The translations under genes and the position numbers were made by a program. Positions 1 through 64,000 of a stretch of 64,000 nt of DNA are shown here, in pieces (position 1 is the first letter of the stretch; each line of letters starts with the position of its first letter). Source of the DNA: an uncultured Pseudomonadota bacterium (GTDB lineage Bacteria; Pseudomonadota; Alphaproteobacteria; Rs-D84); contig CASETE010000006.1 in NCBI GenBank assembly GCA_949290785.1, positions 1 through 64,000 on the forward strand, given 5' to 3'. The notes below the pieces were generated by a model. That model was not told the origin of the DNA, did not search any database, and saw only the letters and a program-made list of their open reading frames with translations.

Positions 1-348
1 GGGGATTGCGATAAAAATAAGTTTATTATAGAGTGTAGTGATAAATCTATATTTCCGCTATTTCAGAGAAATAATTTTGAAGATTTTTTGATTTGTCATT
101 TAGGAGAAGAGGAGCTTACAAGATGGATTGATATTGTTGCTAGCTATCCTAGAGTTATGACAGGCAAGGAAGTAATGGCGGAAATAGTAAAAATTATCCC
201 AAATTATAGAAAAGGTTCTATTCCGAGAGATATATTTAATACGGTTTTCTCTATTACTTCTATACAGAGAGCTATTAGCAATCTTACAAATAGTAGGGTT
301 CCATTTAGTTCTGATTTTGTTAGATTATTACGGAAGTTTATGAATTAG
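1..348 (+). CDS. 3' end of an unknown protein gene (5' truncated by window edge)
   Basis: The frame is open from base 1 to a TAG stop at 346-348, so this is the C-terminal ~115 residues of a longer gene; the TTG at 88 is an internal codon, not a supported start. The visible part is soluble, rich in charged and aromatic residues, with no signal peptide, membrane segment or motif I recognise. It ends about 300 bases before aspS and has no clear terminator of its own. Function unknown. Confidence 0.55.
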   Translation, partial: GDCDKNKFIIECSDKSIFPLFQRNNFEDFLICHLGEEELTRWIDIVASYPRVMTGKEVMAEIVKIIPNYRKGSIPRDIFNTVFSITSIQRAISNLTNSRVPFSSDFVRLLRKFMN

Positions 349-429
349 TGTTTGTTTGTAATAAGTTTACTAAGGCTATCATTCTTTTTAATAATGCTTG
401 CAATTCGGATAATCTCATTATAGAATCTT

Positions 430-600
430 TGCCAGATGTCCCATGATTTTATGTTCTGGGGCACCAGGTGTTTTTTGGGCGCGTCCGCAGTGATATGACT
501 GACAACCATGGAGTGGACTAAACCCGCGTTAAGTTATAAATCAGGGTGGCACCGCGCAACCTAAATTGCGCCCCTGTAATAAATCTTGTCGGGTGCCGAA
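430..600 (+). promoter_or_regulatory. T-box-like tRNA-sensing leader upstream of aspS
   Basis: Bases 543-556 match the 14-nt T-box core exactly (AGGGTGGCACCGCG). The segment 542-576 folds as a classical T-box antiterminator: helix 542-546/572-576, a 7-nt bulge TGGCACC (547-553), helix 554-559/566-571 and loop CCTAAA. The variable bulge base is C, which would pair with discriminator G73, the identity base of tRNA-Asp, fitting the downstream gene. A competing helix can form between GGCACC (548-553) and GGTGCC (592-597), which would hide the acceptor-binding bulge. No U-tract directly follows, so the output could be translational. Upstream, 432-436/455-459 forms a short hairpin with a GAU triplet in its apical loop, a possible but unproven specifier. 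The 3' core is convincing; stem I boundaries are uncertain. Confidence 0.75.
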
Positions 601-644
601 ATCCAATGTTTTCTGCCCCGATTATAAACAAAAAAGGGACCAAT

Positions 645-2414
645 ATGTTATCTTTGAAATCTAAGTATAGAACACATACTTGTGGTGAACTTAGTAAAGA
701 AAACGTCGGACAGGCTGTCGTTCTTTCTGGGTGGGTTCATCGTAAACGTGACCATGGGGCGTTATTGTTCATTGACTTGCGCGACAATTACGGCATTACC
801 CAGTGCGTTTTTGATGGCGGTAATGAAGAACTAGAAAAAATTCATCCTGAATCTGTTATTAAAATTACAGGTACAGTCGTTGCACGTGATGCATCGGCTA
901 TAAACGATAAAATACCAACAGGGGCAATAGAAGTAAAGGCGGAATCTTGGGAAGTTTTAACAAATGCAGATGTTCTGCCGTTCCAAGTGTTTGGCGATGA
1001 TGATAGCGTTGCCGAAGATTTACGATTGAAATATCGTTATATAGATTTAAGACGTGAATCTTTACATAGAAATATATTAATGCGTAACAGAATGATTAAG
1101 TTCATTCGTGATAAAATGTGGGACATGGGATTTTCAGAATTCCAAACGCCTATATTAACAGCGTCCAGCCCAGAAGGTGCACGCGACTTTATCGTGCCGT
1201 CGCGTTATCATCATGGTATGTTCTATGCACTGCCACAGGCGCCACAACAATTTAAGCAGTTATTACAAATTTCTGGGTTTGATAGATATTTCCAAATCGC
1301 GCCTTGTTTCCGTGATGAAGATTTGCGCGCGGATAGACTGTTGGAGTTCTATCAATTAGACTTAGAAATGTCTTTCGTTGATTTACCGGATATTCAGGCA
1401 GTTGGTAATGCTTTGTTGCCGGCAATAATCAAAGAATTCGTGCCAGACGCAAAAATTTGTGAGGATATACCCCATATACCGTTTGACGAAGCAATGTTAA
1501 AATACGGTTCTGATAAACCAGATTTACGTAACCCTATAATTATCTCTGATGTAACGGAAATATTCCGCGGTTCTGATTTCGGAATCTTTGCAAACGCTAT
1601 AGAGCAGGGGGCTGTTGTGCGTGCAATTCCTGCACCGAATTCTGCCGATAAGCCACGTTCTTGGTTTGATAAGTTAGGCGATTATGCTGTTAAAGAACTT
1701 GGACTTGGAGGATTAGGATATATCGTGTTTGCAGAAGAAGCCAAAGGACCCGTTGCCAAGAAACTGGATGCAGAACGCGTTGCAAAGTTACGTGAAATAT
1801 CCGGCGATAATTCTTCGTTGTTCTTTATTTGTGAAAAAGAAAGCGCTGCTGCAAAGGCGGCTGGAAAATTACGTAATAAACTTGGCGAAGATTTAAGGCT
1901 GATTGATCCAAAAGAATTTCGTTTGTGTTGGATTGAATCTTTCCCGTTCTTTGAGGAAGATGAAGAATCTCCGACAGGGTTGGCATTTACTCATAATCCG
2001 TTCTCGTTCCCGATGGCTACTTTGGAAGAGTTGAAAACAAAAGACCCGCTGTCAATTAAAGCGGCACAGTTTGATATGGTATTAAATGGTGCCGAAATAT
2101 GCAGCGGAGGATTACGTAACTTTAATCCAGACGTCATGCTGCGCTGTTTTGAAATAACAGGATATGATGAAGAAACTGTTAAAAAGAAATTCGCAGGTAT
2201 GTACACCGCGTTTCAATATGGGGCGCCGCCGCATGGTGGGTGTGCGTTCGGCTTGGACAGATTAGTACAAATTATGTTGGATGAGCCGAATTTGCGCGAA
2301 GTCGTTGCGTTCCCAACAAATCAACGCGGACAAGACTTGATGATGGGGGCCCCGGGTGAGGTCACCGAAAAACAACTGCGCGAAGTTCATATACAAGTGC
2401 GCAAGAAAGGATAG
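645..2414 (+). CDS. aspS: aspartyl-tRNA synthetase
   Basis: Class IIb synthetase charging tRNA-Asp in the cytoplasm; 589 residues, the usual bacterial length (about 590). The N-terminal OB-fold anticodon-binding domain carries GWVHRKRDHG. The catalytic core has the motif 2 region (FQIAPCFRDEDLRADR), a GAD insertion domain in the middle, and motif 3 near the end (GGCAFGLDRLV). The ATG at 645 was chosen because the protein family begins here; the frame is open back to 546, but that part lies inside the leader RNA. The gene is monocistronic between the T-box-like leader and a strong terminator, consistent with control by uncharged tRNA-Asp. Confidence 0.96.
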   Translation: MLSLKSKYRTHTCGELSKENVGQAVVLSGWVHRKRDHGALLFIDLRDNYGITQCVFDGGNEELEKIHPESVIKITGTVVARDASAINDKIPTGAIEVKAESWEVLTNADVLPFQVFGDDDSVAEDLRLKYRYIDLRRESLHRNILMRNRMIKFIRDKMWDMGFSEFQTPILTASSPEGARDFIVPSRYHHGMFYALPQAPQQFKQLLQISGFDRYFQIAPCFRDEDLRADRLLEFYQLDLEMSFVDLPDIQAVGNALLPAIIKEFVPDAKICEDIPHIPFDEAMLKYGSDKPDLRNPIIISDVTEIFRGSDFGIFANAIEQGAVVRAIPAPNSADKPRSWFDKLGDYAVKELGLGGLGYIVFAEEAKGPVAKKLDAERVAKLREISGDNSSLFFICEKESAAAKAAGKLRNKLGEDLRLIDPKEFRLCWIESFPFFEEDEESPTGLAFTHNPFSFPMATLEELKTKDPLSIKAAQFDMVLNGAEICSGGLRNFNPDVMLRCFEITGYDEETVKKKFAGMYTAFQYGAPPHGGCAFGLDRLVQIMLDEPNLREVVAFPTNQRGQDLMMGAPGEVTEKQLREVHIQVRKKG

Positions 2415-2430
2415 TCTTTGTTGATATACA

Positions 2431-2457
2431 AGACCCGCGTTCATGCGGGTCTTTTTA
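2431..2457 (+). terminator. Rho-independent terminator of aspS
   Basis: Inverted repeat AGACCCGC/GCGGGTCT with a 6-nt loop followed by a T-run, 17 bases after the aspS stop. Confidence 0.9.
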
Positions 2458-2527
2458 TTAAGAAATCAAACCTATTAAAAACAAAAAAATTCCTAGTTAT
2501 AATTTTGTTTTAAAATTGGGGGAGATT

Positions 2528-2896
2528 ATGCATAGGGCGGATATAGACGATTTGGCAAGATTATTAAGTCTTAGTCAATATCAATATGATGTATTAAAAT
2601 CAAATTATGAAAAATATGATATGTCTGGTTTAGTAAAACGGGGTGGGGTGTTGTATGCCCCTTATTTGTTGAAAACAGATAGTCTTAGTTCTTTAATCAG
2701 AACTGTGTTATATGGAAAACATGCAGACTTAATCGGGCAAAATAAAATGCTGGCGTCAGGTAAGAAAAAAATAAAATTTTACGCGGGCGGTTTTCATTGC
2801 GTTTGTTTAGGACGATTTAAATATTATGCCGATAAAAACGGTCGCGTTGTTTCACGAAATAAAGTTATGCGTGAAATATCAAATCTTAAACGCTAG
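2528..2896 (+). CDS. hypothetical protein, 122 aa
   Basis: No family recognised. The ATG at 2528 is preceded at good spacing by GGGGGAG (2518-2524), so it is preferred to the TTG at 2516. The protein is basic, predicted soluble, and lacks a signal peptide or membrane helix. The C-terminal third contains a tyrosine/phenylalanine-rich stretch (FYAGGFHCVCLGRFKYYADK) that looks like a small beta structure. It converges with the AsmA-like gene, overlapping its 3' end by 4 bases, with no terminator between. Confidence 0.7.
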   Translation: MHRADIDDLARLLSLSQYQYDVLKSNYEKYDMSGLVKRGGVLYAPYLLKTDSLSSLIRTVLYGKHADLIGQNKMLASGKKKIKFYAGGFHCVCLGRFKYYADKNGRVVSRNKVMREISNLKR

Positions 2897-5370
2897 AACT
2901 TATCGTGTGTTTTTACAAAATTACGCATAAAACCTGGGTCAAAGTTTACAACTATTTCTGATAAGGAATATGCACGCGAACCGTTGGGCGATATAGTTAA
3001 ATCTATCGGTGCAGGTTCGGGTGATGTCCCACGTAAAGTTAATTGTAGTTTTGCTTGCATAGCGTTATCGTTTATTTCTATGCTGCCATAAGCGTCTGTG
3101 TGTCGCATATACAATTCAAGAGGGGCGGTTGTTTTAAACATACCGTCTTTGTATTCGCCTATTATTCGCATAGTTTTTATTTCCGATTCTCCTTGCTCAA
3201 GCGCGCGCGATAAAGCAAATTCTGAATTCAATGTCGTTATATTTTCTGCAGATGCATAAAACTCATCAACTCCCACCCCTTTTAAATATCCGCCGGTAAA
3301 AGTTAAATCCATATTGCCGGCAATATTATAGACTATATCATGTGCGATATTCCCAGATGTTGTCATATTTATTTCTGCAGTTATCATCGTGTCACGAATG
3401 TTCAGCGGCATTTCAGAGGATAACAAGTAACCGTTTATTATAAATTTATTTAATTGGGCAAATATCTTATATTGGTTATTTGTTTTATTTATCGTTGCCA
3501 ACAAATTACCACGTGCATTGTCTGTAATAGAAAATGTTTGGATGCCCGATTTTAATGCATATACAAAGTTTTTAAACTCGTCACCGTTATAAATCAAACT
3601 GTCGGCAGATAAAGATATATTAACAGGAAGGTTAAACGGTAACATAATAGGTGATGTCGTTAAAAAAGAATTTTCTTCGTAATTATCAAGAAATTCTTGA
3701 TTCATGAACGAGTCTATATTTAATAACTTTGTATAAAGCGTTATGTTGTTGCCGTTGACGCTGCCTGTAAATTCTTGACCAGCGATTTCTATTGTTAGGT
3801 TTGATATTATATCGTCTTTATAAGTACCGGATATTATATATTCTTGGTCGTTTAATGCGCGCAGATCTATGTCCGGGAACCATTGTTTTGCGCTTTTCCC
3901 CATTATGCTAAAAGTGTTTTCGGACAGTATCAATGTCCACTGTCCTGAATTAGGAACAAATATCATTGTGTTATCTGACCATTTAAAGTCACCGGGTTCA
4001 TCGCGCATAAATTTTGGTATGTTTTTTATGTTGGGGTTTAGCCAATTCAGAGTTTTATTTTCTGCAAAAGTATATGTTGGCGCCATATAATTATCTGGTT
4101 TTATATCAAAACTGCCGCCAATGTCTGAAAATTGGAAATTTATTCGGCCCGTGTCGCCAAGTTTTTTTGCCCATTTAATTAAAGTGTCTCTTTCGGGCAT
4201 TGGCTTATCAGACTGAATGAAAATTTCAAATTTATTGTCGTTTACAGACAAACTTCCCCAATAATCGCCGTATGTATATTCGCTGCATTTCCAACGCTCT
4301 GGCGTGCCTGAAAATAGGCACATTGCTGGCTGACCTTCGTATAGTGTGGTTATCATGATATCTTTTGCGCCGTTTGCGTCTATTGTACCACCTGTCATTG
4401 CAATATCGTCTGCTATTATATTCGTGATTTGTAGTTCGTTCGTTGTACCTATCGCATCAATTTTTAAGTGCTTGAATGTGTAGTTCCCGAATTTTAAATC
4501 ACCGTAAAAATCAAGATTGAAATTCGTTCTGTAAAATATTCGCGATGGTTTTAATAAAAAAGACATATCATAAATTATGTTTTGTCCAGATAACTGAATA
4601 TTTTTTTCGCCGTTGGGAAAAAGGTCTATATTGCCCTTGAAATCATTTGCGGAAATATCTTTAAAAGAATATCCTTTGCCGCCGTCCCACTCAAATTTTG
4701 TTGTTAAACTGATGGTTGTGTCTATTTTGGGTTCAGAAAAATCAAACCACTTATTAATGTCGTTGGTTTCCATAGATATTTGTCCGCGTACCGAACCATC
4801 AGAGTATAATTGACCAGATATTTCTAATTTGTCGTTTTGATTTCTGATGAAAAATAAGTCTTTGTCAAATTCTATGTCATATTTATGTTTTTCTGTACGT
4901 ACAATGCCGACAAGGTTTCCGTTGTCAAGCGTAGCATTTTGGATTTCAAAGTATTTAGTTTTATACTTTACATAAGAATTATATATCTCAATAGGATGCG
5001 AGAATGTTTTTGGTATCAGTTTATTAATTGTTACGTTCGCCCTGTATACAGAAATCTCACCCGTCAGCGGCGCGTTATTTAAATCAAATATACTTGTTAG
5101 GGGTATTGTAAATAATAGGGCACCGATATTGCCAATCGGTATATCTACATCATGGGCAACAATCGTGGCCCGACCCAGAAGACTGAAATTTACGTTGCCA
5201 TTGATTTTTGCCTGTACACCCGTCTGTTCGTAGATTGTCTGTTCTATCTTTGGTTTCAGGTGATTAAGAGTTATCATCGGAGGAACGATAATCAAAGCAG
5301 CCAAGGCAAGACCTAGTAATCCTGCAACAGACCAAAAAATTCTACGTTTATATCTGGGTTTAAGTGCCAT
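2893..5370 (-). CDS. AsmA-like outer-membrane assembly/lipid-transport protein
   Basis: 825 residues with one N-terminal membrane anchor (about residues 12-34) followed by a long periplasmic part, the architecture of AsmA-family proteins. Right after the anchor comes the typical segment NHLKPKIEQTIYEQTGVQAK leading into amphipathic beta strands, and residues 690-800 resemble an AsmA C-terminal region (MDLTFTGGYLKGVGVDEFYA). Family members are now seen as bridge-like lipid carriers or modulators of outer-membrane biogenesis. SD AAGGA lies upstream of the ATG. Divergent from uvrB, convergent with the small gene at 2528. Which AsmA paralogue it is cannot be decided here. Confidence 0.82.
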   Translation of the reverse strand: MALKPRYKRRIFWSVAGLLGLALAALIIVPPMITLNHLKPKIEQTIYEQTGVQAKINGNVNFSLLGRATIVAHDVDIPIGNIGALLFTIPLTSIFDLNNAPLTGEISVYRANVTINKLIPKTFSHPIEIYNSYVKYKTKYFEIQNATLDNGNLVGIVRTEKHKYDIEFDKDLFFIRNQNDKLEISGQLYSDGSVRGQISMETNDINKWFDFSEPKIDTTISLTTKFEWDGGKGYSFKDISANDFKGNIDLFPNGEKNIQLSGQNIIYDMSFLLKPSRIFYRTNFNLDFYGDLKFGNYTFKHLKIDAIGTTNELQITNIIADDIAMTGGTIDANGAKDIMITTLYEGQPAMCLFSGTPERWKCSEYTYGDYWGSLSVNDNKFEIFIQSDKPMPERDTLIKWAKKLGDTGRINFQFSDIGGSFDIKPDNYMAPTYTFAENKTLNWLNPNIKNIPKFMRDEPGDFKWSDNTMIFVPNSGQWTLILSENTFSIMGKSAKQWFPDIDLRALNDQEYIISGTYKDDIISNLTIEIAGQEFTGSVNGNNITLYTKLLNIDSFMNQEFLDNYEENSFLTTSPIMLPFNLPVNISLSADSLIYNGDEFKNFVYALKSGIQTFSITDNARGNLLATINKTNNQYKIFAQLNKFIINGYLLSSEMPLNIRDTMITAEINMTTSGNIAHDIVYNIAGNMDLTFTGGYLKGVGVDEFYASAENITTLNSEFALSRALEQGESEIKTMRIIGEYKDGMFKTTAPLELYMRHTDAYGSIEINDNAMQAKLQLTLRGTSPEPAPIDLTISPNGSRAYSLSEIVVNFDPGFMRNFVKTHDKF

Positions 5371-5381
5371 TCTCTCTATCC

Positions 5382-5409
5382 TTGTATTTTGATTATAATG
5401 AATTATATT
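5382..5409 (+). promoter_or_regulatory. uvrB promoter, leaderless configuration
   Basis: TTGTAT (5382-5387), a 16-nt spacer and TATATT (5404-5409) lie exactly 7 nt before the GTG start at 5417, so transcription should begin at or next to the start codon. There is no Shine-Dalgarno sequence. Confidence 0.5.
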
Positions 5410-5416
5410 ATCATTT

Positions 5417-7405
5417 GTGAATAAAAAAATATTTGATCTTGAAAGTAGTTATAAACCTATGGGTGATCAACCACAGGCTATTTCTGAACTTGTCTCTGGC
5501 GTTCGCGAGGGCAGGCGCAGTCAGGTTTTGCTTGGGGTTACTGGATCAGGTAAAACGTTTACGATGGCCAACGTCATCGCCGAATTAGGAAGACCTGCCT
5601 TGATTATGGCGCCAAATAAAATTCTGGCCGCACAGTTGTATACGGAAATGAAAGGTTTTTTCCCAAGAAATCATATTGAGTATTTTGTATCTTATTATGA
5701 TTATTATCAACCAGAGGCATATCTGCCTACAACCGACACATATATTGATAAAGACGCGTCTATTAACGAGCAACTTGACCGCATGCGTCATAGTGCAACG
5801 CGTGCAATGCTGGAAGAACGAGATGTCGTTGTCGTTTCTTCGGTGTCTTCTATTTATGGTATGGGGTCGCCAGAACAATACGCTGGCATGAAGTTAGTTC
5901 TGCATGCCGGGGATAAAATTAGCATGGCAGATGTAATGCATTCTTTGGTGGATATTCAATATAAACGTAATGATATGAATTTTGAACGTGGAACCTTTCG
6001 TGTCAGGGGGGATACTTTGGATTTATTCCCGTCACATTCGCAGGATAGGGCTTGGAAATTGTCTTTTTGGGGCGATGAAATAGAAGAAATATGGGAATTT
6101 GATACACTGACAGGTGCCAAATTACAAAAATTGGACAGAGTTGCAATATACCCGAATACGCATTATGCTACACCGATGCCTTCAATTTTGCAGGCCATAG
6201 GACAAATAAAAAAAGACCTAAAAGAACGTTTGGAATATTTCCATGAAAATATGAAATATATAGAAGAACAGCGTCTGCGTGAACGCGTTAATTTTGATAT
6301 TGAAATGATGGAGTCTACTGGTACGTGTCGCGGCATTGAAAATTATTCTAGGTATTTATCTGGCAGATTACCCGGACAACCGCCACCGACTTTGTTTGAA
6401 TATTTACCAAAAGATGCGGTTTTGTTTATTGATGAAAGTCATGTGACTGTGCCACAGATTTCTGCTATGTCACGCGGGGATAGGGCGCGAAAGGAAACCT
6501 TGTCGCAATATGGTTTCAGGCTGCCGGCGTGCATAGATAACAGACCGCTTACTTTTGAAGAATGGGATTCTTTACGTCCACAGACTATATTCGTATCGGC
6601 AACGCCCGCAGAATGGGAACTAAAACAATCTGGGGGTATCGTTTCAGAACAGGTAATTAGGCCAACCGGGTTATTAGACCCCGTGTGTGAAGTGCGACCA
6701 ACCGCCCATCAGGTAGATGATTTGTTGGACGAAGTAAAAAATATAAAGGGTAGGGTATTGGTAACCACTCTGACAAAAAAAATGGCGGAACAATTAACGG
6801 ACTATTTCGTTGAAAACGGCGTAAAGGCTAAATACCTGCACAGTGATATTGAAACTTTGGAAAGAATAGAGTTGCTGCGTGACTTACGATTGGGTAAATT
6901 TGATGTGTTAGTTGGTATAAACTTATTACGTGAAGGTTTGGATGTTCCAGAATGTGAATTGGTTGCCATTATGGATGCCGATAAAGAAGGATTTTTGCGT
7001 TCTACGCGTTCTTTGATTCAGACAATAGGGCGCGCGGCAAGAAATGCAAACGGCAGGGTTATTTTATACGCTGATAAAATAACAGATTCTATGCGCGATG
7101 CGCTGGACGAGACAAATAGACGTCGCGAAAAACAAATGGCGTATAACAAGGAACATAATATAACGCCAAAAACCGTTACAAAAGCAGTATTTGCAGAGGT
7201 TACAGATAAAGATGAAAAGGTTGATAAAAGAAAACGATTTGTTTATACTGTTGATGGCGTAATGGATGCGGAAACTTTGCGTAAAGAAATTAAAAAATTG
7301 ACCAAGAAAATGCGCGAAGCAGCAGAAAATCTTGAATTTGAAACGGCCGCTGATTTACGTGATGCAATCCATAAACTAGAAGATGATTTGTTGTTGTTGG
7401 AGTAG
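5417..7405 (+). CDS. uvrB: UvrABC excinuclease subunit B
   Basis: Damage-verifying helicase-like subunit of nucleotide excision repair; 662 residues, normal length. Walker [11 protein letters not shown] at about residue 40, the beta-hairpin with the [12 protein letters not shown] tyrosines at about 95-106 that clamps DNA, helicase motifs through [13 protein letters not shown], and a C-terminal UVR domain (about 620-660) that contacts UvrC. It starts with GTG; the N-terminus aligns with the family ([11 protein letters not shown]), and a -10 box lies 7 nt upstream in place of an SD. tsaE follows after 2 bases and is probably co-transcribed. Confidence 0.97.
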
Positions 7406-7407
7406 AT

Positions 7408-7818
7408 ATGAATAACGAATTTATAACAAAGACAGTTTCAGAAACTCGTAATTGGGCAAAAGATTTTGCCAGGACGTTAAGCGCGCCTGTAACTGTTGCT
7501 TTACATGGCGATTTAGGAATGGGAAAGTCAGAAATTGCGCGCACTATAATTCAAACCTTGCGTGGAGAAGATACAGTTGTTCCAAGTCCAACTTTTACAA
7601 TTGTTCAAAATTATGATGGAATATCTCATTTTGATTTATACAGAATAGAGGATAAATCTGAATTAACAGAAATTGGGTTGCCGTACGCAATTGCAAACGA
7701 TATCACGTTGATTGAGTGGCCAGATATTGCAAACGATATTTTACCAAAAAATACAGTACACATTTATATAACTGAATATGAAAACGGGCGTAAAATTATT
7801 TTAAAACAGAACGTCTAA
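7408..7818 (+). CDS. tsaE: tRNA threonylcarbamoyladenosine biosynthesis ATPase TsaE
   Basis: Small P-loop ATPase needed with TsaB/TsaD/TsaC for the t6A37 modification of ANN-decoding tRNAs. 136 residues; Walker A GDLGMGKSEIARTI at about residue 34, the SPTFTIVQNY signature, HFDLYRIED, and the LIEWPD segment typical of the family. The Walker A threonine is replaced by serine, which is tolerated. It starts 2 bases after uvrB; the SD is inside the uvrB 3' end, suggesting translational coupling. Confidence 0.93.
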   Translation: MNNEFITKTVSETRNWAKDFARTLSAPVTVALHGDLGMGKSEIARTIIQTLRGEDTVVPSPTFTIVQNYDGISHFDLYRIEDKSELTEIGLPYAIANDITLIEWPDIANDILPKNTVHIYITEYENGRKIILKQNV

Positions 7819-7831
7819 GAAATCATTCTTG

Positions 7832-8002
7832 TTGTAAAAATTGTATATTCGCTTCATATTATAAGTGGTTGCTACAACAACCCGGGACGTATTAAAATAA
7901 TCTACTAACATTATGCTGATGCGTCTACTTTCTTAGTTTTTCGAAAAAACATCCCTATTGGATTCGAAAACAAAAAAGACCCGTTTATAGCGGGTCTTTT
8001 TT
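7832..8002 (+). ncRNA. candidate small RNA transcription unit between tsaE and the ftsA-rpe fusion
   Basis: About 180 bases without a gene, but with ordered structure. A weak promoter (TTGTAA at 7832-7837, TATTAT at 7857-7862, 19-nt spacer) would start an RNA near 7867. Three hairpins follow: GGTTG/CAACC (7867-7882); a long two-part hairpin (7886-7891/7920-7925 with inner 7897-7901/7910-7914); and GTTTTTCGAA/TTCGAAAAC (7936-7971). It ends with a strong terminator (7972-8002). I do not recognise tmRNA, 6S, SRP RNA or RNase P signatures. It could instead be a structured 3' UTR of tsaE. Confidence 0.35.
7972..8002. terminator. bidirectional Rho-independent terminator
   Basis: AAAAAAGACCCG/CGGGTCTTTTTT with a 7-nt loop. 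On the minus strand it overlaps the stop codon of the ftsA-rpe fusion; on the plus strand it ends the tsaE/small-RNA region. Confidence 0.88.
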
Positions 8003-9776
8003 ATTTTGGTTGTTTTAATAATTTTTGAACGGCGATGGGAAAATCGCGACTTTTTGCTAAGTATGAACCGCAGACCAATAAATCGGCGCCGGCATCCCAG
8101 CACTTTTTTGCGGTTTCTGGATTTATGCCGCCGTCAACTGAGATTGTATATTTTAAACCATATTTCTTTCTCGTTGCTGAAAGAATGGAAATTTTCTTTA
8201 AACAAGATTCATTAAATGATTGTCCGGCTGCACCCGGTTGTACCGTCATTATCATAATCTCGTCAATTTCACGTAAAATGGGTTTTAATATTTCAACAGA
8301 CGAGTCTGGATTAAGGGCAACGCCAGCGCGACGAGATGCAGACTTTATTAAACGTAACGCGTCTCGTAATCCAGAAGTGTTAGTTGAAACGATTATTGTA
8401 TCTGCGCCTGCGCTAATTGCGTCTTGGGCCCAAACAGCAGGACTTTCGGTCATAAGGTGTACATGCAAATGCGCGTCTGTGTGGGAACGTATGTATTTTA
8501 ATTCGTTTATACTGCCAGCTATTCTATCAACGTAAAAACCGTCCATGATGTCCACGTGAATCATTGATATGCCACCGGATTTGAATAATGAATATGTAGC
8601 AGGATTTTTCATATTAAAGCATAATGTACTTGGCAAAATCGGTATAAAAAACTGTCGCTTTTTATTACGCTTTTTAAATAGTGAATTTATCTTTTGACTC
8701 ACATGTCCCCATCTTTGTTTTCTGGCAATATATGATTGGCGGTGTTCAGATTCGCAATCCCAAACATAAGAAGATAATGCGCGAACCGTTGCATCAGAAT
8801 GTATATTTTTTACGGGTATGTTAAAAGCGTTTTCTATGAATTCAGACATAGATTCAATATTTGCACCGCCGCCGGTTATTATTATCTGTACAGGACGATA
8901 CTTTGAAAACGCGTTCGTACATTTTTCTTTTATTTCTGCAATTATATCCACGACGTGCGGTAAAATGATATCGTTTACATCCGCGCGAGAAAATTCATAA
9001 GCTGTATCTGCCGGCGTAAATCGGTCCATTTCTTTCGGCATTAAACTGGATACATTACGTTTTATACGTTCGGCTTCGTCAAAATCTATGTTTAATTGTT
9101 TTGAGATGTCTAAACTTATATTCGTTCCGCCGTGCTCTAATTTTTCATACCATACGGGACCACGGTCTGTCCAAATGGATGCGCTTGTGAATTGTGCGCC
9201 AAAATCTATAAATAAAGTGTTTTGTTTTGGTTTACGAAAACTTGCGTTTAGTAAATATTGCGGGTCATATAATGCGTCAGATTGAATATGTGCCCGACGT
9301 AACGTGGAAAACATCTTATCCAATTCGGATTTGCCATAAAAAATAGCGCCAAATGCAGAAATTAACTGTCTGTCTGTGTGACCAATTGGTGAAAACATGT
9401 TTCTTGCACTGGGCGTGTCGTAGCGTAGCGGTATTATATGTATAGGATAAAAGTTTTCGGGACCCGTAATTTGAGCAATTTGGTTTTTTATGTCCGATGT
9501 GCTTATTTTGTGTTCGTTGTTCCATGTCGTGCTTTTTGCCACCATTTCAAAAAAAACACGACCAAAATTACCTGTTATATAGGCAGAGTCAAAATGAGAA
9601 CCTATTTGACGTTCTAATTCGTCAATTGCCGATTTTAACGCAAAAACCGTATCAAAACTATCTACTGCATATACAGCAGAACGGTCTATTTGCCCAGAGC
9701 GAACACGGTGTGCAATCCCGCGTACGCCGCTGGTACCTATATCAAGACATAAAAAAGACGAATCAAATAAGTTCAT
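8001..9776 (-). CDS. FtsA-Rpe fusion: cell-division actin joined to ribulose-phosphate 3-epimerase
   Basis: One uninterrupted 591-residue frame with two unrelated domains. Residues 1-370 are FtsA, the actin-like protein that anchors FtsZ: phosphate 1 motif CLDIGTSGVRGIA (10-22), phosphate 2 DFGAQFTSASIWTDRG (191-206), adenosine motif IIITGGGANIESM (298-310), and a basic amphipathic helix (VSQKINSLFKKR, 359-370) like the FtsA membrane-targeting tail. Residues 376-591 are Rpe, a pentose-phosphate TIM barrel: LPST (381), HVDIMDG (407-413), HLM (440-442), GVALNP, a PGAAGQSF phosphate loop and VDGGINPET, with the expected His and Asp metal ligands present. It follows ftsQ by 15 bases; ftsZ is not next to it. 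No start codon for a separate Rpe exists near the junction in any frame. Confidence 0.88.
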   Translation of the reverse strand: MNLFDSSFLCLDIGTSGVRGIAHRVRSGQIDRSAVYAVDSFDTVFALKSAIDELERQIGSHFDSAYITGNFGRVFFEMVAKSTTWNNEHKISTSDIKNQIAQITGPENFYPIHIIPLRYDTPSARNMFSPIGHTDRQLISAFGAIFYGKSELDKMFSTLRRAHIQSDALYDPQYLLNASFRKPKQNTLFIDFGAQFTSASIWTDRGPVWYEKLEHGGTNISLDISKQLNIDFDEAERIKRNVSSLMPKEMDRFTPADTAYEFSRADVNDIILPHVVDIIAEIKEKCTNAFSKYRPVQIIITGGGANIESMSEFIENAFNIPVKNIHSDATVRALSSYVWDCESEHRQSYIARKQRWGHVSQKINSLFKKRNKKRQFFIPILPSTLCFNMKNPATYSLFKSGGISMIHVDIMDGFYVDRIAGSINELKYIRSHTDAHLHVHLMTESPAVWAQDAISAGADTIIVSTNTSGLRDALRLIKSASRRAGVALNPDSSVEILKPILREIDEIMIMTVQPGAAGQSFNESCLKKISILSATRKKYGLKYTISVDGGINPETAKKCWDAGADLLVCGSYLAKSRDFPIAVQKLLKQPK

Positions 9777-9791
9777 GCTTCATCATATAAT

Positions 9792-10472
9792 TTATTTAAC
9801 TAGAATTCTTGCGTTGTCACGCAAATCAAGAATTTCTATTTTCTTTGATAGTATTTTATGATTGTTATTTAATACAATTAATGCACCAATCGCGTCGGTT
9901 GGATTTTTTTCGGGTAGTAATATGGTTATACCACCAGTTGTATGTATGTTCCAACGACGATTTTCTACCCATTCCATATAATCTAAGTCCGCCAGTAAAT
10001 TATGGGCTGCTTTCGTTATTTCCGATATGTCGTTAGGTACAGATCCACGAAATACAACAGTGCCTTCGTCTCGTTCTGCGTTTGGTTGATTTACAATCGT
10101 TCCATCGGCAGATAGCGGAAAGTAATGTTCACCGTCTGTCCACAATGCAACAGCCTTGTATAATTCTACCTTTACAGATAGGCTTCCGTTCGGTCTTCTG
10201 TGTACGGCAGATTCTTTAACGCCAGGAACGGCGTTTATTCTTTCGTTTATTTCCGACAAATTTATATCAAACGTTTTGGTGCCTGGGGCAACCGCTGCTG
10301 CTGCTGCCAGAGCCGTTAAATCTTTGCCAGATGCATCAGTTGTTATAGATATATTGCGAATATACGCGTTTTTACCATATCCCATATATGTCATTATAAT
10401 TCGCGATGCAAAGTATATCGCAAATAATACAGCGAATATGAAATATAACCAAAACCATAAATTTCGTTTCAT
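9792..10472 (-). CDS. ftsQ: cell division protein FtsQ
   Basis: Bitopic divisome protein that recruits and regulates septal synthesis through FtsB/FtsL. 226 residues: N-terminal membrane helix at about 6-25, then a POTRA domain (YIRNISITTDASG through INAVPGVKESAVHRRPNGSL, about 37-105) and the beta domain ending KKIEILDLRDNARILVK. Short but within the family range. Upstream of the ftsA fusion by 15 bases, preserving a fragment of the dcw cluster. A TATAAT box sits 7 nt before the ATG and there is no SD, so the mRNA is probably leaderless. Confidence 0.88.
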   Translation of the reverse strand: MKRNLWFWLYFIFAVLFAIYFASRIIMTYMGYGKNAYIRNISITTDASGKDLTALAAAAAVAPGTKTFDINLSEINERINAVPGVKESAVHRRPNGSLSVKVELYKAVALWTDGEHYFPLSADGTIVNQPNAERDEGTVVFRGSVPNDISEITKAAHNLLADLDYMEWVENRRWNIHTTGGITILLPEKNPTDAIGALIVLNNNHKILSKKIEILDLRDNARILVK

Positions 10473-10479
10473 GAATTGA

Positions 10480-10485
10480 ATTATA
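10480..10485 (-). promoter_or_regulatory. -10 box of ftsQ
   Basis: Minus-strand TGTGATATAAT, an extended -10 with TATAAT at 10480-10485, exactly 7 nt from the ftsQ ATG. The -35 is poor. Confidence 0.5.
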
Positions 10486-10523
10486 TCACAATTTATTGCA
10501 GTTTAAAAGTGACACACTAAAAA

Positions 10524-10904
10524 TTAACTGGCGCGCAGTAAATAACCGCGTCTAAACATACATTTACGGTATGCGCCAACAGATTTTGATGTTGTGTTCC
10601 TGGGAACAGATAGCAATGAACGTTGGCCCACATCCTTGTATTCATTTGATTGAAAGGTTACCCATAAACCATCCCAATCCGGCATAATATCGCTTTGATT
10701 TGGGGCAATTAATTTAGCAATACGTGATCTGGGCATATATGAAGGCTTATCAATACCAAGACATGCTTTATGATCGCGTACGAACTGTTCCATCGTTACG
10801 GATTCGTTTTCCCAGTTTAATATTGTAGCGTTGTCAATACTACCACGATTTGCAGAAGCACATGCAGATAATATCAATAATATTGCTAGATATTTTATTC
10901 TCAT
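10524..10904 (-). CDS. small lipoprotein of unknown function
   Basis: 126 residues with a lipoprotein signal peptide: MRIKYLAILLILSAC, lipobox LSAC with the cysteine at 15, so probably anchored in the envelope. The mature part has two further cysteines (CLG and KCMF) that could form a disulfide and the sequence VGAYRKCMFRRGY near the end, a pattern seen in small outer-membrane lipoproteins, but I cannot assign a family. TATAAT lies 7 nt before the ATG without an SD. It lies upstream of ftsQ on the same strand but appears to have its own promoter. Confidence 0.75.
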   Translation of the reverse strand: MRIKYLAILLILSACASANRGSIDNATILNWENESVTMEQFVRDHKACLGIDKPSYMPRSRIAKLIAPNQSDIMPDWDGLWVTFQSNEYKDVGQRSLLSVPRNTTSKSVGAYRKCMFRRGYLLRAS

Positions 10905-10911
10905 GCTTTGT

Positions 10912-10917
10912 ATTATA
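10912..10917 (-). promoter_or_regulatory. -10 box of the small lipoprotein gene
   Basis: Minus-strand TATAAT ends 7 nt before the ATG at 10904, as at ftsQ and ftsK, implying a leaderless transcript. Confidence 0.45.
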
Positions 10918-10979
10918 ATTTAATTGCCTTTGGGGGGCAATAGTTTTTATAATAGGGAAAAGGGCAATAGGATAGAGAT

Positions 10980-11306
10980 ATGGCAATAACAGTTCAAAAC
11001 TTTATTAAGTTGGCAAATTTTTATAATCAAATGGCAATGATGATGTCTGCTATTTGCGTCGAGAAGGGCGGTATTGCCATGGAAAATTATGTGGGACGTT
11101 TTTTTGCAGCCGATACGTTGGAATTCGTTTATGAATATGGACGCAGATTAATGGCTGATAAGTCTATTACTGTACCAGCAGAAGTTGTGGCGGTGATAAA
11201 GAAGTTTGAGGAAAGATATAAAAAAGTTCAAAACTTAACTACGCCAACACAAAAACCTATATATGAAATGACTCTTGAAGAATTTGAAAGAGTTATGAAT
11301 ATTTGA
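10980..11306 (+). CDS. hypothetical protein, 108 aa
   Basis: ATG at 10980 with SD AGGATAGAG upstream. The predicted protein is helical and soluble with a methionine-rich N-terminal third (NQMAMMMSAICVEKGGIAME) and an acidic end. No signal peptide is apparent and no family is recognised. It precedes the secretin-like lipoprotein gene by 36 bases on the same strand and may be co-transcribed with it, which would be the only hint of function. Confidence 0.65.
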   Translation: MAITVQNFIKLANFYNQMAMMMSAICVEKGGIAMENYVGRFFAADTLEFVYEYGRRLMADKSITVPAEVVAVIKKFEERYKKVQNLTTPTQKPIYEMTLEEFERVMNI

Positions 11307-11342
11307 TATCGTGATATAAACGAAAAGAAGAGAAAGGAAAAT

Positions 11343-12671
11343 ATGATGATATTCAAAAAAATGTTTGCTTTGATTGCATTAGGCTTTTTAGCAAGTTGTG
11401 CAAATCAAAACCAGCAAACGCAACAACCACAATACGATACTATTAATGTAGTAGAAAATTTTGTTATTGATGAAAATTCTGTTCCTATCTTTCCTAAGAA
11501 AGCCGCGTTAACAACAGATACGGCACGAAGGTTTTCTATTGATTTGCCCAAAAGGTGCGAAGTGAATTGGGATAATCAAACGGTGATATCGGTCGTGCCA
11601 GAAGAAAAAATAGAAATCGTGCGTTTGGGGGTAGGCGACGATTTGCCAGAATTAAACGTTTCTGATTACGACTTTAAACAGTTAACCGTAAAACAGGCTT
11701 TGGATAAATTGCTGGATGGTACAGATATATCTGTGGTTGAAGATGAAGAAGTAATAGAAAAAATTTCAGGCTCTATTTCGTCCGGCAGTTTGTCTGATGC
11801 CGTTGAACTGATGGCAAAAATGGGGCGGGTTTATTATTCTTATGATGCTGTTGCCGGCGAAATTCACTTAAATCATCGTGCAAAGTGGATGGTAAAAATG
11901 CCAAAAGATGAAAATATTGTTATGGCATTATTAGATGCTATGCATGGTGCCGATATGCGTAATTTGTTGGTAGACTGGCAAGATAAAACAGTTGTCTTTG
12001 AAGGTAATTATCAGACAGAACGGGAAGTGGCAAAAATAATTTCCGATATTGCTTCAAAGAAATATATGTTAGCCTGGGATATCGATGTATATCGCGTATA
12101 TCCTCGTACGGACAACCCGATTATATGGATGAACTTGTTGCCGGCGTTCGGTGATAATAATATAAAAATGTCAATTCCTGGTATTGTCGGGCGCGCGTTG
12201 GTCGTAAGTCCTGAAATTAATACTAAGACACTGCAAGAATTCTTATCGCAGCAAGCGAACGTTGTTTTGATATCTCAAGGGCGTTTCGTCATTCCTAATG
12301 GTTGGCAGTCGCGCTTTGATATCGGACAATGTAGTAAAGAAGATAGGTTGGAAACCGATTTGATTATAGGGGCAACGGGTAAATACGGCGATTTCGGCGG
12401 TCGGGATAAGATTGACGCAAAGATAGTACTGCGTACAAGCAACGGTGAACTGTCTTCGTTTAACATCCCGTCAAGTATCGGCGATAATTATATAATAATA
12501 GGTATTCCGACGCACTCGTTCGTAACTACGCCGGAAACTTTGATAAGCCCGTTCGCGGAATTAGTTGTGTTTATGTCACCACGAATCATATCAATAGTTG
12601 ATGCAGAAAAGTCAAGCAATTCACAAGTGCCGCTTGCAGGTGATGCGTTGCGCGATTTTTTAAGAGAATAA
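11343..12671 (+). CDS. secretin-like lipoprotein (PilN/GspD-type domains)
   Basis: 442 residues with a lipoprotein signal peptide (lipobox LASC, Cys19). A secretin N0/STN-like region lies at about 90-190 (VKQALDKLLDGTDISVV and a later IHLNHRAKWMV). The C-terminal 110 residues resemble the secretin core, ending with ELVVFMSPRIISIVD, close to the usual ELV(I/V)(L/F)ITPRIV ending. Lipidation and domain order fit an outer-membrane secretin such as PilN of type IVB pili, but no pilus or type II secretion genes lie nearby and the central region is divergent. Calling it a pore former is inference. SD AAAGGAAA. The lolC/E-type gene follows after 28 bases. Confidence 0.6.
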   Translation: MMIFKKMFALIALGFLASCANQNQQTQQPQYDTINVVENFVIDENSVPIFPKKAALTTDTARRFSIDLPKRCEVNWDNQTVISVVPEEKIEIVRLGVGDDLPELNVSDYDFKQLTVKQALDKLLDGTDISVVEDEEVIEKISGSISSGSLSDAVELMAKMGRVYYSYDAVAGEIHLNHRAKWMVKMPKDENIVMALLDAMHGADMRNLLVDWQDKTVVFEGNYQTEREVAKIISDIASKKYMLAWDIDVYRVYPRTDNPIIWMNLLPAFGDNNIKMSIPGIVGRALVVSPEINTKTLQEFLSQQANVVLISQGRFVIPNGWQSRFDIGQCSKEDRLETDLIIGATGKYGDFGGRDKIDAKIVLRTSNGELSSFNIPSSIGDNYIIIGIPTHSFVTTPETLISPFAELVVFMSPRIISIVDAEKSSNSQVPLAGDALRDFLRE

Positions 12672-12699
12672 AATCTATCAAGAAAAATAGGAATGAAAT

Positions 12700-13953
12700 A
12701 TGTTTTCAAAACTAGAAAGAAAAATAGCGTTTAGATATTTGTCTGCAAAAAAACGTGGCTTTGGTTCTGTTATTTCATGGGTATCTTTGATAGGTATAAC
12801 TTTGGGCGTAGCAACTTTGATTGTCGTAATGTCTGTAATGGGCGGCTTCCATGATACTTTGTTGTCTCGTATCGTCGGAATGAATGGTCACGTCGTTGTT
12901 TATTATCAAGACGGGGCAATCACAGATTACGATTTCTTGATAGAGAAAATGAAACAAAACAAAGTCGTTGCCGATAGCGCTACGTCTATTGTGCCAATCG
13001 CCGAAGGGCAGGTAATGGCAACCGCAAATGGTAATAATACGGGGGCAATGATACGTGGCATAAGAATGTCTGATTTGGCGGCGAAAACTGCGACAGGTAC
13101 GAAAATTTATGGAAAACCTTTAGATAAAATAACAGACGGGGAATTAGTTGCTGGTGCTTCGTTGACGCGCGCTTTGCGTGTCGGTATGGGGGATAATATA
13201 TCTTTGGTATCTGCAAATGGTGCAACGCCTACACCTTTTGGTTCGATGCCAAGAATTATGGCGTATCCAGTAATGTCTTCGTTCTTTATGGGAATGTACG
13301 AATATGATTCAGGATATATATTTATGCCTTTAGAAACGGCGCAGAAATATTTAAATATTGATAATGCGGTTACACACATTGATTTGTTTTTAAAAGACCC
13401 AGAAGAAACAGAAGAAGTGCGTGATGCTTTGATAAGATTATTGCCAGACGGTTTCGTCGTACGCGATTGGCGGGATTTAAATCGCGGTTTTGTTGGGGCT
13501 TTGCAGGTCGAATCAAACGTTATGTTTTTGATTTTAATGCTGATAGTTATTGTGGCTGCTTTTAATATCGTATCAAGCCTGGTTATGTTGGTTAAAGATA
13601 AATCAAAAGATATTGCCGTGTTACGTACGTTTGGCGTTTCACGACGTTCTATGATGAAAATATTCATTTTATCAGGTACAAGTATCGGTATAATAGGCGC
13701 TTTTTTTGGAACGGTGTTTGGCGTTTTAATTGCTATATATATAGAACCTATTCGCCAATTCTTTCAGTGGGCGACCGGCCGCGATTTGTTCCCGGCAGAG
13801 TTATACTATTTATCGGAATTGCCGTCTAAACTGGTGCCGAGTACCGTTATAGGCATAGCATTTATAGCAATCGTGTTAGCTTTTTTGGCCACTCTTTATC
13901 CGGCGTGGAAAGCGGCCAGCACAGATCCTGTGGAAGTTTTAAGAAACGAGTAA
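12700..13953 (+). CDS. lolC: lipoprotein-releasing ABC transporter, membrane subunit (LolC/E family)
   Basis: Inner-membrane subunit that extracts outer-membrane lipoproteins and passes them to LolA. 417 residues: N-terminal KLERKIAFRYLSAKKR, first membrane helix at about 24-48, a large periplasmic domain, then three C-terminal helices with the FtsX-like permease domain (ILMLIVIVAAFNIVSSLVML, and FLATLYPAWKAASTDPVEVL at the end). Many alphaproteobacteria have a single LolC/E-type subunit, so it may act as a homodimer; no second copy is seen here. The ATPase gene lolD follows after 12 bases. Confidence 0.93.
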   Translation: MFSKLERKIAFRYLSAKKRGFGSVISWVSLIGITLGVATLIVVMSVMGGFHDTLLSRIVGMNGHVVVYYQDGAITDYDFLIEKMKQNKVVADSATSIVPIAEGQVMATANGNNTGAMIRGIRMSDLAAKTATGTKIYGKPLDKITDGELVAGASLTRALRVGMGDNISLVSANGATPTPFGSMPRIMAYPVMSSFFMGMYEYDSGYIFMPLETAQKYLNIDNAVTHIDLFLKDPEETEEVRDALIRLLPDGFVVRDWRDLNRGFVGALQVESNVMFLILMLIVIVAAFNIVSSLVMLVKDKSKDIAVLRTFGVSRRSMMKIFILSGTSIGIIGAFFGTVFGVLIAIYIEPIRQFFQWATGRDLFPAELYYLSELPSKLVPSTVIGIAFIAIVLAFLATLYPAWKAASTDPVEVLRNE

Positions 13954-13965
13954 AAGGACAAAATA

Positions 13966-14676
13966 ATGGCGAATATATTAAATTCTTTATCAAAAGTATC
14001 CAAGGCTGACATTGTTTTGTCTGTGCGGGATATTAAAAAGACGTTTATAGAAGGCGGACAACCGTTACATATTTTACGTGGCGGCGGCTTCGACTTACAT
14101 CGTGGTGAAATCATCGCATTGGTTGGGCCTTCGGGCAGCGGAAAATCAACGTTGTTACAATGCGTAGGATTGTTAGATAAACCAACGTCGGGAAGCATAT
14201 TGTTAGATGGTACGCCCGTTCAAAAAATGGATGATGAAATGCGCACTTTAATGCGCAGAAGAAAAATAGGATTTGTTTATCAAAGACATAATTTATTATC
14301 AGATTTCACAGCGCTTGAGAACGTCGTTTTACCGATGATGGCAAATGGTATTGATGAAAATACTGCAAACAGTCGCGCTATGAAATTACTGCAGGCGGCC
14401 AGCGTTGTTCACAGGGCGTCGCATTTGCCAGGGCAGATGTCTGGGGGGGAGCAGCAAAGAACCGCGGTCGCGCGCGCTTTGGCGAATAACCCCGAAATAT
14501 TACTGGCGGATGAACCGACAGGCAGTTTGGACCCTGCACATGCCTTGACAGTATTTGATTTATTAATGGATTTAGTTCGTAAAAATAAAATGGCAATGTT
14601 GTTTGTAACGCATGATATGAATTTGGCTGCACGTGCCGATAGACAAATTAATATAAAAAATGGTATAATAAAATAA
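13966..14676 (+). CDS. lolD: lipoprotein-releasing ABC transporter ATPase LolD
   Basis: 236 residues, normal length. Walker A GPSGSGKSTLLQ at about 54, ABC signature MSGGEQQRTAVARAL, Walker B ILLADEPTGSLD and the H-loop FVTHD are all intact. It powers lipoprotein release with the membrane subunit encoded 12 bases upstream. SD AAAGGA. The cysteine-module genes follow 27 bases downstream on the same strand, so exported small proteins and lipoprotein sorting may share a transcript. Confidence 0.95.
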   Translation: MANILNSLSKVSKADIVLSVRDIKKTFIEGGQPLHILRGGGFDLHRGEIIALVGPSGSGKSTLLQCVGLLDKPTSGSILLDGTPVQKMDDEMRTLMRRRKIGFVYQRHNLLSDFTALENVVLPMMANGIDENTANSRAMKLLQAASVVHRASHLPGQMSGGEQQRTAVARALANNPEILLADEPTGSLDPAHALTVFDLLMDLVRKNKMAMLFVTHDMNLAARADRQINIKNGIIK

Positions 14677-14703
14677 ATATTATAAATAATGTAGGAAGCA
14701 GAT

Positions 14704-15312
14704 ATGAAACAAGTCATCGTAAAAGAACAGAAAAAAAGCGGATTTTGGAAAAAATTCTTTTGTGTTATAGCGTTAATTTTATTGTTTTGTTTAGGGGGAT
14801 TTTTAGGATTTATGTACAATAATGATTTCTTTAATTCTAAAAAATTAACGCCTCAAGAATGTGACGCTGTTGCACAAGAAATTGTCGATATCACCAAAAC
14901 AGGCGCAACGCAAGAGAATGTGGATAAATTACGTCAATTAAACGAGACTTATTCAAACGGTTGTGCGGGTAGGTTAGTCATTATTGATAATGAAAAAAAA
15001 CAAAAAAGTTCTTGCCAGGTGACAGAAGATATTTTGTTGCAAAAACTATTTCCAGAAAACAGCCCTAATTTCGTGGCGCATTTATATAATTCAATGATTT
15101 ATAATAAGTTGGCGTATGCTGGGTGTTCTAACAAGTCAGAATATTATGCGGGTTTAGCGCAGCAAGAGCAAATGAATGCAAAATTATTACAACCAGGTTA
15201 TGACGAACAAAAAGTCCAATATGTTTTAAGGGTTTTTATAGAATCTGATATGCATAACGATACTAAACAATTTTTAAACGCTTTACAAAGTTCCGATATT
15301 TTGGAAAAATAA
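14704..15312 (+). CDS. membrane-anchored cysteine-module protein 1
   Basis: 202 residues, no named family recognised. Basic N-terminus and one membrane helix (about 17-38), placing the rest in the periplasm. Two cysteine-pair modules follow. Module A is C53-C87 (QECDAVAQEI through YSNGCAGRLVI), almost the same as in the next gene with identical 34-residue spacing. Module B is C104-C141 (CQVTEDILL through AYAGC), 37 residues apart, shared with the genes at 15334 and 16950. The even cysteine number and conserved spacing suggest disulfides. First of five genes in an apparent operon after lolD; SD AGGAAG. Confidence 0.75.
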   Translation: MKQVIVKEQKKSGFWKKFFCVIALILLFCLGGFLGFMYNNDFFNSKKLTPQECDAVAQEIVDITKTGATQENVDKLRQLNETYSNGCAGRLVIIDNEKKQKSSCQVTEDILLQKLFPENSPNFVAHLYNSMIYNKLAYAGCSNKSEYYAGLAQQEQMNAKLLQPGYDEQKVQYVLRVFIESDMHNDTKQFLNALQSSDILEK

Positions 15313-15333
15313 GAATATAACAAGGGGGGATAA

Positions 15334-16014
15334 ATGAAAACTTTATCAAAAAATACCGTGAATAACCAAAACGTTTGTAAATGCAGCAGATCACATAAGA
15401 TATGGTCGGTTGTTGCATTGGCAGGGTTGTTTGCTTGTGGTTTATTTGTTGGATTAGGATTCAAAAGTGCCGATAAAAAAATCATGATGGGCGCACAAGA
15501 ATGTGACGCAGTTGCACAAGAAATTTTTAACCTGACAGTTGCAGGCGTTAATGAAGAAAATATTAATACGTTGCGTGATTTAAATAAAGCATATGAAAAC
15601 GGATGTCAGGGACGCGTTGTCATTTTTGAACGCGACGCTGTCGCACAAAATAATTCTGAACAAAATGACATATTATCAACTTGCGTTCGTATAGAACAAT
15701 TGTTGAAAACGAGATTAAGACCAGAAGATTCTATGGATTATTTTGTACATATGAACAATGCGGATACGTATGCCACTTTGTATGAAAAGGGATGCGCAGA
15801 AAACGCCGAAATGTATAGGTCTATGACGGTGAGAGAGATGTCTATTGCGGATGCAATAGGTGACGGCAGATCACAGTTAGATTTGAATAGATTTATGAAT
15901 CTGTATGACAGAATAGATATGCCGGAAGAAGCCGAGGTATTTAGAAAAAAGATAAAAGAAAATCCTTATTATTTAGATATAACTTCTGAACTGATAGAAG
16001 TTAAATATGAATAA
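15334..16014 (+). CDS. membrane-anchored cysteine-module protein 2
   Basis: 226 residues, paralogue of the preceding gene. One membrane helix at about 24-44, then module A (C57-C91, QECDAVAQEIFNLT to YENGCQGRVVI) and module B (C117-C154, CVRIEQLLK to LYEKGCAENAEMY), with the same spacings as protein 1. The C-terminal 70 residues are charged and helical. The N-terminal cytoplasmic tail carries its own CKC pair. Strong SD (AAGGGGGGA). Its stop overlaps the next start by 8 bases, so translation is probably coupled. Function unknown; periplasmic interaction module is inference. Confidence 0.75.
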   Translation: MKTLSKNTVNNQNVCKCSRSHKIWSVVALAGLFACGLFVGLGFKSADKKIMMGAQECDAVAQEIFNLTVAGVNEENINTLRDLNKAYENGCQGRVVIFERDAVAQNNSEQNDILSTCVRIEQLLKTRLRPEDSMDYFVHMNNADTYATLYEKGCAENAEMYRSMTVREMSIADAIGDGRSQLDLNRFMNLYDRIDMPEEAEVFRKKIKENPYYLDITSELIEVKYE

Positions 16015-16687
16015 AGCGAAAGTTTGTCTTTTTATAGGTGCGATTTTAATGTGTCTGCAAATGTTTGACGCAAGCATGACTTTTGCAACTGCAAATAATG
16101 TTGCAGAACGCATGGATTGCCCGACTATGCAGCAGAAAATATCAGAACTATCTGCGGTTGAGAATCCTGATGATAAAGTATCTGCAGAATTAAAATCTTT
16201 GCAAGAAAGATATCGTAAAGATTGTTCTAAAAGTATTGCCGGACGTAAAACTTCGACATCTGGTCGGGCAACTGTTACCCCCGTTCCTGTTGCCCAGCCA
16301 GCAGAAGATGTTCAGACCGTAGAGGTTAAAACCGCAACAGAAGTATTAAATGAATATTTATCTAAGAAAAATCAAAATTGTAAAGATTTACAAAAATCTA
16401 TGGAGGTAGCCACCGGCAGCACAGAAGAAAAAGCAATGTTGCAGAATCAATATGACGCAGATTGTGCCGTTGAGGAAAACGATGCTGTCGAAGATATAGA
16501 AGTGGTAGATGAAGAGCAGGTCGCCGCAAATATAGAAGCGGGTCTCTGCGCAGATGGAAGTAAACCTAATCGCTTTGGTTGCTGTCAGGGTGAAACGTTC
16601 AAGGATTTGGGGAACTTGATTTTTGCTTGTTGCCCAGACGATGGCGGTGATTGTTATCCGCCGATAACTACGGGTGATGCATTATGA
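16007..16687 (+). CDS. exported cysteine-module protein 3 with C-terminal six-cysteine motif
   Basis: 226 residues. The N-terminal hydrophobic stretch (about 5-28, ending FATA) looks like a cleavable signal peptide. Two degenerate A-type modules follow (C38-C73 and C125-C153), separated by a threonine/proline-rich linker, then an acidic stretch. The last 40 residues carry a six-cysteine motif (C181, C192-C193, C208-C209, C216; CADG, GCCQGE, ACCPDD, CYPPI) with exactly the spacing found in the next gene. Start and stop both overlap neighbours (8 and 4 bases). No known family recognised. Confidence 0.72.
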   Translation: MNKAKVCLFIGAILMCLQMFDASMTFATANNVAERMDCPTMQQKISELSAVENPDDKVSAELKSLQERYRKDCSKSIAGRKTSTSGRATVTPVPVAQPAEDVQTVEVKTATEVLNEYLSKKNQNCKDLQKSMEVATGSTEEKAMLQNQYDADCAVEENDAVEDIEVVDEEQVAANIEAGLCADGSKPNRFGCCQGETFKDLGNLIFACCPDDGGDCYPPITTGDAL

Positions 16688-16935
16688 AAATAACAGTTTC
16701 GCAAAAGTATTTACTGTTTTTGTTGTTGGGAATAGTAATAGGTTGGGGGGCAACGTTGTTATGGCAAAATGTTGCTGAATATTCTCTTACAAACACAAGC
16801 GATGTTGTTTGTCCTGATGGAAACGCGCCTGATAAGAATGGTTGTTGCGCGGGCGAGGTTTTTACAGATATGGGGGACCTAGGTTTTAACTGTTGCCCTG
16901 AAAATGGTGACAGTTGCTTTCCGCCAATTAAATAA
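16684..16935 (+). CDS. small membrane-anchored six-cysteine protein
   Basis: 83 residues: a hydrophobic N-terminal helix (about 7-26) and a compact extracytoplasmic tail that is almost only the six-cysteine motif (C43, C54-C55, C70-C71, C78; CPDG, GCCAGE, NCCPENG, CFPPI). Inter-cysteine spacings of 11, 15 and 7 match those at the C-terminus of the preceding protein. Three disulfides or a metal site are both possible. ATGA overlap with the upstream gene implies coupled translation. Confidence 0.72.
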   Translation: MKITVSQKYLLFLLLGIVIGWGATLLWQNVAEYSLTNTSDVVCPDGNAPDKNGCCAGEVFTDMGDLGFNCCPENGDSCFPPIK

Positions 16936-16949
16936 TTAAAGGAAATAAA

Positions 16950-17825
16950 ATGGTAAAAGAAAACAAAATTACTGATTCAAAGACAAAAGTTGTTCGTAGG
17001 GGCAGGGTATGGTTTTGGATTATTTTTTGTTTGCTGATTGCGGGGCTGGCTGTTTTTGGTATGTATCAACGCGGTGTGTTTGGTTTGTCTGATAAAGTTG
17101 AAACCCAAGAAATTGTACAAGAAGCACAAAACGTAACAGACGAGATTAACTCGGAAATTGTGCAAACGGTTGATAGTGAGGCTGATGCAGAAATTACAGA
17201 ACCAAAAGACAATGACGAGTCAAAAGATATTGCTGTTGTCCCAGCGTGTAAAGTTATAGAAAATATATTGTTGAAAAATGTTGTTGATGATGAAATGGAT
17301 GTGCCTTATGGACAACTTAATTCGGCGCACATTTATGAAGTTTTAGCAGAAAAGGGTTGTCCGGAAAACTCTAAATTTTTTGCTGATATGGCACTTCGCA
17401 AGAAAGTAATTGCAGAAGCATTGTTAGCACTTGATTACGAAACTAAAAATCCAAGTGAATATTTATATTCAGAAGAAAAAATATGTCAAACCATTGAAAA
17501 CAGATTGATGAGAAATATAGACATAAATGCATATAGTTATAAGGATTTTTTAAATAACGCTAAAAATTATGCTGTATTATATGAATATGGTTGTTGCGAT
17601 AACAAACCGGCATATATGCGTGCCGCTGTTCGTGAACTGGGGGTGGCGGTTGCGTTAATGCCTACGGATAAAATGAGTCGCGATGAAATTGTAACGGTTG
17701 TTGAAATCTGTAAAAGTTTGGGCGTTGCCCAGGCGGCGCATTTGATGTTACAAAGATTAAAGGCTCGTGGTTATGATATGGAATTTTTGATGGAATTAGA
17801 GGCCATCATTCACGGAATAAGGTAA
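16950..17825 (+). CDS. membrane-anchored cysteine-module protein with tandem B modules
   Basis: 291 residues: cytoplasmic basic tail, membrane helix at about 21-39, an acidic low-complexity linker (about 50-95), then two tandem copies of module B: C100-C137 (CKVIENILLKN to AEKGCPENSKFF) and C179-C215 (CQTIENRLMRN to YEYGCCDNKPAY). Each is followed by an A..R(E/K)xxxAxAL helix. The repeat looks like a helical-hairpin scaffold of TPR/Sel1 flavour stapled by a cysteine pair; this is inference. SD AAAGGAAA. Last gene of the cluster; a weak hairpin lies at 17851-17866. Confidence 0.74.
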   Translation: MVKENKITDSKTKVVRRGRVWFWIIFCLLIAGLAVFGMYQRGVFGLSDKVETQEIVQEAQNVTDEINSEIVQTVDSEADAEITEPKDNDESKDIAVVPACKVIENILLKNVVDDEMDVPYGQLNSAHIYEVLAEKGCPENSKFFADMALRKKVIAEALLALDYETKNPSEYLYSEEKICQTIENRLMRNIDINAYSYKDFLNNAKNYAVLYEYGCCDNKPAYMRAAVRELGVAVALMPTDKMSRDEIVTVVEICKSLGVAQAAHLMLQRLKARGYDMEFLMELEAIIHGIR

Positions 17826-17905
17826 ATAAATATATGTACCTTTTTGGAATTAAACGCTTGCGTTTAGCGAAATTTATTATATAATCACAAAGCTTTGAAT
17901 TTGTT

Positions 17906-17980
17906 GCGGGCATAGTACAAAGGCTAGTATGCAAGCCTTCCAAGCTTGAAATGCGGGTTCGATTCCCGCTGCCCGCACCA
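17906..17980 (+). tRNA. tRNA-Gly (anticodon UCC)
   Basis: Complete cloverleaf: acceptor GCGGGCA/TGCCCGC, D-stem GTAC/GTAT with GG in the loop, anticodon stem CAAGC/GCTTG with loop CTTCCAA (anticodon TCC), T-arm GCGGG-TTCGATT-CCCGC, discriminator A and encoded CCA. Confidence 0.96.
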
Positions 17981-17986
17981 AGGATT

Positions 17987-18073
17987 GGGCGTGCGCCGGA
18001 GTTGGAGAGCCGGGGCAGACTGTAAATCTGTTGGCTTAAGCCTGAGGTGGTTCGAATCCACCCACTCCCACCA
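17987..18073 (+). tRNA. tRNA-Tyr (anticodon GUA)
   Basis: Class II tRNA with a long variable arm (GGCTTAAGCC). Anticodon loop CTGTAAA (anticodon GTA) on stem GCAGA/TCTGT, D-stem CCGG/CCGG with loop AGTTGGAGAG, T-arm GGTGG-TTCGAAT-CCACC, discriminator A and encoded CCA. The acceptor GGGCGTG/CACTCCC has one C-U mismatch at the fourth pair, and position 8 is C instead of the near-universal U. It follows tRNA-Gly by 6 bases and is probably co-transcribed. Confidence 0.9.
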
Positions 18074-18080
18074 AAAAACA

Positions 18081-18106
18081 AACCGACCGAGCAGGTCGGT
18101 TTTTAT
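18081..18106 (+). terminator. terminator of the tRNA-Gly/tRNA-Tyr unit
   Basis: AACCGACC/GGTCGGTT with a GAGCA loop followed by T-rich sequence, 8 bases after the tRNA-Tyr CCA. Confidence 0.88.
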
Positions 18107-18250
18107 TTCGTGGCATGTTTTATGGATTAGTTCATACAAATCGTTAGATTGTTTGGTTCGGACAAGCGCGCGGTGCGTAGTGAAATGGGGCGACGCAATT
18201 TTGCGTTGGGAATTACCCACCACAAAATAAACTGACTATATAAGTTTGTT

Positions 18251-18706
18251 TTACCTTTGTTTATCAATATTTATGAAAAAGTTGTGACGATGGTTTTTAT
18301 TTTCTACATCTTTAAGTGTTTTTATTTTTTCTAGTTCTTCTTGATCAATTATTGCAACAACTTCATATTCTTGGTCTTTCAAGGAATTTAGTATATGAAA
18401 TACTTGTTGCCCAATTTTAACCGGTAAAGATAATAATTTACGGCAATTTGAAGCATCAATATATTTGCATCTTGGTTCAATAATATGGTATTGACCATCT
18501 TGCATTTTTACTGCAGGGACAGTATGGTCGTTATTTGTTTCGCCTTTATCTAACAATTCTTTGTTTACTGTTATGACGGCCTTTAAATCTAAACCACTGT
18601 TTTTTCCAGCCTCTAAAAACGCTTTGGTCATACCGGTGCAAGATATAGTGTCTGTATCGCAGGGGGAAACAATGACTATTTCTTGTGATGGTAAAGATAT
18701 TGTCAT
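18251..18706 (-). CDS. hypothetical protein, 151 aa
   Basis: No family recognised. The protein is soluble and mixed alpha/beta, with hydrophobic strands (SQEIVIVSP near the N-terminus, YEVVAIIDQEELEKI near residue 120) and an N-terminal segment with two cysteines (PCDTDTISCTGMTKAF) that could be a catalytic or metal-binding element. A second cysteine pair lies at about 79-87 (RCKYIDASNC). No signal peptide and no convincing SD. It stands alone, convergent with the tRNA unit and divergent from the methyltransferase-like gene. Confidence 0.6.
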   Translation of the reverse strand: MTISLPSQEIVIVSPCDTDTISCTGMTKAFLEAGKNSGLDLKAVITVNKELLDKGETNNDHTVPAVKMQDGQYHIIEPRCKYIDASNCRKLLSLPVKIGQQVFHILNSLKDQEYEVVAIIDQEELEKIKTLKDVENKNHRHNFFINIDKQR

Positions 18707-18777
18707 TCGTGGTGAATAAAATTATCTACGTCAAGGATATAAGCATATAGAACAATTTTTTGTTAGTTATAAAAATC

Positions 18778-18808
18778 AAGAACATCGCGTTTTAGTGGTG
18801 TTCTTTTA
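18778..18808. terminator. terminator-like hairpin in a divergent intergenic region
   Basis: AAGAACATCGC pairs with GTGGTGTTCTT (11 pairs including G-U) around a short loop, followed by TTTATA. It lies between two divergently oriented genes, 53 bases before the methyltransferase-like start, so it may attenuate that transcript or end a short unannotated RNA. Confidence 0.45.
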
Positions 18809-18860
18809 TATTTATATCCGATTACAAAATATATATAATATGTCTTATAAGGAATCATAA

Positions 18861-19436
18861 ATGTTATTAAATATTTTAGTATATATATTTGCAATAGCGT
18901 TTTTCTTCTATGTTCTTTTTATAATAGAACAGGCATATACAGTATTTTTTCGCAGACAAGTACAATTTGTACCAAGTAACAGGAAATTAAGAAAACTTGT
19001 AATCAGGGAAATACAAAATAATTACCAAAATGCAAAAGCGATATGCGAAGTCGGTTCTGGCTTTGGTGGATTTGCTAGAAGTATCGCAAGAAATACAAAT
19101 GCAAAAATTTTTGCACTGGAAAATATGCCGTATGACGTATTCGTTGCTAAAATATTAGATTGGTTGTCGGGTTGTAACAATAAAACAATTTGGTGTGATG
19201 CGTATAAATATCTTGGTGATACAAAACAAAAGTTTGATATAGCGGTTGCATATCTTTCTCCTGCAGATGTAACTCGGTTATTGAAATATAAAAATAAAAT
19301 AAAAGTTCTGATTTCTTTGGATTTTGAAATAGATAATATGCAACCAGATAAAATAATTAGTGGCGCTTATGGGTATACGTATTTTAACGGAAAAAAGTAT
19401 CCACATAAAGCGTATGTTTATGAGTTTGATAAGTAA
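18861..19436 (+). CDS. membrane-anchored SAM-dependent methyltransferase-like protein
   Basis: 191 residues. One N-terminal membrane helix (about 4-24) is followed by a Rossmann-type domain. AICEVGSGFGGFARSIA (about 61-77) is a class I methyltransferase motif I, and FALENMPYDVFVAK is the acidic end of strand 2. A substrate cannot be inferred; membrane-bound relatives often act on lipids or envelope components. The second half is short for a full methyltransferase and the catalytic motif IV is unclear (IAVAYLSPAD). SD AAGGAA. Confidence 0.65.
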   Translation: MLLNILVYIFAIAFFFYVLFIIEQAYTVFFRRQVQFVPSNRKLRKLVIREIQNNYQNAKAICEVGSGFGGFARSIARNTNAKIFALENMPYDVFVAKILDWLSGCNNKTIWCDAYKYLGDTKQKFDIAVAYLSPADVTRLLKYKNKIKVLISLDFEIDNMQPDKIISGAYGYTYFNGKKYPHKAYVYEFDK

Positions 19437-19455
19437 AGCCCAATAAATATGAGCT

Positions 19456-21156
19456 TTACATTTCTTCTGGAATCTTTAGCCCCATTAGTTCTATTGATTT
19501 AGATAATACATTCAAAGATTGTTTTACTATTGCAAGTCTTTGTGATTTTATTTCAGGACTTATGTCATCGCGCATAATAGGGCAGGTGTGATAAAATGTG
19601 TTTATCAATTTACATAAGTCGTATGTATAATTTGCCAATATATATGGGGCACGTTTTTCAAATGCGGTTTCCGTTACACGATTGAAATCCAGCAAGAACA
19701 TTAATAAATCACGTTCTTCTGGTAATAACTGACAAGCGGCGTCCATAGAAGTATCACCAACCTTGTTTAGTATGGAATTCAATCTGACCGCCGTATACAG
19801 AATGTATGGGCCGGTTCTGCCTTCGAAATTAGTAACAGATTCCACATCAAAAATGTAATCTGATTTTACATCGTGCATCAGGTCATTAAATTTTAACGAA
19901 GCCAAAGCAATCATTTCTATCGTTTCATCAGACAGTTTTTTACCGGATTCAGTAACACGCGTGCGTACAGAATCTGCAACTATGTTTAGCATTTCATCCA
20001 AACTTGGTACATTGCCATCACGCGTTTTAAAAGGTTTACCGTCTGCACCTGTTATTGTTCCAAAACCGATGTGTTGTAATTCTATGTCTTGTGCAAAACC
20101 TACCATACGCGCTGCACGGAATATTTGTTTAAAATGTAAGGTTTGACGGTTGTCGGTAAAATAAACAATGGCATTAGGGTTGTCGGTCTTTTCACGATAA
20201 TAAATTGCCGTTAAGTCTGCCGCAGCATAAGTTTGTGCCCCCGCGCTGGAACGCCACATAACAGGCGGCATCGGTTCTGTATCTGTGTCTTGCTTTACGG
20301 ATATGATTTCAGCGCCGTCACTGTGTTCAATTATACCTTTTTCATCTAAAATTTTTTGTACGGTTGGAACGTATTCCGCTATTAATCTTTCACCTTTATT
20401 TTCATCAAATGTTAATATGTTTAAACGCTTTAATAGATTATTTACTTGTTCCAAAGACATTGGAATAAAAGCGTCATATATTTGTTTGTATTCTTTATCG
20501 CCGTTTTGTAAACCAACCGTTATTTTTTGTGCTTGTTCCAACCATGCCGGGTCTTCTTTGGCGCGTGCAGATGAAGCAGGGTACATCTTGTTAATATCAT
20601 CTACGTTTTTAGGCATGCCGTTTTCAAGTATCCAGGCAATTATTAAGCCCATAGGTCTGCCCCAGTCGCCCATATGATTATATGATTTTGTTTTGTGACC
20701 AAGAAATTGTGCAATGCGGTTAAATGTGTCGCCTACGACAGTCGTACGCAAGTGACCAATGTGTAACGTTTTCCCGACGTTATAGCCGCCGTAATCAAGG
20801 TCTATCTTTTGTGGGTTTGGGGTTTCCGGCGTCAATTTATCAGATAATGCAATTTTTTTTATGTATTCGTCTTTTAATTTCAGGTTTATAAAACCGGGAC
20901 CTGCAATAGATACTTGGTCAATGTTAGGTATTTGTTTTAAGTACGGTACCATTATCTCCGCAATGTCACGCGGTTTTTGCCCAAGGCTTTTTGTCAGTAA
21001 CATTGCAATATTTGTTGAAAAGTCACCGAAATCGCGAACTTTTGGAATTTCAACGGTCGCGTTTTTTAATATTTCAGGCGTCAGAACGTTTTTTAATTCT
21101 GGAATTTCTTGCAATTTAGATATTACAGCACTTGATACTTCTTTGTATATATTCAT
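19456..21156 (-). CDS. argS: arginyl-tRNA synthetase
   Basis: Class Ia synthetase for tRNA-Arg, 566 residues (usual about 550-590). N-terminal Add1 domain, then the HIGH motif as GGYNVGKTLHIGHLRTTVVGD (19 residues of which are at about 124-143), catalytic core with GADGKPFKTRDGN in place of KMSKS, and a C-terminal DALR anticodon-binding domain (GPYILYTAVRLNSIL onwards, helical to the end). SD AAGGT upstream of the ATG at 21156. No T-box core is present in its leader. Confidence 0.96.
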   Translation of the reverse strand: MNIYKEVSSAVISKLQEIPELKNVLTPEILKNATVEIPKVRDFGDFSTNIAMLLTKSLGQKPRDIAEIMVPYLKQIPNIDQVSIAGPGFINLKLKDEYIKKIALSDKLTPETPNPQKIDLDYGGYNVGKTLHIGHLRTTVVGDTFNRIAQFLGHKTKSYNHMGDWGRPMGLIIAWILENGMPKNVDDINKMYPASSARAKEDPAWLEQAQKITVGLQNGDKEYKQIYDAFIPMSLEQVNNLLKRLNILTFDENKGERLIAEYVPTVQKILDEKGIIEHSDGAEIISVKQDTDTEPMPPVMWRSSAGAQTYAAADLTAIYYREKTDNPNAIVYFTDNRQTLHFKQIFRAARMVGFAQDIELQHIGFGTITGADGKPFKTRDGNVPSLDEMLNIVADSVRTRVTESGKKLSDETIEMIALASLKFNDLMHDVKSDYIFDVESVTNFEGRTGPYILYTAVRLNSILNKVGDTSMDAACQLLPEERDLLMFLLDFNRVTETAFEKRAPYILANYTYDLCKLINTFYHTCPIMRDDISPEIKSQRLAIVKQSLNVLSKSIELMGLKIPEEM

Positions 21157-21215
21157 ATAAGGTACCTTTATTAATGTATTTTCATATTAATGAATAAAAA
21201 TGTGTTTTCAAGGTT

Positions 21216-22844
21216 TTATTCTTCTATTTCCACGCTGTCTATATAAGTTTTATTAACAGATTCCAAGGAGACAGGTTGAAAGTCCGGTGATATTATCGGA
21301 TCACTGTCGTCTTCTGGTAAAATGATAATATTTTCTTGCTTGGGTTGTTCTTGTTCCAAGGTTATGTGAGTGCCGTATGTTTTTGATTTGTATTTGCTGC
21401 GCAGTCTTTCTGGAATGTTTATATAGTCATTTGGATTTATACCGCTTGTTTCCAAATCCATTGCGCTGGCGGGTTTTACTTTGTGTTGTTCTATGTTATA
21501 AACCGGGGCAATAAAGTTTTGGGGGGCGTTTCGTACAACTTCTGTTGTACCCGCGTTTGTTATTTGTACTATTCGTAAAGCACGTTCGCTTTCACCGGCT
21601 GGTTTAAGTCTGAACAAACCATCTATACCGACATATCCGCTGGGGTCTAATAAATATGCCGCGTCAGATTTATTTGAATAAATCATACCAATTGCCATAT
21701 TCGTCGCGTCATAGCCAAATGTTGCAAGGCGATTCGGGGCTTGACCAGACATTTGTTCGTATATATTTGAAAATATTGGTGATATTTCCGGCAGTGTCGC
21801 ATACTTTGCACCTTGCATGGTAAAGTCTGTTGCTATATCAGAGCCTTCCCATAAAGCAGTTCCATAAAAACGTGCGTCCCTTGCGCCAACGCCGTAATAG
21901 CGCAGAAATGAAGCAATCGTTTTTGTATCATTCCCGTCACCTAAAAATAATACTGCGTCATATGGTGCATTACCTAATGTGTCGGATTTAGATAATCTAT
22001 TTAATTGCGTGTTTAAAGAAGATTTTTCAACGGCAGTTAATCTTTCTTGGGTTATTATGTCGGATAAAATTTCGCGCGCGCGGTTGTTCGCGGCAACGCG
22101 CGCCGCGTTCATAGACGCTTTTTCTGCAGTAGTTTTTATAGATTCCGAATCGTTTTCTTTATAAAAGAATATCCCAACAGTTGGTATATTATATATTTCA
22201 GAAGCACTTAACGCCGTGCCTGCCATTAATTTGCCAGATTCTGTATCAGGGGCAATAATCACGAAATTTCTAACTTTATCGTTTATCATTTCTTTTACTA
22301 TTGCTTCTATGCTATTTGTCGGCATCAGAGCCATTGTCATAATACCGTTGCCAATAGAATTGGCATCGGATGTAAATGATAAAACGGGTAGGCTTTCAGG
22401 CTTTATGCTGCGCAATATTCGGGCGTCTTGGGAAAATACAGGTCCGATAACAATCTCTGGATTTTCGGCCAGAATGTCCGGCATTTTTACGTTTATCCCA
22501 TCAGAAGAATCATAGAAAGATACAGATAAATTTTGCGGGGCGTTTTGTAATACCGCCGTTTCAATTGATGTTCTGATGGTGTCGCCGACTTTTTCGTTTT
22601 CACCAGACAGTGGTAATAAAACAGCAATTTTACGTACAGGCGCGCCGTCCATATTATCAGCAGGGCTACCAATTTTAACGTATGGTGATCCATACATTAT
22701 TTCTGTCGGTGCACGCGTTTCTGTCGTGCCATATTCACTGCGCCATTCTTGTTGTTTTGTGGCGCAACCGGCGGTCAATATCATCAAGCATAAAATAAAA
22801 AAATTCTTTATATACATTGAAAAATCCATTTTATCTTGTATCAT
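21216..22844 (-). CDS. LpoA-like penicillin-binding-protein activator lipoprotein
   Basis: 542 residues; lipobox LTAGC gives an outer-membrane lipoprotein. From about residue 65 the protein has the periplasmic-binding-protein type I fold used by LpoA/LppC and by ABC leucine-binding proteins (RKIAVLLPLSGENEKVGDTI, IVIGPVFSQDA, VDGLFRLKPAGESERAL). The family stimulates peptidoglycan synthases or acts as a generic receptor; no ABC transporter is adjacent, which favours the PBP-activator role. Start uncertain: the first ATG (22844) is only 3 nt from a TATAGT box, so ATG 22829 or 22817 is more likely if that promoter is real. Divergent from rsmI. Confidence 0.78.
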   Translation of the reverse strand: MIQDKMDFSMYIKNFFILCLMILTAGCATKQQEWRSEYGTTETRAPTEIMYGSPYVKIGSPADNMDGAPVRKIAVLLPLSGENEKVGDTIRTSIETAVLQNAPQNLSVSFYDSSDGINVKMPDILAENPEIVIGPVFSQDARILRSIKPESLPVLSFTSDANSIGNGIMTMALMPTNSIEAIVKEMINDKVRNFVIIAPDTESGKLMAGTALSASEIYNIPTVGIFFYKENDSESIKTTAEKASMNAARVAANNRAREILSDIITQERLTAVEKSSLNTQLNRLSKSDTLGNAPYDAVLFLGDGNDTKTIASFLRYYGVGARDARFYGTALWEGSDIATDFTMQGAKYATLPEISPIFSNIYEQMSGQAPNRLATFGYDATNMAIGMIYSNKSDAAYLLDPSGYVGIDGLFRLKPAGESERALRIVQITNAGTTEVVRNAPQNFIAPVYNIEQHKVKPASAMDLETSGINPNDYINIPERLRSKYKSKTYGTHITLEQEQPKQENIIILPEDDSDPIISPDFQPVSLESVNKTYIDSVEIEE

Positions 22845-22865
22845 TTTACTATAAAAGGATTACGA

Positions 22866-23660
22866 ATGCAATCTGGGCTTTATATCGTTGGTACGCCAAT
22901 AGGTAATTTATCTGATTTTTCTCCACGCGCAATAGAAGTGTTGCAGAATGTGGATTTGATTGCTGCAGAAGATACAAGGGTTTTCGGTAAACTTGCCAGT
23001 CATTTCGATATAAAAACAAAACGTATTTCTTGTCACGAGCATAATGAACGTGACGTTGTACCTGAAATAATAAATAAAATTTCTTTGGGTGCGGCGGTGG
23101 CTGCCGTATCCGATGCCGGCATGCCGGGTATAAGTGACCCTGGATTTCGTTTAGTTCGTGCCGCAAGAGAGGCCAAATTACCTGTTTTTGTTGTGCCCGG
23201 ACCCGTCGCAGCGATATCGGCGTTGGTATTGTCCGGTTTCCCAACAGATAGGTTTACTTTTTGCGGTTTTTTTGATGAGAAAAAGTTACGCGAAGATAAT
23301 AAAATTCGGCATACAATCATTTATTATGAAAGTCCGAATAGAATTATGGAAACGATATCTGCTTTGGCGCGCGTTATGCCAGAAAGGCAGATTGCCATAG
23401 TTCGTGAAATCACAAAAATTCATGAAGAGACAATTATTGGGTATCCAGCAGATTTAATGCACATAGCGCCACCAAGAGGGGAAATTGTAATCGTTGTTGC
23501 TCCTGCGCCAGAACATAAAATGTCTGATTCTGAAATTACCGAATTAATAAATGATATTTCTGCGTCATCTATGAAATCTGCCGCCAACGATTTGGCTTTG
23601 CGGGCAGGTATATCTAAAAAAGAGGCTTATAATAGGCTATTACAAAAAGGGAAAAAATAA
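22866..23660 (+). CDS. rsmI: 16S rRNA (cytidine-1402-2'-O)-methyltransferase
   Basis: Methylates the ribose of C1402 in the ribosomal P site. 264 residues: N-terminal YIVGTPIGNLSDFSPRA, AEDTRVFGKL, SDAGMPGISDPG and VPGPVAAISALVLSG are the tetrapyrrole-methylase-fold signatures of RsmI. The start is set by SD AAAGGA before ATG 22866, and the family begins here. Its TAA shares a base with the engB ATG (TAATG). In alphaproteobacteria rsmI usually sits beside an LpoA-like lipoprotein, as here, though divergently oriented. Confidence 0.95.
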   Translation: MQSGLYIVGTPIGNLSDFSPRAIEVLQNVDLIAAEDTRVFGKLASHFDIKTKRISCHEHNERDVVPEIINKISLGAAVAAVSDAGMPGISDPGFRLVRAAREAKLPVFVVPGPVAAISALVLSGFPTDRFTFCGFFDEKKLREDNKIRHTIIYYESPNRIMETISALARVMPERQIAIVREITKIHEETIIGYPADLMHIAPPRGEIVIVVAPAPEHKMSDSEITELINDISASSMKSAANDLALRAGISKKEAYNRLLQKGKK

Positions 23661-24214
23661 TGATAAAATTTGTCGGCAGTTTTGAAACCGTTTCAAGTTT
23701 ACCAAAAACTCAATTCCCAGAATATGCCTTCATAGGGCGCAGTAATGTAGGTAAGTCTTCGTTGATAAACGCTGTTGTTGGAACCAAGATTGCCAGAACG
23801 TCTAATACGCCTGGTCGTACGCAATCTTTAAATTTGTTTAACATAGATGATAGAATAATGATTGTTGATTTACCTGGGTATGGTTATGCCAAGGTTTCAA
23901 AAGAGCAAGCGTTGCAATGGTTGCACAGATTAGAAGATTATCTGATGAATCGCCGTCAATTAACAAGACTGTTTATATTGATTGATTCAAGAATAGGTGT
24001 GCGCGATTCCGATTTAGATTTAATGGATTTTTGCGATTTAAACGGTATTTCATATCAAGTCGTTTATACAAAAAAAGATAAGCGGGTGCGTGAAACGAAC
24101 CAAATAAAGTTGTCGCATGATAATCATCCTGCGATGTTGGCCGATATATTAGAAACGTCGGCAGAGAAAAAAACAGGTCTGGAACCTATAAGGGTGGCAC
24201 TTGGTATCAAATAA
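23660..24214 (+). CDS. engB: ribosome biogenesis GTP-binding protein EngB/YihA/YsxC
   Basis: Essential GTPase for large-subunit assembly. 184 residues with G1 GRSNVGKSSLINAV (about 27), G2 region NTPGRTQSLN, G3 DLPGYGYAKVS, G4 YTKKDKR (TKxD) and G5 ETSAEK. TAATG overlap with rsmI upstream and a 14-base overlap with addB downstream show a tight operon. Confidence 0.95.
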   Translation: MIKFVGSFETVSSLPKTQFPEYAFIGRSNVGKSSLINAVVGTKIARTSNTPGRTQSLNLFNIDDRIMIVDLPGYGYAKVSKEQALQWLHRLEDYLMNRRQLTRLFILIDSRIGVRDSDLDLMDFCDLNGISYQVVYTKKDKRVRETNQIKLSHDNHPAMLADILETSAEKKTGLEPIRVALGIK

Positions 24215-26720
24215 TAACGTTTTTTATGCGACGAACCCTGCCAATATGCTAGATGCGTTATGGCAGGTAATATCTGCGTCAAATGTAGATTTAAAAGACG
24301 CGTTGATTTTTTTGCCCAGTAGACGTGCGGTTCGCTCGGTAGAAAAGTTTTTAGTAGTAAAATCTGGTCATAGTATTATTTTGCCTCGGTTGGTGGCGTT
24401 GGGGGAAGGCGCGGAAGATGAAGAAGTTGCTGATAATAACGTCAGCACAGATGTTATATCTAATACAGAGCGTTTGGTTTTATTGGCAAAATTATTGTCC
24501 GCAGATGCAAGTATTGGAAATATAGCAACTGCGTTACCTGTGGCGCATGATTTGTTGCGCATGCAAGATTACCTTGAAAACGAAGGGGTAAGTGTTGCAA
24601 ATATTGATTGGCAAAAATTAGTAGATGAAAAGTATGCTGCTCATTTTCAACGTAAAGCTGATTTATTGAATATATTATCAAAACTGCATAAAGACTATAC
24701 TTCTTTATCTATGACGGAAACGCAGGTGCGTAACAGGGATATACGCGCTTGGGCAAACCATTTGGATGAGTATAAGTTGGTTGTGGTATGTGGATCTACG
24801 GCCAGCGTTCCTGCCACCGCAGATTTAATGTTGAAAGTTGTAACCTTGGCGCATGGCAGAATTATTTTGTCCGGCAAGATTTCAGGACTTGATACCGATT
24901 TTGCGCTGGACACAAATCCATATAATGCAGAGTATAAGTTTTTATCAAGGGCTGGGCTTAATATTTCTGATATAACACCAATTGATGTTGGTAACAGCGA
25001 AACAATAGATTTTTTAAATTATGCTTTTGGTAATAATCCGGCTATCCCGAAAAATAACGATGCGGTAAGCCATTGTCATTTGATAGAATGTGCTCGTGAA
25101 AGCGAGGAAGCAAATGCAGTCGCAGAAATATCTGTTCGGGCAATTGCACAAAACAAAACAGTTTTAATAATTACGCCCGATGCCGCCGGTAACCAAAGAA
25201 TTTTGACTGCTTTTAATGCTTATGGAATACAGGCTGATTTTTCCGGGGGAATATCTGGTAGTATGACACCCGCCGGCAGGGCGATATTAAATCTTTTAAA
25301 CGATTGGGCAGAGCAAGAAAATACTTTGTTGTTTGATAAGTTTTATTGCGAATCCAATTATAATCTACTTGAAACGATAATAAGAATCGTTGATGCGTCA
25401 GGAATAGAGTTTGACCCGCCATTTAATCCAGCAGACGATATAAACATGCCAATATGGCGCGCCATTACAAACTTGTCGGAATGTATAGAAAAAATCGGCA
25501 TCAGACTTAATTTGTCAGACGCACGCGCGTTTATATCAGATGCTATATCTGGTGTATCGGTACGTATGCCTATGAATGATAGGGCCAATGTGGTAGTTTT
25601 GGGTAATATAGAATCGCGAATGCAAACGGCGGACGTCGTAATTTTGACGGGGTTGAATGAAGGAATGTTCCCAGCGCGCGGATACGAAAATGCTTGGTTG
25701 CCAAGGAAAATTGCTCAAGAAGTGGGGTTGCCGTCACCAGATAGAAAAGTGTCTTTACAGGCATTAGATTTCATGAATCTGTCTTGTGGGAAAGAGGTAT
25801 ATTGGTTACGCAGTAAAATATCTGGTGGTGTTCAAACGACCGAGTCTAGATTTTTGTCTCGCGTGGGGGCAAGGTTTGGTAAAGTTGATTTAACGCTTGG
25901 CGACAAAATTTTATCTGACGTTCGGGCAAAAGATGACGTTGCGATTTGTCCGTTAGATTATTCTGCGCCGACGCCACCAGCAGATTGGACTGATGTATAT
26001 GTGACAGAATTAGAACTATTAATTCATAATCCTTATGCGTTCTATGTGCGGCATATCTTGCGGTTGCGGCCGATGGATGATTATTGGACTTTGCCAGACG
26101 CAAGGCATTTTGGTAATTTAGTGCATTTCGTAATTGAAAACGCCAAAGATTTTTCATCTGAAAAGTTGGTTAATGATATGGATTCTTTGGCGCGTCAAAT
26201 ACTTGGGCCGGATAGCGTCATGTTTTATTTTTGGCACAAAAGGTTTCTTGAAATTGCGCCGGTCGTTGCCGCAGAGTTAAAAAATATTCCAAACGCACAG
26301 GCGGAAATTGCCGGAAAGGTAAAGATTGCGGGTCGTAACGTTCGTGCACGTGCAGATAGGGTTTGGGATGGTGGGGTCTTAGATATTAAGACTGGTGCGG
26401 CACCAAATCAAAAGCAGTTATTAGACGGAAATATGCCGCAACTACCGCTAGAAGCGTTTATGTTGCAACAAGGGGGCTTCCCGATTCGGATGTCTGGCGT
26501 TTCTTTGACGCCCGTTATGATGTTCTTGCAATTAAGAAATAACGATGTGAAAGTTATAAAATATGATGCAGAAACAACAGCGCAGATGATAAAAGCAGCC
26601 GTTGAAAAAACAACCGAATTAATAAATATGTATTCTGCAGGAAATGCCCCATATGAATATCGTGAAACAAACGATAGAAAATATAGGGCATATGATGATT
26701 TAGCCAGATGTGACGATTAG
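24201..26720 (+). CDS. addB: AddB-like helicase-nuclease subunit (double-strand break repair)
   Basis: 839 residues, resembling the alphaproteobacterial AddB of the RecBCD-like AddAB enzyme. It has a degenerate superfamily 1 helicase body (LIFLPSRRAVRSVEKFLV near the start, VVILTGLNEGMFPAR in the middle) and a C-terminal PD-(D/E)XK nuclease domain (GNLVHFVIENA, then RARADRVWDGG, VLDIKTGAAP at about 720-770). It begins with TTG at 24201 inside engB, preceded by AGGGTGG. addA, normally adjacent, is absent: the next gene is convergent. Shorter than many AddB (about 1,000 residues). Confidence 0.85.
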   Translation: MVSNNNVFYATNPANMLDALWQVISASNVDLKDALIFLPSRRAVRSVEKFLVVKSGHSIILPRLVALGEGAEDEEVADNNVSTDVISNTERLVLLAKLLSADASIGNIATALPVAHDLLRMQDYLENEGVSVANIDWQKLVDEKYAAHFQRKADLLNILSKLHKDYTSLSMTETQVRNRDIRAWANHLDEYKLVVVCGSTASVPATADLMLKVVTLAHGRIILSGKISGLDTDFALDTNPYNAEYKFLSRAGLNISDITPIDVGNSETIDFLNYAFGNNPAIPKNNDAVSHCHLIECARESEEANAVAEISVRAIAQNKTVLIITPDAAGNQRILTAFNAYGIQADFSGGISGSMTPAGRAILNLLNDWAEQENTLLFDKFYCESNYNLLETIIRIVDASGIEFDPPFNPADDINMPIWRAITNLSECIEKIGIRLNLSDARAFISDAISGVSVRMPMNDRANVVVLGNIESRMQTADVVILTGLNEGMFPARGYENAWLPRKIAQEVGLPSPDRKVSLQALDFMNLSCGKEVYWLRSKISGGVQTTESRFLSRVGARFGKVDLTLGDKILSDVRAKDDVAICPLDYSAPTPPADWTDVYVTELELLIHNPYAFYVRHILRLRPMDDYWTLPDARHFGNLVHFVIENAKDFSSEKLVNDMDSLARQILGPDSVMFYFWHKRFLEIAPVVAAELKNIPNAQAEIAGKVKIAGRNVRARADRVWDGGVLDIKTGAAPNQKQLLDGNMPQLPLEAFMLQQGGFPIRMSGVSLTPVMMFLQLRNNDVKVIKYDAETTAQMIKAAVEKTTELINMYSAGNAPYEYRETNDRKYRAYDDLARCDD

Positions 26721-27487
26721 TTTAATTCTAAGGCCAAACCGCAATGGTCGGTTGGTTTGGTGGCCAACCTTGGTCCCATGTCTATCTCACAACTTTTTAT
26801 CAAGGCCATGGCGGATTTGTTGGCTAAGAAATAATCCAGACGAAGTCCTTGTTTTTTACCAATGGTATCGCCGCCGCGATATCCGTACCAAGTAAAGTCA
26901 ACGGTATCGGGGTGAAGGTTGCGCCATACATCCGTCCAACCGTCGTTTAACCATTGATTCATGATGTCGCGCGCTTGGGGGGCGGCAATTGCTATGCCGA
27001 TATAATTTTGTGGCTTCCAGACGTCGCGATCTTCTATGGCAACGTTAAAATCACCGCCGATTATGACGGGCTCGGGCGAGTCTTTATATTGATTAATATA
27101 TTGTGTAAAAGCCCGCATCCATTCCAATTTATAAGAAAATTTTGGAGAGTCTATTGTGTCACCGTTTGGCATGTATACATTTATAAATCTTATTCTGCCG
27201 TCAATGACGCACTCTATAAATCTGGCGTTTACATCAGGATATGTCGGTAAGCCCATTGTCGTATCTTCAATAGAATTTTTTGAAAAAGTGGCAACGCCAT
27301 TCCAACTTTTTTGGCCGAATACCTTTATATTATAGTTGTACATATCAAATAAGTTGTGCGGAAATGCCGCGTTTTCAACTTTTAGTTCTTGGACCATAAT
27401 AGTGTCATATTGGCCTTGGCTAAGAATTTCCATGAAACTTTCGGCGTGGGCACGAATAGAGTTAATATTTAATGTTAGTATTTTCAT
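26717..27487 (-). CDS. xthA: exonuclease III-family AP endonuclease
   Basis: 256 residues of the endonuclease/exonuclease/phosphatase fold: MKILTLNINSIRA, MVQELK (metal-binding Glu), NVYMPNG (catalytic Tyr), IGGDFNVA (Asp/Asn), LRLDYFLA and TDHCGLALEL (catalytic Asp-His). These are the full ExoIII active-site set for incising abasic sites and 3' trimming in base excision repair. ATG 27487 was chosen over an upstream in-frame codon because AAGGAGA lies just before it. Convergent with addB, overlapping 4 bases. Confidence 0.93.
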   Translation of the reverse strand: MKILTLNINSIRAHAESFMEILSQGQYDTIMVQELKVENAAFPHNLFDMYNYNIKVFGQKSWNGVATFSKNSIEDTTMGLPTYPDVNARFIECVIDGRIRFINVYMPNGDTIDSPKFSYKLEWMRAFTQYINQYKDSPEPVIIGGDFNVAIEDRDVWKPQNYIGIAIAAPQARDIMNQWLNDGWTDVWRNLHPDTVDFTWYGYRGGDTIGKKQGLRLDYFLANKSAMALIKSCEIDMGPRLATKPTDHCGLALELN

Positions 27488-27556
27488 GATTGCAATCTGT
27501 CTCCTTGTGGATATAATAATTCCTGTCCAATATAAAAACAACAAGGATTTTTAATT

Positions 27557-29137
27557 ATGAATATGTATCAGTTATTGGAAAGAGCGGCGTCAACTTGGCC
27601 AGATAATTTGTTCTTGGTTCGCGAAAACGTCACTTTTTCTGGTTTTATTGATTTGGTAAAGGCTCGCGCGGCGTCGTTAGATGCCTTGGGGGTAAAAAAG
27701 GGCGATGTTATTGGTGTATTGGCGCACAATATTCCAGAATTCCCAATAACGTTGTTCGCAATATGGTATCTTGGGGGAATTGCTTTATTGCTGGACACAA
27801 ATTTGACGCCGTTTGAATACGATAATATGACAACCATAACGAATTGTCGTATTGTATGTGCGGAAAAATCTTTCTTTTATAAGACAGACAAATTTACGTT
27901 TTATGACATAACAAAGAAAGACGGTAAAATAAACCCAGACTTAAAGCCTGTACCAACAGAATCTTTGGATGTTGCCACGATGTCGTTTACATCAGGGTCT
28001 ACGGGAACGCCAAAGGTTGTGCCGCTGACACACTTTAATTTGATAGAGTGTTCAAACTCTTTAGAAGATATGCATGAATGGATACAACCTGGGTTTATCA
28101 TGTACGGATTTCTGCCTATGTATCATATATTCGGTTTTGCTGTTGAATTATTGGCTACGTTGCATTACGGGGCGGGGGTGTTGTTGCAACCGACAGTTAA
28201 TCCGAAAGAAATACTAGATGATTTTAAAACATACAAACCTCATGTCATACCGGCCGTGCCAAGATTATGGGAAGTATTTAGAAATAAAATTATTGATAAT
28301 ATAAAAGCCCAACGTAAGTGGTGGCTGGTTTCAATAGTTTTAAAATATGGAAACTTCTTAAAGAAAATAGGACTTGGTGCGCTGGTGCGCAAGGTGCAAC
28401 AACCAGTGTTAGCCGTGTTCGGTGGACGCGCTAGATTACTGATTGCAGGCGGTGCCGCAACAAAGCCAGAAGTGGAAACTTTCTATGAACGTCTTGGGTT
28501 GACGTTTATACAAGGATATGGCTTGACGGAATGTGTTGGTCCTATTTGTATATCAAAACCAACAAAGAATCGTTTGCCGTTTGCCTTTGGTGGGCCGACG
28601 ACAAATAACGAATGTGAAATTCGTGATAAAAACGAGGATGGCGTCGGGGTATTATGGTTGCGCGGGCATCAAGTGTTCGGCGGTTATCTGAATAACCCAG
28701 AAGTAAATAAAGAAGTTTTTGATGAACGCGGTTTCTTTAATACAGGCGACATGGTTTCTATGGATAAAAACGGTGAGTTGCATTTCGCAGGACGCAAAAA
28801 GCAGGTTATCGTTTTAGATTCTGGAAAAAATGTATATCCTGATGAATTAGAAGGCTTGTTCATTACAATACCCGGCGTTAAAAACGTTGCTGTTTTTGAA
28901 CATAAGGTCAAAAATAAAACGGTTACGTACGGTGTGTTTAGTGTTGAACCAACGATGACGCTTGAAAAATTGTCTGCGGCAATCGCGCAAGCAAACAAGA
29001 AAGTTGCGTCTTATAAATGGGTGACACATTTTGCCATGACGACCGAAGATTTGCCGATGACCAGTACTCAAAAGGTAAAACATCATATAGTTCGTCAAAA
29101 CTTGATTGATGGTAAATATCCTATAAGAAAAGAGTAA
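27557..29137 (+). CDS. acyl-CoA/acyl-ACP synthetase, AMP-forming
   Basis: 526 residues of the ANL superfamily. P-loop MSFTSGSTGTPKVVPLTH (about 140), motif GYGLTECVGP, FFNTGDMVSMDKNGELHFAGR and the C-terminal hinge lysine region VYPDELEGLF are intact, so it should adenylate a carboxylic acid and transfer it to a thiol. The short linker after the hinge and the KVKHHIVRQNL end resemble long-chain fatty acid-CoA ligases; the substrate is not determined. Alone between the divergent exonuclease gene and a strong terminator; SD CAAGGA. Confidence 0.85.
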   Translation: MNMYQLLERAASTWPDNLFLVRENVTFSGFIDLVKARAASLDALGVKKGDVIGVLAHNIPEFPITLFAIWYLGGIALLLDTNLTPFEYDNMTTITNCRIVCAEKSFFYKTDKFTFYDITKKDGKINPDLKPVPTESLDVATMSFTSGSTGTPKVVPLTHFNLIECSNSLEDMHEWIQPGFIMYGFLPMYHIFGFAVELLATLHYGAGVLLQPTVNPKEILDDFKTYKPHVIPAVPRLWEVFRNKIIDNIKAQRKWWLVSIVLKYGNFLKKIGLGALVRKVQQPVLAVFGGRARLLIAGGAATKPEVETFYERLGLTFIQGYGLTECVGPICISKPTKNRLPFAFGGPTTNNECEIRDKNEDGVGVLWLRGHQVFGGYLNNPEVNKEVFDERGFFNTGDMVSMDKNGELHFAGRKKQVIVLDSGKNVYPDELEGLFITIPGVKNVAVFEHKVKNKTVTYGVFSVEPTMTLEKLSAAIAQANKKVASYKWVTHFAMTTEDLPMTSTQKVKHHIVRQNLIDGKYPIRKE

Positions 29138-29156
29138 TTTTCTTGAATCAAAAAAG

Positions 29157-29183
29157 AACACCGCCGTTTTGGCGGTGTTTTAA
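29157..29183 (+). terminator. terminator after the acyl-CoA synthetase gene
   Basis: AACACCGCC/GGCGGTGTT with a GTTTT loop and T-tail; it could also serve mnmE from the other strand. Confidence 0.88.
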
Positions 29184-29203
29184 TTGTCTTGATATTCTTT
29201 ATA

Positions 29204-30508
29204 TTATTTTCCCAGGCATAGTTGTGAAAATGTAGCGTCCATTACTTCGGATGCAGTTATCGTGCCTAGTATTTTTCCTATGTTATCTGCAGCGCGGTGG
29301 ACGTGTTCTGCAAATATGTCATAATTGTCATCGGATGTGTCCAGGGCAGATTTTAACTCTTGCAAGGCTTCGGTTAATAAAACACGGGTGCGTGCATTTA
29401 TTGCAACTGATGATTCAGTGCCTGCTGTCAATGTCGCTATTTTTTCTTTTATTAGCATGATTAATTCGTTAATACCTTTGCCTGTTTTTGCAGATACATA
29501 GATTGCCTGCGGAATTTGTTTGCCTTGTGTTATATCGGATTTATTTATTATCAAAAGTTCGTTATTTAAAAGTGACGGAATTTTCGTTTCTTTTGAACCG
29601 TCTAAAACTCGTAAAATTAAATCGGCGTTTTCAATTTCTGTTTTTGTGCGCTGTATTCCGATTCTTTCAATTTTGTTTGCTGTTTTACGCAACCCGGCAG
29701 TATCTGACAGATTTACCAAATATCCATTCATGTCTATTGTGGCAGATACCACGTCGCGTGTTGTGCCAGGAATGTCTGAAACAATCGCTCTGTTCGCGCC
29801 AAGTATTGCATTAAACAAAGATGATTTTCCAACGTTTGTTTCACCAACTAATGCAATATTAAAACCGCTGCGGATAGCGCGTACCGCTGTATAGCGCGAT
29901 AATGAGTCTTGTATTTCTGTGTGTAATTTTTTCGTTTTTGTGCGAATAGTGTTAACTATATTCGCGGGTAATTCGTCATCAGAATAATCAAGTGTTGCTG
30001 CCGCGTATGCGGAAATTTCAATCATTTGATTACGCCATGAATCATATATTTTACTGTCACCGCCCATCATTGATTTTAGTGCGCTTTTTCGTTGAACGTC
30101 AGTCTGGGCGTCTAATAAAGCAGCAAGACCGTCAACGTCGGCAAGATTCATTTTGTTGTTATAAAACGCACGACGTGAAAATTCACCGGGCGTTGCCATA
30201 CGAAATCCCAGCGCGCTTAAATAAGAAAATATTTTTTCTATGACAGCTGGGGCGCCATGACTATGAATTTCTATTATATCTTCGCCAGTGAAAGAGTGGG
30301 GCGCACGAAAATAAATACATATAACCTGATCTATTAAATCTTTGTTTGTGTCATGTAGGTTTGTAAAATATGCGTGACGATTTATAAAGTCGGTTTTATT
30401 TATAAATTTTGAAAATGTATTACCAAGCTCAGTTCCGCTAATTCTTATAACGGCAACGCCGGATTTTCCATGCCCACTGGACAAAGCAAAAATTGTATCG
30501 TTGTTCAT
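29204..30508 (-). CDS. mnmE: tRNA modification GTPase MnmE (TrmE)
   Basis: With MnmG forms the (carboxymethyl)aminomethyl group at wobble U34. 434 residues: N-terminal folate-binding domain (TIFALSSGHGKSGVAVIRISG), helical domain, inserted G domain (GETNVGKSSLFNAILG, DIPGTTRD, SDTAGLR, NKSD) and the C-terminal LCLGK cysteine motif that is essential in the family. ATG 30508 chosen on the family N-terminus; an in-frame GTG 15 bases upstream is in the end of ruvA. Starts 1 base after the ruvA stop. Confidence 0.95.
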   Translation of the reverse strand: MNNDTIFALSSGHGKSGVAVIRISGTELGNTFSKFINKTDFINRHAYFTNLHDTNKDLIDQVICIYFRAPHSFTGEDIIEIHSHGAPAVIEKIFSYLSALGFRMATPGEFSRRAFYNNKMNLADVDGLAALLDAQTDVQRKSALKSMMGGDSKIYDSWRNQMIEISAYAAATLDYSDDELPANIVNTIRTKTKKLHTEIQDSLSRYTAVRAIRSGFNIALVGETNVGKSSLFNAILGANRAIVSDIPGTTRDVVSATIDMNGYLVNLSDTAGLRKTANKIERIGIQRTKTEIENADLILRVLDGSKETKIPSLLNNELLIINKSDITQGKQIPQAIYVSAKTGKGINELIMLIKEKIATLTAGTESSVAINARTRVLLTEALQELKSALDTSDDNYDIFAEHVHRAADNIGKILGTITASEVMDATFSQLCLGK

Positions 30509-30509
30509 A

Positions 30510-31091
30510 TTATCTATTCCCACTTATTTCTTTTAATGCCATTGGTACCAATTTTGAAACGTCTGCGGATGGATTTTCTTTTACCAATTTTTGTGCCATG
30601 TCTATTATATCCAATCTTCTGTATCCCAATGATTCAAGCGCAGACAGCAAATCTGGCAAGGCAGAAACGGTATCAGAATTTGATTGGGCAAAATCAAATG
30701 ATGGTCCACCGATTTTGTTCTTTAATTCCAATATTATTTTTTCTGCCATCTTTTTACCGACGCCCGGTGCTGTTGCTATGGTTTTTGCGTCGCCTGTCGC
30801 AATAGCAGACATTAATGTATCTGTTTTAACAGTCCCCATGATTGCCAAGGCAACCTTTGGACCAACGCCAGATACGCCCGTTAATTGGTTGAATAAACTT
30901 TGTCCCGCAAGCGTTGAAAAACCAAATAAGCGTATAGAATCTTCGCGGACAACGGTTTCTATCCATAAAGATACGGTGGATTTTGGCGTTAGATATTCAG
31001 GGGTAAAAACTTTATAACCAACGTCGTGAACCATCAAAATTATAAAGCCGTCGCCGGTATAATCAACAACCCCTTGCAATTTACCAATCAT
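30510..31091 (-). CDS. ruvA: Holliday junction branch migration protein RuvA
   Basis: 193 residues. Domain I OB-fold (MIGKLQGVVDYTGDGFIILM), domain II with two helix-hairpin-helix motifs (LTGVSGVGPKVALAIM and IATAPGVGKKMAEKIILELK) and a C-terminal domain III that binds RuvB (LLSALESLGYRRLDI). SD AAAGGA. ruvB, its motor partner, is not next to it; mnmE follows directly. Divergent from yebC and ruvC, so the usual ruvCAB arrangement is broken up. Confidence 0.95.
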   Translation of the reverse strand: MIGKLQGVVDYTGDGFIILMVHDVGYKVFTPEYLTPKSTVSLWIETVVREDSIRLFGFSTLAGQSLFNQLTGVSGVGPKVALAIMGTVKTDTLMSAIATGDAKTIATAPGVGKKMAEKIILELKNKIGGPSFDFAQSNSDTVSALPDLLSALESLGYRRLDIIDMAQKLVKENPSADVSKLVPMALKEISGNR

Positions 31092-31141
31092 TTGTTATCC
31101 TTTTGTAGTAATTCTAATCTAATAAAATTAAAAGGTCAAAT

Positions 31142-31858
31142 ATGAGTGGACACAGCAAATGGCATAATATTCAGCACAAAAAGGGTGCGAATGATGCGGC
31201 GCGTAGCGGTTTGTTTACTAAACTGGCGCGTGAAATTACAATGGCGGCAAAGTTAGGCGATAAGAATCCCGATAATAATCCTCGGTTACGTTTGGCGGTT
31301 TTGAATGCACGTAAAAATTCTATGCCAAACGATAATATAAAGCGCGCAATAGAAAAAGCTTCTGGATCTAATACAGAAAACTATGTGGCAGTGCGATATG
31401 AAGGTTATGGACCGGGCGCCGTCCCCGTAATTGTAGAGGCCTTGACCGATAACCCACGTCGTACAGTGCCGGAAATTCGCAATATCTTTGCTAAGAATGG
31501 CGGTAACATGGGGGAAGAGGGTAGCGTTGTTTTTATGTTCACTCGTGCAGGGCAGATTTTCTATCCTGCATCTATCGGCAAAACCGAAGATGAGATGATG
31601 GAAATCATAATGGACGCAAATGCAGATAATTTAGAAACTTCTGATGAAGGTTTTATCATAACAACAAAACCAGATGATTTTATCAATGTGCAAAAGGCGT
31701 TAAGTGATAAATTGGGTGAACCAGAAAATGCAGAATTAACATGGTTACCAAATATGCCTATGGATTTAGACGATGAAACATATGCAAAAATAGAAAAATT
31801 AGTAGACGCCTTGGATGATAATGATGACGTTCAAAAGGTGTTTACTGCCGCTGCATAA
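31142..31858 (+). CDS. yebC: YebC/PmpR-family protein (TACO1 family)
   Basis: 238 residues of a three-domain family: MSGHSKWHNIQHKKGANDA at the N-terminus, RYEGYGPGAVPVIVEALTDN and GGNMGEEGSVVFMF are diagnostic. Members act as DNA-binding regulators or, in recent work on YebC and mitochondrial TACO1, relieve ribosome stalling on proline stretches. SD AAAGGT. In many alphaproteobacteria yebC precedes ruvC as here, but a terminator separates them. Confidence 0.95.
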   Translation: MSGHSKWHNIQHKKGANDAARSGLFTKLAREITMAAKLGDKNPDNNPRLRLAVLNARKNSMPNDNIKRAIEKASGSNTENYVAVRYEGYGPGAVPVIVEALTDNPRRTVPEIRNIFAKNGGNMGEEGSVVFMFTRAGQIFYPASIGKTEDEMMEIIMDANADNLETSDEGFIITTKPDDFINVQKALSDKLGEPENAELTWLPNMPMDLDDETYAKIEKLVDALDDNDDVQKVFTAAA

Positions 31859-31875
31859 GGCTTTATATGATATGT

Positions 31876-31903
31876 AAAAAATGTCGCTTTTGCGACATTT
31901 TTT
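31876..31903 (+). terminator. terminator between yebC and ruvC
   Basis: AAAAAATGTCGC/GCGACATTTTTT with a TTTT loop. A TATAAT box just after it (31908-31913) probably starts the ruvC transcript. Confidence 0.88.
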
Positions 31904-31932
31904 GTTGTATAATTCTGATGAAAGGACTAATC

Positions 31933-32412
31933 ATGACGCGTATAATTGGTATTGACCCAGGTTTGTTACATACAGGTTGGGCAATAATAGAAAGCACAGG
32001 TTCAAATCGCAAATACATTGCCAGCGGCGTTGTTCTGCCAAATAAATCTGAAACATTGTCTAATAGACTGGTGTATATTTTTCGCCAGGTTTCTATAATT
32101 TGTGAAAATTTTCAACCTGATGAATGTAGTATAGAAATAACCTTTGTAAACAAAAACCCACAAACTACATTGGCATTGGGACATGCTAGGGCGGCTGCTA
32201 TTGTTGCCGTTGCGGATAAAAATATTCCCATATTTGAATATGAACCTAATAAAATCAAAAAGGCGTTGACGTCGGCCGGGCACGCCGATAAAGACCAAGT
32301 ATATAAAATGGTGCGCATGTTATTACCAGCTGCACAACCAAAAACGCCTGATGAAAGTGATGCTATTGCGATTGCATTGGCGCACTCTAATATGAGCAAA
32401 TTCAATTTATAA
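31933..32412 (+). CDS. ruvC: Holliday junction resolvase RuvC
   Basis: 159 residues with the RNase H-like fold and acidic active site: IGIDPG (Asp7), the Glu in SIEITFVN, and the C-terminal acidic pair in DESDAIAIALAH. It cuts Holliday junctions moved by RuvAB. ATG 31933 follows AAAGGA; an ORF extension upstream to 31867 crosses the terminator and is not used. Confidence 0.95.
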   Translation: MTRIIGIDPGLLHTGWAIIESTGSNRKYIASGVVLPNKSETLSNRLVYIFRQVSIICENFQPDECSIEITFVNKNPQTTLALGHARAAAIVAVADKNIPIFEYEPNKIKKALTSAGHADKDQVYKMVRMLLPAAQPKTPDESDAIAIALAHSNMSKFNL

Positions 32413-32459
32413 TATTGGCAATGTTGTGCTATAATCTATATGCAGCAAAAAGGGAAATT

Positions 32460-32741
32460 ATGAAAAAAGAATCTATTGATTTATATGATGCGCATTTGTT
32501 GTCAAAACAACGCGTATGTTTTAGGGCTTTTGTTATCAATCTTGTGTTGGTGTTTTTAGTTTGGTTGTTAACAATGTGTCCGGATTTTATGTTCTTGGCT
32601 GTAAAAATAACGGGAATTTCTTTGCAATATTTATATATATCTGCAATAAGTTTCTTGGCAATTTGGAAATTGGCTGGGATTGTATTTTTCTTGATACCTG
32701 GAATCGCCATTTGGTGGGAAAGAAAAATGCTTAGAAGGTAA
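32460..32741 (+). CDS. small membrane protein, 93 aa
   Basis: Begins at ATG 32460 after AGGGAA, 48 bases downstream of ruvC. Two predicted membrane helices (about 20-42 and 53-82) are flanked by charged ends, with a basic C-terminus (WWERKMLRR). No family recognised. It is followed by a terminator, so it is probably the last gene of the ruvC transcript. Confidence 0.65.
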   Translation: MKKESIDLYDAHLLSKQRVCFRAFVINLVLVFLVWLLTMCPDFMFLAVKITGISLQYLYISAISFLAIWKLAGIVFFLIPGIAIWWERKMLRR

Positions 32742-32745
32742 AAAT

Positions 32746-32769
32746 AAAAACGGCAAACGCCGTTTTTTT
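32746..32769. terminator. bidirectional terminator between the small membrane protein and dciA
   Basis: AAAAACGGC/GCCGTTTTT with an AAAC loop; it touches the dciA stop on the minus strand. Confidence 0.8.
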
Positions 32770-33097
32770 ATTTTCTGATTGTTATTTTTTGTACTGCGTC
32801 ACGACCAAAATATTTGTTTATTTTTGTTTGTATTTCTGCCGTCATATAAGACAATTCCAGGGCATATGCAGGATTTGCCGGTTTTATTATAATATTAAAT
32901 TTATTATCTTTCGTTTTCTTTATCGCGATAAGTCTTGCAATGCCAGATATTTCAGGTCCCATAATTTCTGACCATCTGGATATTAAATCGGCGTCTGATG
33001 CACGAATTCCAAACTTTTTTAAAAGACCGCCCAAAGCGCCCGCAATTGTTTGCGGACGCGAAAGACGTTCGTTAAATTTATTTGCTTGGTTTGACAT
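32768..33097 (-). CDS. dciA: DUF721/DciA-family protein (probable replicative helicase loader)
   Basis: 109 residues. The DUF721 core runs through SRWSEIMGPEISGIARLIAI and NPAYALELSYMTAEIQTKI to the C-terminus. DciA-type proteins assist loading of DnaB in bacteria lacking DnaC/DnaI. An N-terminal lysine/arginine-rich stretch precedes the domain. It starts inside the 3' end of mltA (20-base overlap), so it is probably translated by coupling. Confidence 0.83.
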   Translation of the reverse strand: MSNQANKFNERLSRPQTIAGALGGLLKKFGIRASDADLISRWSEIMGPEISGIARLIAIKKTKDNKFNIIIKPANPAYALELSYMTAEIQTKINKYFGRDAVQKITIRK

Positions 33098-34181
33098 ATG
33101 TGTATTCCTTTGGCATCAGAATAAACATTTGACCTTGGGAATGTTGACCGTGAGCGAATTTATATGCTTCGTCACCCTTGCCAAAGAAGATGTCTGCGCG
33201 TATCCAGCCACGAATCGCACTGCCTGTGTCTTGGGCTATCATCAAGCGGCTGAATCTGCGGCCGTCAGATAAGTTTGTATCAATGTATACAGGCATACCC
33301 AATGTGTAAATGTCGTCGTCCATCGCAATAGAACGAATCTTTGAAAGCGGCGTACCAAGTTTACCGATTACATCTGGTGGAACGGATTCGTAAAAATATA
33401 CATATCTTGGGTTATTATAAATCACTTCCTTGGCAAGTGACGGATTCTTTTTTAGGTGTTGCCATACGGCATCTGCTGAATATCCACCTTCTGGTCTGAT
33501 GCCACGACTGCGCAATTGTTCACCAATAGATTTAAATGGCATATCGTTCACGGCGGCAAAGTTTAACTTTACCATCTTACCGTCTTCTAGTTGTAACATA
33601 CCGCTGCCCTGGATTTGTATGTTTTGAACGTCAACTATGTTGGCCCAATATAAAACGCGTCCAATTTTGTTGTTAACAATCGTTTTTTTATCAACGCCCT
33701 TGTAATTCCTGCCGTCTGTGGGAACGCCCATCAATGGTTCGTTACATTGGGCAGTTTTCGTTCTGCATGCAGGTATAATCGGGGAATAGTATCCCGTATA
33801 GGTTCCGCGTTTCCCGCCATTGTCATCATATACTTGATATGGCTGGAAGTTAGATTCAAACCATGCACGAACGGTTGCTACGTCTGCGCTCGCACTAGGT
33901 AACATTTTACATTTTTCTTCAAATAGAGCCCTGTCTGGAATTACGCGACCTGTATATTGTATTTTCGCTTTGCAAGAGTTACGGAATGCTTGTAATGCAT
34001 ACCTTACATCGTCGTTGTCCCAACCGGGTAGGTCGTTATAAGATACTTTTCTTAGATTGCTTGGGATTACAGAGTTGTCACCTTGGTGCGTTGGCGTTGA
34101 AAGATCGCAAGACGTTAAAGTAAACGCGCATACAATACCAATCAAACTACGTATAACACTCTTTTTAAGTTTATAAGACAT
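33078..34181 (-). CDS. mltA: membrane-bound lytic murein transglycosylase A
   Basis: Lipoprotein enzyme cutting the MurNAc-GlcNAc bond with 1,6-anhydro formation. 367 residues: signal peptide with lipobox LTSC, MltA domain (FTGYYSP-like TYTGYYSPII at about 140, YWANIVDVQNIQIQGSGML), and a 3D domain holding the catalytic aspartate in RLMIAQDTGSAIRG with ADIFFGKGDEA. ATG 34181 chosen because of GGGGGA upstream; a GTG 18 bases earlier is in the SD itself. Divergent from secB; overlaps dciA. Confidence 0.94.
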   Translation of the reverse strand: MSYKLKKSVIRSLIGIVCAFTLTSCDLSTPTHQGDNSVIPSNLRKVSYNDLPGWDNDDVRYALQAFRNSCKAKIQYTGRVIPDRALFEEKCKMLPSASADVATVRAWFESNFQPYQVYDDNGGKRGTYTGYYSPIIPACRTKTAQCNEPLMGVPTDGRNYKGVDKKTIVNNKIGRVLYWANIVDVQNIQIQGSGMLQLEDGKMVKLNFAAVNDMPFKSIGEQLRSRGIRPEGGYSADAVWQHLKKNPSLAKEVIYNNPRYVYFYESVPPDVIGKLGTPLSKIRSIAMDDDIYTLGMPVYIDTNLSDGRRFSRLMIAQDTGSAIRGWIRADIFFGKGDEAYKFAHGQHSQGQMFILMPKEYTYVKPSK

Positions 34182-34289
34182 TTTATTAAATCCCCCCACT
34201 TGTAAAATTAGATTTATAATGCTATATTACCATAAAATGGGGTGTTAAGTCCAGATGGGTTTTTATCCCGCCAAAAAGGAGTAAAAATA

Positions 34290-34718
34290 ATGGCAAATTT
34301 TAAAATCATATCTCAGTTCTTAAAAGATATTTCTTTTGAAAGCCCAAATGTACCGGAATTGTTTTTTAAACAAGATAATGGACAGGCGAAAATAGAAATA
34401 AACATAGATATTCAAATAAAGGGTGCAGAAAACAACTTGTTTATGGTTGATTTGATTACAAAAGTTCACTCTAAATTAGAAGCAGGTGAAAAGTCTATAT
34501 TCTTGATTGAGTCTACTTATTCTGGTTTGGTTCAAATGGAAGAAGAAAAAGACGAAGATGCTAAAAAACGTACTTTATTAATAGATGTACCTACGTTATT
34601 ATTCCCGGCAGTTCGTGCGTTGGTTTCTAGATTAACAAGTGAGTCTGGATTCCCAACTTTTGTAATGCAGCCAGTTGACTTTGCAAAATTGTACGAAGAT
34701 AAACAAAAGAAAAATTAA
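34290..34718 (+). CDS. secB: protein-export chaperone SecB
   Basis: Tetrameric cytosolic chaperone that keeps preproteins unfolded for SecA. 142 residues, normal length: DISFESPNVPELF, INIDIQIKG, ESTYSGLVQ and the helix VRALVSRLTSESGFP followed by the PVDFAKLY tail are family signatures. ATG 34290 after AAGGAG; the ORF extension upstream is discounted. SecB is a proteobacterial marker and complements the secDF/yajC genes elsewhere in the window. Confidence 0.95.
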   Translation: MANFKIISQFLKDISFESPNVPELFFKQDNGQAKIEINIDIQIKGAENNLFMVDLITKVHSKLEAGEKSIFLIESTYSGLVQMEEEKDEDAKKRTLLIDVPTLLFPAVRALVSRLTSESGFPTFVMQPVDFAKLYEDKQKKN

Positions 34719-34742
34719 TCATTAATCTGGTGAATTAACCAT

Positions 34743-34768
34743 AAATCCGCCGTGGGCGGATTTTTTTA
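34743..34768 (+). terminator. terminator of secB
   Basis: AAATCCGCC/GGCGGATTT with a GTG loop and seven Ts. Confidence 0.9.
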
Positions 34769-34778
34769 TTTGTCTTGT

Positions 34779-34807
34779 TTGTTATATTGTTAGTTTTGTG
34801 ATACAAT
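34779..34807 (+). promoter_or_regulatory. promoter of the MFS transporter gene
   Basis: TTGTTA (34779-34784), 17-nt spacer, TGTGATACAAT extended -10 (TACAAT 34802-34807). The ATG is only 9 nt beyond the -10 and lacks an SD. Confidence 0.6.
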
Positions 34808-34816
34808 AAACACATT

Positions 34817-36001
34817 ATGGCAAAAGATAAATATATTTCTGTAAAAAACGGTATTAGTGGTTTTTCTTTCTCAAACCTGGGATTGTTCACAGGGTTTGCT
34901 GATGGTATTTATAACGCCGTTTATTCGTTGGTGATTTTAGAAATTTTTAGAAACTCTGCGGTTGTTGGTATTTATGTCGCTATATATGCAGCGTTTTGTA
35001 TGATTGTCGGATTGTTCGCAAATGAATTGTTTAGGCGATTCTCAAAAGTCCGCGTCTTTTATTTCGTTATGCTGATGTTAGCGGTTTGCTATGCGATGAT
35101 GAGTTTCTCTATACGTCCCAGTACATTTATAATTTTAGACTATACAACGGGGATAGCGATTACTTTGGTTGGGGTGTTGATTCCTTTGTTTATGTCCGAT
35201 TTTTCTAAAAATATAGGGATGGCAAAATTAAACTCTCGGTATCATTTGTGGTTGAATATCGGTGCTTTGTTTGCTCCTATGATTGCCGTGGCAATTGCCA
35301 ATCAATTTGGTAATAGGGCGGCTTTTTTTGCGTCTGCTTTGATATATTTTGCAGGTTGGGTGTTCTTTAAATATTTTCGTATTGTACAAGAAGATAAAAA
35401 AATTAGTCCTGTTAACCCCAGAAGAACTTTTAAGGCTTTATGGAAAAATGCCGTTAAGTTTTTTGCAACCCCTGGTATGGCGCGTGCGTATGCGGTTAAT
35501 TTCGGGTATTATTCTTTGCGCGCAATGCGGTATTTATATGTGCCAATTGTTGTCATAGAAAGCGGCTTTTCTAATGATGCGTTAGGTTGGGTTTTGACTT
35601 TGGGGATAATACCTTATTTGGTGCTGTCTGAGATGATGGCAAAATTGGTCAGAAAGCACGGTAAAAAACTTTGGTTGATGCTTGGTTTCTTATCTTTTGC
35701 TGGTTTTTCGGTTTTGGCAACGGTTGTGACGGGCTTCCCGCTGTTGGCGATATTTGTTCTGTGGCAAATATCGGGGGCTTTGATGGAATCTGTGCATGAT
35801 TTGTTATTCTTTGACAAGACAAAAAAATCAGAGCAAACAAAATTTTATGGCGTTTTCAGAACAAGTGTAAATCTGCCAAATGTTATCGCGCCAATCTTTG
35901 GTGCTGCTTGTATCGCAATAGCGGGCACAACGTCTGCCGTTTGGATAGTTACGGCCGTAATTGGGGGCTTTTCCGCATTAGTTTTAATCGGCAAAAAATA
36001 G
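34817..36001 (+). CDS. MFS-type transporter
   Basis: 394 residues with about 11-12 hydrophobic helices and a central loop (VQEDKKISPVNPRRTFKALW, about 195-214) dividing two six-helix halves, the standard major facilitator layout. The substrate is unclear; an acidic residue in the first helix region (FADGIYNAV) could be functional. Monocistronic between the secB terminator and recA, transcribed from a promoter placed almost at the start codon. It could also be annotated as an uncharacterised permease. Confidence 0.75.
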   Translation: MAKDKYISVKNGISGFSFSNLGLFTGFADGIYNAVYSLVILEIFRNSAVVGIYVAIYAAFCMIVGLFANELFRRFSKVRVFYFVMLMLAVCYAMMSFSIRPSTFIILDYTTGIAITLVGVLIPLFMSDFSKNIGMAKLNSRYHLWLNIGALFAPMIAVAIANQFGNRAAFFASALIYFAGWVFFKYFRIVQEDKKISPVNPRRTFKALWKNAVKFFATPGMARAYAVNFGYYSLRAMRYLYVPIVVIESGFSNDALGWVLTLGIIPYLVLSEMMAKLVRKHGKKLWLMLGFLSFAGFSVLATVVTGFPLLAIFVLWQISGALMESVHDLLFFDKTKKSEQTKFYGVFRTSVNLPNVIAPIFGAACIAIAGTTSAVWIVTAVIGGFSALVLIGKK

Positions 36002-36090
36002 ATATTTTTATGCCCGGATTTTTTGTATAATTTTCGTTGCGTAAAGTGCTTTTTCTTTGTATCATTTCAAGAAAAGAAAAGGGGATTTTT

Positions 36091-37167
36091 ATGGCAAAAA
36101 AAGAAGTGGCAAAAGAAACGAATTCACCAGTAAAAAATCCGGCGTTGGAATCGGCGTTGGCACAAATACAAAAACAATTTGGCAAAGAAGCCATCATGAA
36201 GATGGGGGACGGTAGCCAACAAAACATAGAAGCGATTTCGTCTGGTTCGTTGGGCTTGGATATTGCATTGGGAATTGGCGGGTATCCACGCGGGCGCATC
36301 GTTGAAATTTATGGACCAGAAAGTTCTGGTAAGACGACCTTGGCATTGCATGCCGTAGCCGAAGCGCAAAAGAAAGGCGGTACTTGTGCATATATAGACG
36401 CGGAAAATGCGCTTGACCCATCGTATGCAAAAAAGTTGGGCGTTGATGTTGCAAATCTGATTATTTCACAACCTGATTCTGGCGAGCAGGCCTTGGAAAT
36501 CGCAGATACTTTGATAAAGTCAGGTGCCGTTGATGTTGTTGTTATCGATTCGGTTGCCGCTTTGGTGCCCAAGGCAGAATTGGAAGGTAACATAGGCGAT
36601 TCTTTTGTTGGTACAACCGCCAGATTGATGAGTCAGTCTTTAAAAAAACTGGCGGGAAGTGTGTCTCGCAGTAATACTTTGTTGATATTTATTAATCAGA
36701 TTCGTATGAAAATAGGGGTTATGTTCGGTAATCCTGAAACTACGTCGGGTGGAAATGCGTTAAAGTTCTATGCGTCTGTACGTCTTGATATTCGTCGCAC
36801 AGGGCAAATTAAAGATAAAGAAACTATCGTTGGAAACGAAACGCGTGTTAAAATAGTAAAAAATAAAGTTGCACCTCCTTTCCGCACAGTTGACTTTAAG
36901 ATAATGTATGGCGAAGGTATTTCTAGAATAAGTGAAATACTGGATATGGGTGTAAAAAACGATTTGATTGAAAAGGCAGGTAGTTTTTATTCGTACAATA
37001 ATGAACGTATGGGGCAGGGCGAGGCTAATGCGCGCCAATGGTTAAAAGAACATGAAGATGTTCAAAAGGAATTATTGGATAAGATAATGGCGCGTGCAAG
37101 CGGAATCGCCGAAGAAATGACAACCGGTCCTGTTGACGATGGTGCTGCTGATAACGTTGAAGAATAA
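36091..37167 (+). CDS. recA: recombinase RecA
   Basis: 358 residues. Walker [15 protein letters not shown] at about 76, Walker [14 protein letters not shown]1 [17 protein letters not shown]2 [20 protein letters not shown], and an acidic C-terminal tail. The N-terminal ~20 residues are lysine-rich and variable as in other alphaproteobacteria. ATG 36091 follows AAAGGGGA. No SOS box of the alphaproteobacterial GTTC-N7-GTTC type was obvious upstream. The glycan genes begin 14 bases downstream. Confidence 0.97.
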
Positions 37168-37181
37168 AAAAGGGTTTATAA

Positions 37182-38078
37182 ATGAATCTTGCAAGAATAG
37201 GTGCTATGTCTGATATCATAATACGTGGGCATATTTTAAATTGGTTTTGGCGTCCCAGGGACGTTAGACGTGCGGTACGCAGTGGTGTAATATCGGAAAC
37301 AATACCAAAATATTTTAAACGTTATCTGCCGGCTGCTGCTGCCATTCCTGAAAGAAAAGTTGAAAAAAACGATAAACACGAAAAAATATTTACTATCTGG
37401 TTACAGGGCGAAGAAAAGGCCCCCGAATTAGTCAAAGCCTGTTTCAGAAATATTCGTAAACATTGTAAACAAGAACTGGTTGTTTTAGATGAAAAAACGT
37501 TATTAGATTATATAAAATTACCAAAAAAAATTCTTAAAAAACGTAAACAGGGAAAAATAAAGAACGCTCATTTTGCTGACATTTGCAGGGTAGAGTTGTT
37601 ATATGAATATGGTGGTTTTTGGTTAGATTCAACGGGTTTTGCTACGTCAGAAATACCACAATGGATTATAGATGAAGATTTTTTTGTTTATCTTGCCGGT
37701 CAAAATGTGGGTAGCCCATACAGCTTTATGCAAAATTGTTTTATTAGGTCCAGAAAGGGGGCTTATTTATTAGATGCTTGGCGCGCAATGATTTTAGATT
37801 ATTGGATGCATGAAAATCATAGTTTTGACTATTTTATGCATCAGTTGTTATTCAAGACTTTAGTTACGAATGACGAAAGAGCAAAAAAATATTTTGCAAA
37901 AATGCCGCATGTGGATCAAGATCCGACTCATGCACTGTGGTGGAGGTATCATGATAAACCTTTCGATCAAAAGGTTTTTGATGAGGTTACTTCTGGTGCT
38001 TTTTTTCAAAAAACTACATATAATCAAGCAAAGAATCCCATAAAAGGGTCTTTTGCCGATAAAATGTTAAAAATGTAA
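37182..38078 (+). CDS. capsular-polysaccharide-type glycosyltransferase (GT32-like)
   Basis: 298 residues. IFTIWLQGEEKAPELVKACFRNIRKHC (quoted in part; about 69-96) and HFADICRVELLYEYGGFWLD (about 128-147) are the hallmark of the GT32/Caps_synth transferases, with the DxD-like element in the second. Such enzymes add hexoses from nucleotide sugars to surface glycans. There is an upstream lysine/arginine-rich segment but no signal peptide, so it is cytoplasmic. Opens the glycan island 14 bases after recA; SD AAAGGG. Confidence 0.82.
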   Translation: MNLARIGAMSDIIIRGHILNWFWRPRDVRRAVRSGVISETIPKYFKRYLPAAAAIPERKVEKNDKHEKIFTIWLQGEEKAPELVKACFRNIRKHCKQELVVLDEKTLLDYIKLPKKILKKRKQGKIKNAHFADICRVELLYEYGGFWLDSTGFATSEIPQWIIDEDFFVYLAGQNVGSPYSFMQNCFIRSRKGAYLLDAWRAMILDYWMHENHSFDYFMHQLLFKTLVTNDERAKKYFAKMPHVDQDPTHALWWRYHDKPFDQKVFDEVTSGAFFQKTTYNQAKNPIKGSFADKMLKM

Positions 38079-38090
38079 AAGGGATATTTT

Positions 38091-39113
38091 ATGGCCACCG
38101 TTTCAATTATAATTCCAATTTACAATGTAGAAAAATATTTACGTAGATGCTTGGACAGCGTATTAAAGCAAACCTTCCAAAATTGGGAAGCGATATGTGT
38201 TAATGACGGTAGTCCGGATAACAGCAGCGTTATATTATCTGAATATGCTGCGCGTGATAAAAGATTTAAAATAGTTAATAAGGAAAACGGTGGTTTATCA
38301 GATGCTAGAAATGCTGGCATGCAAATAGCAACCGGTGATTATATTTTATTCTTGGATAGCGATGACTTTATTCATCCACAGACGTTGGAAATAACTCATT
38401 ATTTGGCGTCACGCGATAATTCTGATATTGTGTCTTTTACATATGACAGAATATATAGACCGCAACTAATGGTGCGATATAAATTAGGGCTGGATACAGA
38501 TAATGTGATACCGGCAAGAATCCATAAGAAGTATAATCTTACAAAAATAAAAACTTTGGTGACAGATGATGTATTTGCATATGCAACGGAACGGGCACAT
38601 AATACATTTAATCCAAATAAAAAATGGTTAATAAAACATTGCCAAGTGTGGAAGAATTTATATAAACGTGATTTGATTGCAGATACTCCATTTATAAAAG
38701 GTATTTTGTTTGAAGATTTCCCATGGTGGAGTGCAATCATGTTGAAAAATCCGCGCGTGACAATTTGTGCGTTGCCTTTATATTTCTATATACCAAATTT
38801 TGGCGGCATTGTTTTGTCAGCAAAACAACTGCGCATTTTACAAAGTTTATGCGACGGAATAAAACATTCTTATTTGTTATATAAAGATAAAGCGAATGAT
38901 TATCAAATGCGTCAGTGGTCTAAAAAATTCAAATGGTATTTTATTAAATGGGCTTTTCGTAAAATAAAGTATTTAGATAATAATGCAGATTTAGATGTGG
39001 CTCGTACACGGTTCTGTGAGCTAGAAAAAATAGGGGCTTTTGATAACCCTCCTAATAGATGGACAAAAAGACTGCGTTGTAATATTTGCAAATTTATGAA
39101 AAGTTGTAAATAG
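38091..39113 (+). CDS. family 2 glycosyltransferase
   Basis: 340 residues with a GT-A domain: VSIIIPIYNVEKYLRRCLDS at the N-terminus, VNDGSPDNS, NGGLSDARNAG and the metal-binding LDSDDF (about 85). The C-terminal half is basic and helical. Probably elongates a surface polysaccharide or O-antigen. Starts 12 bases after the previous transferase and shares its N-terminal sequence with the minus-strand GT2 gene at 40141, suggesting related enzymes. Convergent with the Stealth gene, 4 bases between stops. Confidence 0.88.
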   Translation: MATVSIIIPIYNVEKYLRRCLDSVLKQTFQNWEAICVNDGSPDNSSVILSEYAARDKRFKIVNKENGGLSDARNAGMQIATGDYILFLDSDDFIHPQTLEITHYLASRDNSDIVSFTYDRIYRPQLMVRYKLGLDTDNVIPARIHKKYNLTKIKTLVTDDVFAYATERAHNTFNPNKKWLIKHCQVWKNLYKRDLIADTPFIKGILFEDFPWWSAIMLKNPRVTICALPLYFYIPNFGGIVLSAKQLRILQSLCDGIKHSYLLYKDKANDYQMRQWSKKFKWYFIKWAFRKIKYLDNNADLDVARTRFCELEKIGAFDNPPNRWTKRLRCNICKFMKSCK

Positions 39114-39117
39114 CACA

Positions 39118-40119
39118 TTATTTTTCAAATGGTGATTTTTCCGGGAATATTTCTTCCATGTATTTAGAATTGTTTTCTAGTGTGGCTTGGTCAGTAGACG
39201 GAGAATCGTTTATACAAAAAATTGGTGCGCGTTTTAACGCCTTTCTTGCCGTATTCGTATCTATGCAGTAAACGGGCGAACGTTTTGTCTGAAAGTAAAA
39301 TAATGTATTATATAAAAATGAAATAAACGGAAATTTTGAGTGTTTTGTTGCTCTAGAATGATAAAATTTTGCTTTCCCATGTATTAAATCATATAAATTA
39401 AACATCCACCTTTGGATTTCGTTATTTGTTCTGAATTTGTTATATATTTGTGAATCAATTTGTTTATTAAATAAAGGATGGTTACGACATTGAACCCAAG
39501 AAGATTTTATGTAGGGGTCAACACCATGTGAAGGACGATATTTATATACGTTTTTTTTATATACATCGTTTATCATTTTTGCAGATAAAATGAGAGTTTG
39601 TGTATAATTATCTTCTTGTTCCATCCATAAGCCGATATTTTTGTTTTTTATTTTCATAGATGAATATAAAACCTTTGCCCTTCCTTTTTTATCATAAAAG
39701 AAGTTTGGAGTTAAATTTCGGTTAAAAAATAGGTCGTCATTCATAAGTAAAAAATGTTCCGATAAATTTTTTATATTTGGTATACACATTTCTATGGCAC
39801 TGGAATTGAATGTAGGTAAAGCATCAGAGGGAAATATGTCTGTATGAGGAATAATGGTTATTTTTGGGTGTTTGGTATTTAACCATTTTGGAACCTGATT
39901 AAAACCGGTGATAATATAAATATGATTAACCCAGGGTATGTGTTTCGCTACGCTACGTAGAGAAAATTTAAATTCTCCGTTATCGCGCCAGCGTGATTCA
40001 CTATATGCATATTCGGAAACATTGTTTTGACCTTTTATAATGGCTTCCCATTTATTTTTCAAAGCTCGCCATTTTTTATCTGTACTATCTACCCACAAAT
40101 ATACAATATCTATTTTCAT
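39118..40119 (-). CDS. Stealth-family capsule phosphotransferase
   Basis: 333 residues with the conserved Stealth regions: CR1 IDIVYLWVDSTDKKW at the N-terminus, CR2 RWRDNGEFKFSLRSVAKHIPWV (part) with IYIITGFNQVPKWL, the FLLMNDDLFF segment, CR3 around YRPSHGVDPY, and CR4 later. The family transfers hexose-1-phosphate to build phosphodiester-linked capsules (for example polymers made by SacB/CpsY types) and is linked to host immune evasion in pathogens. Last gene of a minus-strand run of three glycan genes after typA. Confidence 0.85.
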   Translation of the reverse strand: MKIDIVYLWVDSTDKKWRALKNKWEAIIKGQNNVSEYAYSESRWRDNGEFKFSLRSVAKHIPWVNHIYIITGFNQVPKWLNTKHPKITIIPHTDIFPSDALPTFNSSAIEMCIPNIKNLSEHFLLMNDDLFFNRNLTPNFFYDKKGRAKVLYSSMKIKNKNIGLWMEQEDNYTQTLILSAKMINDVYKKNVYKYRPSHGVDPYIKSSWVQCRNHPLFNKQIDSQIYNKFRTNNEIQRWMFNLYDLIHGKAKFYHSRATKHSKFPFISFLYNTLFYFQTKRSPVYCIDTNTARKALKRAPIFCINDSPSTDQATLENNSKYMEEIFPEKSPFEK

Positions 40120-40140
40120 GTTTTGACCCCGTTTATATAA

Positions 40141-41229
40141 TTATGATATTCTTATATTAAATATATAATATTTCTTTTGATTTTTTTCTGTTATTTTTCG
40201 TTTTAATAAAGAAAATACGTTAAATAGCAAATAGTTGTGTTTTATACCGTCGTTGTATTCGTATATTAAACCACCAAGTTTCTTTTGTTTCTTCATAAAT
40301 TGTTTATGATAAATACTGTTAATTAAAGCGTTTGTTTCTTTGTTTTTGTTATTACAGTCATAGTTTTCCGAAATAAACTGGTTGCACAAATTAAATATTT
40401 CTTCTTTGAATTCGTTTTTACCGGCGAAAGTCAATGATGTTCTGACACAGCGAATAAATAAATTCGACCAAAAATAATCAAATTGTTTTTTATATAAATT
40501 ATTTGCTTTTATATAGTTAAAATAATTTATGGCAATTTTTACCATGTCCAACGATGCGTTTGTAGTCCCCGAAAAAGATTTGTTCATAATGGAATTTGGA
40601 CGCCTGCGATAATTATATAATTTGTCTGTTAATAAGTAAATCTTTTTTGCCCGTAAACAATAGACGTTGAAGAAATACAAATCTTCGTATTTTAATCCTT
40701 CTGGAAATTGTAAGTTGTATTTTTGTATGATTTTACGTTTGAATATTTTAAACGGCATACCTGGTTTATAAGTAGTTAAAAAATTTTGATCGATATTAAA
40801 AACACCATTTTCTTTTAACGTAAAACTTTTATCATGTTTTTTTAGATTTGCGTTTGTCTCATATATTACATTGACACCGCACATAGCTAAATCTACGTTA
40901 TTGTGTTTTATTGCATTTAACATTTTTTCACACATATCTGGTTGGTACCAATCATCCGAGTCACAAAACATAATGTAGGGTGCGGAAGAATTTTTTATTC
41001 CGGTATTACGGCTTGCGGAAAGACCAGAGTTTTTTTTATGTTGTATTATTTTTATTCGTGAATCTTTTTCTGCAAAACTTTGTGCGATCTTGATAGAATT
41101 ATCTGTACCACAATCATCAATGCATATTATTTCTAGATCTTTGTATGTTTGATTTACCAATGAATCAAGACATTGTTTTATATATTTTTCTACATTATAT
41201 ATTGGTACAATTATAGATATTGTTGCCAT
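40141..41229 (-). CDS. family 2 glycosyltransferase
   Basis: 362 residues, GT-A fold: ISIIVPIYNVEKYIKQCLDS, IDDCGTDNS, NSGLSASRNTGIK and CDSDDW. The C-terminal half (after about residue 200) is lysine- and tyrosine-rich with KLYNYRRRPNSIM, common in EpsJ/WcaA-like transferases. SD AAGGA. Three bases separate its start from the upstream transferase stop, so the two are translated as a unit. AT content is higher than in neighbouring housekeeping genes. Confidence 0.88.
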   Translation of the reverse strand: MATISIIVPIYNVEKYIKQCLDSLVNQTYKDLEIICIDDCGTDNSIKIAQSFAEKDSRIKIIQHKKNSGLSASRNTGIKNSSAPYIMFCDSDDWYQPDMCEKMLNAIKHNNVDLAMCGVNVIYETNANLKKHDKSFTLKENGVFNIDQNFLTTYKPGMPFKIFKRKIIQKYNLQFPEGLKYEDLYFFNVYCLRAKKIYLLTDKLYNYRRRPNSIMNKSFSGTTNASLDMVKIAINYFNYIKANNLYKKQFDYFWSNLFIRCVRTSLTFAGKNEFKEEIFNLCNQFISENYDCNNKNKETNALINSIYHKQFMKKQKKLGGLIYEYNDGIKHNYLLFNVFSLLKRKITEKNQKKYYIFNIRIS

Positions 41230-41232
41230 TTT

Positions 41233-42078
41233 TTATATCCTTATTTGTTTGAACTTTTCTGGTATTGTGGTTACCCATTTTAAGCCAAGCATTGCCGGTT
41301 TATTTATGTCGTATATAGGACGCATAAAGGTCTGCAAGATTCTTGCTGTCTTTATAGATTTATTTTTATTTTTTGATTTTGTTATAATTTCTATTGTTCT
41401 GGCGCGTTTTTTTAGGTGCTTTTCCCAAGAAGCATTTCTGTCGCTAATTTTATTTTTTATCATTTCTAAGTCAACACTGCCAAAATGAAATAAGTATAAA
41501 TTTTTATCTATATGAAAATTATGTCCTTTAACACTGTGAAAGCCGCTGCCCCAAGTTGCCGGTTTAAATAATACGACTGGTTTTGTGTATCTGGTAGAAA
41601 GTAACGCATATTTTCTTTGCGATAAAAAAGGTTGGTCTATATTTAATTGTTCTTCGGTGTTTAAATCTTGCCCTACATCCATTCCCAGACCAGATACAGA
41701 AGTTTTGTTTTTTATACTAGATAAGTAATATGATAAAGACATTTCTTTATCAGGGTCAACAACAAGAATTTCGTCACAGTCACAACCGATTACTATATCA
41801 TAGCCTTGGGCGAATAAATCTTTCGCAAGGTCGGATAGTAACAATATTCTTGTTTTGTCACCTTTGTGCACAACTTGTTCTTGGTGCGGAATCTTGGTGA
41901 TATTAGATTTGCCTGCGTTTTTTGGTGCTTGTTGTTCAAGCCCATCTAGGTATATATACAAATTTTCTTCGCCGATTTGCGAACCGTAATATTTAATCCA
42001 TCTGCCGAGAAAAAAATCATCGTTTCTTGCCATAGTTATGGCCGCAATTTTTTTTATATCGGACGAATTTTTTTTCAT
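41233..42078 (-). CDS. glycosyltransferase, GT2-like (PF13704 type)
   Basis: 281 residues. IAAITMARNDDFFLGRWIKYY at the N-terminus and VIGCDCDEILVVD (about 97, DxD) are typical of the glycosyltransferase family 2 subgroup with a short N-terminal strand and downstream HF..D and GSGFHSVKGHNF elements. Acts on a nucleotide sugar in the cytoplasm; acceptor unknown. Follows typA by 23 bases on the same strand, without a terminator. Confidence 0.8.
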   Translation of the reverse strand: MKKNSSDIKKIAAITMARNDDFFLGRWIKYYGSQIGEENLYIYLDGLEQQAPKNAGKSNITKIPHQEQVVHKGDKTRILLLSDLAKDLFAQGYDIVIGCDCDEILVVDPDKEMSLSYYLSSIKNKTSVSGLGMDVGQDLNTEEQLNIDQPFLSQRKYALLSTRYTKPVVLFKPATWGSGFHSVKGHNFHIDKNLYLFHFGSVDLEMIKNKISDRNASWEKHLKKRARTIEIITKSKNKNKSIKTARILQTFMRPIYDINKPAMLGLKWVTTIPEKFKQIRI

Positions 42079-42101
42079 GTTTCTTGACCAAGATTTATAT
42101 T

Positions 42102-43934
42102 TTATATTTCGGCATTCTTTCTGGTTTTTTTGCGGATGTTACTATCCAATTCTTTTTTGCGTAGACGAATCGTCGCAGGCGTTACTTCTACCAATTCATC
42201 GTCTTGGATATAGGATAACGCTTCTTCCAGAGAGATTTTACGAGGTGGCGCCAAAAATAATTTTTCATCCGCCGTTACAGAACGAATGTTGGTAAGTTCT
42301 TTACCTTTTATTGGGTTTACCTCTAAATCATTTTCTTTGCTATGTTCACCGATAATCATACCGGAATAAACCTCTGTCTGTGGGCCGATAAATAAAGTCC
42401 CGCGCGGTTGCAAATTAAATAATGCATATGTTGCTGCGACGCCTTTCTCCATAGATACTAATACGCCAGGCCTGTATTGCATTATTGGACCGCGATAAGG
42501 TTCATACCCAGAAAAAACGCGATTCATAACGCCTGTACCACGCGTGTCCGTACGAAATTCTGATAAATATCCAATCAGACCGCGTGATGGCGCAGAAAAT
42601 ACTATACGTGTTTTCCCGCCGCCAGAGGCCTTCATTTCTGTAATCGTTGCCTTGCGTTTAGTCATTTTTTCAATGACAACGCCGCTGAATTCATCGTCCA
42701 CATCAATTACAACTTCTTCAATTGGCTCTAACTTTTCGCCATTAGGTCCATCTTGCATAACAACGCGGGGACGGCTTACGCTTAGTTCAAAGCCTTCACG
42801 ACGCATCGTTTCAATTAAAATGCCAAGTTGCAGTTCTCCGCGACCAGATACTTCAAATGCTTCGTTGTTTTCACTTTGTGTAACGCGCAAGGCAATATTT
42901 GTTTCCGCTTCTTTAAATAAGCGTTCACCAATCATACGAGACGTTAATTTTTTACCCGACTTACCGGCAAGTGGCGATGTGTTTACAAAGAATGTCATCG
43001 TTAGGGTAGGCGGATCGATTGGCATCGCAGGAATTGGTTCTGTTACCTCTGGCGCGCAAAGCGTATCTGCCACAGTGGCTTTTGAAAAACCAGCAACTAC
43101 AACAATGTCACCCGCAGATGCAGAATCTAATGATATTTTTTCAACGCCGCGATGTTCAATGATTTTTGTAATTTTAGCGTTTTCTATGAATTCGCCTTTC
43201 ATATTTATTGCTTTGACTGATTGACCGACTTTTACAGTGCCGGATTCAATCTTGCCTGTTAAAATCCTGCCTACATAGGGGTCTGCTTCTAGCGTTGTTG
43301 CCAACATTTTAAAAGGCGCGTCTAATTGGCAGCGCGTTCCATTACAATCAGGTGCAGGTACATGATCTACGATTAACTGAAATAAAGGCGTTAAATCTTT
43401 ATGTTCATCATTTAAATTACGTACCGCCCAGCCGTCACGACCAACGGAATATAAATATGGGAAATCTAACTGAGAATCTGTTGCACCTAACTTATCAAAT
43501 AAATCAAATGTTTCTGTTAGAACTTCTTCTGGACGGGCATCGGCACGGTCTACCTTATTTATGCACACTATTGGACGTAGACCTAATTTAAGCGCTTTGG
43601 ATAAAACGAACTTTGTCTGTGGCAGCGGTCCTTCGGCAGAATCAACCAACAGGACAACGCCGTCTACCATAGATAAAATACGTTCTACTTCGCCACCAAA
43701 GTCTGCGTGTCCCGGTGTGTCTACGATATTAATTTTATAGCCGTTCCATAAAATAGATGTAGGTTTTGCAGAAATTGTTATACCGCGTTCACGTTCTATG
43801 TCACCGCTGTCCATAACGCGTTCTGCAACTTTTTCGTTCTCGCGGAATGTTCCCGCTTGCTTTAACATATTGTCAACCAATGTTGTCTTGCCGTGGTCAA
43901 CGTGTGCGATAATCGCAATATTACGAATCTTCAT
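42102..43934 (-). CDS. typA: ribosome-associated translational GTPase TypA/BipA
   Basis: 610 residues, normal length. G domain IAHVDHGKTTLVDNML (G1), RGITISAK (G2), DTPGHADFGG (G3), NKVDR (G4), then EF-G-like domains II, III and V and the BipA-specific C-terminal domain (ATYALFNLQPRGTLFIGP). Works in ribosome assembly and stress adaptation. The ATG at 43934 has AGGA upstream. Head of a minus-strand run into the glycan genes. Confidence 0.96.
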   Translation of the reverse strand: MKIRNIAIIAHVDHGKTTLVDNMLKQAGTFRENEKVAERVMDSGDIERERGITISAKPTSILWNGYKINIVDTPGHADFGGEVERILSMVDGVVLLVDSAEGPLPQTKFVLSKALKLGLRPIVCINKVDRADARPEEVLTETFDLFDKLGATDSQLDFPYLYSVGRDGWAVRNLNDEHKDLTPLFQLIVDHVPAPDCNGTRCQLDAPFKMLATTLEADPYVGRILTGKIESGTVKVGQSVKAINMKGEFIENAKITKIIEHRGVEKISLDSASAGDIVVVAGFSKATVADTLCAPEVTEPIPAMPIDPPTLTMTFFVNTSPLAGKSGKKLTSRMIGERLFKEAETNIALRVTQSENNEAFEVSGRGELQLGILIETMRREGFELSVSRPRVVMQDGPNGEKLEPIEEVVIDVDDEFSGVVIEKMTKRKATITEMKASGGGKTRIVFSAPSRGLIGYLSEFRTDTRGTGVMNRVFSGYEPYRGPIMQYRPGVLVSMEKGVAATYALFNLQPRGTLFIGPQTEVYSGMIIGEHSKENDLEVNPIKGKELTNIRSVTADEKLFLAPPRKISLEEALSYIQDDELVEVTPATIRLRKKELDSNIRKKTRKNAEI

Positions 43935-44021
43935 ACTTATGTGTCCTATTAATCTTACAGTTTTTTGTATTCAATAGATTATAACATAAATTCCATTTTT
44001 CAAGAAATATATCCTTGATTA

Positions 44022-44050
44022 TTGACATTTTTATACTTTTGTGTTAAACA
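44022..44050 (+). promoter_or_regulatory. probable promoter of the tandem paralogue pair
   Basis: Perfect -35 TTGACA (44022-44027), 17-nt spacer, weaker -10 TAAACA (44045-44050); the next ATG is at 44085 with SD AGGGGG. Confidence 0.5.
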
Positions 44051-44084
44051 TTGTGCAGCAGACTTTTAAAATCAGGGGGTACTT

Positions 44085-44597
44085 ATGTCAGTTATATCAG
44101 TAAAGGAAGTATATTCTTGTATAAAATTAGGATTTAAAAATTTAAATATTATGGCAACATATAAATTGCAAAGCAGTCGTGGCAAGATAACAAAACAAGA
44201 AAGAGCAAACGCTGCGGAAGCGATTAAATACATGAAGCTTGTTGCAAAGCAACCAAGACGGTACTTTTCAAGAATGAGTACGCAAAAGTCTTGGAAAAAA
44301 CGTGCGGCGGATTGGGCAAAGGAAAACCCAAAGTATGAGTTTTTTGCCTTTTCTAGCGTTAAATCCCCGAAAGATATTGTATACGATAAAATTAACTTGT
44401 CTGTATTTGGTGATATAACGCTTGGGTACAAAGAATTATGCGATGCAATACAAATATGGGAATATAGTCGTACCGAAAAAAATAATAACAGAACTTGTAT
44501 GTTAGAAGCGGAATATAGTGCACAGGAAATTGCCGACTTGGCATGTAAGTTTCAACGACAAGTTAACGAGATGCGGATAAATAATAAAAGTAGATAA
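44085..44597 (+). CDS. hypothetical protein, first of a tandem paralogue pair
   Basis: 170 residues, basic, helical and soluble; no family recognised. It aligns by eye with the next gene: VYSCIKLGFKNLN against VYDSIGSAFSCFQ, a shared A(A)xxxxxYxxxxAKxPxxxFS stretch (about 45-62), and a later central segment with PKDI against RRDI. The pattern indicates a tandem duplication. Strong SD (AGGGGG) and own promoter. 7 bases separate it from its partner, so the two products may act together. Confidence 0.65.
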   Translation: MSVISVKEVYSCIKLGFKNLNIMATYKLQSSRGKITKQERANAAEAIKYMKLVAKQPRRYFSRMSTQKSWKKRAADWAKENPKYEFFAFSSVKSPKDIVYDKINLSVFGDITLGYKELCDAIQIWEYSRTEKNNNRTCMLEAEYSAQEIADLACKFQRQVNEMRINNKSR

Positions 44598-44604
44598 GCA
44601 AAAA

Positions 44605-45066
44605 ATGACGATGCAAGATAAAAAAGTTTATGATTCTATTGGTTCGGCTTTTTCTTGTTTTCAAGATTTGGCGAAATGTGATTTGCGAAAAAATTGGAAA
44701 AAATTATCTGCCAAAGATAAATATAATGCGGGCAGGGCGCTGGCTTATATAGGTTCGTTGGCTAAAAGACCACAGGATTTTTTCTCTTGGCAGGTTCTTG
44801 ATAATTATTACAATAATAAATCATGGTATATATTGCCTGAGCCCAGACGCGATATTATTCAAGGGGCCCAGGGGGCATTTGTATATAATGAAAATCTTAG
44901 AAGAATTTTTTGGGGGTTTTGTGAAGTTGTGCTGGCTTGGTCGGTAACAGAAAAATATACCACAAGTGATTATACCAAGAAAAAGTCAGAAGAAGTGATT
45001 GGTTTTTCTAATAAATTAAGTAAGTTATCTGATATAAAACATTTGGTTTATTCTTTACAAAGATAG
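44605..45066 (+). CDS. hypothetical protein, second of a tandem paralogue pair
   Basis: 153 residues, basic and helical, no signal peptide or membrane helix. Resembles the upstream gene product in the first 60 residues (KVYDSIGSAF, YNAGRALAYIGSLAKRPQDFFS), the rest being more divergent, with a tryptophan-rich centre (NNKSWYILPEPRRDI, FWGFCEVVLAWSV). No clear SD, so it is likely coupled to the first gene. A strong terminator follows. Function unknown. Confidence 0.65.
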   Translation: MTMQDKKVYDSIGSAFSCFQDLAKCDLRKNWKKLSAKDKYNAGRALAYIGSLAKRPQDFFSWQVLDNYYNNKSWYILPEPRRDIIQGAQGAFVYNENLRRIFWGFCEVVLAWSVTEKYTTSDYTKKKSEEVIGFSNKLSKLSDIKHLVYSLQR

Positions 45067-45081
45067 ATTCGCAATATATGT

Positions 45082-45108
45082 AAAAAACGGGGTTTACCCC
45101 GTTTTTTT
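45082..45108. terminator. bidirectional terminator between the paralogue pair and serS
   Basis: AAAAAACGGGG/CCCCGTTTTTT with a TTTA loop; flanks the serS stop on the other strand. Confidence 0.9.
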
Positions 45109-46387
45109 AATGCTTTCCGCCAATCTTGGTTCTGCCGTCCATCAGTGGTTGTAATTTTTTCGGTATATTTACAGAACCGTCTGCGTTCTGGTGGTTTTCA
45201 AGAATCGGTACCAATGCACGCGGTACCGCAATACCTGTGTTGTTTAATGTTGCGACATATTTAACTTCACCAGTTGCGTTTTCACGATATCTGGTATTCG
45301 TTCGGCGTGCTTGGAACGTACCAATTGACGAACAACTGCCAAGTTCTTTATATGCATTTTCACTTGGAACCCACGCTTCTACGTCGTTCATTTTTACTTT
45401 ATTAAAACCCATGTCACCGGTTGAGTTAGCAATTACACGATATGGTAATTCTAAATCTTCCATAATTTCGCATAAGTTATTTAATAAATGCTCGTGCATT
45501 TCATCAGATTGTTCTGGTTTGCAGTATATATATTGTTCAACCTTGTTAAACTGATGAAATCTGGCCAAGCCCCTGGTGTCGCGACCTGCGGCACCGGCTT
45601 CTTTGCGAAAGCACGGTGAAAATCCGGCGTATTTTATAGGCAGTGCGTTTTCTGCAAGAATCTCGCCGCTGTGTAAAGAATTTAAAATGATTTCTGCTGT
45701 ACCAGCCAAGCATCTATCTGTATCTGTTAACATAAATACGTCATTATTCATTACAGATAAATCGGAACCCATAAAGTGACCTGCGTCAAATATCGTTTGC
45801 GGCTTTGTAATTGCAGGACATTCAATAAATGTAAAGCCCTTGGAAATCAGTTTCTTGATAACATACGTTTCAATAGCCAATTGTAATTCTGCGGCTTCGC
45901 CTTTTAAGCAATATGTACGCGTACCACATATTTGTGCTATTTTTTCCGGTGCCCACCAGTCGTTCATATCTAATAAATCCCATTGGGCGCGCGGGGTAAA
46001 GTCAAATTTTTTTGGTTCACCAACACGACGAATTTCAACGTTTGCGCTTTCGTCTGGACCAATTGGTGCATCGGGACTTGGAATTTGCGGAACGCGATGT
46101 AACAAGTCGTTTAGTTGTGCTTCTTTTTCTGATAATTCTGTCAATTCATTGGCAATTTCTTCGCCGATTTTTTTTGATGCGGCAATCAAAGGCGCCTTAT
46201 CTGTTGCAGTTGGAATTTCGCGCGTTATTTTATTCTTTTCGGCGGTTTTCGTTTGGGTAAGTGTCTTTAATTCCCTGACGCGCGTATCCAATGCCAAAAT
46301 TTCGTCAGTATTGTCTGTAAAGCCTTTTACTTTACAGGCGTTTTTTACTGCGTCCGGGTTTTCGCGAATGAATTTGATATCTAACAT
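45107..46387 (-). CDS. serS: seryl-tRNA synthetase
   Basis: 426 residues, normal length. Long N-terminal coiled coil (about 30-100, LKTLTQTKTAEKNKITREIP) that grips the tRNA-Ser variable arm, then the class II core: motif 2 FSPCFRKEAGAAGRDTRGLARFHQFNKVE (given in part; about 265-290), and motif 3 GIAVPRALVPILENHQ. SD AAGGA. The leader region contains TACCGCG on this strand, but not the rest of a T-box core. Confidence 0.97.
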   Translation of the reverse strand: MLDIKFIRENPDAVKNACKVKGFTDNTDEILALDTRVRELKTLTQTKTAEKNKITREIPTATDKAPLIAASKKIGEEIANELTELSEKEAQLNDLLHRVPQIPSPDAPIGPDESANVEIRRVGEPKKFDFTPRAQWDLLDMNDWWAPEKIAQICGTRTYCLKGEAAELQLAIETYVIKKLISKGFTFIECPAITKPQTIFDAGHFMGSDLSVMNNDVFMLTDTDRCLAGTAEIILNSLHSGEILAENALPIKYAGFSPCFRKEAGAAGRDTRGLARFHQFNKVEQYIYCKPEQSDEMHEHLLNNLCEIMEDLELPYRVIANSTGDMGFNKVKMNDVEAWVPSENAYKELGSCSSIGTFQARRTNTRYRENATGEVKYVATLNNTGIAVPRALVPILENHQNADGSVNIPKKLQPLMDGRTKIGGKH

Positions 46388-46604
46388 ATTATATATCCTT
46401 AATTATTTATATATTTATGATTGTTTGTTTTTTATGCGAAATAATCGCGGTATTAAGTACTTTTTATAATAATTAACGTAGCACCCCAAATGGGGATGAT
46501 TCTTTGTTTAATAAGATATATATAGTATTCATAATTTTAATGGTATACCAAGATAGTGAAAAAATCAATAAAAAAGCCTTGAAATATATAACAATATAAA
46601 AAAA

Positions 46605-46633
46605 TTGCGAAATAATACCGATTGTGTTATGCT
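46605..46633 (+). promoter_or_regulatory. trxB promoter
   Basis: TTGCGA (46605-46610), 17-nt spacer, TATGCT (46628-46633); ATG 46664 with SD AGGAG. The rest of the serS/trxB gap (46388-46604) is very AT-rich and holds only a CCCC-AAAT-GGGG mini-hairpin near 46483. Confidence 0.6.
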
Positions 46634-46663
46634 AAGCCCGAAAAGATAAACAGGAGTTTTTAG

Positions 46664-47575
46664 ATGAATGACATCGTTATACACGACGTTATAATTTTAG
46701 GGTCTGGACCCGCTGGATTGACAGCAGCGCTGTATTGCGCGCGTGCGGGGAAAAAAACGTTGGTACTGGGTGGCGATAGATTAGGCGGTCAAACTGCCGG
46801 AATTGCTGTGTTGGAAAATTATCCGGGCTGGAAGGGCAGCGGACAAGAATTGGCGGAATTTATAAAAAATCAGGCCGAAACGTTCGGTGCAGAAATTGTT
46901 TTTGATACTGCAAAAAATATTTCTGGTGATGCAGAAAGTGCTTTTAATATTTTGGCAAATAGCGGTAAAAGGTACGTTGGCAAAACCGTGATAATTGCCA
47001 CAGGGGCTTCGCCGCGCAAATTAGAAATAGAAGGTGCACGCGAATTATTTGGCAAGGGCGTTTCTTATTGCGCAACGTGTGACGGATTCTTTTATGCGTA
47101 TAAAGATGTCATTGTTATGGGCGGCGGAAATTCGGCGTTAAATGATGCGCTGTATCTGGCAGATATTGCAAAAAACGTAAAGATTGTGTATCGCAAGGGC
47201 GCTTTTACCAGGGCAGAGGCTGTATTGCGTAATCGCGTTGCAGAACGTGAAAATATAGAGTGTTTATTTAATACCGATTTAAAGAAAATCGCACCAGTTA
47301 AAGACACAGATAAATTGGTCGTAACCACAACAGATGATACAGAAATCGTTTGTGACGGTTTATTTGTAGCCATTGGACACGAAGCAAATACAGATTATTT
47401 ATCAGAAGATATAAAACGCGATGATATGGGAAGATTAATCCCGTCAGAGTTACCAGAAGGAATATTTGTTGCAGGTGATGTTCAATCTGGCATTAAAATG
47501 CAAATTGCCACAGCCGTTGGAACAGGGTGCAGTGCCGGAATGGACGCAATTGCGTATCTTAATTCACGCGGATAA
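46664..47575 (+). CDS. trxB: thioredoxin-disulfide reductase
   Basis: 303 residues. FAD-binding GSGPAGLTAALYCARAG at the N-terminus, redox-active CATCDG at about 134, NADPH domain GGGNSALNDALYLADI and C-terminal FVAGDVQSGIKMQIATAVGTG. Supplies electrons to thioredoxin. The NADPH-binding HRRxxxR segment is altered to YRKGAFTR, so NADPH preference is likely but not certain. Own promoter; terminator at 47578. Confidence 0.95.
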   Translation: MNDIVIHDVIILGSGPAGLTAALYCARAGKKTLVLGGDRLGGQTAGIAVLENYPGWKGSGQELAEFIKNQAETFGAEIVFDTAKNISGDAESAFNILANSGKRYVGKTVIIATGASPRKLEIEGARELFGKGVSYCATCDGFFYAYKDVIVMGGGNSALNDALYLADIAKNVKIVYRKGAFTRAEAVLRNRVAERENIECLFNTDLKKIAPVKDTDKLVVTTTDDTEIVCDGLFVAIGHEANTDYLSEDIKRDDMGRLIPSELPEGIFVAGDVQSGIKMQIATAVGTGCSAGMDAIAYLNSRG

Positions 47576-47577
47576 AT

Positions 47578-47611
47578 AAAGACCTGTTTAGATACAGGTC
47601 TTTATTTTTTT
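47578..47611 (+). terminator. terminator of trxB
   Basis: AAAGACCTG/CAGGTCTTT with an 8-nt loop and an ATTTTTTT tail; overlaps the end of the convergent J-domain gene. Confidence 0.87.
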
Positions 47612-48105
47612 CCGAAATGTTTTTTTAATACTTCGTATGCAGCGGAGATTTTTGTAAATTCTTTTTCTGCATTTTTTTTGTCTTTTGCTGTATCGGGATG
47701 GTGTTTTTTTGCAAGAACTCTATATCTTGTGGAAATTTCGCGCCAAGTCGCACTTATTGGCAAATCAAAAATTTTCAGTGCAGATACAACATTCGTCGGC
47801 GTTTTTGTTTTAGGTGGGGTTTTATCAAATGTATTACGCCCCGTCAGAAAATCGTTCAGGAAATTTATATAGTCTGCCTCGTCCGCGTTGGTTTTGTTTT
47901 TATCTTTTAATGGAGAACCAAATACTTGTGTTTCCCAATCGGCTTCTATCTCTTCCGGGGTCATATCGGCATAATAATTCCAATTTTTATTATATTCGGC
48001 TGCATGTTCTTGGCAAAAGAACCAATAATCTTTTAGTTCGCGCGTTTTAGGCGCACGACAGGTGCCCGCCTTGGTGCATCCTGGGTGGTCACATTTTTTT
48101 ATCAT
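47602..48105 (-). CDS. J-domain protein with N-terminal cysteine motif
   Basis: 167 residues. The last 65 residues are a DnaJ domain (LKIFDLPISATWREISTRYR, then the HHPD tripeptide region KKHHPDTAKDKKNAEKEF and AYEVLKKHF). The N-terminus has a small cysteine/histidine pattern (CDHPGCTKAGTCRAPK and FCQEH) that may bind zinc. This N-terminal-Cys plus J-domain layout is seen in alphaproteobacterial DnaJ-like co-chaperones of DnaK; the client is unknown. Overlaps xerD by 4 bases (ATGA-type coupling). Confidence 0.85.
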   Translation of the reverse strand: MIKKCDHPGCTKAGTCRAPKTRELKDYWFFCQEHAAEYNKNWNYYADMTPEEIEADWETQVFGSPLKDKNKTNADEADYINFLNDFLTGRNTFDKTPPKTKTPTNVVSALKIFDLPISATWREISTRYRVLAKKHHPDTAKDKKNAEKEFTKISAAYEVLKKHFGKK

Positions 48106-48968
48106 AAGTTGGAATCCTTTAGTTTACCCAGCGGGTGATGCGATTGTACTGTTTCACGTAATTGTTCCGGTAAAACGTGTGTGTATATTTGTGTCGTTGA
48201 AATGTCTTCGTGCCCAAGCATAGTTTGTATCGCGCGTAGGTTGGCCCCGCCTGCAAGCAGATGTGATGCAAAAGAATGTCGTAATACATGCGGACTGACA
48301 CGATGTGGGTCAATGCCGGCAAGAACAGCACATTTTTTTAGTATCTTGAAAAAACCGTCACGCGTTATATGACCTGTTTTACTGTTTGATGGAAATACGT
48401 ATTTTGATTTCTCGTCGTCACGAATTGATAACCATTTTTCCAGCGCTGCTATTGCGCGTTCGTGCATAGGAACGATTCGTTCTTTGGCGCCTTTGCCGTG
48501 GATTAGCAATTTGTCACCAAGAAAAGCAGTCATAGGTAATTCGCATAATTCTGATACGCGAAGTCCAGATGCATAAAGTAATTCTATCATTGCGCGCAAA
48601 CGTACAGATGTTTTTATGTCGCCGGCAGACGAAATAAGCAACTCTATTTCTTCAACAGACAAGAACTTTGGTAAAGAACGGTTTCTTTTTGGTAATTCTA
48701 AATTGGCTGTTGGGTTTTCACTGATTATTTTTTCCAACATTAAAAATTTGTAAAATCCGCGCAAGGCGCTGGCCTTGCGTGCAATGGAAGACGGTTTGTC
48801 TGGTAGATTGGATAAATATGCTTGAACCGATTCGTTCGTCGCATGCATTAAACCGCCAGGAATTTGAGAGTCTGCATGACGTAAATCGCTGGCATAACTT
48901 TCTAGGGTCTTTTGGCCGCGTCCTTTTTCAGCGGATAGTGCTTCTAAAAAAATATCTATATATTTCAT
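48102..48968 (-). CDS. xerD: site-specific tyrosine recombinase XerD
   Basis: 288 residues. N-terminal SAM-like core-binding domain (EALSAEKGRGQKTLESYASDL) and C-terminal catalytic domain with the RKHRHY set: Arg in ASGLRVSEL, Lys in HGKGAKER, HVLRHSFASHLLAGG (His and Arg), GHEDISTTQIYTHV (His and nucleophilic Tyr). Resolves chromosome dimers at dif together with XerC under FtsK control; ftsK lies about 9 kb away. XerC cannot be fully excluded by eye. Overlaps both neighbours by 4 bases. Confidence 0.92.
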   Translation of the reverse strand: MKYIDIFLEALSAEKGRGQKTLESYASDLRHADSQIPGGLMHATNESVQAYLSNLPDKPSSIARKASALRGFYKFLMLEKIISENPTANLELPKRNRSLPKFLSVEEIELLISSAGDIKTSVRLRAMIELLYASGLRVSELCELPMTAFLGDKLLIHGKGAKERIVPMHERAIAALEKWLSIRDDEKSKYVFPSNSKTGHITRDGFFKILKKCAVLAGIDPHRVSPHVLRHSFASHLLAGGANLRAIQTMLGHEDISTTQIYTHVLPEQLRETVQSHHPLGKLKDSNL

Positions 48969-49096
48969 GGATATAACACTATTTCAGTAACGTTTTGTGC
49001 AGCAGGAAATGATATTATCATTAATACCAGCAGTACCACGATGATTGACCATATAATAATTTTATTCCTGATGTTTTTCTTTTTTCGCAGTGGCAT
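48965..49096 (-). CDS. small membrane protein, 43 aa, between lptG and xerD
   Basis: Too short for routine ORF calling, but well supported: ATG at 49096 is preceded by AAAGGGA, it begins 11 bases after the lptG stop, and its TGA overlaps the xerD ATG (ATGA). The product has a basic start (MPLRKKKNIRNK), one hydrophobic helix (about 13-31, IIIWSIIVVLLVLMI) and a short tail that should face the periplasm. No family recognised; the size and context resemble small membrane partners that accompany envelope machines. Confidence 0.6.
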   Translation of the reverse strand: MPLRKKKNIRNKIIIWSIIVVLLVLMIISFPAAQNVTEIVLYP

Positions 49097-49107
49097 ATGA
49101 TTCCCTT

Positions 49108-50166
49108 TTATATTGTGTCAAAACTTGCAATGAATGCGCCTGCGGCGGCAATTATGATAAGTGGCGGTGCCACAATTGCTAGTAATGGTGGCAAAATACC
49201 AGTAGCACCAAAAGCATTAAACATATTTATTATAAAATATAAGGCAAAACACGTTATTATCCCCGTACCAAATTTTATGCCAAAACTGTAATTCCTACGT
49301 TGACGCGTTTGAGAAAACGCAACGCCCAAAGTTGCCATGGAAACCATTGTCAAAGGAAGAAACAAAAGCGTCCATAGTTGAACAAGATGCCCACGGACAG
49401 GAACGCCTATGCTTTGCATCTTCTTTATAAATACCGGTAATTCCCAAAAAGAAATTTGATCGGGTTGTAAATAGCGGTCTAATACGGTTTGCGGTGTTAA
49501 TAAAGTTTCTTTGTGCCAAGCCGTCTTGGTCGGGATGCCGTTATCGTCCCACGTTGTTGCGTTGGTTGCGTCAAGACCTGCATCGGATAAAGTAATTGTT
49601 TCCGCCTCTACGCGCTGTTTTACCTTGAAGGTTTGGTCTTGCAGATAAATGGTTGCGTCTTCAAATAATAAAATGTTACCAGATTTATGCATCTTTTTAG
49701 CGTTCATAGTTATATATCCGTTGTCCGATGCTTCTCGTAACCAAATTTCATCATCTATTAACATTAGGTGGTCAGAGGTTATGTTTTTTGCGCTTAGACT
49801 TACAGAATAAGGGTTTACCAGTGTCGTTGCAATGATGCCAATCAAGGCCGCCCCAATTAAAAACGGTTTTGCCATTTGATAAGGCGATAATCCGGCAGAT
49901 GCGATTATTATTTTTTCGCTTGATTTGGTCAGGTTATATGATGCTAATAATGTTCCCATAAATACAGCAAGCGGAAGAAATAAAGGAACGTATTCAAGTA
50001 ATCTTATCCATGATTCCGACAATGCAGCGCCGGCATTTGGGTTAGATGGCAATCTTTCCACAAAAGTTACAGCCAGTATTATTCCGCAGACAATCAACAT
50101 TACTAAACCAACGCCGTAAAAAAAGCGTTTTAGTAAAAATTTTGTTAAAATTTTTGGTCTTGCCAT
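49108..50166 (-). CDS. lptG: LPS export ABC transporter permease LptG
   Basis: 352 residues of the YjgP/YjgQ family. Three N-terminal helices (TKFLLKRFFYGVGLVMLIVCG; LPSNPNAGAALSESWIRLLEYVPLFLP in part), a periplasmic jellyroll in the middle, and three C-terminal helices (FSQTRQRRNYSFGIKFGTGI). With LptF and LptB2 it extracts LPS from the inner membrane. LptG rather than LptF is suggested by FVERLPSNP; the partner is not in this window. Divergent from greA. Confidence 0.9.
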   Translation of the reverse strand: MARPKILTKFLLKRFFYGVGLVMLIVCGIILAVTFVERLPSNPNAGAALSESWIRLLEYVPLFLPLAVFMGTLLASYNLTKSSEKIIIASAGLSPYQMAKPFLIGAALIGIIATTLVNPYSVSLSAKNITSDHLMLIDDEIWLREASDNGYITMNAKKMHKSGNILLFEDATIYLQDQTFKVKQRVEAETITLSDAGLDATNATTWDDNGIPTKTAWHKETLLTPQTVLDRYLQPDQISFWELPVFIKKMQSIGVPVRGHLVQLWTLLFLPLTMVSMATLGVAFSQTRQRRNYSFGIKFGTGIITCFALYFIINMFNAFGATGILPPLLAIVAPPLIIIAAAGAFIASFDTI

Positions 50167-50270
50167 TACTTACCTGTTTGTACCACTAATTAAAAAGTAT
50201 ACATTGTTCAATTGACAATTGCAAAATTAAAATGAATGCTTATAATTTTAATGAAATTAAGGAATAGAAT

Positions 50271-50741
50271 ATGGAAAAAAGACCAATTTCACGGGCTGGA
50301 TTTGAAGGTTTAATTAAAGAACTGAAAGACTTGAAAGAAGTTCAACGTCCAGAGATATTAAAAACGGTGCAATGGGCGCGTTCGTTGGGCGATTTGTCAG
50401 AAAACGCCGATTACAGCGCTGCCAAGGAAAAACAGCGTCAAATTGATAAAAGAATACAGTTCATAGAAGATTTTATAAATAATGCCGCAATCATAGATAT
50501 TGATTCGTTATCGGGTGATCGCGTTGTCTTTGGCGCGCGCGTTGTTGCCGAAGACGAGGATGGAAACAGAATGCAATGTCGCATTTTGTCGGACATAGAA
50601 TCTGATGGTAAGCAGGTTATTTCTTGTAATTCACCGGTTGGACGTGCTTTAATCGGTCGTTGCGTTGGTGATACTTGTATCGTAAAACTACCAAGCGGTG
50701 AAAAAGAATATGAAATTTTAGAGGTAAAATTTAAGGACTAG
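50271..50741 (+). CDS. greA: transcription elongation factor GreA
   Basis: 156 residues: N-terminal coiled coil that enters the RNA polymerase secondary channel, carrying the acidic tip DLSENADYSAAKEKQ, and a C-terminal FKBP-like domain ending PVGRALIGRCVGDTCIVKLP. Stimulates cleavage of backtracked RNA. SD AAGGAA and TATAAT about 30 bases upstream of the start. mutL follows by 5 bases. Confidence 0.96.
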   Translation: MEKRPISRAGFEGLIKELKDLKEVQRPEILKTVQWARSLGDLSENADYSAAKEKQRQIDKRIQFIEDFINNAAIIDIDSLSGDRVVFGARVVAEDEDGNRMQCRILSDIESDGKQVISCNSPVGRALIGRCVGDTCIVKLPSGEKEYEILEVKFKD

Positions 50742-50746
50742 TCATA

Positions 50747-52486
50747 ATGCCTGTTCGCGTTCTGCCAGATTTTTTAGTTAATCAAATTGCCGCAGGAGAG
50801 GTTGTAGAAAGACCCGCCAGTGTGGTAAAAGAATTAATTGAAAATGCCTTGGATGCGGGCGCAGACCAGATAATGATAGATGTTATTGACGGCGGCAGAA
50901 CGCTGATTTCCGTGATAGATAATGGTTCGGGAATGTCGCGCGAAGATTTAGCAAAAAGTATTACCCGGCATGCAACGTCTAAGTTACCAGACGATGACTT
51001 GTTAAACATCAATTTTATGGGGTTTCGTGGCGAAGCGTTACCGTCTATTGCATCTGTATCAGATATGGCGATAGATACTTGCAACGGAATGGACAGTAAT
51101 GGTTGGTCTTTGGATTGCAATACCGGTGAAATAAAACCTTCGGATTGGGAGGCTGGTACAAGGGTCAGAGTTAAAAATTTATTTTCTAAAACACCGGCCA
51201 GATTAAAATTCTTGCGCGGTGACCGGGCAGAGATGATTTCTGTCTTGGACGTTGTAAAAAAATTGGCTATGGCGCGTACGGATGTCGGGTTTACTTTGAA
51301 TAACAAGTGGCGATTTCCCAAAAATCAAGATATGCAAGAACGTATAGCAAGCATTATGGGTGACGATGTTCGCGGACGTATGTTGCCTGTAGACGCGTCT
51401 TCTGCATCCAGTAAATCGTTAAAATTATACGGTTTCATTTCTGAGCCTACACTAAGACGCGCGTCTTCTGTGGATCAGTATTTGTTTGTAAATGGACGTC
51501 CTGTAAAAGATAAAGTATTGGTCGGTGCTTTACGGGCGGCTTATATGGATGTGATGCATGCGCGCGAATTTCCGCTGTGTGCTTTGTATCTTGATATGGA
51601 CCCGCGAAACGTTGACGTGAATGTGTCGCCAGCAAAAACAGAAGTGCATTTTTTAGAACCTTCACATATTCGTGGTTTTATCATTAAAAATTTGCGGGAT
51701 GTTTTGTCTAAACCTATGGGCGAAAAACAAAATATTCAGCCAAATACTCAGGAACGAATATGGCCGGAAGTTAGAAAAATGACTTTCGATGTTTCTAAAC
51801 CTGTGTATGTTGCGTCGCCACATCTTGCACCAGACAGTGCGTTTATGTTTCCAGTGTCTGAAAAACAAGAAGTCGTTAATAACGATATTGTAACAGAAAT
51901 ACACGAACAAGATACATATGATTTGCCTTTGGGACGCGTAATTGGTCAGGTTGGAAATAAGTATGTTTTAAGCCAACGTCCAGACGCTTTGGTGATTATT
52001 GACCAACATGCAGCCCATGAACGAATAACGTACGAAAAACTACGTTCGCATTCAATTAAAGTTCAGCCTTTGTTAACGCCGATTGTGATAAATATGAAGA
52101 GCGAGGATGTCGTTGCTGTTTTGTCTATATCCGATGATATTCGCAAGGCAGGATTGCATATAGATGCTTTTGGTGATGATGCGATTGCGATTTTTGAAAA
52201 GCCGGCAGATTGGGATTTAGATTGGGCGGATTTATTTCATAGCATTGCAGATGAAGTTAGGGAATATGGGCATTCTGCTCAGTTAAATGAAAGATTGCAT
52301 CTGAAGTTGGCAAATTATGCTTGTCATCACAGTGTAAGGGCGGGGCAAAAACTAGATTTTGCCCAGATGGACGCATTGTTGCGCGATATAGAAAAAACAG
52401 AGCGGGGCAGTGAATGTAACCACGGCAGACCCGTTTATAAAATTATACCGCTAACCGATATAGATGCGTGGTTTGAACGTATTTAA
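50747..52486 (+). CDS. mutL: DNA mismatch repair protein MutL (endonuclease type)
   Basis: 579 residues. GHKL ATPase: ENALDAGADQIMI, NGSGM, GFRGEALPSIASV and TRVRVKNLFSKTPARLKFL. The C-terminal dimerisation domain has the endonuclease motif DQHAAHERITYE, together with ACHHSVRAGQ and CNHGRP, matching the ACHxAxRA and C(P)HGRP elements. It should therefore nick DNA itself, as in bacteria without MutH. SD AAGGA in the greA end; the pair is probably one transcript. Confidence 0.95.
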   Translation: MPVRVLPDFLVNQIAAGEVVERPASVVKELIENALDAGADQIMIDVIDGGRTLISVIDNGSGMSREDLAKSITRHATSKLPDDDLLNINFMGFRGEALPSIASVSDMAIDTCNGMDSNGWSLDCNTGEIKPSDWEAGTRVRVKNLFSKTPARLKFLRGDRAEMISVLDVVKKLAMARTDVGFTLNNKWRFPKNQDMQERIASIMGDDVRGRMLPVDASSASSKSLKLYGFISEPTLRRASSVDQYLFVNGRPVKDKVLVGALRAAYMDVMHAREFPLCALYLDMDPRNVDVNVSPAKTEVHFLEPSHIRGFIIKNLRDVLSKPMGEKQNIQPNTQERIWPEVRKMTFDVSKPVYVASPHLAPDSAFMFPVSEKQEVVNNDIVTEIHEQDTYDLPLGRVIGQVGNKYVLSQRPDALVIIDQHAAHERITYEKLRSHSIKVQPLLTPIVINMKSEDVVAVLSISDDIRKAGLHIDAFGDDAIAIFEKPADWDLDWADLFHSIADEVREYGHSAQLNERLHLKLANYACHHSVRAGQKLDFAQMDALLRDIEKTERGSECNHGRPVYKIIPLTDIDAWFERI

Positions 52487-52573
52487 TACATATGATGTTT
52501 TATAACTATTTCCTTTACAAAATCGGCTTTTTTTACTATTCTGACAACATTGATAAATATAAGGAGAATTAAT

Positions 52574-52876
52574 ATGGAAGAAACAGCAGTTGTTGTAGAT
52601 AACGCAAATCAAGTGGCCTCAAGCGGTGATTGGACTGGTTTGTTGTTATACTGTGTCGTTGTTTTTGCAATTATTTATTTGTTTATGGTTCGCCCAAACA
52701 AGAAACGTATGGCAGAATATCAAAAAATGCTGGACTCATTACAAGTTGGTAATCGCGTTTTGGCTGCTGGTATTTACGGTAAAATTAAAAAAGTAAATGA
52801 AAAGACGATAGATTTGGAAATTGCAAAGGGCGTTGTCATAGAAGTTAGCAAAAACGCAGTTGCAAGCGTTGAATAA
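52574..52876 (+). CDS. yajC: preprotein translocase accessory subunit YajC
   Basis: 100 residues with one membrane helix (about 18-39, LLLYCVVVFAIIYLFMVRP) followed by a small cytoplasmic domain (MLDSLQVGNRVLAAGIYGKI). Part of the holo-translocon with SecDF. ATG 52574 follows AAGGAG; it ends 13 bases before secD, making a yajC-secD-secF operon. Confidence 0.95.
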   Translation: MEETAVVVDNANQVASSGDWTGLLLYCVVVFAIIYLFMVRPNKKRMAEYQKMLDSLQVGNRVLAAGIYGKIKKVNEKTIDLEIAKGVVIEVSKNAVASVE

Positions 52877-52889
52877 AAAGGGGCGGGTT

Positions 52890-54446
52890 ATGTTTAAAAA
52901 ACTGGCAATAATTTTTGTCGCGGTATTTGGCGTATTGCTGGCTGTGCCGACGATTGCACCAAGTTTGGCGCCTTATTTTCCATCTTGGATTCAGCCGATT
53001 TCTTTGGGGTTGGATTTAAAAGGCGGGGCGCAACTTTTATTAGAAGTTGATACGAATACAATGTTCCAAGAAAAAGGAATGCAACTATATGAAGAAGTGC
53101 GCAGTGCTTTGATTGATAGGGATAAGGGGGTAATTCGTTTCTCTAACCTACGTAATAATGACGGTGTCGTATCTTTGGTTGTTCGTGATGACGGCGAAGT
53201 ATCTGATGCCAAGGGGCGCCTTAGAAGCGTTCTGGGCGACAGTGTTGATATCTCGTCTGATAACAAGACGGTAACTGTTGCGTATACAGAAAAAGCAAAG
53301 GCAGAAATGGTCCAAGACGCGCTATCTCGCAGTATAGAAATCGTTCGTAGGCGTATTGATGCGCTTGGCACGAAAGAGCCTTCTATTCAAAGTCAGGGGG
53401 GCAAATATATTCTTATACAGTTGCCTGGCGTTGATAACCCTGAACGTATAAAAGAATTAATCGGGCAGACCGCAAAGATGACGTTCCATCTTGTAAATGA
53501 AAACGTTACGCAGGAACAATTGGCGTCTGGACGGGCACCTAAGGGAACAGAATTTTTGCCGTTTATGGATGCGCCAGATCAAACAATACCGGTGTATACG
53601 CGTATAGAGGTGTCAGGGGAATCGTTGAAAGATTCACAGGCTGATTTTGATCAGAATAATATGCCTGTCGTTACTACGACCTTTGATGCAACAGGTGCAA
53701 GAAAATTTGCAAAACTTACAACAGACCATGTGAACGAAAGGTTTGCGATTGTTTTGGACGGCAAGGTCTTGTCCGCCCCAACAATTCGTGAGCCGATTCC
53801 TGGCGGACGCGGACAAATATCTGGCGGTTTTACTTTGCAGGGGGCAAAAGATTTGGCGGTGTTGTTACGTAGTGGTGCTCTGCCGGCGCCGTTGCAGGTA
53901 ATCGAAGAACGTACGGTCGGTGCAGGACTGGGGGCCGATACAATTGCTGCCGGAAAAATTGCTTCTTTGGCGGGTATAATATTTATCATGATATTTATGA
54001 TAATTTGCTATCGCTCTTTTGGTGTTATTGCAAGTTTCGTGTTGATTGTAAACTTAGCCATGATTATAGGTGTGTCCGCATTGTTGGGGGCAACGCTTAC
54101 GTTGCCGGGAATTGCCGGAATTGTCTTGACCTTGGGTATGGCGGTTGATGCGAACATTTTACCGTTTGAGCGAATTCGCGATGAAATAAGGGCGGGGTCA
54201 ACGCCATTACGGGCGGTTGATGCCGGATTCCACCGTTCTATGAAAGCTGTTTTGGACGGAAATTTAACGAATTTAATTTGTTCGTTGGTGTTGTTCCAAT
54301 TCGGTGCCGGTCCAATTCGTGGATTCGCTGTAACATTGTCTATCGGTGTTTTGACGACTTTGTTTACATGCGTATCTTTGTCCAAAGTTATCATTGATTG
54401 GTATATGAACGGTAAAAACAAAAAAATCGGGTACGTTAAAAATTAA
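52890..54446 (+). CDS. secD: protein translocase subunit SecD
   Basis: 518 residues. First helix at the N-terminus, SLGLDLKGGAQLLLEV (D1), large periplasmic P1 domain with RRRIDALGTKEPSIQSQG, then five helices with the RND-type fold (GMAVDANILPFERIRDE). Uses the proton gradient to pull preproteins across the membrane. ATG 52890 after AAAGGGG. Shorter than E. coli SecD (615), like other alphaproteobacterial SecDs. Confidence 0.96.
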   Translation: MFKKLAIIFVAVFGVLLAVPTIAPSLAPYFPSWIQPISLGLDLKGGAQLLLEVDTNTMFQEKGMQLYEEVRSALIDRDKGVIRFSNLRNNDGVVSLVVRDDGEVSDAKGRLRSVLGDSVDISSDNKTVTVAYTEKAKAEMVQDALSRSIEIVRRRIDALGTKEPSIQSQGGKYILIQLPGVDNPERIKELIGQTAKMTFHLVNENVTQEQLASGRAPKGTEFLPFMDAPDQTIPVYTRIEVSGESLKDSQADFDQNNMPVVTTTFDATGARKFAKLTTDHVNERFAIVLDGKVLSAPTIREPIPGGRGQISGGFTLQGAKDLAVLLRSGALPAPLQVIEERTVGAGLGADTIAAGKIASLAGIIFIMIFMIICYRSFGVIASFVLIVNLAMIIGVSALLGATLTLPGIAGIVLTLGMAVDANILPFERIRDEIRAGSTPLRAVDAGFHRSMKAVLDGNLTNLICSLVLFQFGAGPIRGFAVTLSIGVLTTLFTCVSLSKVIIDWYMNGKNKKIGYVKN

Positions 54447-54460
54447 GTAAGGTGAATGTT

Positions 54461-55327
54461 ATGAAACTAAGGTTTATGAAATATCGCAAACTGTCATACT
54501 GGATTTCGGGATTGCTGATTGGTTTATCCATTTTGTCTTTGGTAACGCGTGGATTGAATTATGGCATTGATTTTGCTGGCGGTATATCTATGGAAGTTAC
54601 GCCCGTATCGGCAGATTATACCATTGATAAGATGCGTCATGATTTGCAAGAATTTAGTCCGGAATTACAATCTATTGATAATAATAGGGCTATATTGGTG
54701 CGCGTGGGGTTGCCCAAGGGGGCTACGGATGCGCAACAGAATCAACGCGTTACAGAAATAAAAAATATACTAGGTGACAGGGTTCAATATTTACAGGTAC
54801 AAATCGTCGGTCCAAAAATCGGCGGCGAATTGGTGCGTGGCGGAATATTGGCGGTGTTATTTTCGTTTGTGCTGATGTCTGTATACGTATGGGTGCGTTA
54901 TCGCGGTGGTTACGCCGTCGGGTCGTTCTTGTCGCTGGTATTGGATTTTATAATAATGTTCGGATTCTTTTCAGTAACAGGTCTGGAATTTAATCAAACG
55001 GCAATTGCGGTTATACTGATGGGCGTCGGATATTCTATTAACGATAAAGTCGTAAACTATGATAGAATTGAGGAAAATATTAAAAAGTATCATAAAATGC
55101 CAATGAACGATTTGATTGATTTATCTGTTAACGAAATGCTTCGCAGAACCATAATGACGGGGCTGTCAACGCTGCTGGCAATGTTGGCTTTGTATTTATT
55201 CGGTGGTACAATGTTACAGGAATTTGCTTTGGCGATGAGTTTCTCGGTCGTTATGGGTACGTTGACAAGTATTTATATTTCTAATGTAATTCTATATCAC
55301 TTCAATTTACGTGAAGACGGTAAATAA
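54461..55327 (+). CDS. secF: protein translocase subunit SecF
   Basis: 288 residues with six helices. TRGLNYGIDFAGGISMEV after the first helix, then the periplasmic P4 region, GGELVRGGILAVLFSFVLM, and GYSINDKVVNYDRIEEN, corresponding to the SecF GYSINDTVVVFDRIREN signature. ATG 54461 is preferred over the GTG at 54452 because the SD TAAGG is then correctly spaced. Confidence 0.96.
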   Translation: MKLRFMKYRKLSYWISGLLIGLSILSLVTRGLNYGIDFAGGISMEVTPVSADYTIDKMRHDLQEFSPELQSIDNNRAILVRVGLPKGATDAQQNQRVTEIKNILGDRVQYLQVQIVGPKIGGELVRGGILAVLFSFVLMSVYVWVRYRGGYAVGSFLSLVLDFIIMFGFFSVTGLEFNQTAIAVILMGVGYSINDKVVNYDRIEENIKKYHKMPMNDLIDLSVNEMLRRTIMTGLSTLLAMLALYLFGGTMLQEFALAMSFSVVMGTLTSIYISNVILYHFNLREDGK

Positions 55328-55371
55328 GAAATAAATTGTGTTACACAACAAAAGGCGGAGGGAAAAGTAAA

Positions 55372-56883
55372 ATGAAAATAAAAAAAATGTTTTTATCTTT
55401 GTTTTTATCTTTGTCTTTATGTGTAACACCTTCTTTTGCCGAAAGTTTGTTTTTTTCAGAAGAACCAATACAAGATGGTTTGAATGTGTTTGAAGTATCC
55501 GCTACATTTGCGGATATATATCAAAAACTAGATAGCGTTAATTGGGCCGGAAAAAATATAAATATAGCCATAGAAAGTTTAGAAAAATTAAATACAAATG
55601 CTCATATTGCCGCCACAGATGAACGTATTGTCTTGGTGTGGAAGGATGCTATCATTGCTAATTATCCGCGTCCTGCAAAGGGTGATTGGAATAGTTTCGG
55701 TGAAATAACAACTGCATTGATATTGAAATTGCGTGCAAATGATAGTGTGTTACATAATGCTAGTGAAAGTGAAATGTATCAAATGGTTGTAGACAGTTTG
55801 ATGCGCGGTATTGATGAGAATGGTCGTTACATATTTTCTCGCAAGGCAGAGGTGGAAGAAGATGGACGCATTTTAACAAGCGTCGGTCTGGAAGGGGCAC
55901 GTGATTCAAAAGGAAATTATAGAATAACTGGCGTTTACAAAGATTCACCTGCGGATAATGCCGGCATCAGGGAAGGCGATTTGATTTCAAAAATAGACGG
56001 TAAATTTGTTTCACAGATGTCTGATGCGGAATTGGCCTCTGTTATGTCTGGTTTTAATTCGGGTACGTCTAAGTTAAAATTATTAACACCTGCTGGTAAC
56101 AAGGATGTTGTGTTAAGACGTGCAACTATCATTTTAGCTGATGCCGACGTAGTTCATCGCAGTAACCCAGAAACCGGCGGAATTTTAGAAATCGTTATTC
56201 ATAAAATTTCTGATAATTCAGCCGCTATTGTAAACGAGGCTTTGGCAAAGTATACGGATATATCTGGGGTTGTTTTAGATTTGCGTGCAGCTGGTGGTGA
56301 CGATGAACGTGCAGCAGCAAAATTGGCGGGCTTGTTTATAGGTCAAAAACCGGTTTTACGAATTGTTGAAACTGCCAAGGACGAGTTAGAGGTTGTGCCC
56401 GGCGGTGACGCGGTGACAGATGTACCAGTTGTCGTTTTGTTGTCTGATACAACGCGTGGTACGGCCGAGGCCGTCGCGGCTGCGTTTTATGAAAATGAAC
56501 GCGGTGTATTGGTTGGAACGCCGACTGCCGGTGATGCACGTATAGCAACGCGGATAGACCTAAATAATGGCGGTGCACTGGAAGTCATGAATAAGTCAAT
56601 AAAAACAGGTAACGGCGGAAACCTTGACGGACGTGGTGTCTTCCCGATTGTTTGTCTGTCAAATATTCGTTCTGCATCGCAACAAAATGCGTTTTTCTTG
56701 AACGTAATAAATAATAATTTTAATGCCCAAGATTTTAATCAAAATTCAGAAATTAACCTAGACGATGTTAAGCGCGGTTGCCCAGTCATTACTAGCGGTA
56801 CAGACGAAGACGCATTGGCTTATGCGGTATCTGCCAAGATTTTAACAGATAAAAAAGTTTATAACAGATTGGTTGCAGAATAA
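55372..56883 (+). CDS. S41-type C-terminal-processing-protease homologue, apparently inactive
   Basis: 503 residues: signal peptide (about 1-23, cut after SFA), an N-terminal helical region, a PDZ domain (about 185-250, VYKDSPADNAGIREGDLISK) and an S41 tail-protease core (GVVLDLRAAGGDDERAAAKL at about 299). In the E. coli Tsp alignment by eye, the nucleophile position (SASASE) reads TRGTAE, with Gly at 363, and the general-base lysine (FGKG) reads TAGDAR, with Asp at 388, so the Ser-Lys dyad seems lost. Probably a periplasmic binding or scaffold protein. Follows secF by 44 bases; SD GGAGGG. Confidence 0.75.
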   Translation: MKIKKMFLSLFLSLSLCVTPSFAESLFFSEEPIQDGLNVFEVSATFADIYQKLDSVNWAGKNINIAIESLEKLNTNAHIAATDERIVLVWKDAIIANYPRPAKGDWNSFGEITTALILKLRANDSVLHNASESEMYQMVVDSLMRGIDENGRYIFSRKAEVEEDGRILTSVGLEGARDSKGNYRITGVYKDSPADNAGIREGDLISKIDGKFVSQMSDAELASVMSGFNSGTSKLKLLTPAGNKDVVLRRATIILADADVVHRSNPETGGILEIVIHKISDNSAAIVNEALAKYTDISGVVLDLRAAGGDDERAAAKLAGLFIGQKPVLRIVETAKDELEVVPGGDAVTDVPVVVLLSDTTRGTAEAVAAAFYENERGVLVGTPTAGDARIATRIDLNNGGALEVMNKSIKTGNGGNLDGRGVFPIVCLSNIRSASQQNAFFLNVINNNFNAQDFNQNSEINLDDVKRGCPVITSGTDEDALAYAVSAKILTDKKVYNRLVAE

Positions 56884-56897
56884 AATGTGGGGACGGT

Positions 56898-57602
56898 ATG
56901 TTTTTAACAAAAGACAATAAAATAAAGTGGAAAAGATTGGTTGTTGGCGCTGTGTTAACTGTCTTGGTGGTGTTAGCAGGCGTGTTTTGGTTTGATAAAC
57001 CATTATATTTATTTTTGCGTAATTTTGATGCGCCTTTGTGGGCGGCTTTTGATTTTTTGTTTGATGCAAAGATGTGGATTGTGGTATCGGCAATCGTAAT
57101 GCTTTGTTTTTATGTTAAAAAATCTATAAGCGTTAAACCTAAATTTAAAAATGAAAATAATAAATATAGCATAATTACTTTTTGTAAAGATGCTTTACAG
57201 AAAGTTCGTAACAGTTATGCTTTTTATGTTTTTTGTTCTGTATTGGCGGCAAGCCTTGTTGGTAAAATCTTAAAGATTTTAATTGGGCGCGCTCGTCCTA
57301 TATTTTATGAAGCCTTAGATATGACGGGATTTTTCCCTTTATCTAATGAATGGGCGTTTAATTCAATGCCGTCGGGCCATACGATTGCGACTTTTGCAGG
57401 TCTGGTTATGTTGGGGTTATTAGCGCCAAAAGTAAAATGGTTCACTTGGTCTTTGGCGGTATTGGTCGGGGCGTCGCGCGTATTTTATGGCGCGCATTGG
57501 CCAACAGACGTTGTACTGGGGGCTTTTATTGGAATGGCAACGGCGGATTTAGTAAAAGCCGCGTTGAAATCAAAAATCTTGGATGCAGAACAAATTAAGT
57601 AG
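56898..57602 (+). CDS. PAP2-family membrane phosphatase
   Basis: 234 residues with about six hydrophobic segments and the three-part acid phosphatase signature: KILIGRARP, SMPSGHT and SRVFYGAHWPTDVVLG. These hold the catalytic His and Arg residues that hydrolyse lipid phosphates in the periplasmic leaflet. Candidate substrates are undecaprenyl pyrophosphate, phosphatidylglycerol phosphate or lipid A; none can be chosen. Starts 14 bases after the S41-like gene with SD GGGGA. Confidence 0.88.
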   Translation: MFLTKDNKIKWKRLVVGAVLTVLVVLAGVFWFDKPLYLFLRNFDAPLWAAFDFLFDAKMWIVVSAIVMLCFYVKKSISVKPKFKNENNKYSIITFCKDALQKVRNSYAFYVFCSVLAASLVGKILKILIGRARPIFYEALDMTGFFPLSNEWAFNSMPSGHTIATFAGLVMLGLLAPKVKWFTWSLAVLVGASRVFYGAHWPTDVVLGAFIGMATADLVKAALKSKILDAEQIK

Positions 57603-57635
57603 TTTAAAGCCCTAACATTTAACACTTTTTTGTGA

Positions 57636-57641
57636 TACAAT
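57636..57641 (+). promoter_or_regulatory. extended -10 box of ftsK
   Basis: TGTGATACAAT with TACAAT at 57636-57641, exactly 7 nt before ATG 57649; identical 11-mer to that of the MFS gene at 34797-34807. There is no SD, implying a leaderless mRNA. Confidence 0.5.
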
Positions 57642-57648
57642 GTACGAA

Positions 57649-59886
57649 ATGGAAAAACAATCAAAATTTTTGCCGGATAGTATGTCTGGGGCCCTGAAGA
57701 AGTTAATTAAACGAATCGCTGGCGGTTTGTTGTTGTGTGTCGGCATATGGGCGACGTTTGCGTTAATTTTTTATAACCCTTATTTAAATGGTTTTTCAAC
57801 TGCCAGTACGTTCGGCAATCAAAGTTTGATGGGTCAGGTGGTAGGATGGATTAGATTCGGTATAGGTTTTTTGCCAAGTTTGTTTTTATTTTTATGCCTT
57901 ATGCGTTGGGGATTAAACTGGTTGATTAATTGGCAGGAAGAATTTGCCCCAGAATATAACTTATTGCGTGGGTTTATTGCTATTTGCCTTGGGGCATCGG
58001 GTTTGGGATTGGTTGCACCGTCTTCTACGTTTGGCGGTTTGGCGGGAAATATTATCGCATCAGACGTTGGTTCTGTCATAGGATTGTGGGGGATTTTGGT
58101 TGGCGTTTTGTGTATATCGGCTTTTTGTGCCTTGGCGTCGGTATTGTTGCATATTAAATGGGCGCATATAAAAAGTATGATTGCGATTATGTACAAGTCT
58201 TTGCGCTGGGTGTTTTCCGTTTTTCATTTGGTACGACCCGTTTCTGCAGATGTTGAAAACGATGTGGTGGCAGAAGAGGTTGAAGATGATAACGAAGAAA
58301 TAGAGGAAGAAGAAGTTGAGGTCGTTAAATCTAAGCCGGTAAAGAAAAAAACACGTCGTAACATTCGGACAACGAATGCGTCAAGTGCGGGTCAAGAATA
58401 TGAATTACCTGATCCTGCGTTTTTAGAAAAATCTAATTTTGGTAAGAATGTTGTGACACCAGAATTGAAAAAGACTGCCGCCGCTATGGAGGTACATTTT
58501 GCAGAATATGGCGTTCGCGGTCGCGTGGTTGGTATACGACCCGGACCAATTGTTACATTGTATGAATTTATGCCGGAAAGCGGCGTAAGAATGGTTGATA
58601 TTAATAAAACCGTTAAAGATATGACGCGTGCCATGGCTACTGAAAATATTCGTATCGCTCATATACCAAGTACACAGTTAATCGGTGTGGAAATGGTAAA
58701 TCTTAGCAGACAAACAGTCAGGTTTCAGTCTTTGGTTGATAACGATACATTTATTAATTCTAAATACAAAATACCGCTGGCATTGGGTGTAGATATCGGC
58801 GGTAATCCGATGTATTTTGACTTGGCCAAAATGCCACACGTCTTGATTGCAGGACGCACGGGTTCGGGTAAGTCCGTGTTTGTACAATCTATAATAATGT
58901 CTATATTGTATCATTTTACGCCGGATAAATGTAAACTTATGATTATTGACCCAAAAGGCGTTGATTTTACATTATGGGATAACATACCGCATTTAATAAC
59001 GCCTGTATTAACAGATGCAAATGCTTCTGTTAATGCTTTGAAATGGTCTGTTCGTGAAATGGAAGAAAGGTATAAACGTTTACAATTGTTGGGCGTTCAA
59101 AATATAGAAGGTTATAATGATGCGGTCGCAAAAAAGCGGGCAAGTGGTGAAAAATTAACCCGTCAGGTCGCGGTTGGTACTGACCCAGAAACCGGCGAGT
59201 TAGAGTTTGAAACACAAGAGGTAGATTTATCAGATATGCCTTATCTTGTAATAATCATAGACGAGGTGGCGGATCTTATGTCTGTTGCACGCAAAGATGT
59301 AGAGGCTTGTGTTCAACGTTTGGCGCAAAAAGCGCGTGCGGCAGGTATACATTTGGTTGCCGCAACACAACGGCCGGATACATCTGTTATTACCGGGGTT
59401 ATAAAAGCAAACTTCCCGACACGTATATCTTTCCAAGCACGCAGCGCGATTGATTCTGGTACAACGCTTGGTGAAAAGGGGGCAGAACAATTGTTGTCGT
59501 GCGGTGATATGCTGTTTAGTGAAGCGGGTAGGGTACCTGTGCGCATACACGGCGCGTTTATAGAAAACACAGAAATAAATCGGGTTGCGGATTTCTTGCG
59601 TAATCAGGGGGCGCCAGAATATGTTGCTGGTATATCTGATACTGATGACGGTTCTTCTGCGGTTGGGGGGGCTATACCAGGAATGCCGGCATCCAAGGCG
59701 GATAAAGACGCTGATCTTTATACGCAGGCAAAAGAATATGTTTTGCGGGATAAAAAACCGACTATTTCTTATATACAACGTCGTCTTGGAATTGGATATA
59801 ATAAAGCGGCGGGCTTTATGGAAAGAATGGAGGCAGAAGGTATCGTTAGTCCGCCAGATGCAAATAATAAAAGACACATACTATAA
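57649..59886 (+). CDS. ftsK: DNA translocase FtsK
   Basis: 745 residues. Four N-terminal membrane helices (about 25-170), a short acidic/lysine linker (about 195-245) and the RecA-like motor: Walker A AGRTGSGKSVFVQS, Walker B LVIIIDEVADLM, and a C-terminal winged-helix gamma domain (LYTQAKEYVLRDKKPTISYI) that reads KOPS sites. It pumps chromosome ends to dif and activates XerCD. ATG 57649 is preferred over 57640, which lies inside the -10 region. The linker is short compared with E. coli, as in other alphaproteobacteria. Confidence 0.95.
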   Translation: MEKQSKFLPDSMSGALKKLIKRIAGGLLLCVGIWATFALIFYNPYLNGFSTASTFGNQSLMGQVVGWIRFGIGFLPSLFLFLCLMRWGLNWLINWQEEFAPEYNLLRGFIAICLGASGLGLVAPSSTFGGLAGNIIASDVGSVIGLWGILVGVLCISAFCALASVLLHIKWAHIKSMIAIMYKSLRWVFSVFHLVRPVSADVENDVVAEEVEDDNEEIEEEEVEVVKSKPVKKKTRRNIRTTNASSAGQEYELPDPAFLEKSNFGKNVVTPELKKTAAAMEVHFAEYGVRGRVVGIRPGPIVTLYEFMPESGVRMVDINKTVKDMTRAMATENIRIAHIPSTQLIGVEMVNLSRQTVRFQSLVDNDTFINSKYKIPLALGVDIGGNPMYFDLAKMPHVLIAGRTGSGKSVFVQSIIMSILYHFTPDKCKLMIIDPKGVDFTLWDNIPHLITPVLTDANASVNALKWSVREMEERYKRLQLLGVQNIEGYNDAVAKKRASGEKLTRQVAVGTDPETGELEFETQEVDLSDMPYLVIIIDEVADLMSVARKDVEACVQRLAQKARAAGIHLVAATQRPDTSVITGVIKANFPTRISFQARSAIDSGTTLGEKGAEQLLSCGDMLFSEAGRVPVRIHGAFIENTEINRVADFLRNQGAPEYVAGISDTDDGSSAVGGAIPGMPASKADKDADLYTQAKEYVLRDKKPTISYIQRRLGIGYNKAAGFMERMEAEGIVSPPDANNKRHIL

Positions 59887-59890
59887 ATTA

Positions 59891-59924
59891 AAAACACCCC
59901 GACGTATAATTAGGGGTGTTTTCA
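59891..59924 (+). terminator. terminator of ftsK
   Basis: AAAACACCCC/GGGGTGTTTT with a 12-nt loop, directly after the ftsK stop. Confidence 0.8.
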
Positions 59925-59986
59925 AATATTAAATGCTTTTTTGTGTTGGTTTTTTATGATATAATTTGACCAAAAGGAGTTTTGTT

Positions 59987-61192
59987 ATGAAAATGCAGAT
60001 GTCTGTACTTGTATGTGCAATTATTTTGTTCGGTATGTCGCCCGTTTTCGGTGCAACTAATTTTGGCGCCCGCGCTGCGTCCAGCGTTGACTTGTCTGGA
60101 CAACCTGCCGTTCGCGAAAGAACACAGGTAAATTATCAAAAATATGAAACGCGTACTTCTACAAAAACTTACGATGAAAAAGACGCTAAAAATTTGTATT
60201 ATACTCAGCCGGAAAACCGCAGTCAGTTGTATAAACAATATGCAGATGGAACAACATCAAATGTTCGTACGACCCGGTCAGAATCATATCGCAGTGAACT
60301 AAAACGTAAGTATTACTTGGCTCATCCTTTCTTTCAACCGTTAAAAGGCAAATTCGGTTCCGTGACAGATTTATCTTATACGATGAATTCTTATGATTTC
60401 TCTATAAATCAAACCGTTCCTGTGTCTTCGGTGTTGGCGTTAAATGGTATTGATGCGACATGGGATGCAAAACAGTTTTCTATCAAAGAAGATTTCAGTT
60501 ATGGTATTACAGATCGTATCGCTATATTGGCTATGTTAAGATATGACGTGTCAAAATATAAATTTGATTGGTCTGTTGGTGAAGATGATAATATGGATGA
60601 TAACGGTTTGAATGTGTTTGGTTTAGGCGCACAGTGGAGGTTTGTAGATAATACAAATTGGATAGCAACGTTATCTGGTTATTATCAGTATCAGAAAGAT
60701 TTTTCTAATAATTTTATATTAGACTTGAAGGGCGGATATAAAATAAGTTCTTCTACTATATATGCTTTGTTGCGCGGTTGGTATATTGACATAGATGGAA
60801 ATTCTTATGGTAATGGTGTTGAAGGCAACGAATCTTCTGTATTTATTGCATATGATACAGATGTAACAAGTACGATGTACGTAGAAGGTGGTTTAGGGGT
60901 ATTCAGCGTATTGGATGAAGATTGGACCTTGAACTTTGAGGCTGTATTTGGTGACTATGATTGGCATAATCAAGCAAGCCTAAAGGCCGCAATCGGTTGG
61001 CAACCAAATGATTGGGTGGCGTTGAATTTGTATGCCAAGACGGCAGTATACGATTCTATGGACGGAAAAGATTTGGATTTTTATTGGAAAGAACCTTATG
61101 TTGGCTTGGATAATTTTACAAAACTGGGAACGGTGAATATTGATAATTATTCAGAAACAACAGTTGGTTTACAGGCAATCTTTTTGTTCTAG
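59987..61192 (+). CDS. outer-membrane beta-barrel protein, 401 aa
   Basis: Signal peptide (about 1-23, cleavage after VFG or FGA), a periplasmic N-terminal part of about 90 residues, then alternating amphipathic strands rich in aromatic residues (WSVGEDDNM, NFILDLKGGYKI, WVALNLYAKTAVY). It ends in a phenylalanine after TTVGLQAIFL, the recognition signal for BAM. No named family recognised; the barrel is probably a surface or porin-like structure. SD AAGGAG; preceded by a TATAAT box near 59958. Followed by a terminator. Confidence 0.75.
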   Translation: MKMQMSVLVCAIILFGMSPVFGATNFGARAASSVDLSGQPAVRERTQVNYQKYETRTSTKTYDEKDAKNLYYTQPENRSQLYKQYADGTTSNVRTTRSESYRSELKRKYYLAHPFFQPLKGKFGSVTDLSYTMNSYDFSINQTVPVSSVLALNGIDATWDAKQFSIKEDFSYGITDRIAILAMLRYDVSKYKFDWSVGEDDNMDDNGLNVFGLGAQWRFVDNTNWIATLSGYYQYQKDFSNNFILDLKGGYKISSSTIYALLRGWYIDIDGNSYGNGVEGNESSVFIAYDTDVTSTMYVEGGLGVFSVLDEDWTLNFEAVFGDYDWHNQASLKAAIGWQPNDWVALNLYAKTAVYDSMDGKDLDFYWKEPYVGLDNFTKLGTVNIDNYSETTVGLQAIFLF

Positions 61193-61204
61193 GACGAATA
61201 TGTT

Positions 61205-61246
61205 TGCCCCGGCTCTTATAATAAGACAAAGAACCGGGGCATTTTA
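61205..61246 (+). terminator. terminator between the two barrel genes
   Basis: TGCCCCGG/CCGGGGCA followed by TTTTAT. Confidence 0.8.
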
Positions 61247-61284
61247 TGATTGTGTGTCTGGGGTGTTTATAAGAGGGGTGAAGA

Positions 61285-62013
61285 ATGCGAAAAATATTGT
61301 GTATGTGTTTGTTATCATGTGTTTGCGTGGTTGCAGGTGGCGTCGGAACGGCAAATGCAAACGTAATAGAATACGATTCTTCTGACCCTTTGTATATGCT
61401 GAAAATAGAAGACTTGGAGTCTCAGACGTCTTTGACATATTGGGATAATGTTCTAAGACTGGGGCAGACGATTTCATACGGTTTGAATAATCGTTTAAGC
61501 GTTTCAGCAAATGTGCATTTTCAACAAGATTTTGACGGTACAGAAGATGGTTTTTCAAGTATTGATTTAGGCGGTGTTTATCGCGTTGGCATGGCAGACG
61601 GCAACAGTGCACGTATGATTTCTGATATCTTATTTGGTTTTAAATTTGGTGGCAGTTCACATGTACGTACGCCATATTTTGCAGACTCTACGTATTATGC
61701 GGGATACAGATTTGGTCGGCAATGGACGGGGCTTACGTTGGCGGCAACAATTAAATCTAGTTGGATTTTTGATGATGCGCGCGGTATGTCTTATATAGAT
61801 TTTGCACCAGAGGCATATTTTCGTATAACCCAAAATTGGAGATTGGGGGCAGATTTTATGTTACGTAAAGCAACAAACCCTCGTTATAATCAAGAGTGGT
61901 TGGGCGGAAAGGTTGTTCGTCAATATGGCAGAACACAGTACATAGGACATTTGGACTATGAATTTGAAAGCGATGAATTACAAGTTGGAGCACAAGTAAA
62001 CATTTTATTTTAG
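61285..62013 (+). CDS. outer-membrane beta-barrel protein, 242 aa
   Basis: Signal peptide (about 1-25, ending ANA), then short amphipathic strands (LSVSANVHFQQDF, NWRLGADFMLRK) and a C-terminal phenylalanine (LQVGAQVNILF), the BAM signal. Length suits an 8-10-strand barrel. It resembles the preceding barrel in organisation (TYWDNVLRLGQTISYGLNNR against the other's ISYGITDRIAI-like pattern), but they are not close paralogues. SD GAGGGG. Function unknown. Confidence 0.72.
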   Translation: MRKILCMCLLSCVCVVAGGVGTANANVIEYDSSDPLYMLKIEDLESQTSLTYWDNVLRLGQTISYGLNNRLSVSANVHFQQDFDGTEDGFSSIDLGGVYRVGMADGNSARMISDILFGFKFGGSSHVRTPYFADSTYYAGYRFGRQWTGLTLAATIKSSWIFDDARGMSYIDFAPEAYFRITQNWRLGADFMLRKATNPRYNQEWLGGKVVRQYGRTQYIGHLDYEFESDELQVGAQVNILF

Positions 62014-62039
62014 TGCTATAAAAACCTGTGTTTTTTGTA

Positions 62040-62066
62040 TTGACAAAGCGCAAAAATTTGTATAAT
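62040..62066 (+). promoter_or_regulatory. promoter of the fabD-like gene
   Basis: TTGACA (62040-62045) and TATAAT (62061-62066), both consensus though the spacer is only 15 nt; ATG 62078 is 11 nt beyond the -10 and has no SD. Confidence 0.55.
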
Positions 62067-62077
62067 TTATCGTAGTC

Positions 62078-63043
62078 ATGAAAGAAAAATTGATTTTTGT
62101 TTTCCCTGGTCAGGGTTCGCAGCATGTTGGGATGTGCAAGGATATTTATGATAATTTTCAACCTGTGCGCGAAACTTTTCAAAATATCTCTGATGTTGCA
62201 AATAAAGATATTGCAAATTTGTGTTTTAATGGCACAACAGAAGATTTGAAAAAGCCTGTAAACTCATCATTATGCATTTTTACGCATTCTGTGGCAGTAG
62301 GGCATTTGATAGAACAAGAATTTAAAAAGCCTTTGTATGAGATTGCATATGCCTTATCTGGATATTCTTTGGGGCAATATCCTGCTTTGTATTTTGCAGA
62401 CAGCATTCCGCTGGAAGAAACTGTTAAGGGGTTGGCTTCCAATGCTTTTTATGTATCTAATACTAACAGGGCAGGTGGAATGGCTTGTGTAATGGGACTG
62501 TTTAAAAATCAATTGGAAGAAATATTAGAAAAAGCCAAAACTTTCGGTTTCGTTGCCATATCTAATTATAACCTAAAAAATCAGTTCGTGGTAAGCGGCG
62601 AGACAGAAGCATTGTGTAAAGTCGTTGAATTGTCAAAACAATATGGGGCTAAACTTGCTAAAATGCTTGATGCTGCGATTCCTGTACATTGTGAATTGAT
62701 GCGAAACTCTGAAAATAAATTAATAGAGAAATTAAAGAAGGTAAATATTAAACCTCCTAAAACAAATTGGTTTTCAAGTACAACTGGTAACGTTATGGGG
62801 AGCGCAGATGACGTTAAAGCGACTTTGGCGCATCAAATGACCAAAGGGGTGCGCTGGTTAGATGTTATGGAAAAGTTTCCGGCTTATAATATAAAATATG
62901 CTTATGAGTTAGGACCGGGAACCAGTTTGACTAGCTTGATTAAAAGGGCAGATGTTGGTTGCACTGCATCGCATACAGATAATGTTAAATTCGTGCAGAA
63001 AATGTTAACAGAACTAGAAAATATGATTGTTAAGACAAGATAA
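62078..63043 (+). CDS. fabD: malonyl-CoA:ACP transacylase-like protein (FabD family)
   Basis: 321 residues of the acyltransferase fold: FVFPGQGSQHVGM at the N-terminus, nucleophile elbow GYSLGQ at about 93 (usual GHSLGE), and the catalytic histidine in PVHCELM. FabD loads malonyl groups on ACP for fatty-acid synthesis; the altered elbow (His to Tyr, Glu to Gln) and missing fab neighbours leave room for a different acyl substrate. Transcribed from its own strong promoter with a very short leader. Convergent with rarA. Confidence 0.82.
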   Translation: MKEKLIFVFPGQGSQHVGMCKDIYDNFQPVRETFQNISDVANKDIANLCFNGTTEDLKKPVNSSLCIFTHSVAVGHLIEQEFKKPLYEIAYALSGYSLGQYPALYFADSIPLEETVKGLASNAFYVSNTNRAGGMACVMGLFKNQLEEILEKAKTFGFVAISNYNLKNQFVVSGETEALCKVVELSKQYGAKLAKMLDAAIPVHCELMRNSENKLIEKLKKVNIKPPKTNWFSSTTGNVMGSADDVKATLAHQMTKGVRWLDVMEKFPAYNIKYAYELGPGTSLTSLIKRADVGCTASHTDNVKFVQKMLTELENMIVKTR

Positions 63044-63045
63044 TT

Positions 63046-64000
63046 TTATTCGTTGCTTAATTTTTTTCTTAAGTTATCCCAATAATCTAATCTTTTCTTA
63101 ATTTCGCGTTCAAAACCGCGTTCTATTGGATGATAATATTTTTGCCGGGACATTTTTTCCGGAAAACAGTTTTGTCCGCTGAAACCAGATTTTGTATCTG
63201 GTTCGTAAACGTATCCGTCACCATAACCCATTTCTTTCATCATTTTTGTTGGTGCGTTTAGTATGTTTTTAGGTGGCATCAAACTGCCTGTATCCCTTGC
63301 TGAGCTGTATGCAGACATTTGTGCGCGATAGTTCGCGGTGCTTTTGGGTGCAGTGCCAAGATAGATTACCAGTTCTGTTAAGGCAAGGTCTCCTTCGGGG
63401 CTGCCCATTCTCTCGTACAGTTGCCAAGCCGTAAGGGCCATCTGCATCGCGTTTGGGTCGGCAAGACCTATGTCTTCCATGGCAAAACGACTGAGCCTGC
63501 GAAATAAATACATTGGATCTTGACCAGATATCATCATTCTGGCTGTCCAATACAAGGCTGCATCTGTATCGCTTGCACGTAAAGATTTATGTACTGCGGA
63601 AATTAAATTATAATGCTCGTCGCCGTGTTTATCTGATAACGGTGCGCGCTTTTGTATCGCTGCGTCCAATGCTTCCGGAGACAGCATTTCCTTAAAATTT
63701 GCAGAAAGTAAATATTCAACAGTGTTTAATAAAAATCTTGCGTCGCCATCGGACATTTGCGCAAGGTGCAATCTTGCTTTATCGTCCAATGGTAAAGATT
63801 TATTTAAAAATTGTTCTGCGCGCGACATTAAAGTCATTAAATCTGTACTTGATAGCGGTTGCAAGACCCCAATGTGACAACGTGAAATCAGCGCGTTATT
63901 TAAATTAAAACTGGGGTTTTCGGTTGTTGCGCCCATAAACACAACCGTTCCATCTTCTAGATATGGTAATAGTGTGTCTTGTTGTGTTTTATTAAAACGA
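63046..64000 (-). CDS. rarA: replication-associated recombination protein RarA/MgsA (N-terminus beyond window)
   Basis: The frame runs to the window edge (about 318 C-terminal residues present); the GTG at 63942 is an internal codon. Conserved [20 protein letters not shown] leads into [14 protein letters not shown] (sensor 1 region), LISRCHIG (arginine finger), and the DDAA-like [10 protein letters not shown]. The C-terminal tetramerisation domain includes [10 protein letters not shown] and ends [18 protein letters not shown]+ ATPase related to RuvB and clamp loaders that acts at stalled forks. The 5' end is cut off. Confidence 0.93.

Follow-up and report, generated by a model that had tools for sequence, protein, structure and literature searches.

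An in-frame FtsA-Rpe fusion across a family of alphaproteobacteria in which FtsZ is not detected

The fusion gene and its protein

The window, the whole stretch of 64,000 nucleotides that was analysed (contig CASETE010000006.1, positions 1 to 64,000), carries on its minus strand a single open reading frame of 591 residues (8001..9776; ATG start, TAA stop at 8001-8003) in which an FtsA-type actin domain is joined to ribulose-phosphate 3-epimerase (Rpe). The sequence-only reading had proposed exactly this, and we found that both Pfam and NCBIfam profiles match the frame. Residues 1-345 form the actin domain (8742..9776), residues 346-375 a linker with the fusion junction (8652..8741; the end of a predicted helix with a putative amphipathic segment, then a Lys/Arg-rich stretch), and residues 376-591 a complete TIM barrel (8004..8651), all on the minus strand. 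Directly upstream, in the same orientation and after a gap of 15 bp, lies ftsQ (9792..10472, minus strand; PF03799, E 1.7e-9), which is 58% identical to the gene at the equivalent place in the chromosome OX097180.1. At the other end, tsaE (7408-7818, plus strand) converges with the fusion gene, and between them, where the fusion gene ends, is a palindromic intrinsic terminator (7972..8002; a 14-pair stem with an A-tract and a T-tract), which was detected on the plus strand and could serve both strands. FtsK is encoded elsewhere in the window. Positions 14704-17825 encode several small proteins in a row that look membrane-anchored or secreted and share similar stretches (QECDAVAQEI in two), probably a lineage-specific paralogous array.

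The FtsA half matches PF14450 at residues 189-324 (E 9.5e-13; 49.1 bits, above the gathering score of 31.8), and it matches TIGR01174 over residues 26-324 (E 2.7e-22) with 79.4 bits, below the equivalog cut-off of 175.85. The actin motifs said to precede the epimerase aligned as DIGT, IDFGAQFT and GGGAN, the ATP motifs of an actin domain with a 1C subdomain in place of 1B. An AF2 model of residues 6-341 matched FtsA crystal structures best (Z 32.9 for 7q6f, the V. maritimus double filament), with MreB clearly weaker (about Z 21). The ATP motifs and the 1C domain are kept in most genera of the family. In genus g19 (L225-L228), the first phosphate-loop Asp is replaced (LIIYPG, LYIG, IYFG) and the second is Asn or His; thus, ATP use or hydrolysis may be lost there.

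Compared to FtsA (PF14450; 7q6f, 1e4g, 4a2a), this half is alike in its actin fold with 1C, its ATP motifs, a putative C-terminal amphipathic or basic segment and the place of its gene directly after ftsQ, but it differs in carrying Rpe, in having no FtsZ partner in the genome, in lacking the conserved loop at E. coli FtsA 42-53 and in scoring below the TIGR01174 cut-off. FtsA works through its subdomain 2B, which binds the C-terminal peptide of FtsZ, and this genome is without FtsZ. Since the half passes the Pfam score, falls below the NCBI equivalog score and lacks an FtsZ as binding partner, we call it FtsA-derived. We considered whether its short 2B hairpin shows that FtsZ is no longer bound and rejected this, since the hairpin is equally short in sister family f6, which retains FtsZ.

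The Rpe half matches PF00834 at residues 398-573 (E 1.8e-43; 148.7 bits, gathering score 21.1) and the Rpe subfamily NF004076 (182.2 bits, cut-off 165); its match to TIGR01163 begins at profile position 22 and stays below the equivalog cut-off (153.9 bits; 212.6). The model of residues 377-590 matched S. pyogenes Rpe (2fli) with Z 32.0 and an rmsd of 1.6 Å. Moreover, the His/Asp metal ligands that had been reported for the epimerase are in place, with S383, H407, D409, H440 and D548 aligning with the metal ligands or catalytic residues and the substrate Ser of E. coli Rpe. Judged by Pfam and subfamily score, predicted fold and residues, this half is an Rpe. It has the full TIM barrel and all metal and substrate residues of Rpe (PF00834; 2fli, 1rpx), but unlike them it no longer has a start of its own and follows the FtsA helix and basic linker. 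A search of the window's genome found no second Rpe, as the question of another rpe gene required, and one further PF14450 match, a 365-aa frame on contig 11. This frame is most likely MreB, because the MreB of OX097180.1 scores about equally with PF14450. Thus, the fusion is the sole Rpe of this genome and most likely its sole FtsA.

Both halves are modelled with pLDDT 91, and the pTM of 0.61 leaves their mutual orientation open. Between them, a helix is predicted at 343-367, followed by a disordered basic linker (pLDDT <50 at 368-374). An FtsA-like amphipathic membrane helix had been assigned to residues 359-370; the model helix covers most of this segment, but the hydrophobic moment in the window lies just slightly above that of shuffled sequences (z 0.4). 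Over 81 homologues the mean z is 1.1, with 41 of the 81 more than 1 SD above shuffles, and no clear amphipathic helix is evident in the linker of genus g15. The linker, with a mean identity of 31% over the homologues, shows a basic and putatively amphipathic pattern. As to an internal start for a free Rpe, the sole candidate near the window's junction is the TTG codon of residue 381, which already belongs to the first barrel strand; in 74% of homologues, a start codon stands at this residue. Residues 371-378 include a start codon in 5 of the 81. With no start codon conserved ahead of the first strand, we rejected an internal start, and the earlier statement that free Rpe has no start codon was essentially right.

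Distribution and origin of the fusion

At all 80 loci read from a public genome collection, whose records are uncultured Alphaproteobacteria or Candidatus Enterousia species, a single frame encodes this protein from end to end, and we found the same frame in all 22 other same-genus genomes with a match. An order-wide search extended this to the window's family, f1 (Candidatus Enterousia with about 12 more genera of order Rs-D84), in which 175 of 183 genomes had a match. The f1 matches listed are all single frames of about 590-630 aa with no internal stops, and in the deep genera g15, g16 and g19 both halves lie in one frame of 555-617 aa. In one exception (G183; 61% complete) the halves are on two contigs, and the gene probably just looks split. 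An apparent split by TAA in G015 proved to be the terminal stop. Seven of the eight f1 genomes without a match are less than 90% complete, and the eighth, G122, is 95% complete. Neither a junction indel nor separate genes at the locus, either of which was to refute the fusion, was found anywhere in the family, and we consider it near certain that the fusion itself is real.

Mean identity differs among the parts of the protein (54% in the FtsA half, 73% in the Rpe half and 31% in the linker), but among close relatives dN/dS is low in both halves (about 0.04-0.09 for FtsA; 0.03-0.09 for Rpe), with higher values in the linker. Thus, both halves are maintained by purifying selection. Among the matches listed from 289 genomes sampled across the class, in which fusions would rank first, we saw no fusion outside f1. 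Enterousia has been assigned to the GTDB order and family Rs-D84, in an account that covers metabolism, MreB, RodA and a transaldolase-free pentose phosphate pathway and leaves FtsZ unmentioned (PMC12306168). Our name for the lineage is based on this account and on those matching loci whose records carry a name. Our literature search found no paper that names an FtsA-Rpe fusion or FtsZ loss in Rs-D84, in agreement with the earlier remark that no such fusion was known, and the fusion is apparently undescribed.

In the other Rs-D84 families, ftsA and rpe are separate genes, mostly adjacent. In families f2, f3 and f6 the two genes are neighbours, with 1 to 17 bp shared between their frames (G025 at 11228; G028 at 6224; G031 at 2813-2816; and G024 at 11327-11343, where the start is an upstream one and perhaps not genuine); in f4 they are separated by an ABC-transporter-like gene. 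The fusion is therefore an old pair of genes read through as one, and the loss of a stop codon between such neighbours accounts for it.

FtsZ and the remaining division genes

Bacterial division is organised almost universally by FtsZ. With a profile built from 13 sister FtsZ sequences, we found it in none of 168 f1 genomes (141 of the genus, 97 of them high quality, and 27 from other f1 genera); the few matches in f1 all scored below 14 bits. TIGR00065 and the Pfam tubulin family (PF00091) likewise found it in none of 24 genus genomes, and the same profiles detect FtsZ in other Rs-D84 families and in 13 of 14 control genomes. In OX097180.1, the single-contig chromosome (1,001,484 bp) of Ca. 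E. intestinigallinarum, neither the profile nor an E. coli query recovered FtsZ, and MinC and MinE had no match. We rejected an FtsZ hidden by divergence, given that the best f1 scores with TIGR00065, PF00091 and the 13-sequence profile were under 15 bits over 40-60 residues. We also rejected its loss through binning, because it is absent from the single-contig chromosome and the 97 high-quality genus genomes and is found in other families. The absence of FtsZ in f1 is thus near certain.

Sister families keep ftsZ (L200 8631-10424, L202 9465-10880, L203 9383-11095, L205 9032-11035, L198 6308-8059), and the FtsZ C-termini read in f4 and f6 carry a typical C-terminal peptide (EIPAIFKK, EIPSFLRD). 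In f2, f3 and f4 the gene lies inside a podovirus-like structural gene cluster, near the head-tail adaptor gene; in G024 (f2) it is located elsewhere, outside the cluster. Enterousia keeps this cluster without ftsZ (OX097180.1, 906-918 kb), and the gene near the expected place reads as what we take to be dnaB. The cluster itself (OX097180.1 906804-916621, L185; G032:C4, L200 6169-18466; also G026:C22 in L203, G038:C13 in L202, G029 in L205 and G027 in L214) is common to several Rs-D84 families and comprises major head, head-tail adaptor and tail proteins and a terminase in two ORFs. Its capsid is 65-71% identical between families, and the cluster looks domesticated, possibly as a gene transfer agent. 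In family f5, G027 has at the cluster place just a degenerate FtsZ-like protein of 408 aa (L214:8518-9744, minus strand). This protein scores weakly as FtsZ, lacks the GTP-binding glycine motif and matches no Pfam family above cut-off. The genome also gave no match to FtsA, Rpe or Mur ligase, and it may be an intermediate or a second case of FtsZ loss.

Later division genes remain in f1, according to a list drawn from OX097180.1 and family searches. The chromosome OX097180.1 retains FtsQ, FtsI, FtsW, MreB, MreC, RodA and MrdA, as well as penicillin-binding proteins and, by sequence similarity, MraY and MurG. Mur ligases (PF08245) were found in none of the 24 Enterousia genus genomes (G000-G023) nor in G027, whereas the other Rs-D84 families have 2 to 5 copies. 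Retention of the late peptidoglycan steps without the cytoplasmic ligases suggests precursor import or an unknown route.

Possible roles of the fusion protein

With FtsZ lost, division in f1 may rely instead on a scaffold of the actin type. We propose that a closely coupled ancestral ftsA-rpe pair of Rs-D84 merged into one frame in the f1 ancestor, and that the FtsA half, ATP-bound and held at the membrane by the helix and basic segment, would serve as an FtsZ-independent cytoplasmic scaffold for division. It could polymerise along the cell circumference, as double filaments of FtsA and MreB do, and guide FtsQ, FtsI and FtsW. FtsA is known to form curved, antiparallel, MreB-like double filaments (PMC7613929). 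The Rpe half would stay an active enzyme, the only one of the cell, as a membrane-tethered passenger or a cross-linker. Rpe enzymes are dimers or hexamers, and with one Rpe per FtsA subunit, cross-linking of adjacent filaments, or a setting of their spacing, could follow. In E. coli, FtsA filaments are triggered by FtsN. We give this reading, FtsA filaments as a septal scaffold with Rpe as active passenger or cross-linker, a probability of about 0.48. The loss of the phosphate-loop Asp residues in g19, the linker of g15 without a clear amphipathic helix and the presence of MreB, which could do the division job alone, all count against a scaffold. Moreover, the fusion and the FtsZ loss each occurred once here, so that the link between them comes without independent replication. 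The earlier suggestion that the fusion could tether central metabolism to the divisome is not supported as worded, since it presumes a normal divisome, and FtsZ is not detectable in these genomes.

The main alternative is that FtsA has ceased to be the division scaffold. Division would then be driven by MreB, as has been proposed for Chlamydia, and the FtsA half would be kept as an anchor in the membrane or as a regulator, by which Rpe is held there or connected to FtsQ or FtsW. The retention of MreB, MreC, RodA and MrdA, the implication of MreB in the division of FtsZ-less Chlamydia (PMC7029139), the faster evolution of the FtsA half (54% versus 73% mean identity) and the phosphate-loop substitutions in g19 all fit this view, but the FtsA half has a dN/dS about as low as that of Rpe and keeps its ATP motifs and 1C domain in most genera, and on balance we think it unlikely. 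We consider it less likely again that two products are made, with Rpe freed by site-specific proteolysis or by an internal start of an unusual kind and the fusion serving for co-production of two ordinary proteins from a former operon. In favour of this, the linker is both short and basic, it is poorly conserved, and disorder is predicted for it, the sister-family genes are overlapping and separate, and residue 381 is so often a start codon; against this, a start at 381 would cut off most of the first barrel strand, codons at 371-378 are starts in just the 5 homologues noted above, and no f1 member has reverted to two frames.

An accident of genome reduction, in which loss of a stop codon joined neighbours that each still do their own job and the joining has no function, would suit reduced, gene-dense genomes of 1 Mb in which ftsA and rpe were ancestral neighbours. 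We find it improbable, because the fusion has never been re-broken over about 12 genera, deep branches included, and because, with FtsZ gone, FtsA's own job must have changed. All of the genomes are metagenome-assembled, which leaves room in principle for an artefact of sequencing, assembly or binning, either an indel at the junction or an FtsZ missing from the bins. The same frame in more than 150 assemblies practically refutes the former, and the latter is opposed by the FtsZ results from the single-contig chromosome, the high-quality genomes and the other families.

Returning to the scaffold reading, known FtsZ-less bacteria offer partial parallels. Like the MreB-based Chlamydiae, f1 lacks FtsZ and keeps MreB and late division proteins, judging by its genes; unlike them, it belongs to another phylum, retains FtsA in fused form and has lost the Mur ligases though MraY and MurG are kept. 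FtsZ-less endosymbionts and Mollicutes share with f1 the combination of genome reduction and FtsZ loss, but the Mollicutes have no peptidoglycan wall, whereas f1 keeps FtsA, FtsQ, FtsI, FtsW and FtsK; Rs-D84 is missing from a list of FtsZ-less lineages (PMC4164004).

A clade with FtsA, FtsQ, FtsI and FtsW and without FtsZ isolates what FtsA does alone, and it makes the proposed FtsA/MreB "rudder" idea testable. We know of no FtsZ-less bacterial lineage that has been described as retaining FtsA. Through the fusion, a cytoskeletal protein is naturally linked, across a whole family, to an enzyme of core metabolism, and the fusion may be a ready-made filament cross-linker. More tentatively, and at somewhat less than even odds, walled or partly walled alphaproteobacteria may divide FtsZ-free by means of an FtsA scaffold fused to Rpe, which would cross-link the filaments or let septation sense the supply of pentose phosphates. 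The members of f1 are gut bacteria with tiny genomes, and the fusion and the loss of FtsZ extend to the whole family. This also alters the picture of Ca. Enterousia, a common gut lineage that has so far been described mainly by its metabolism.
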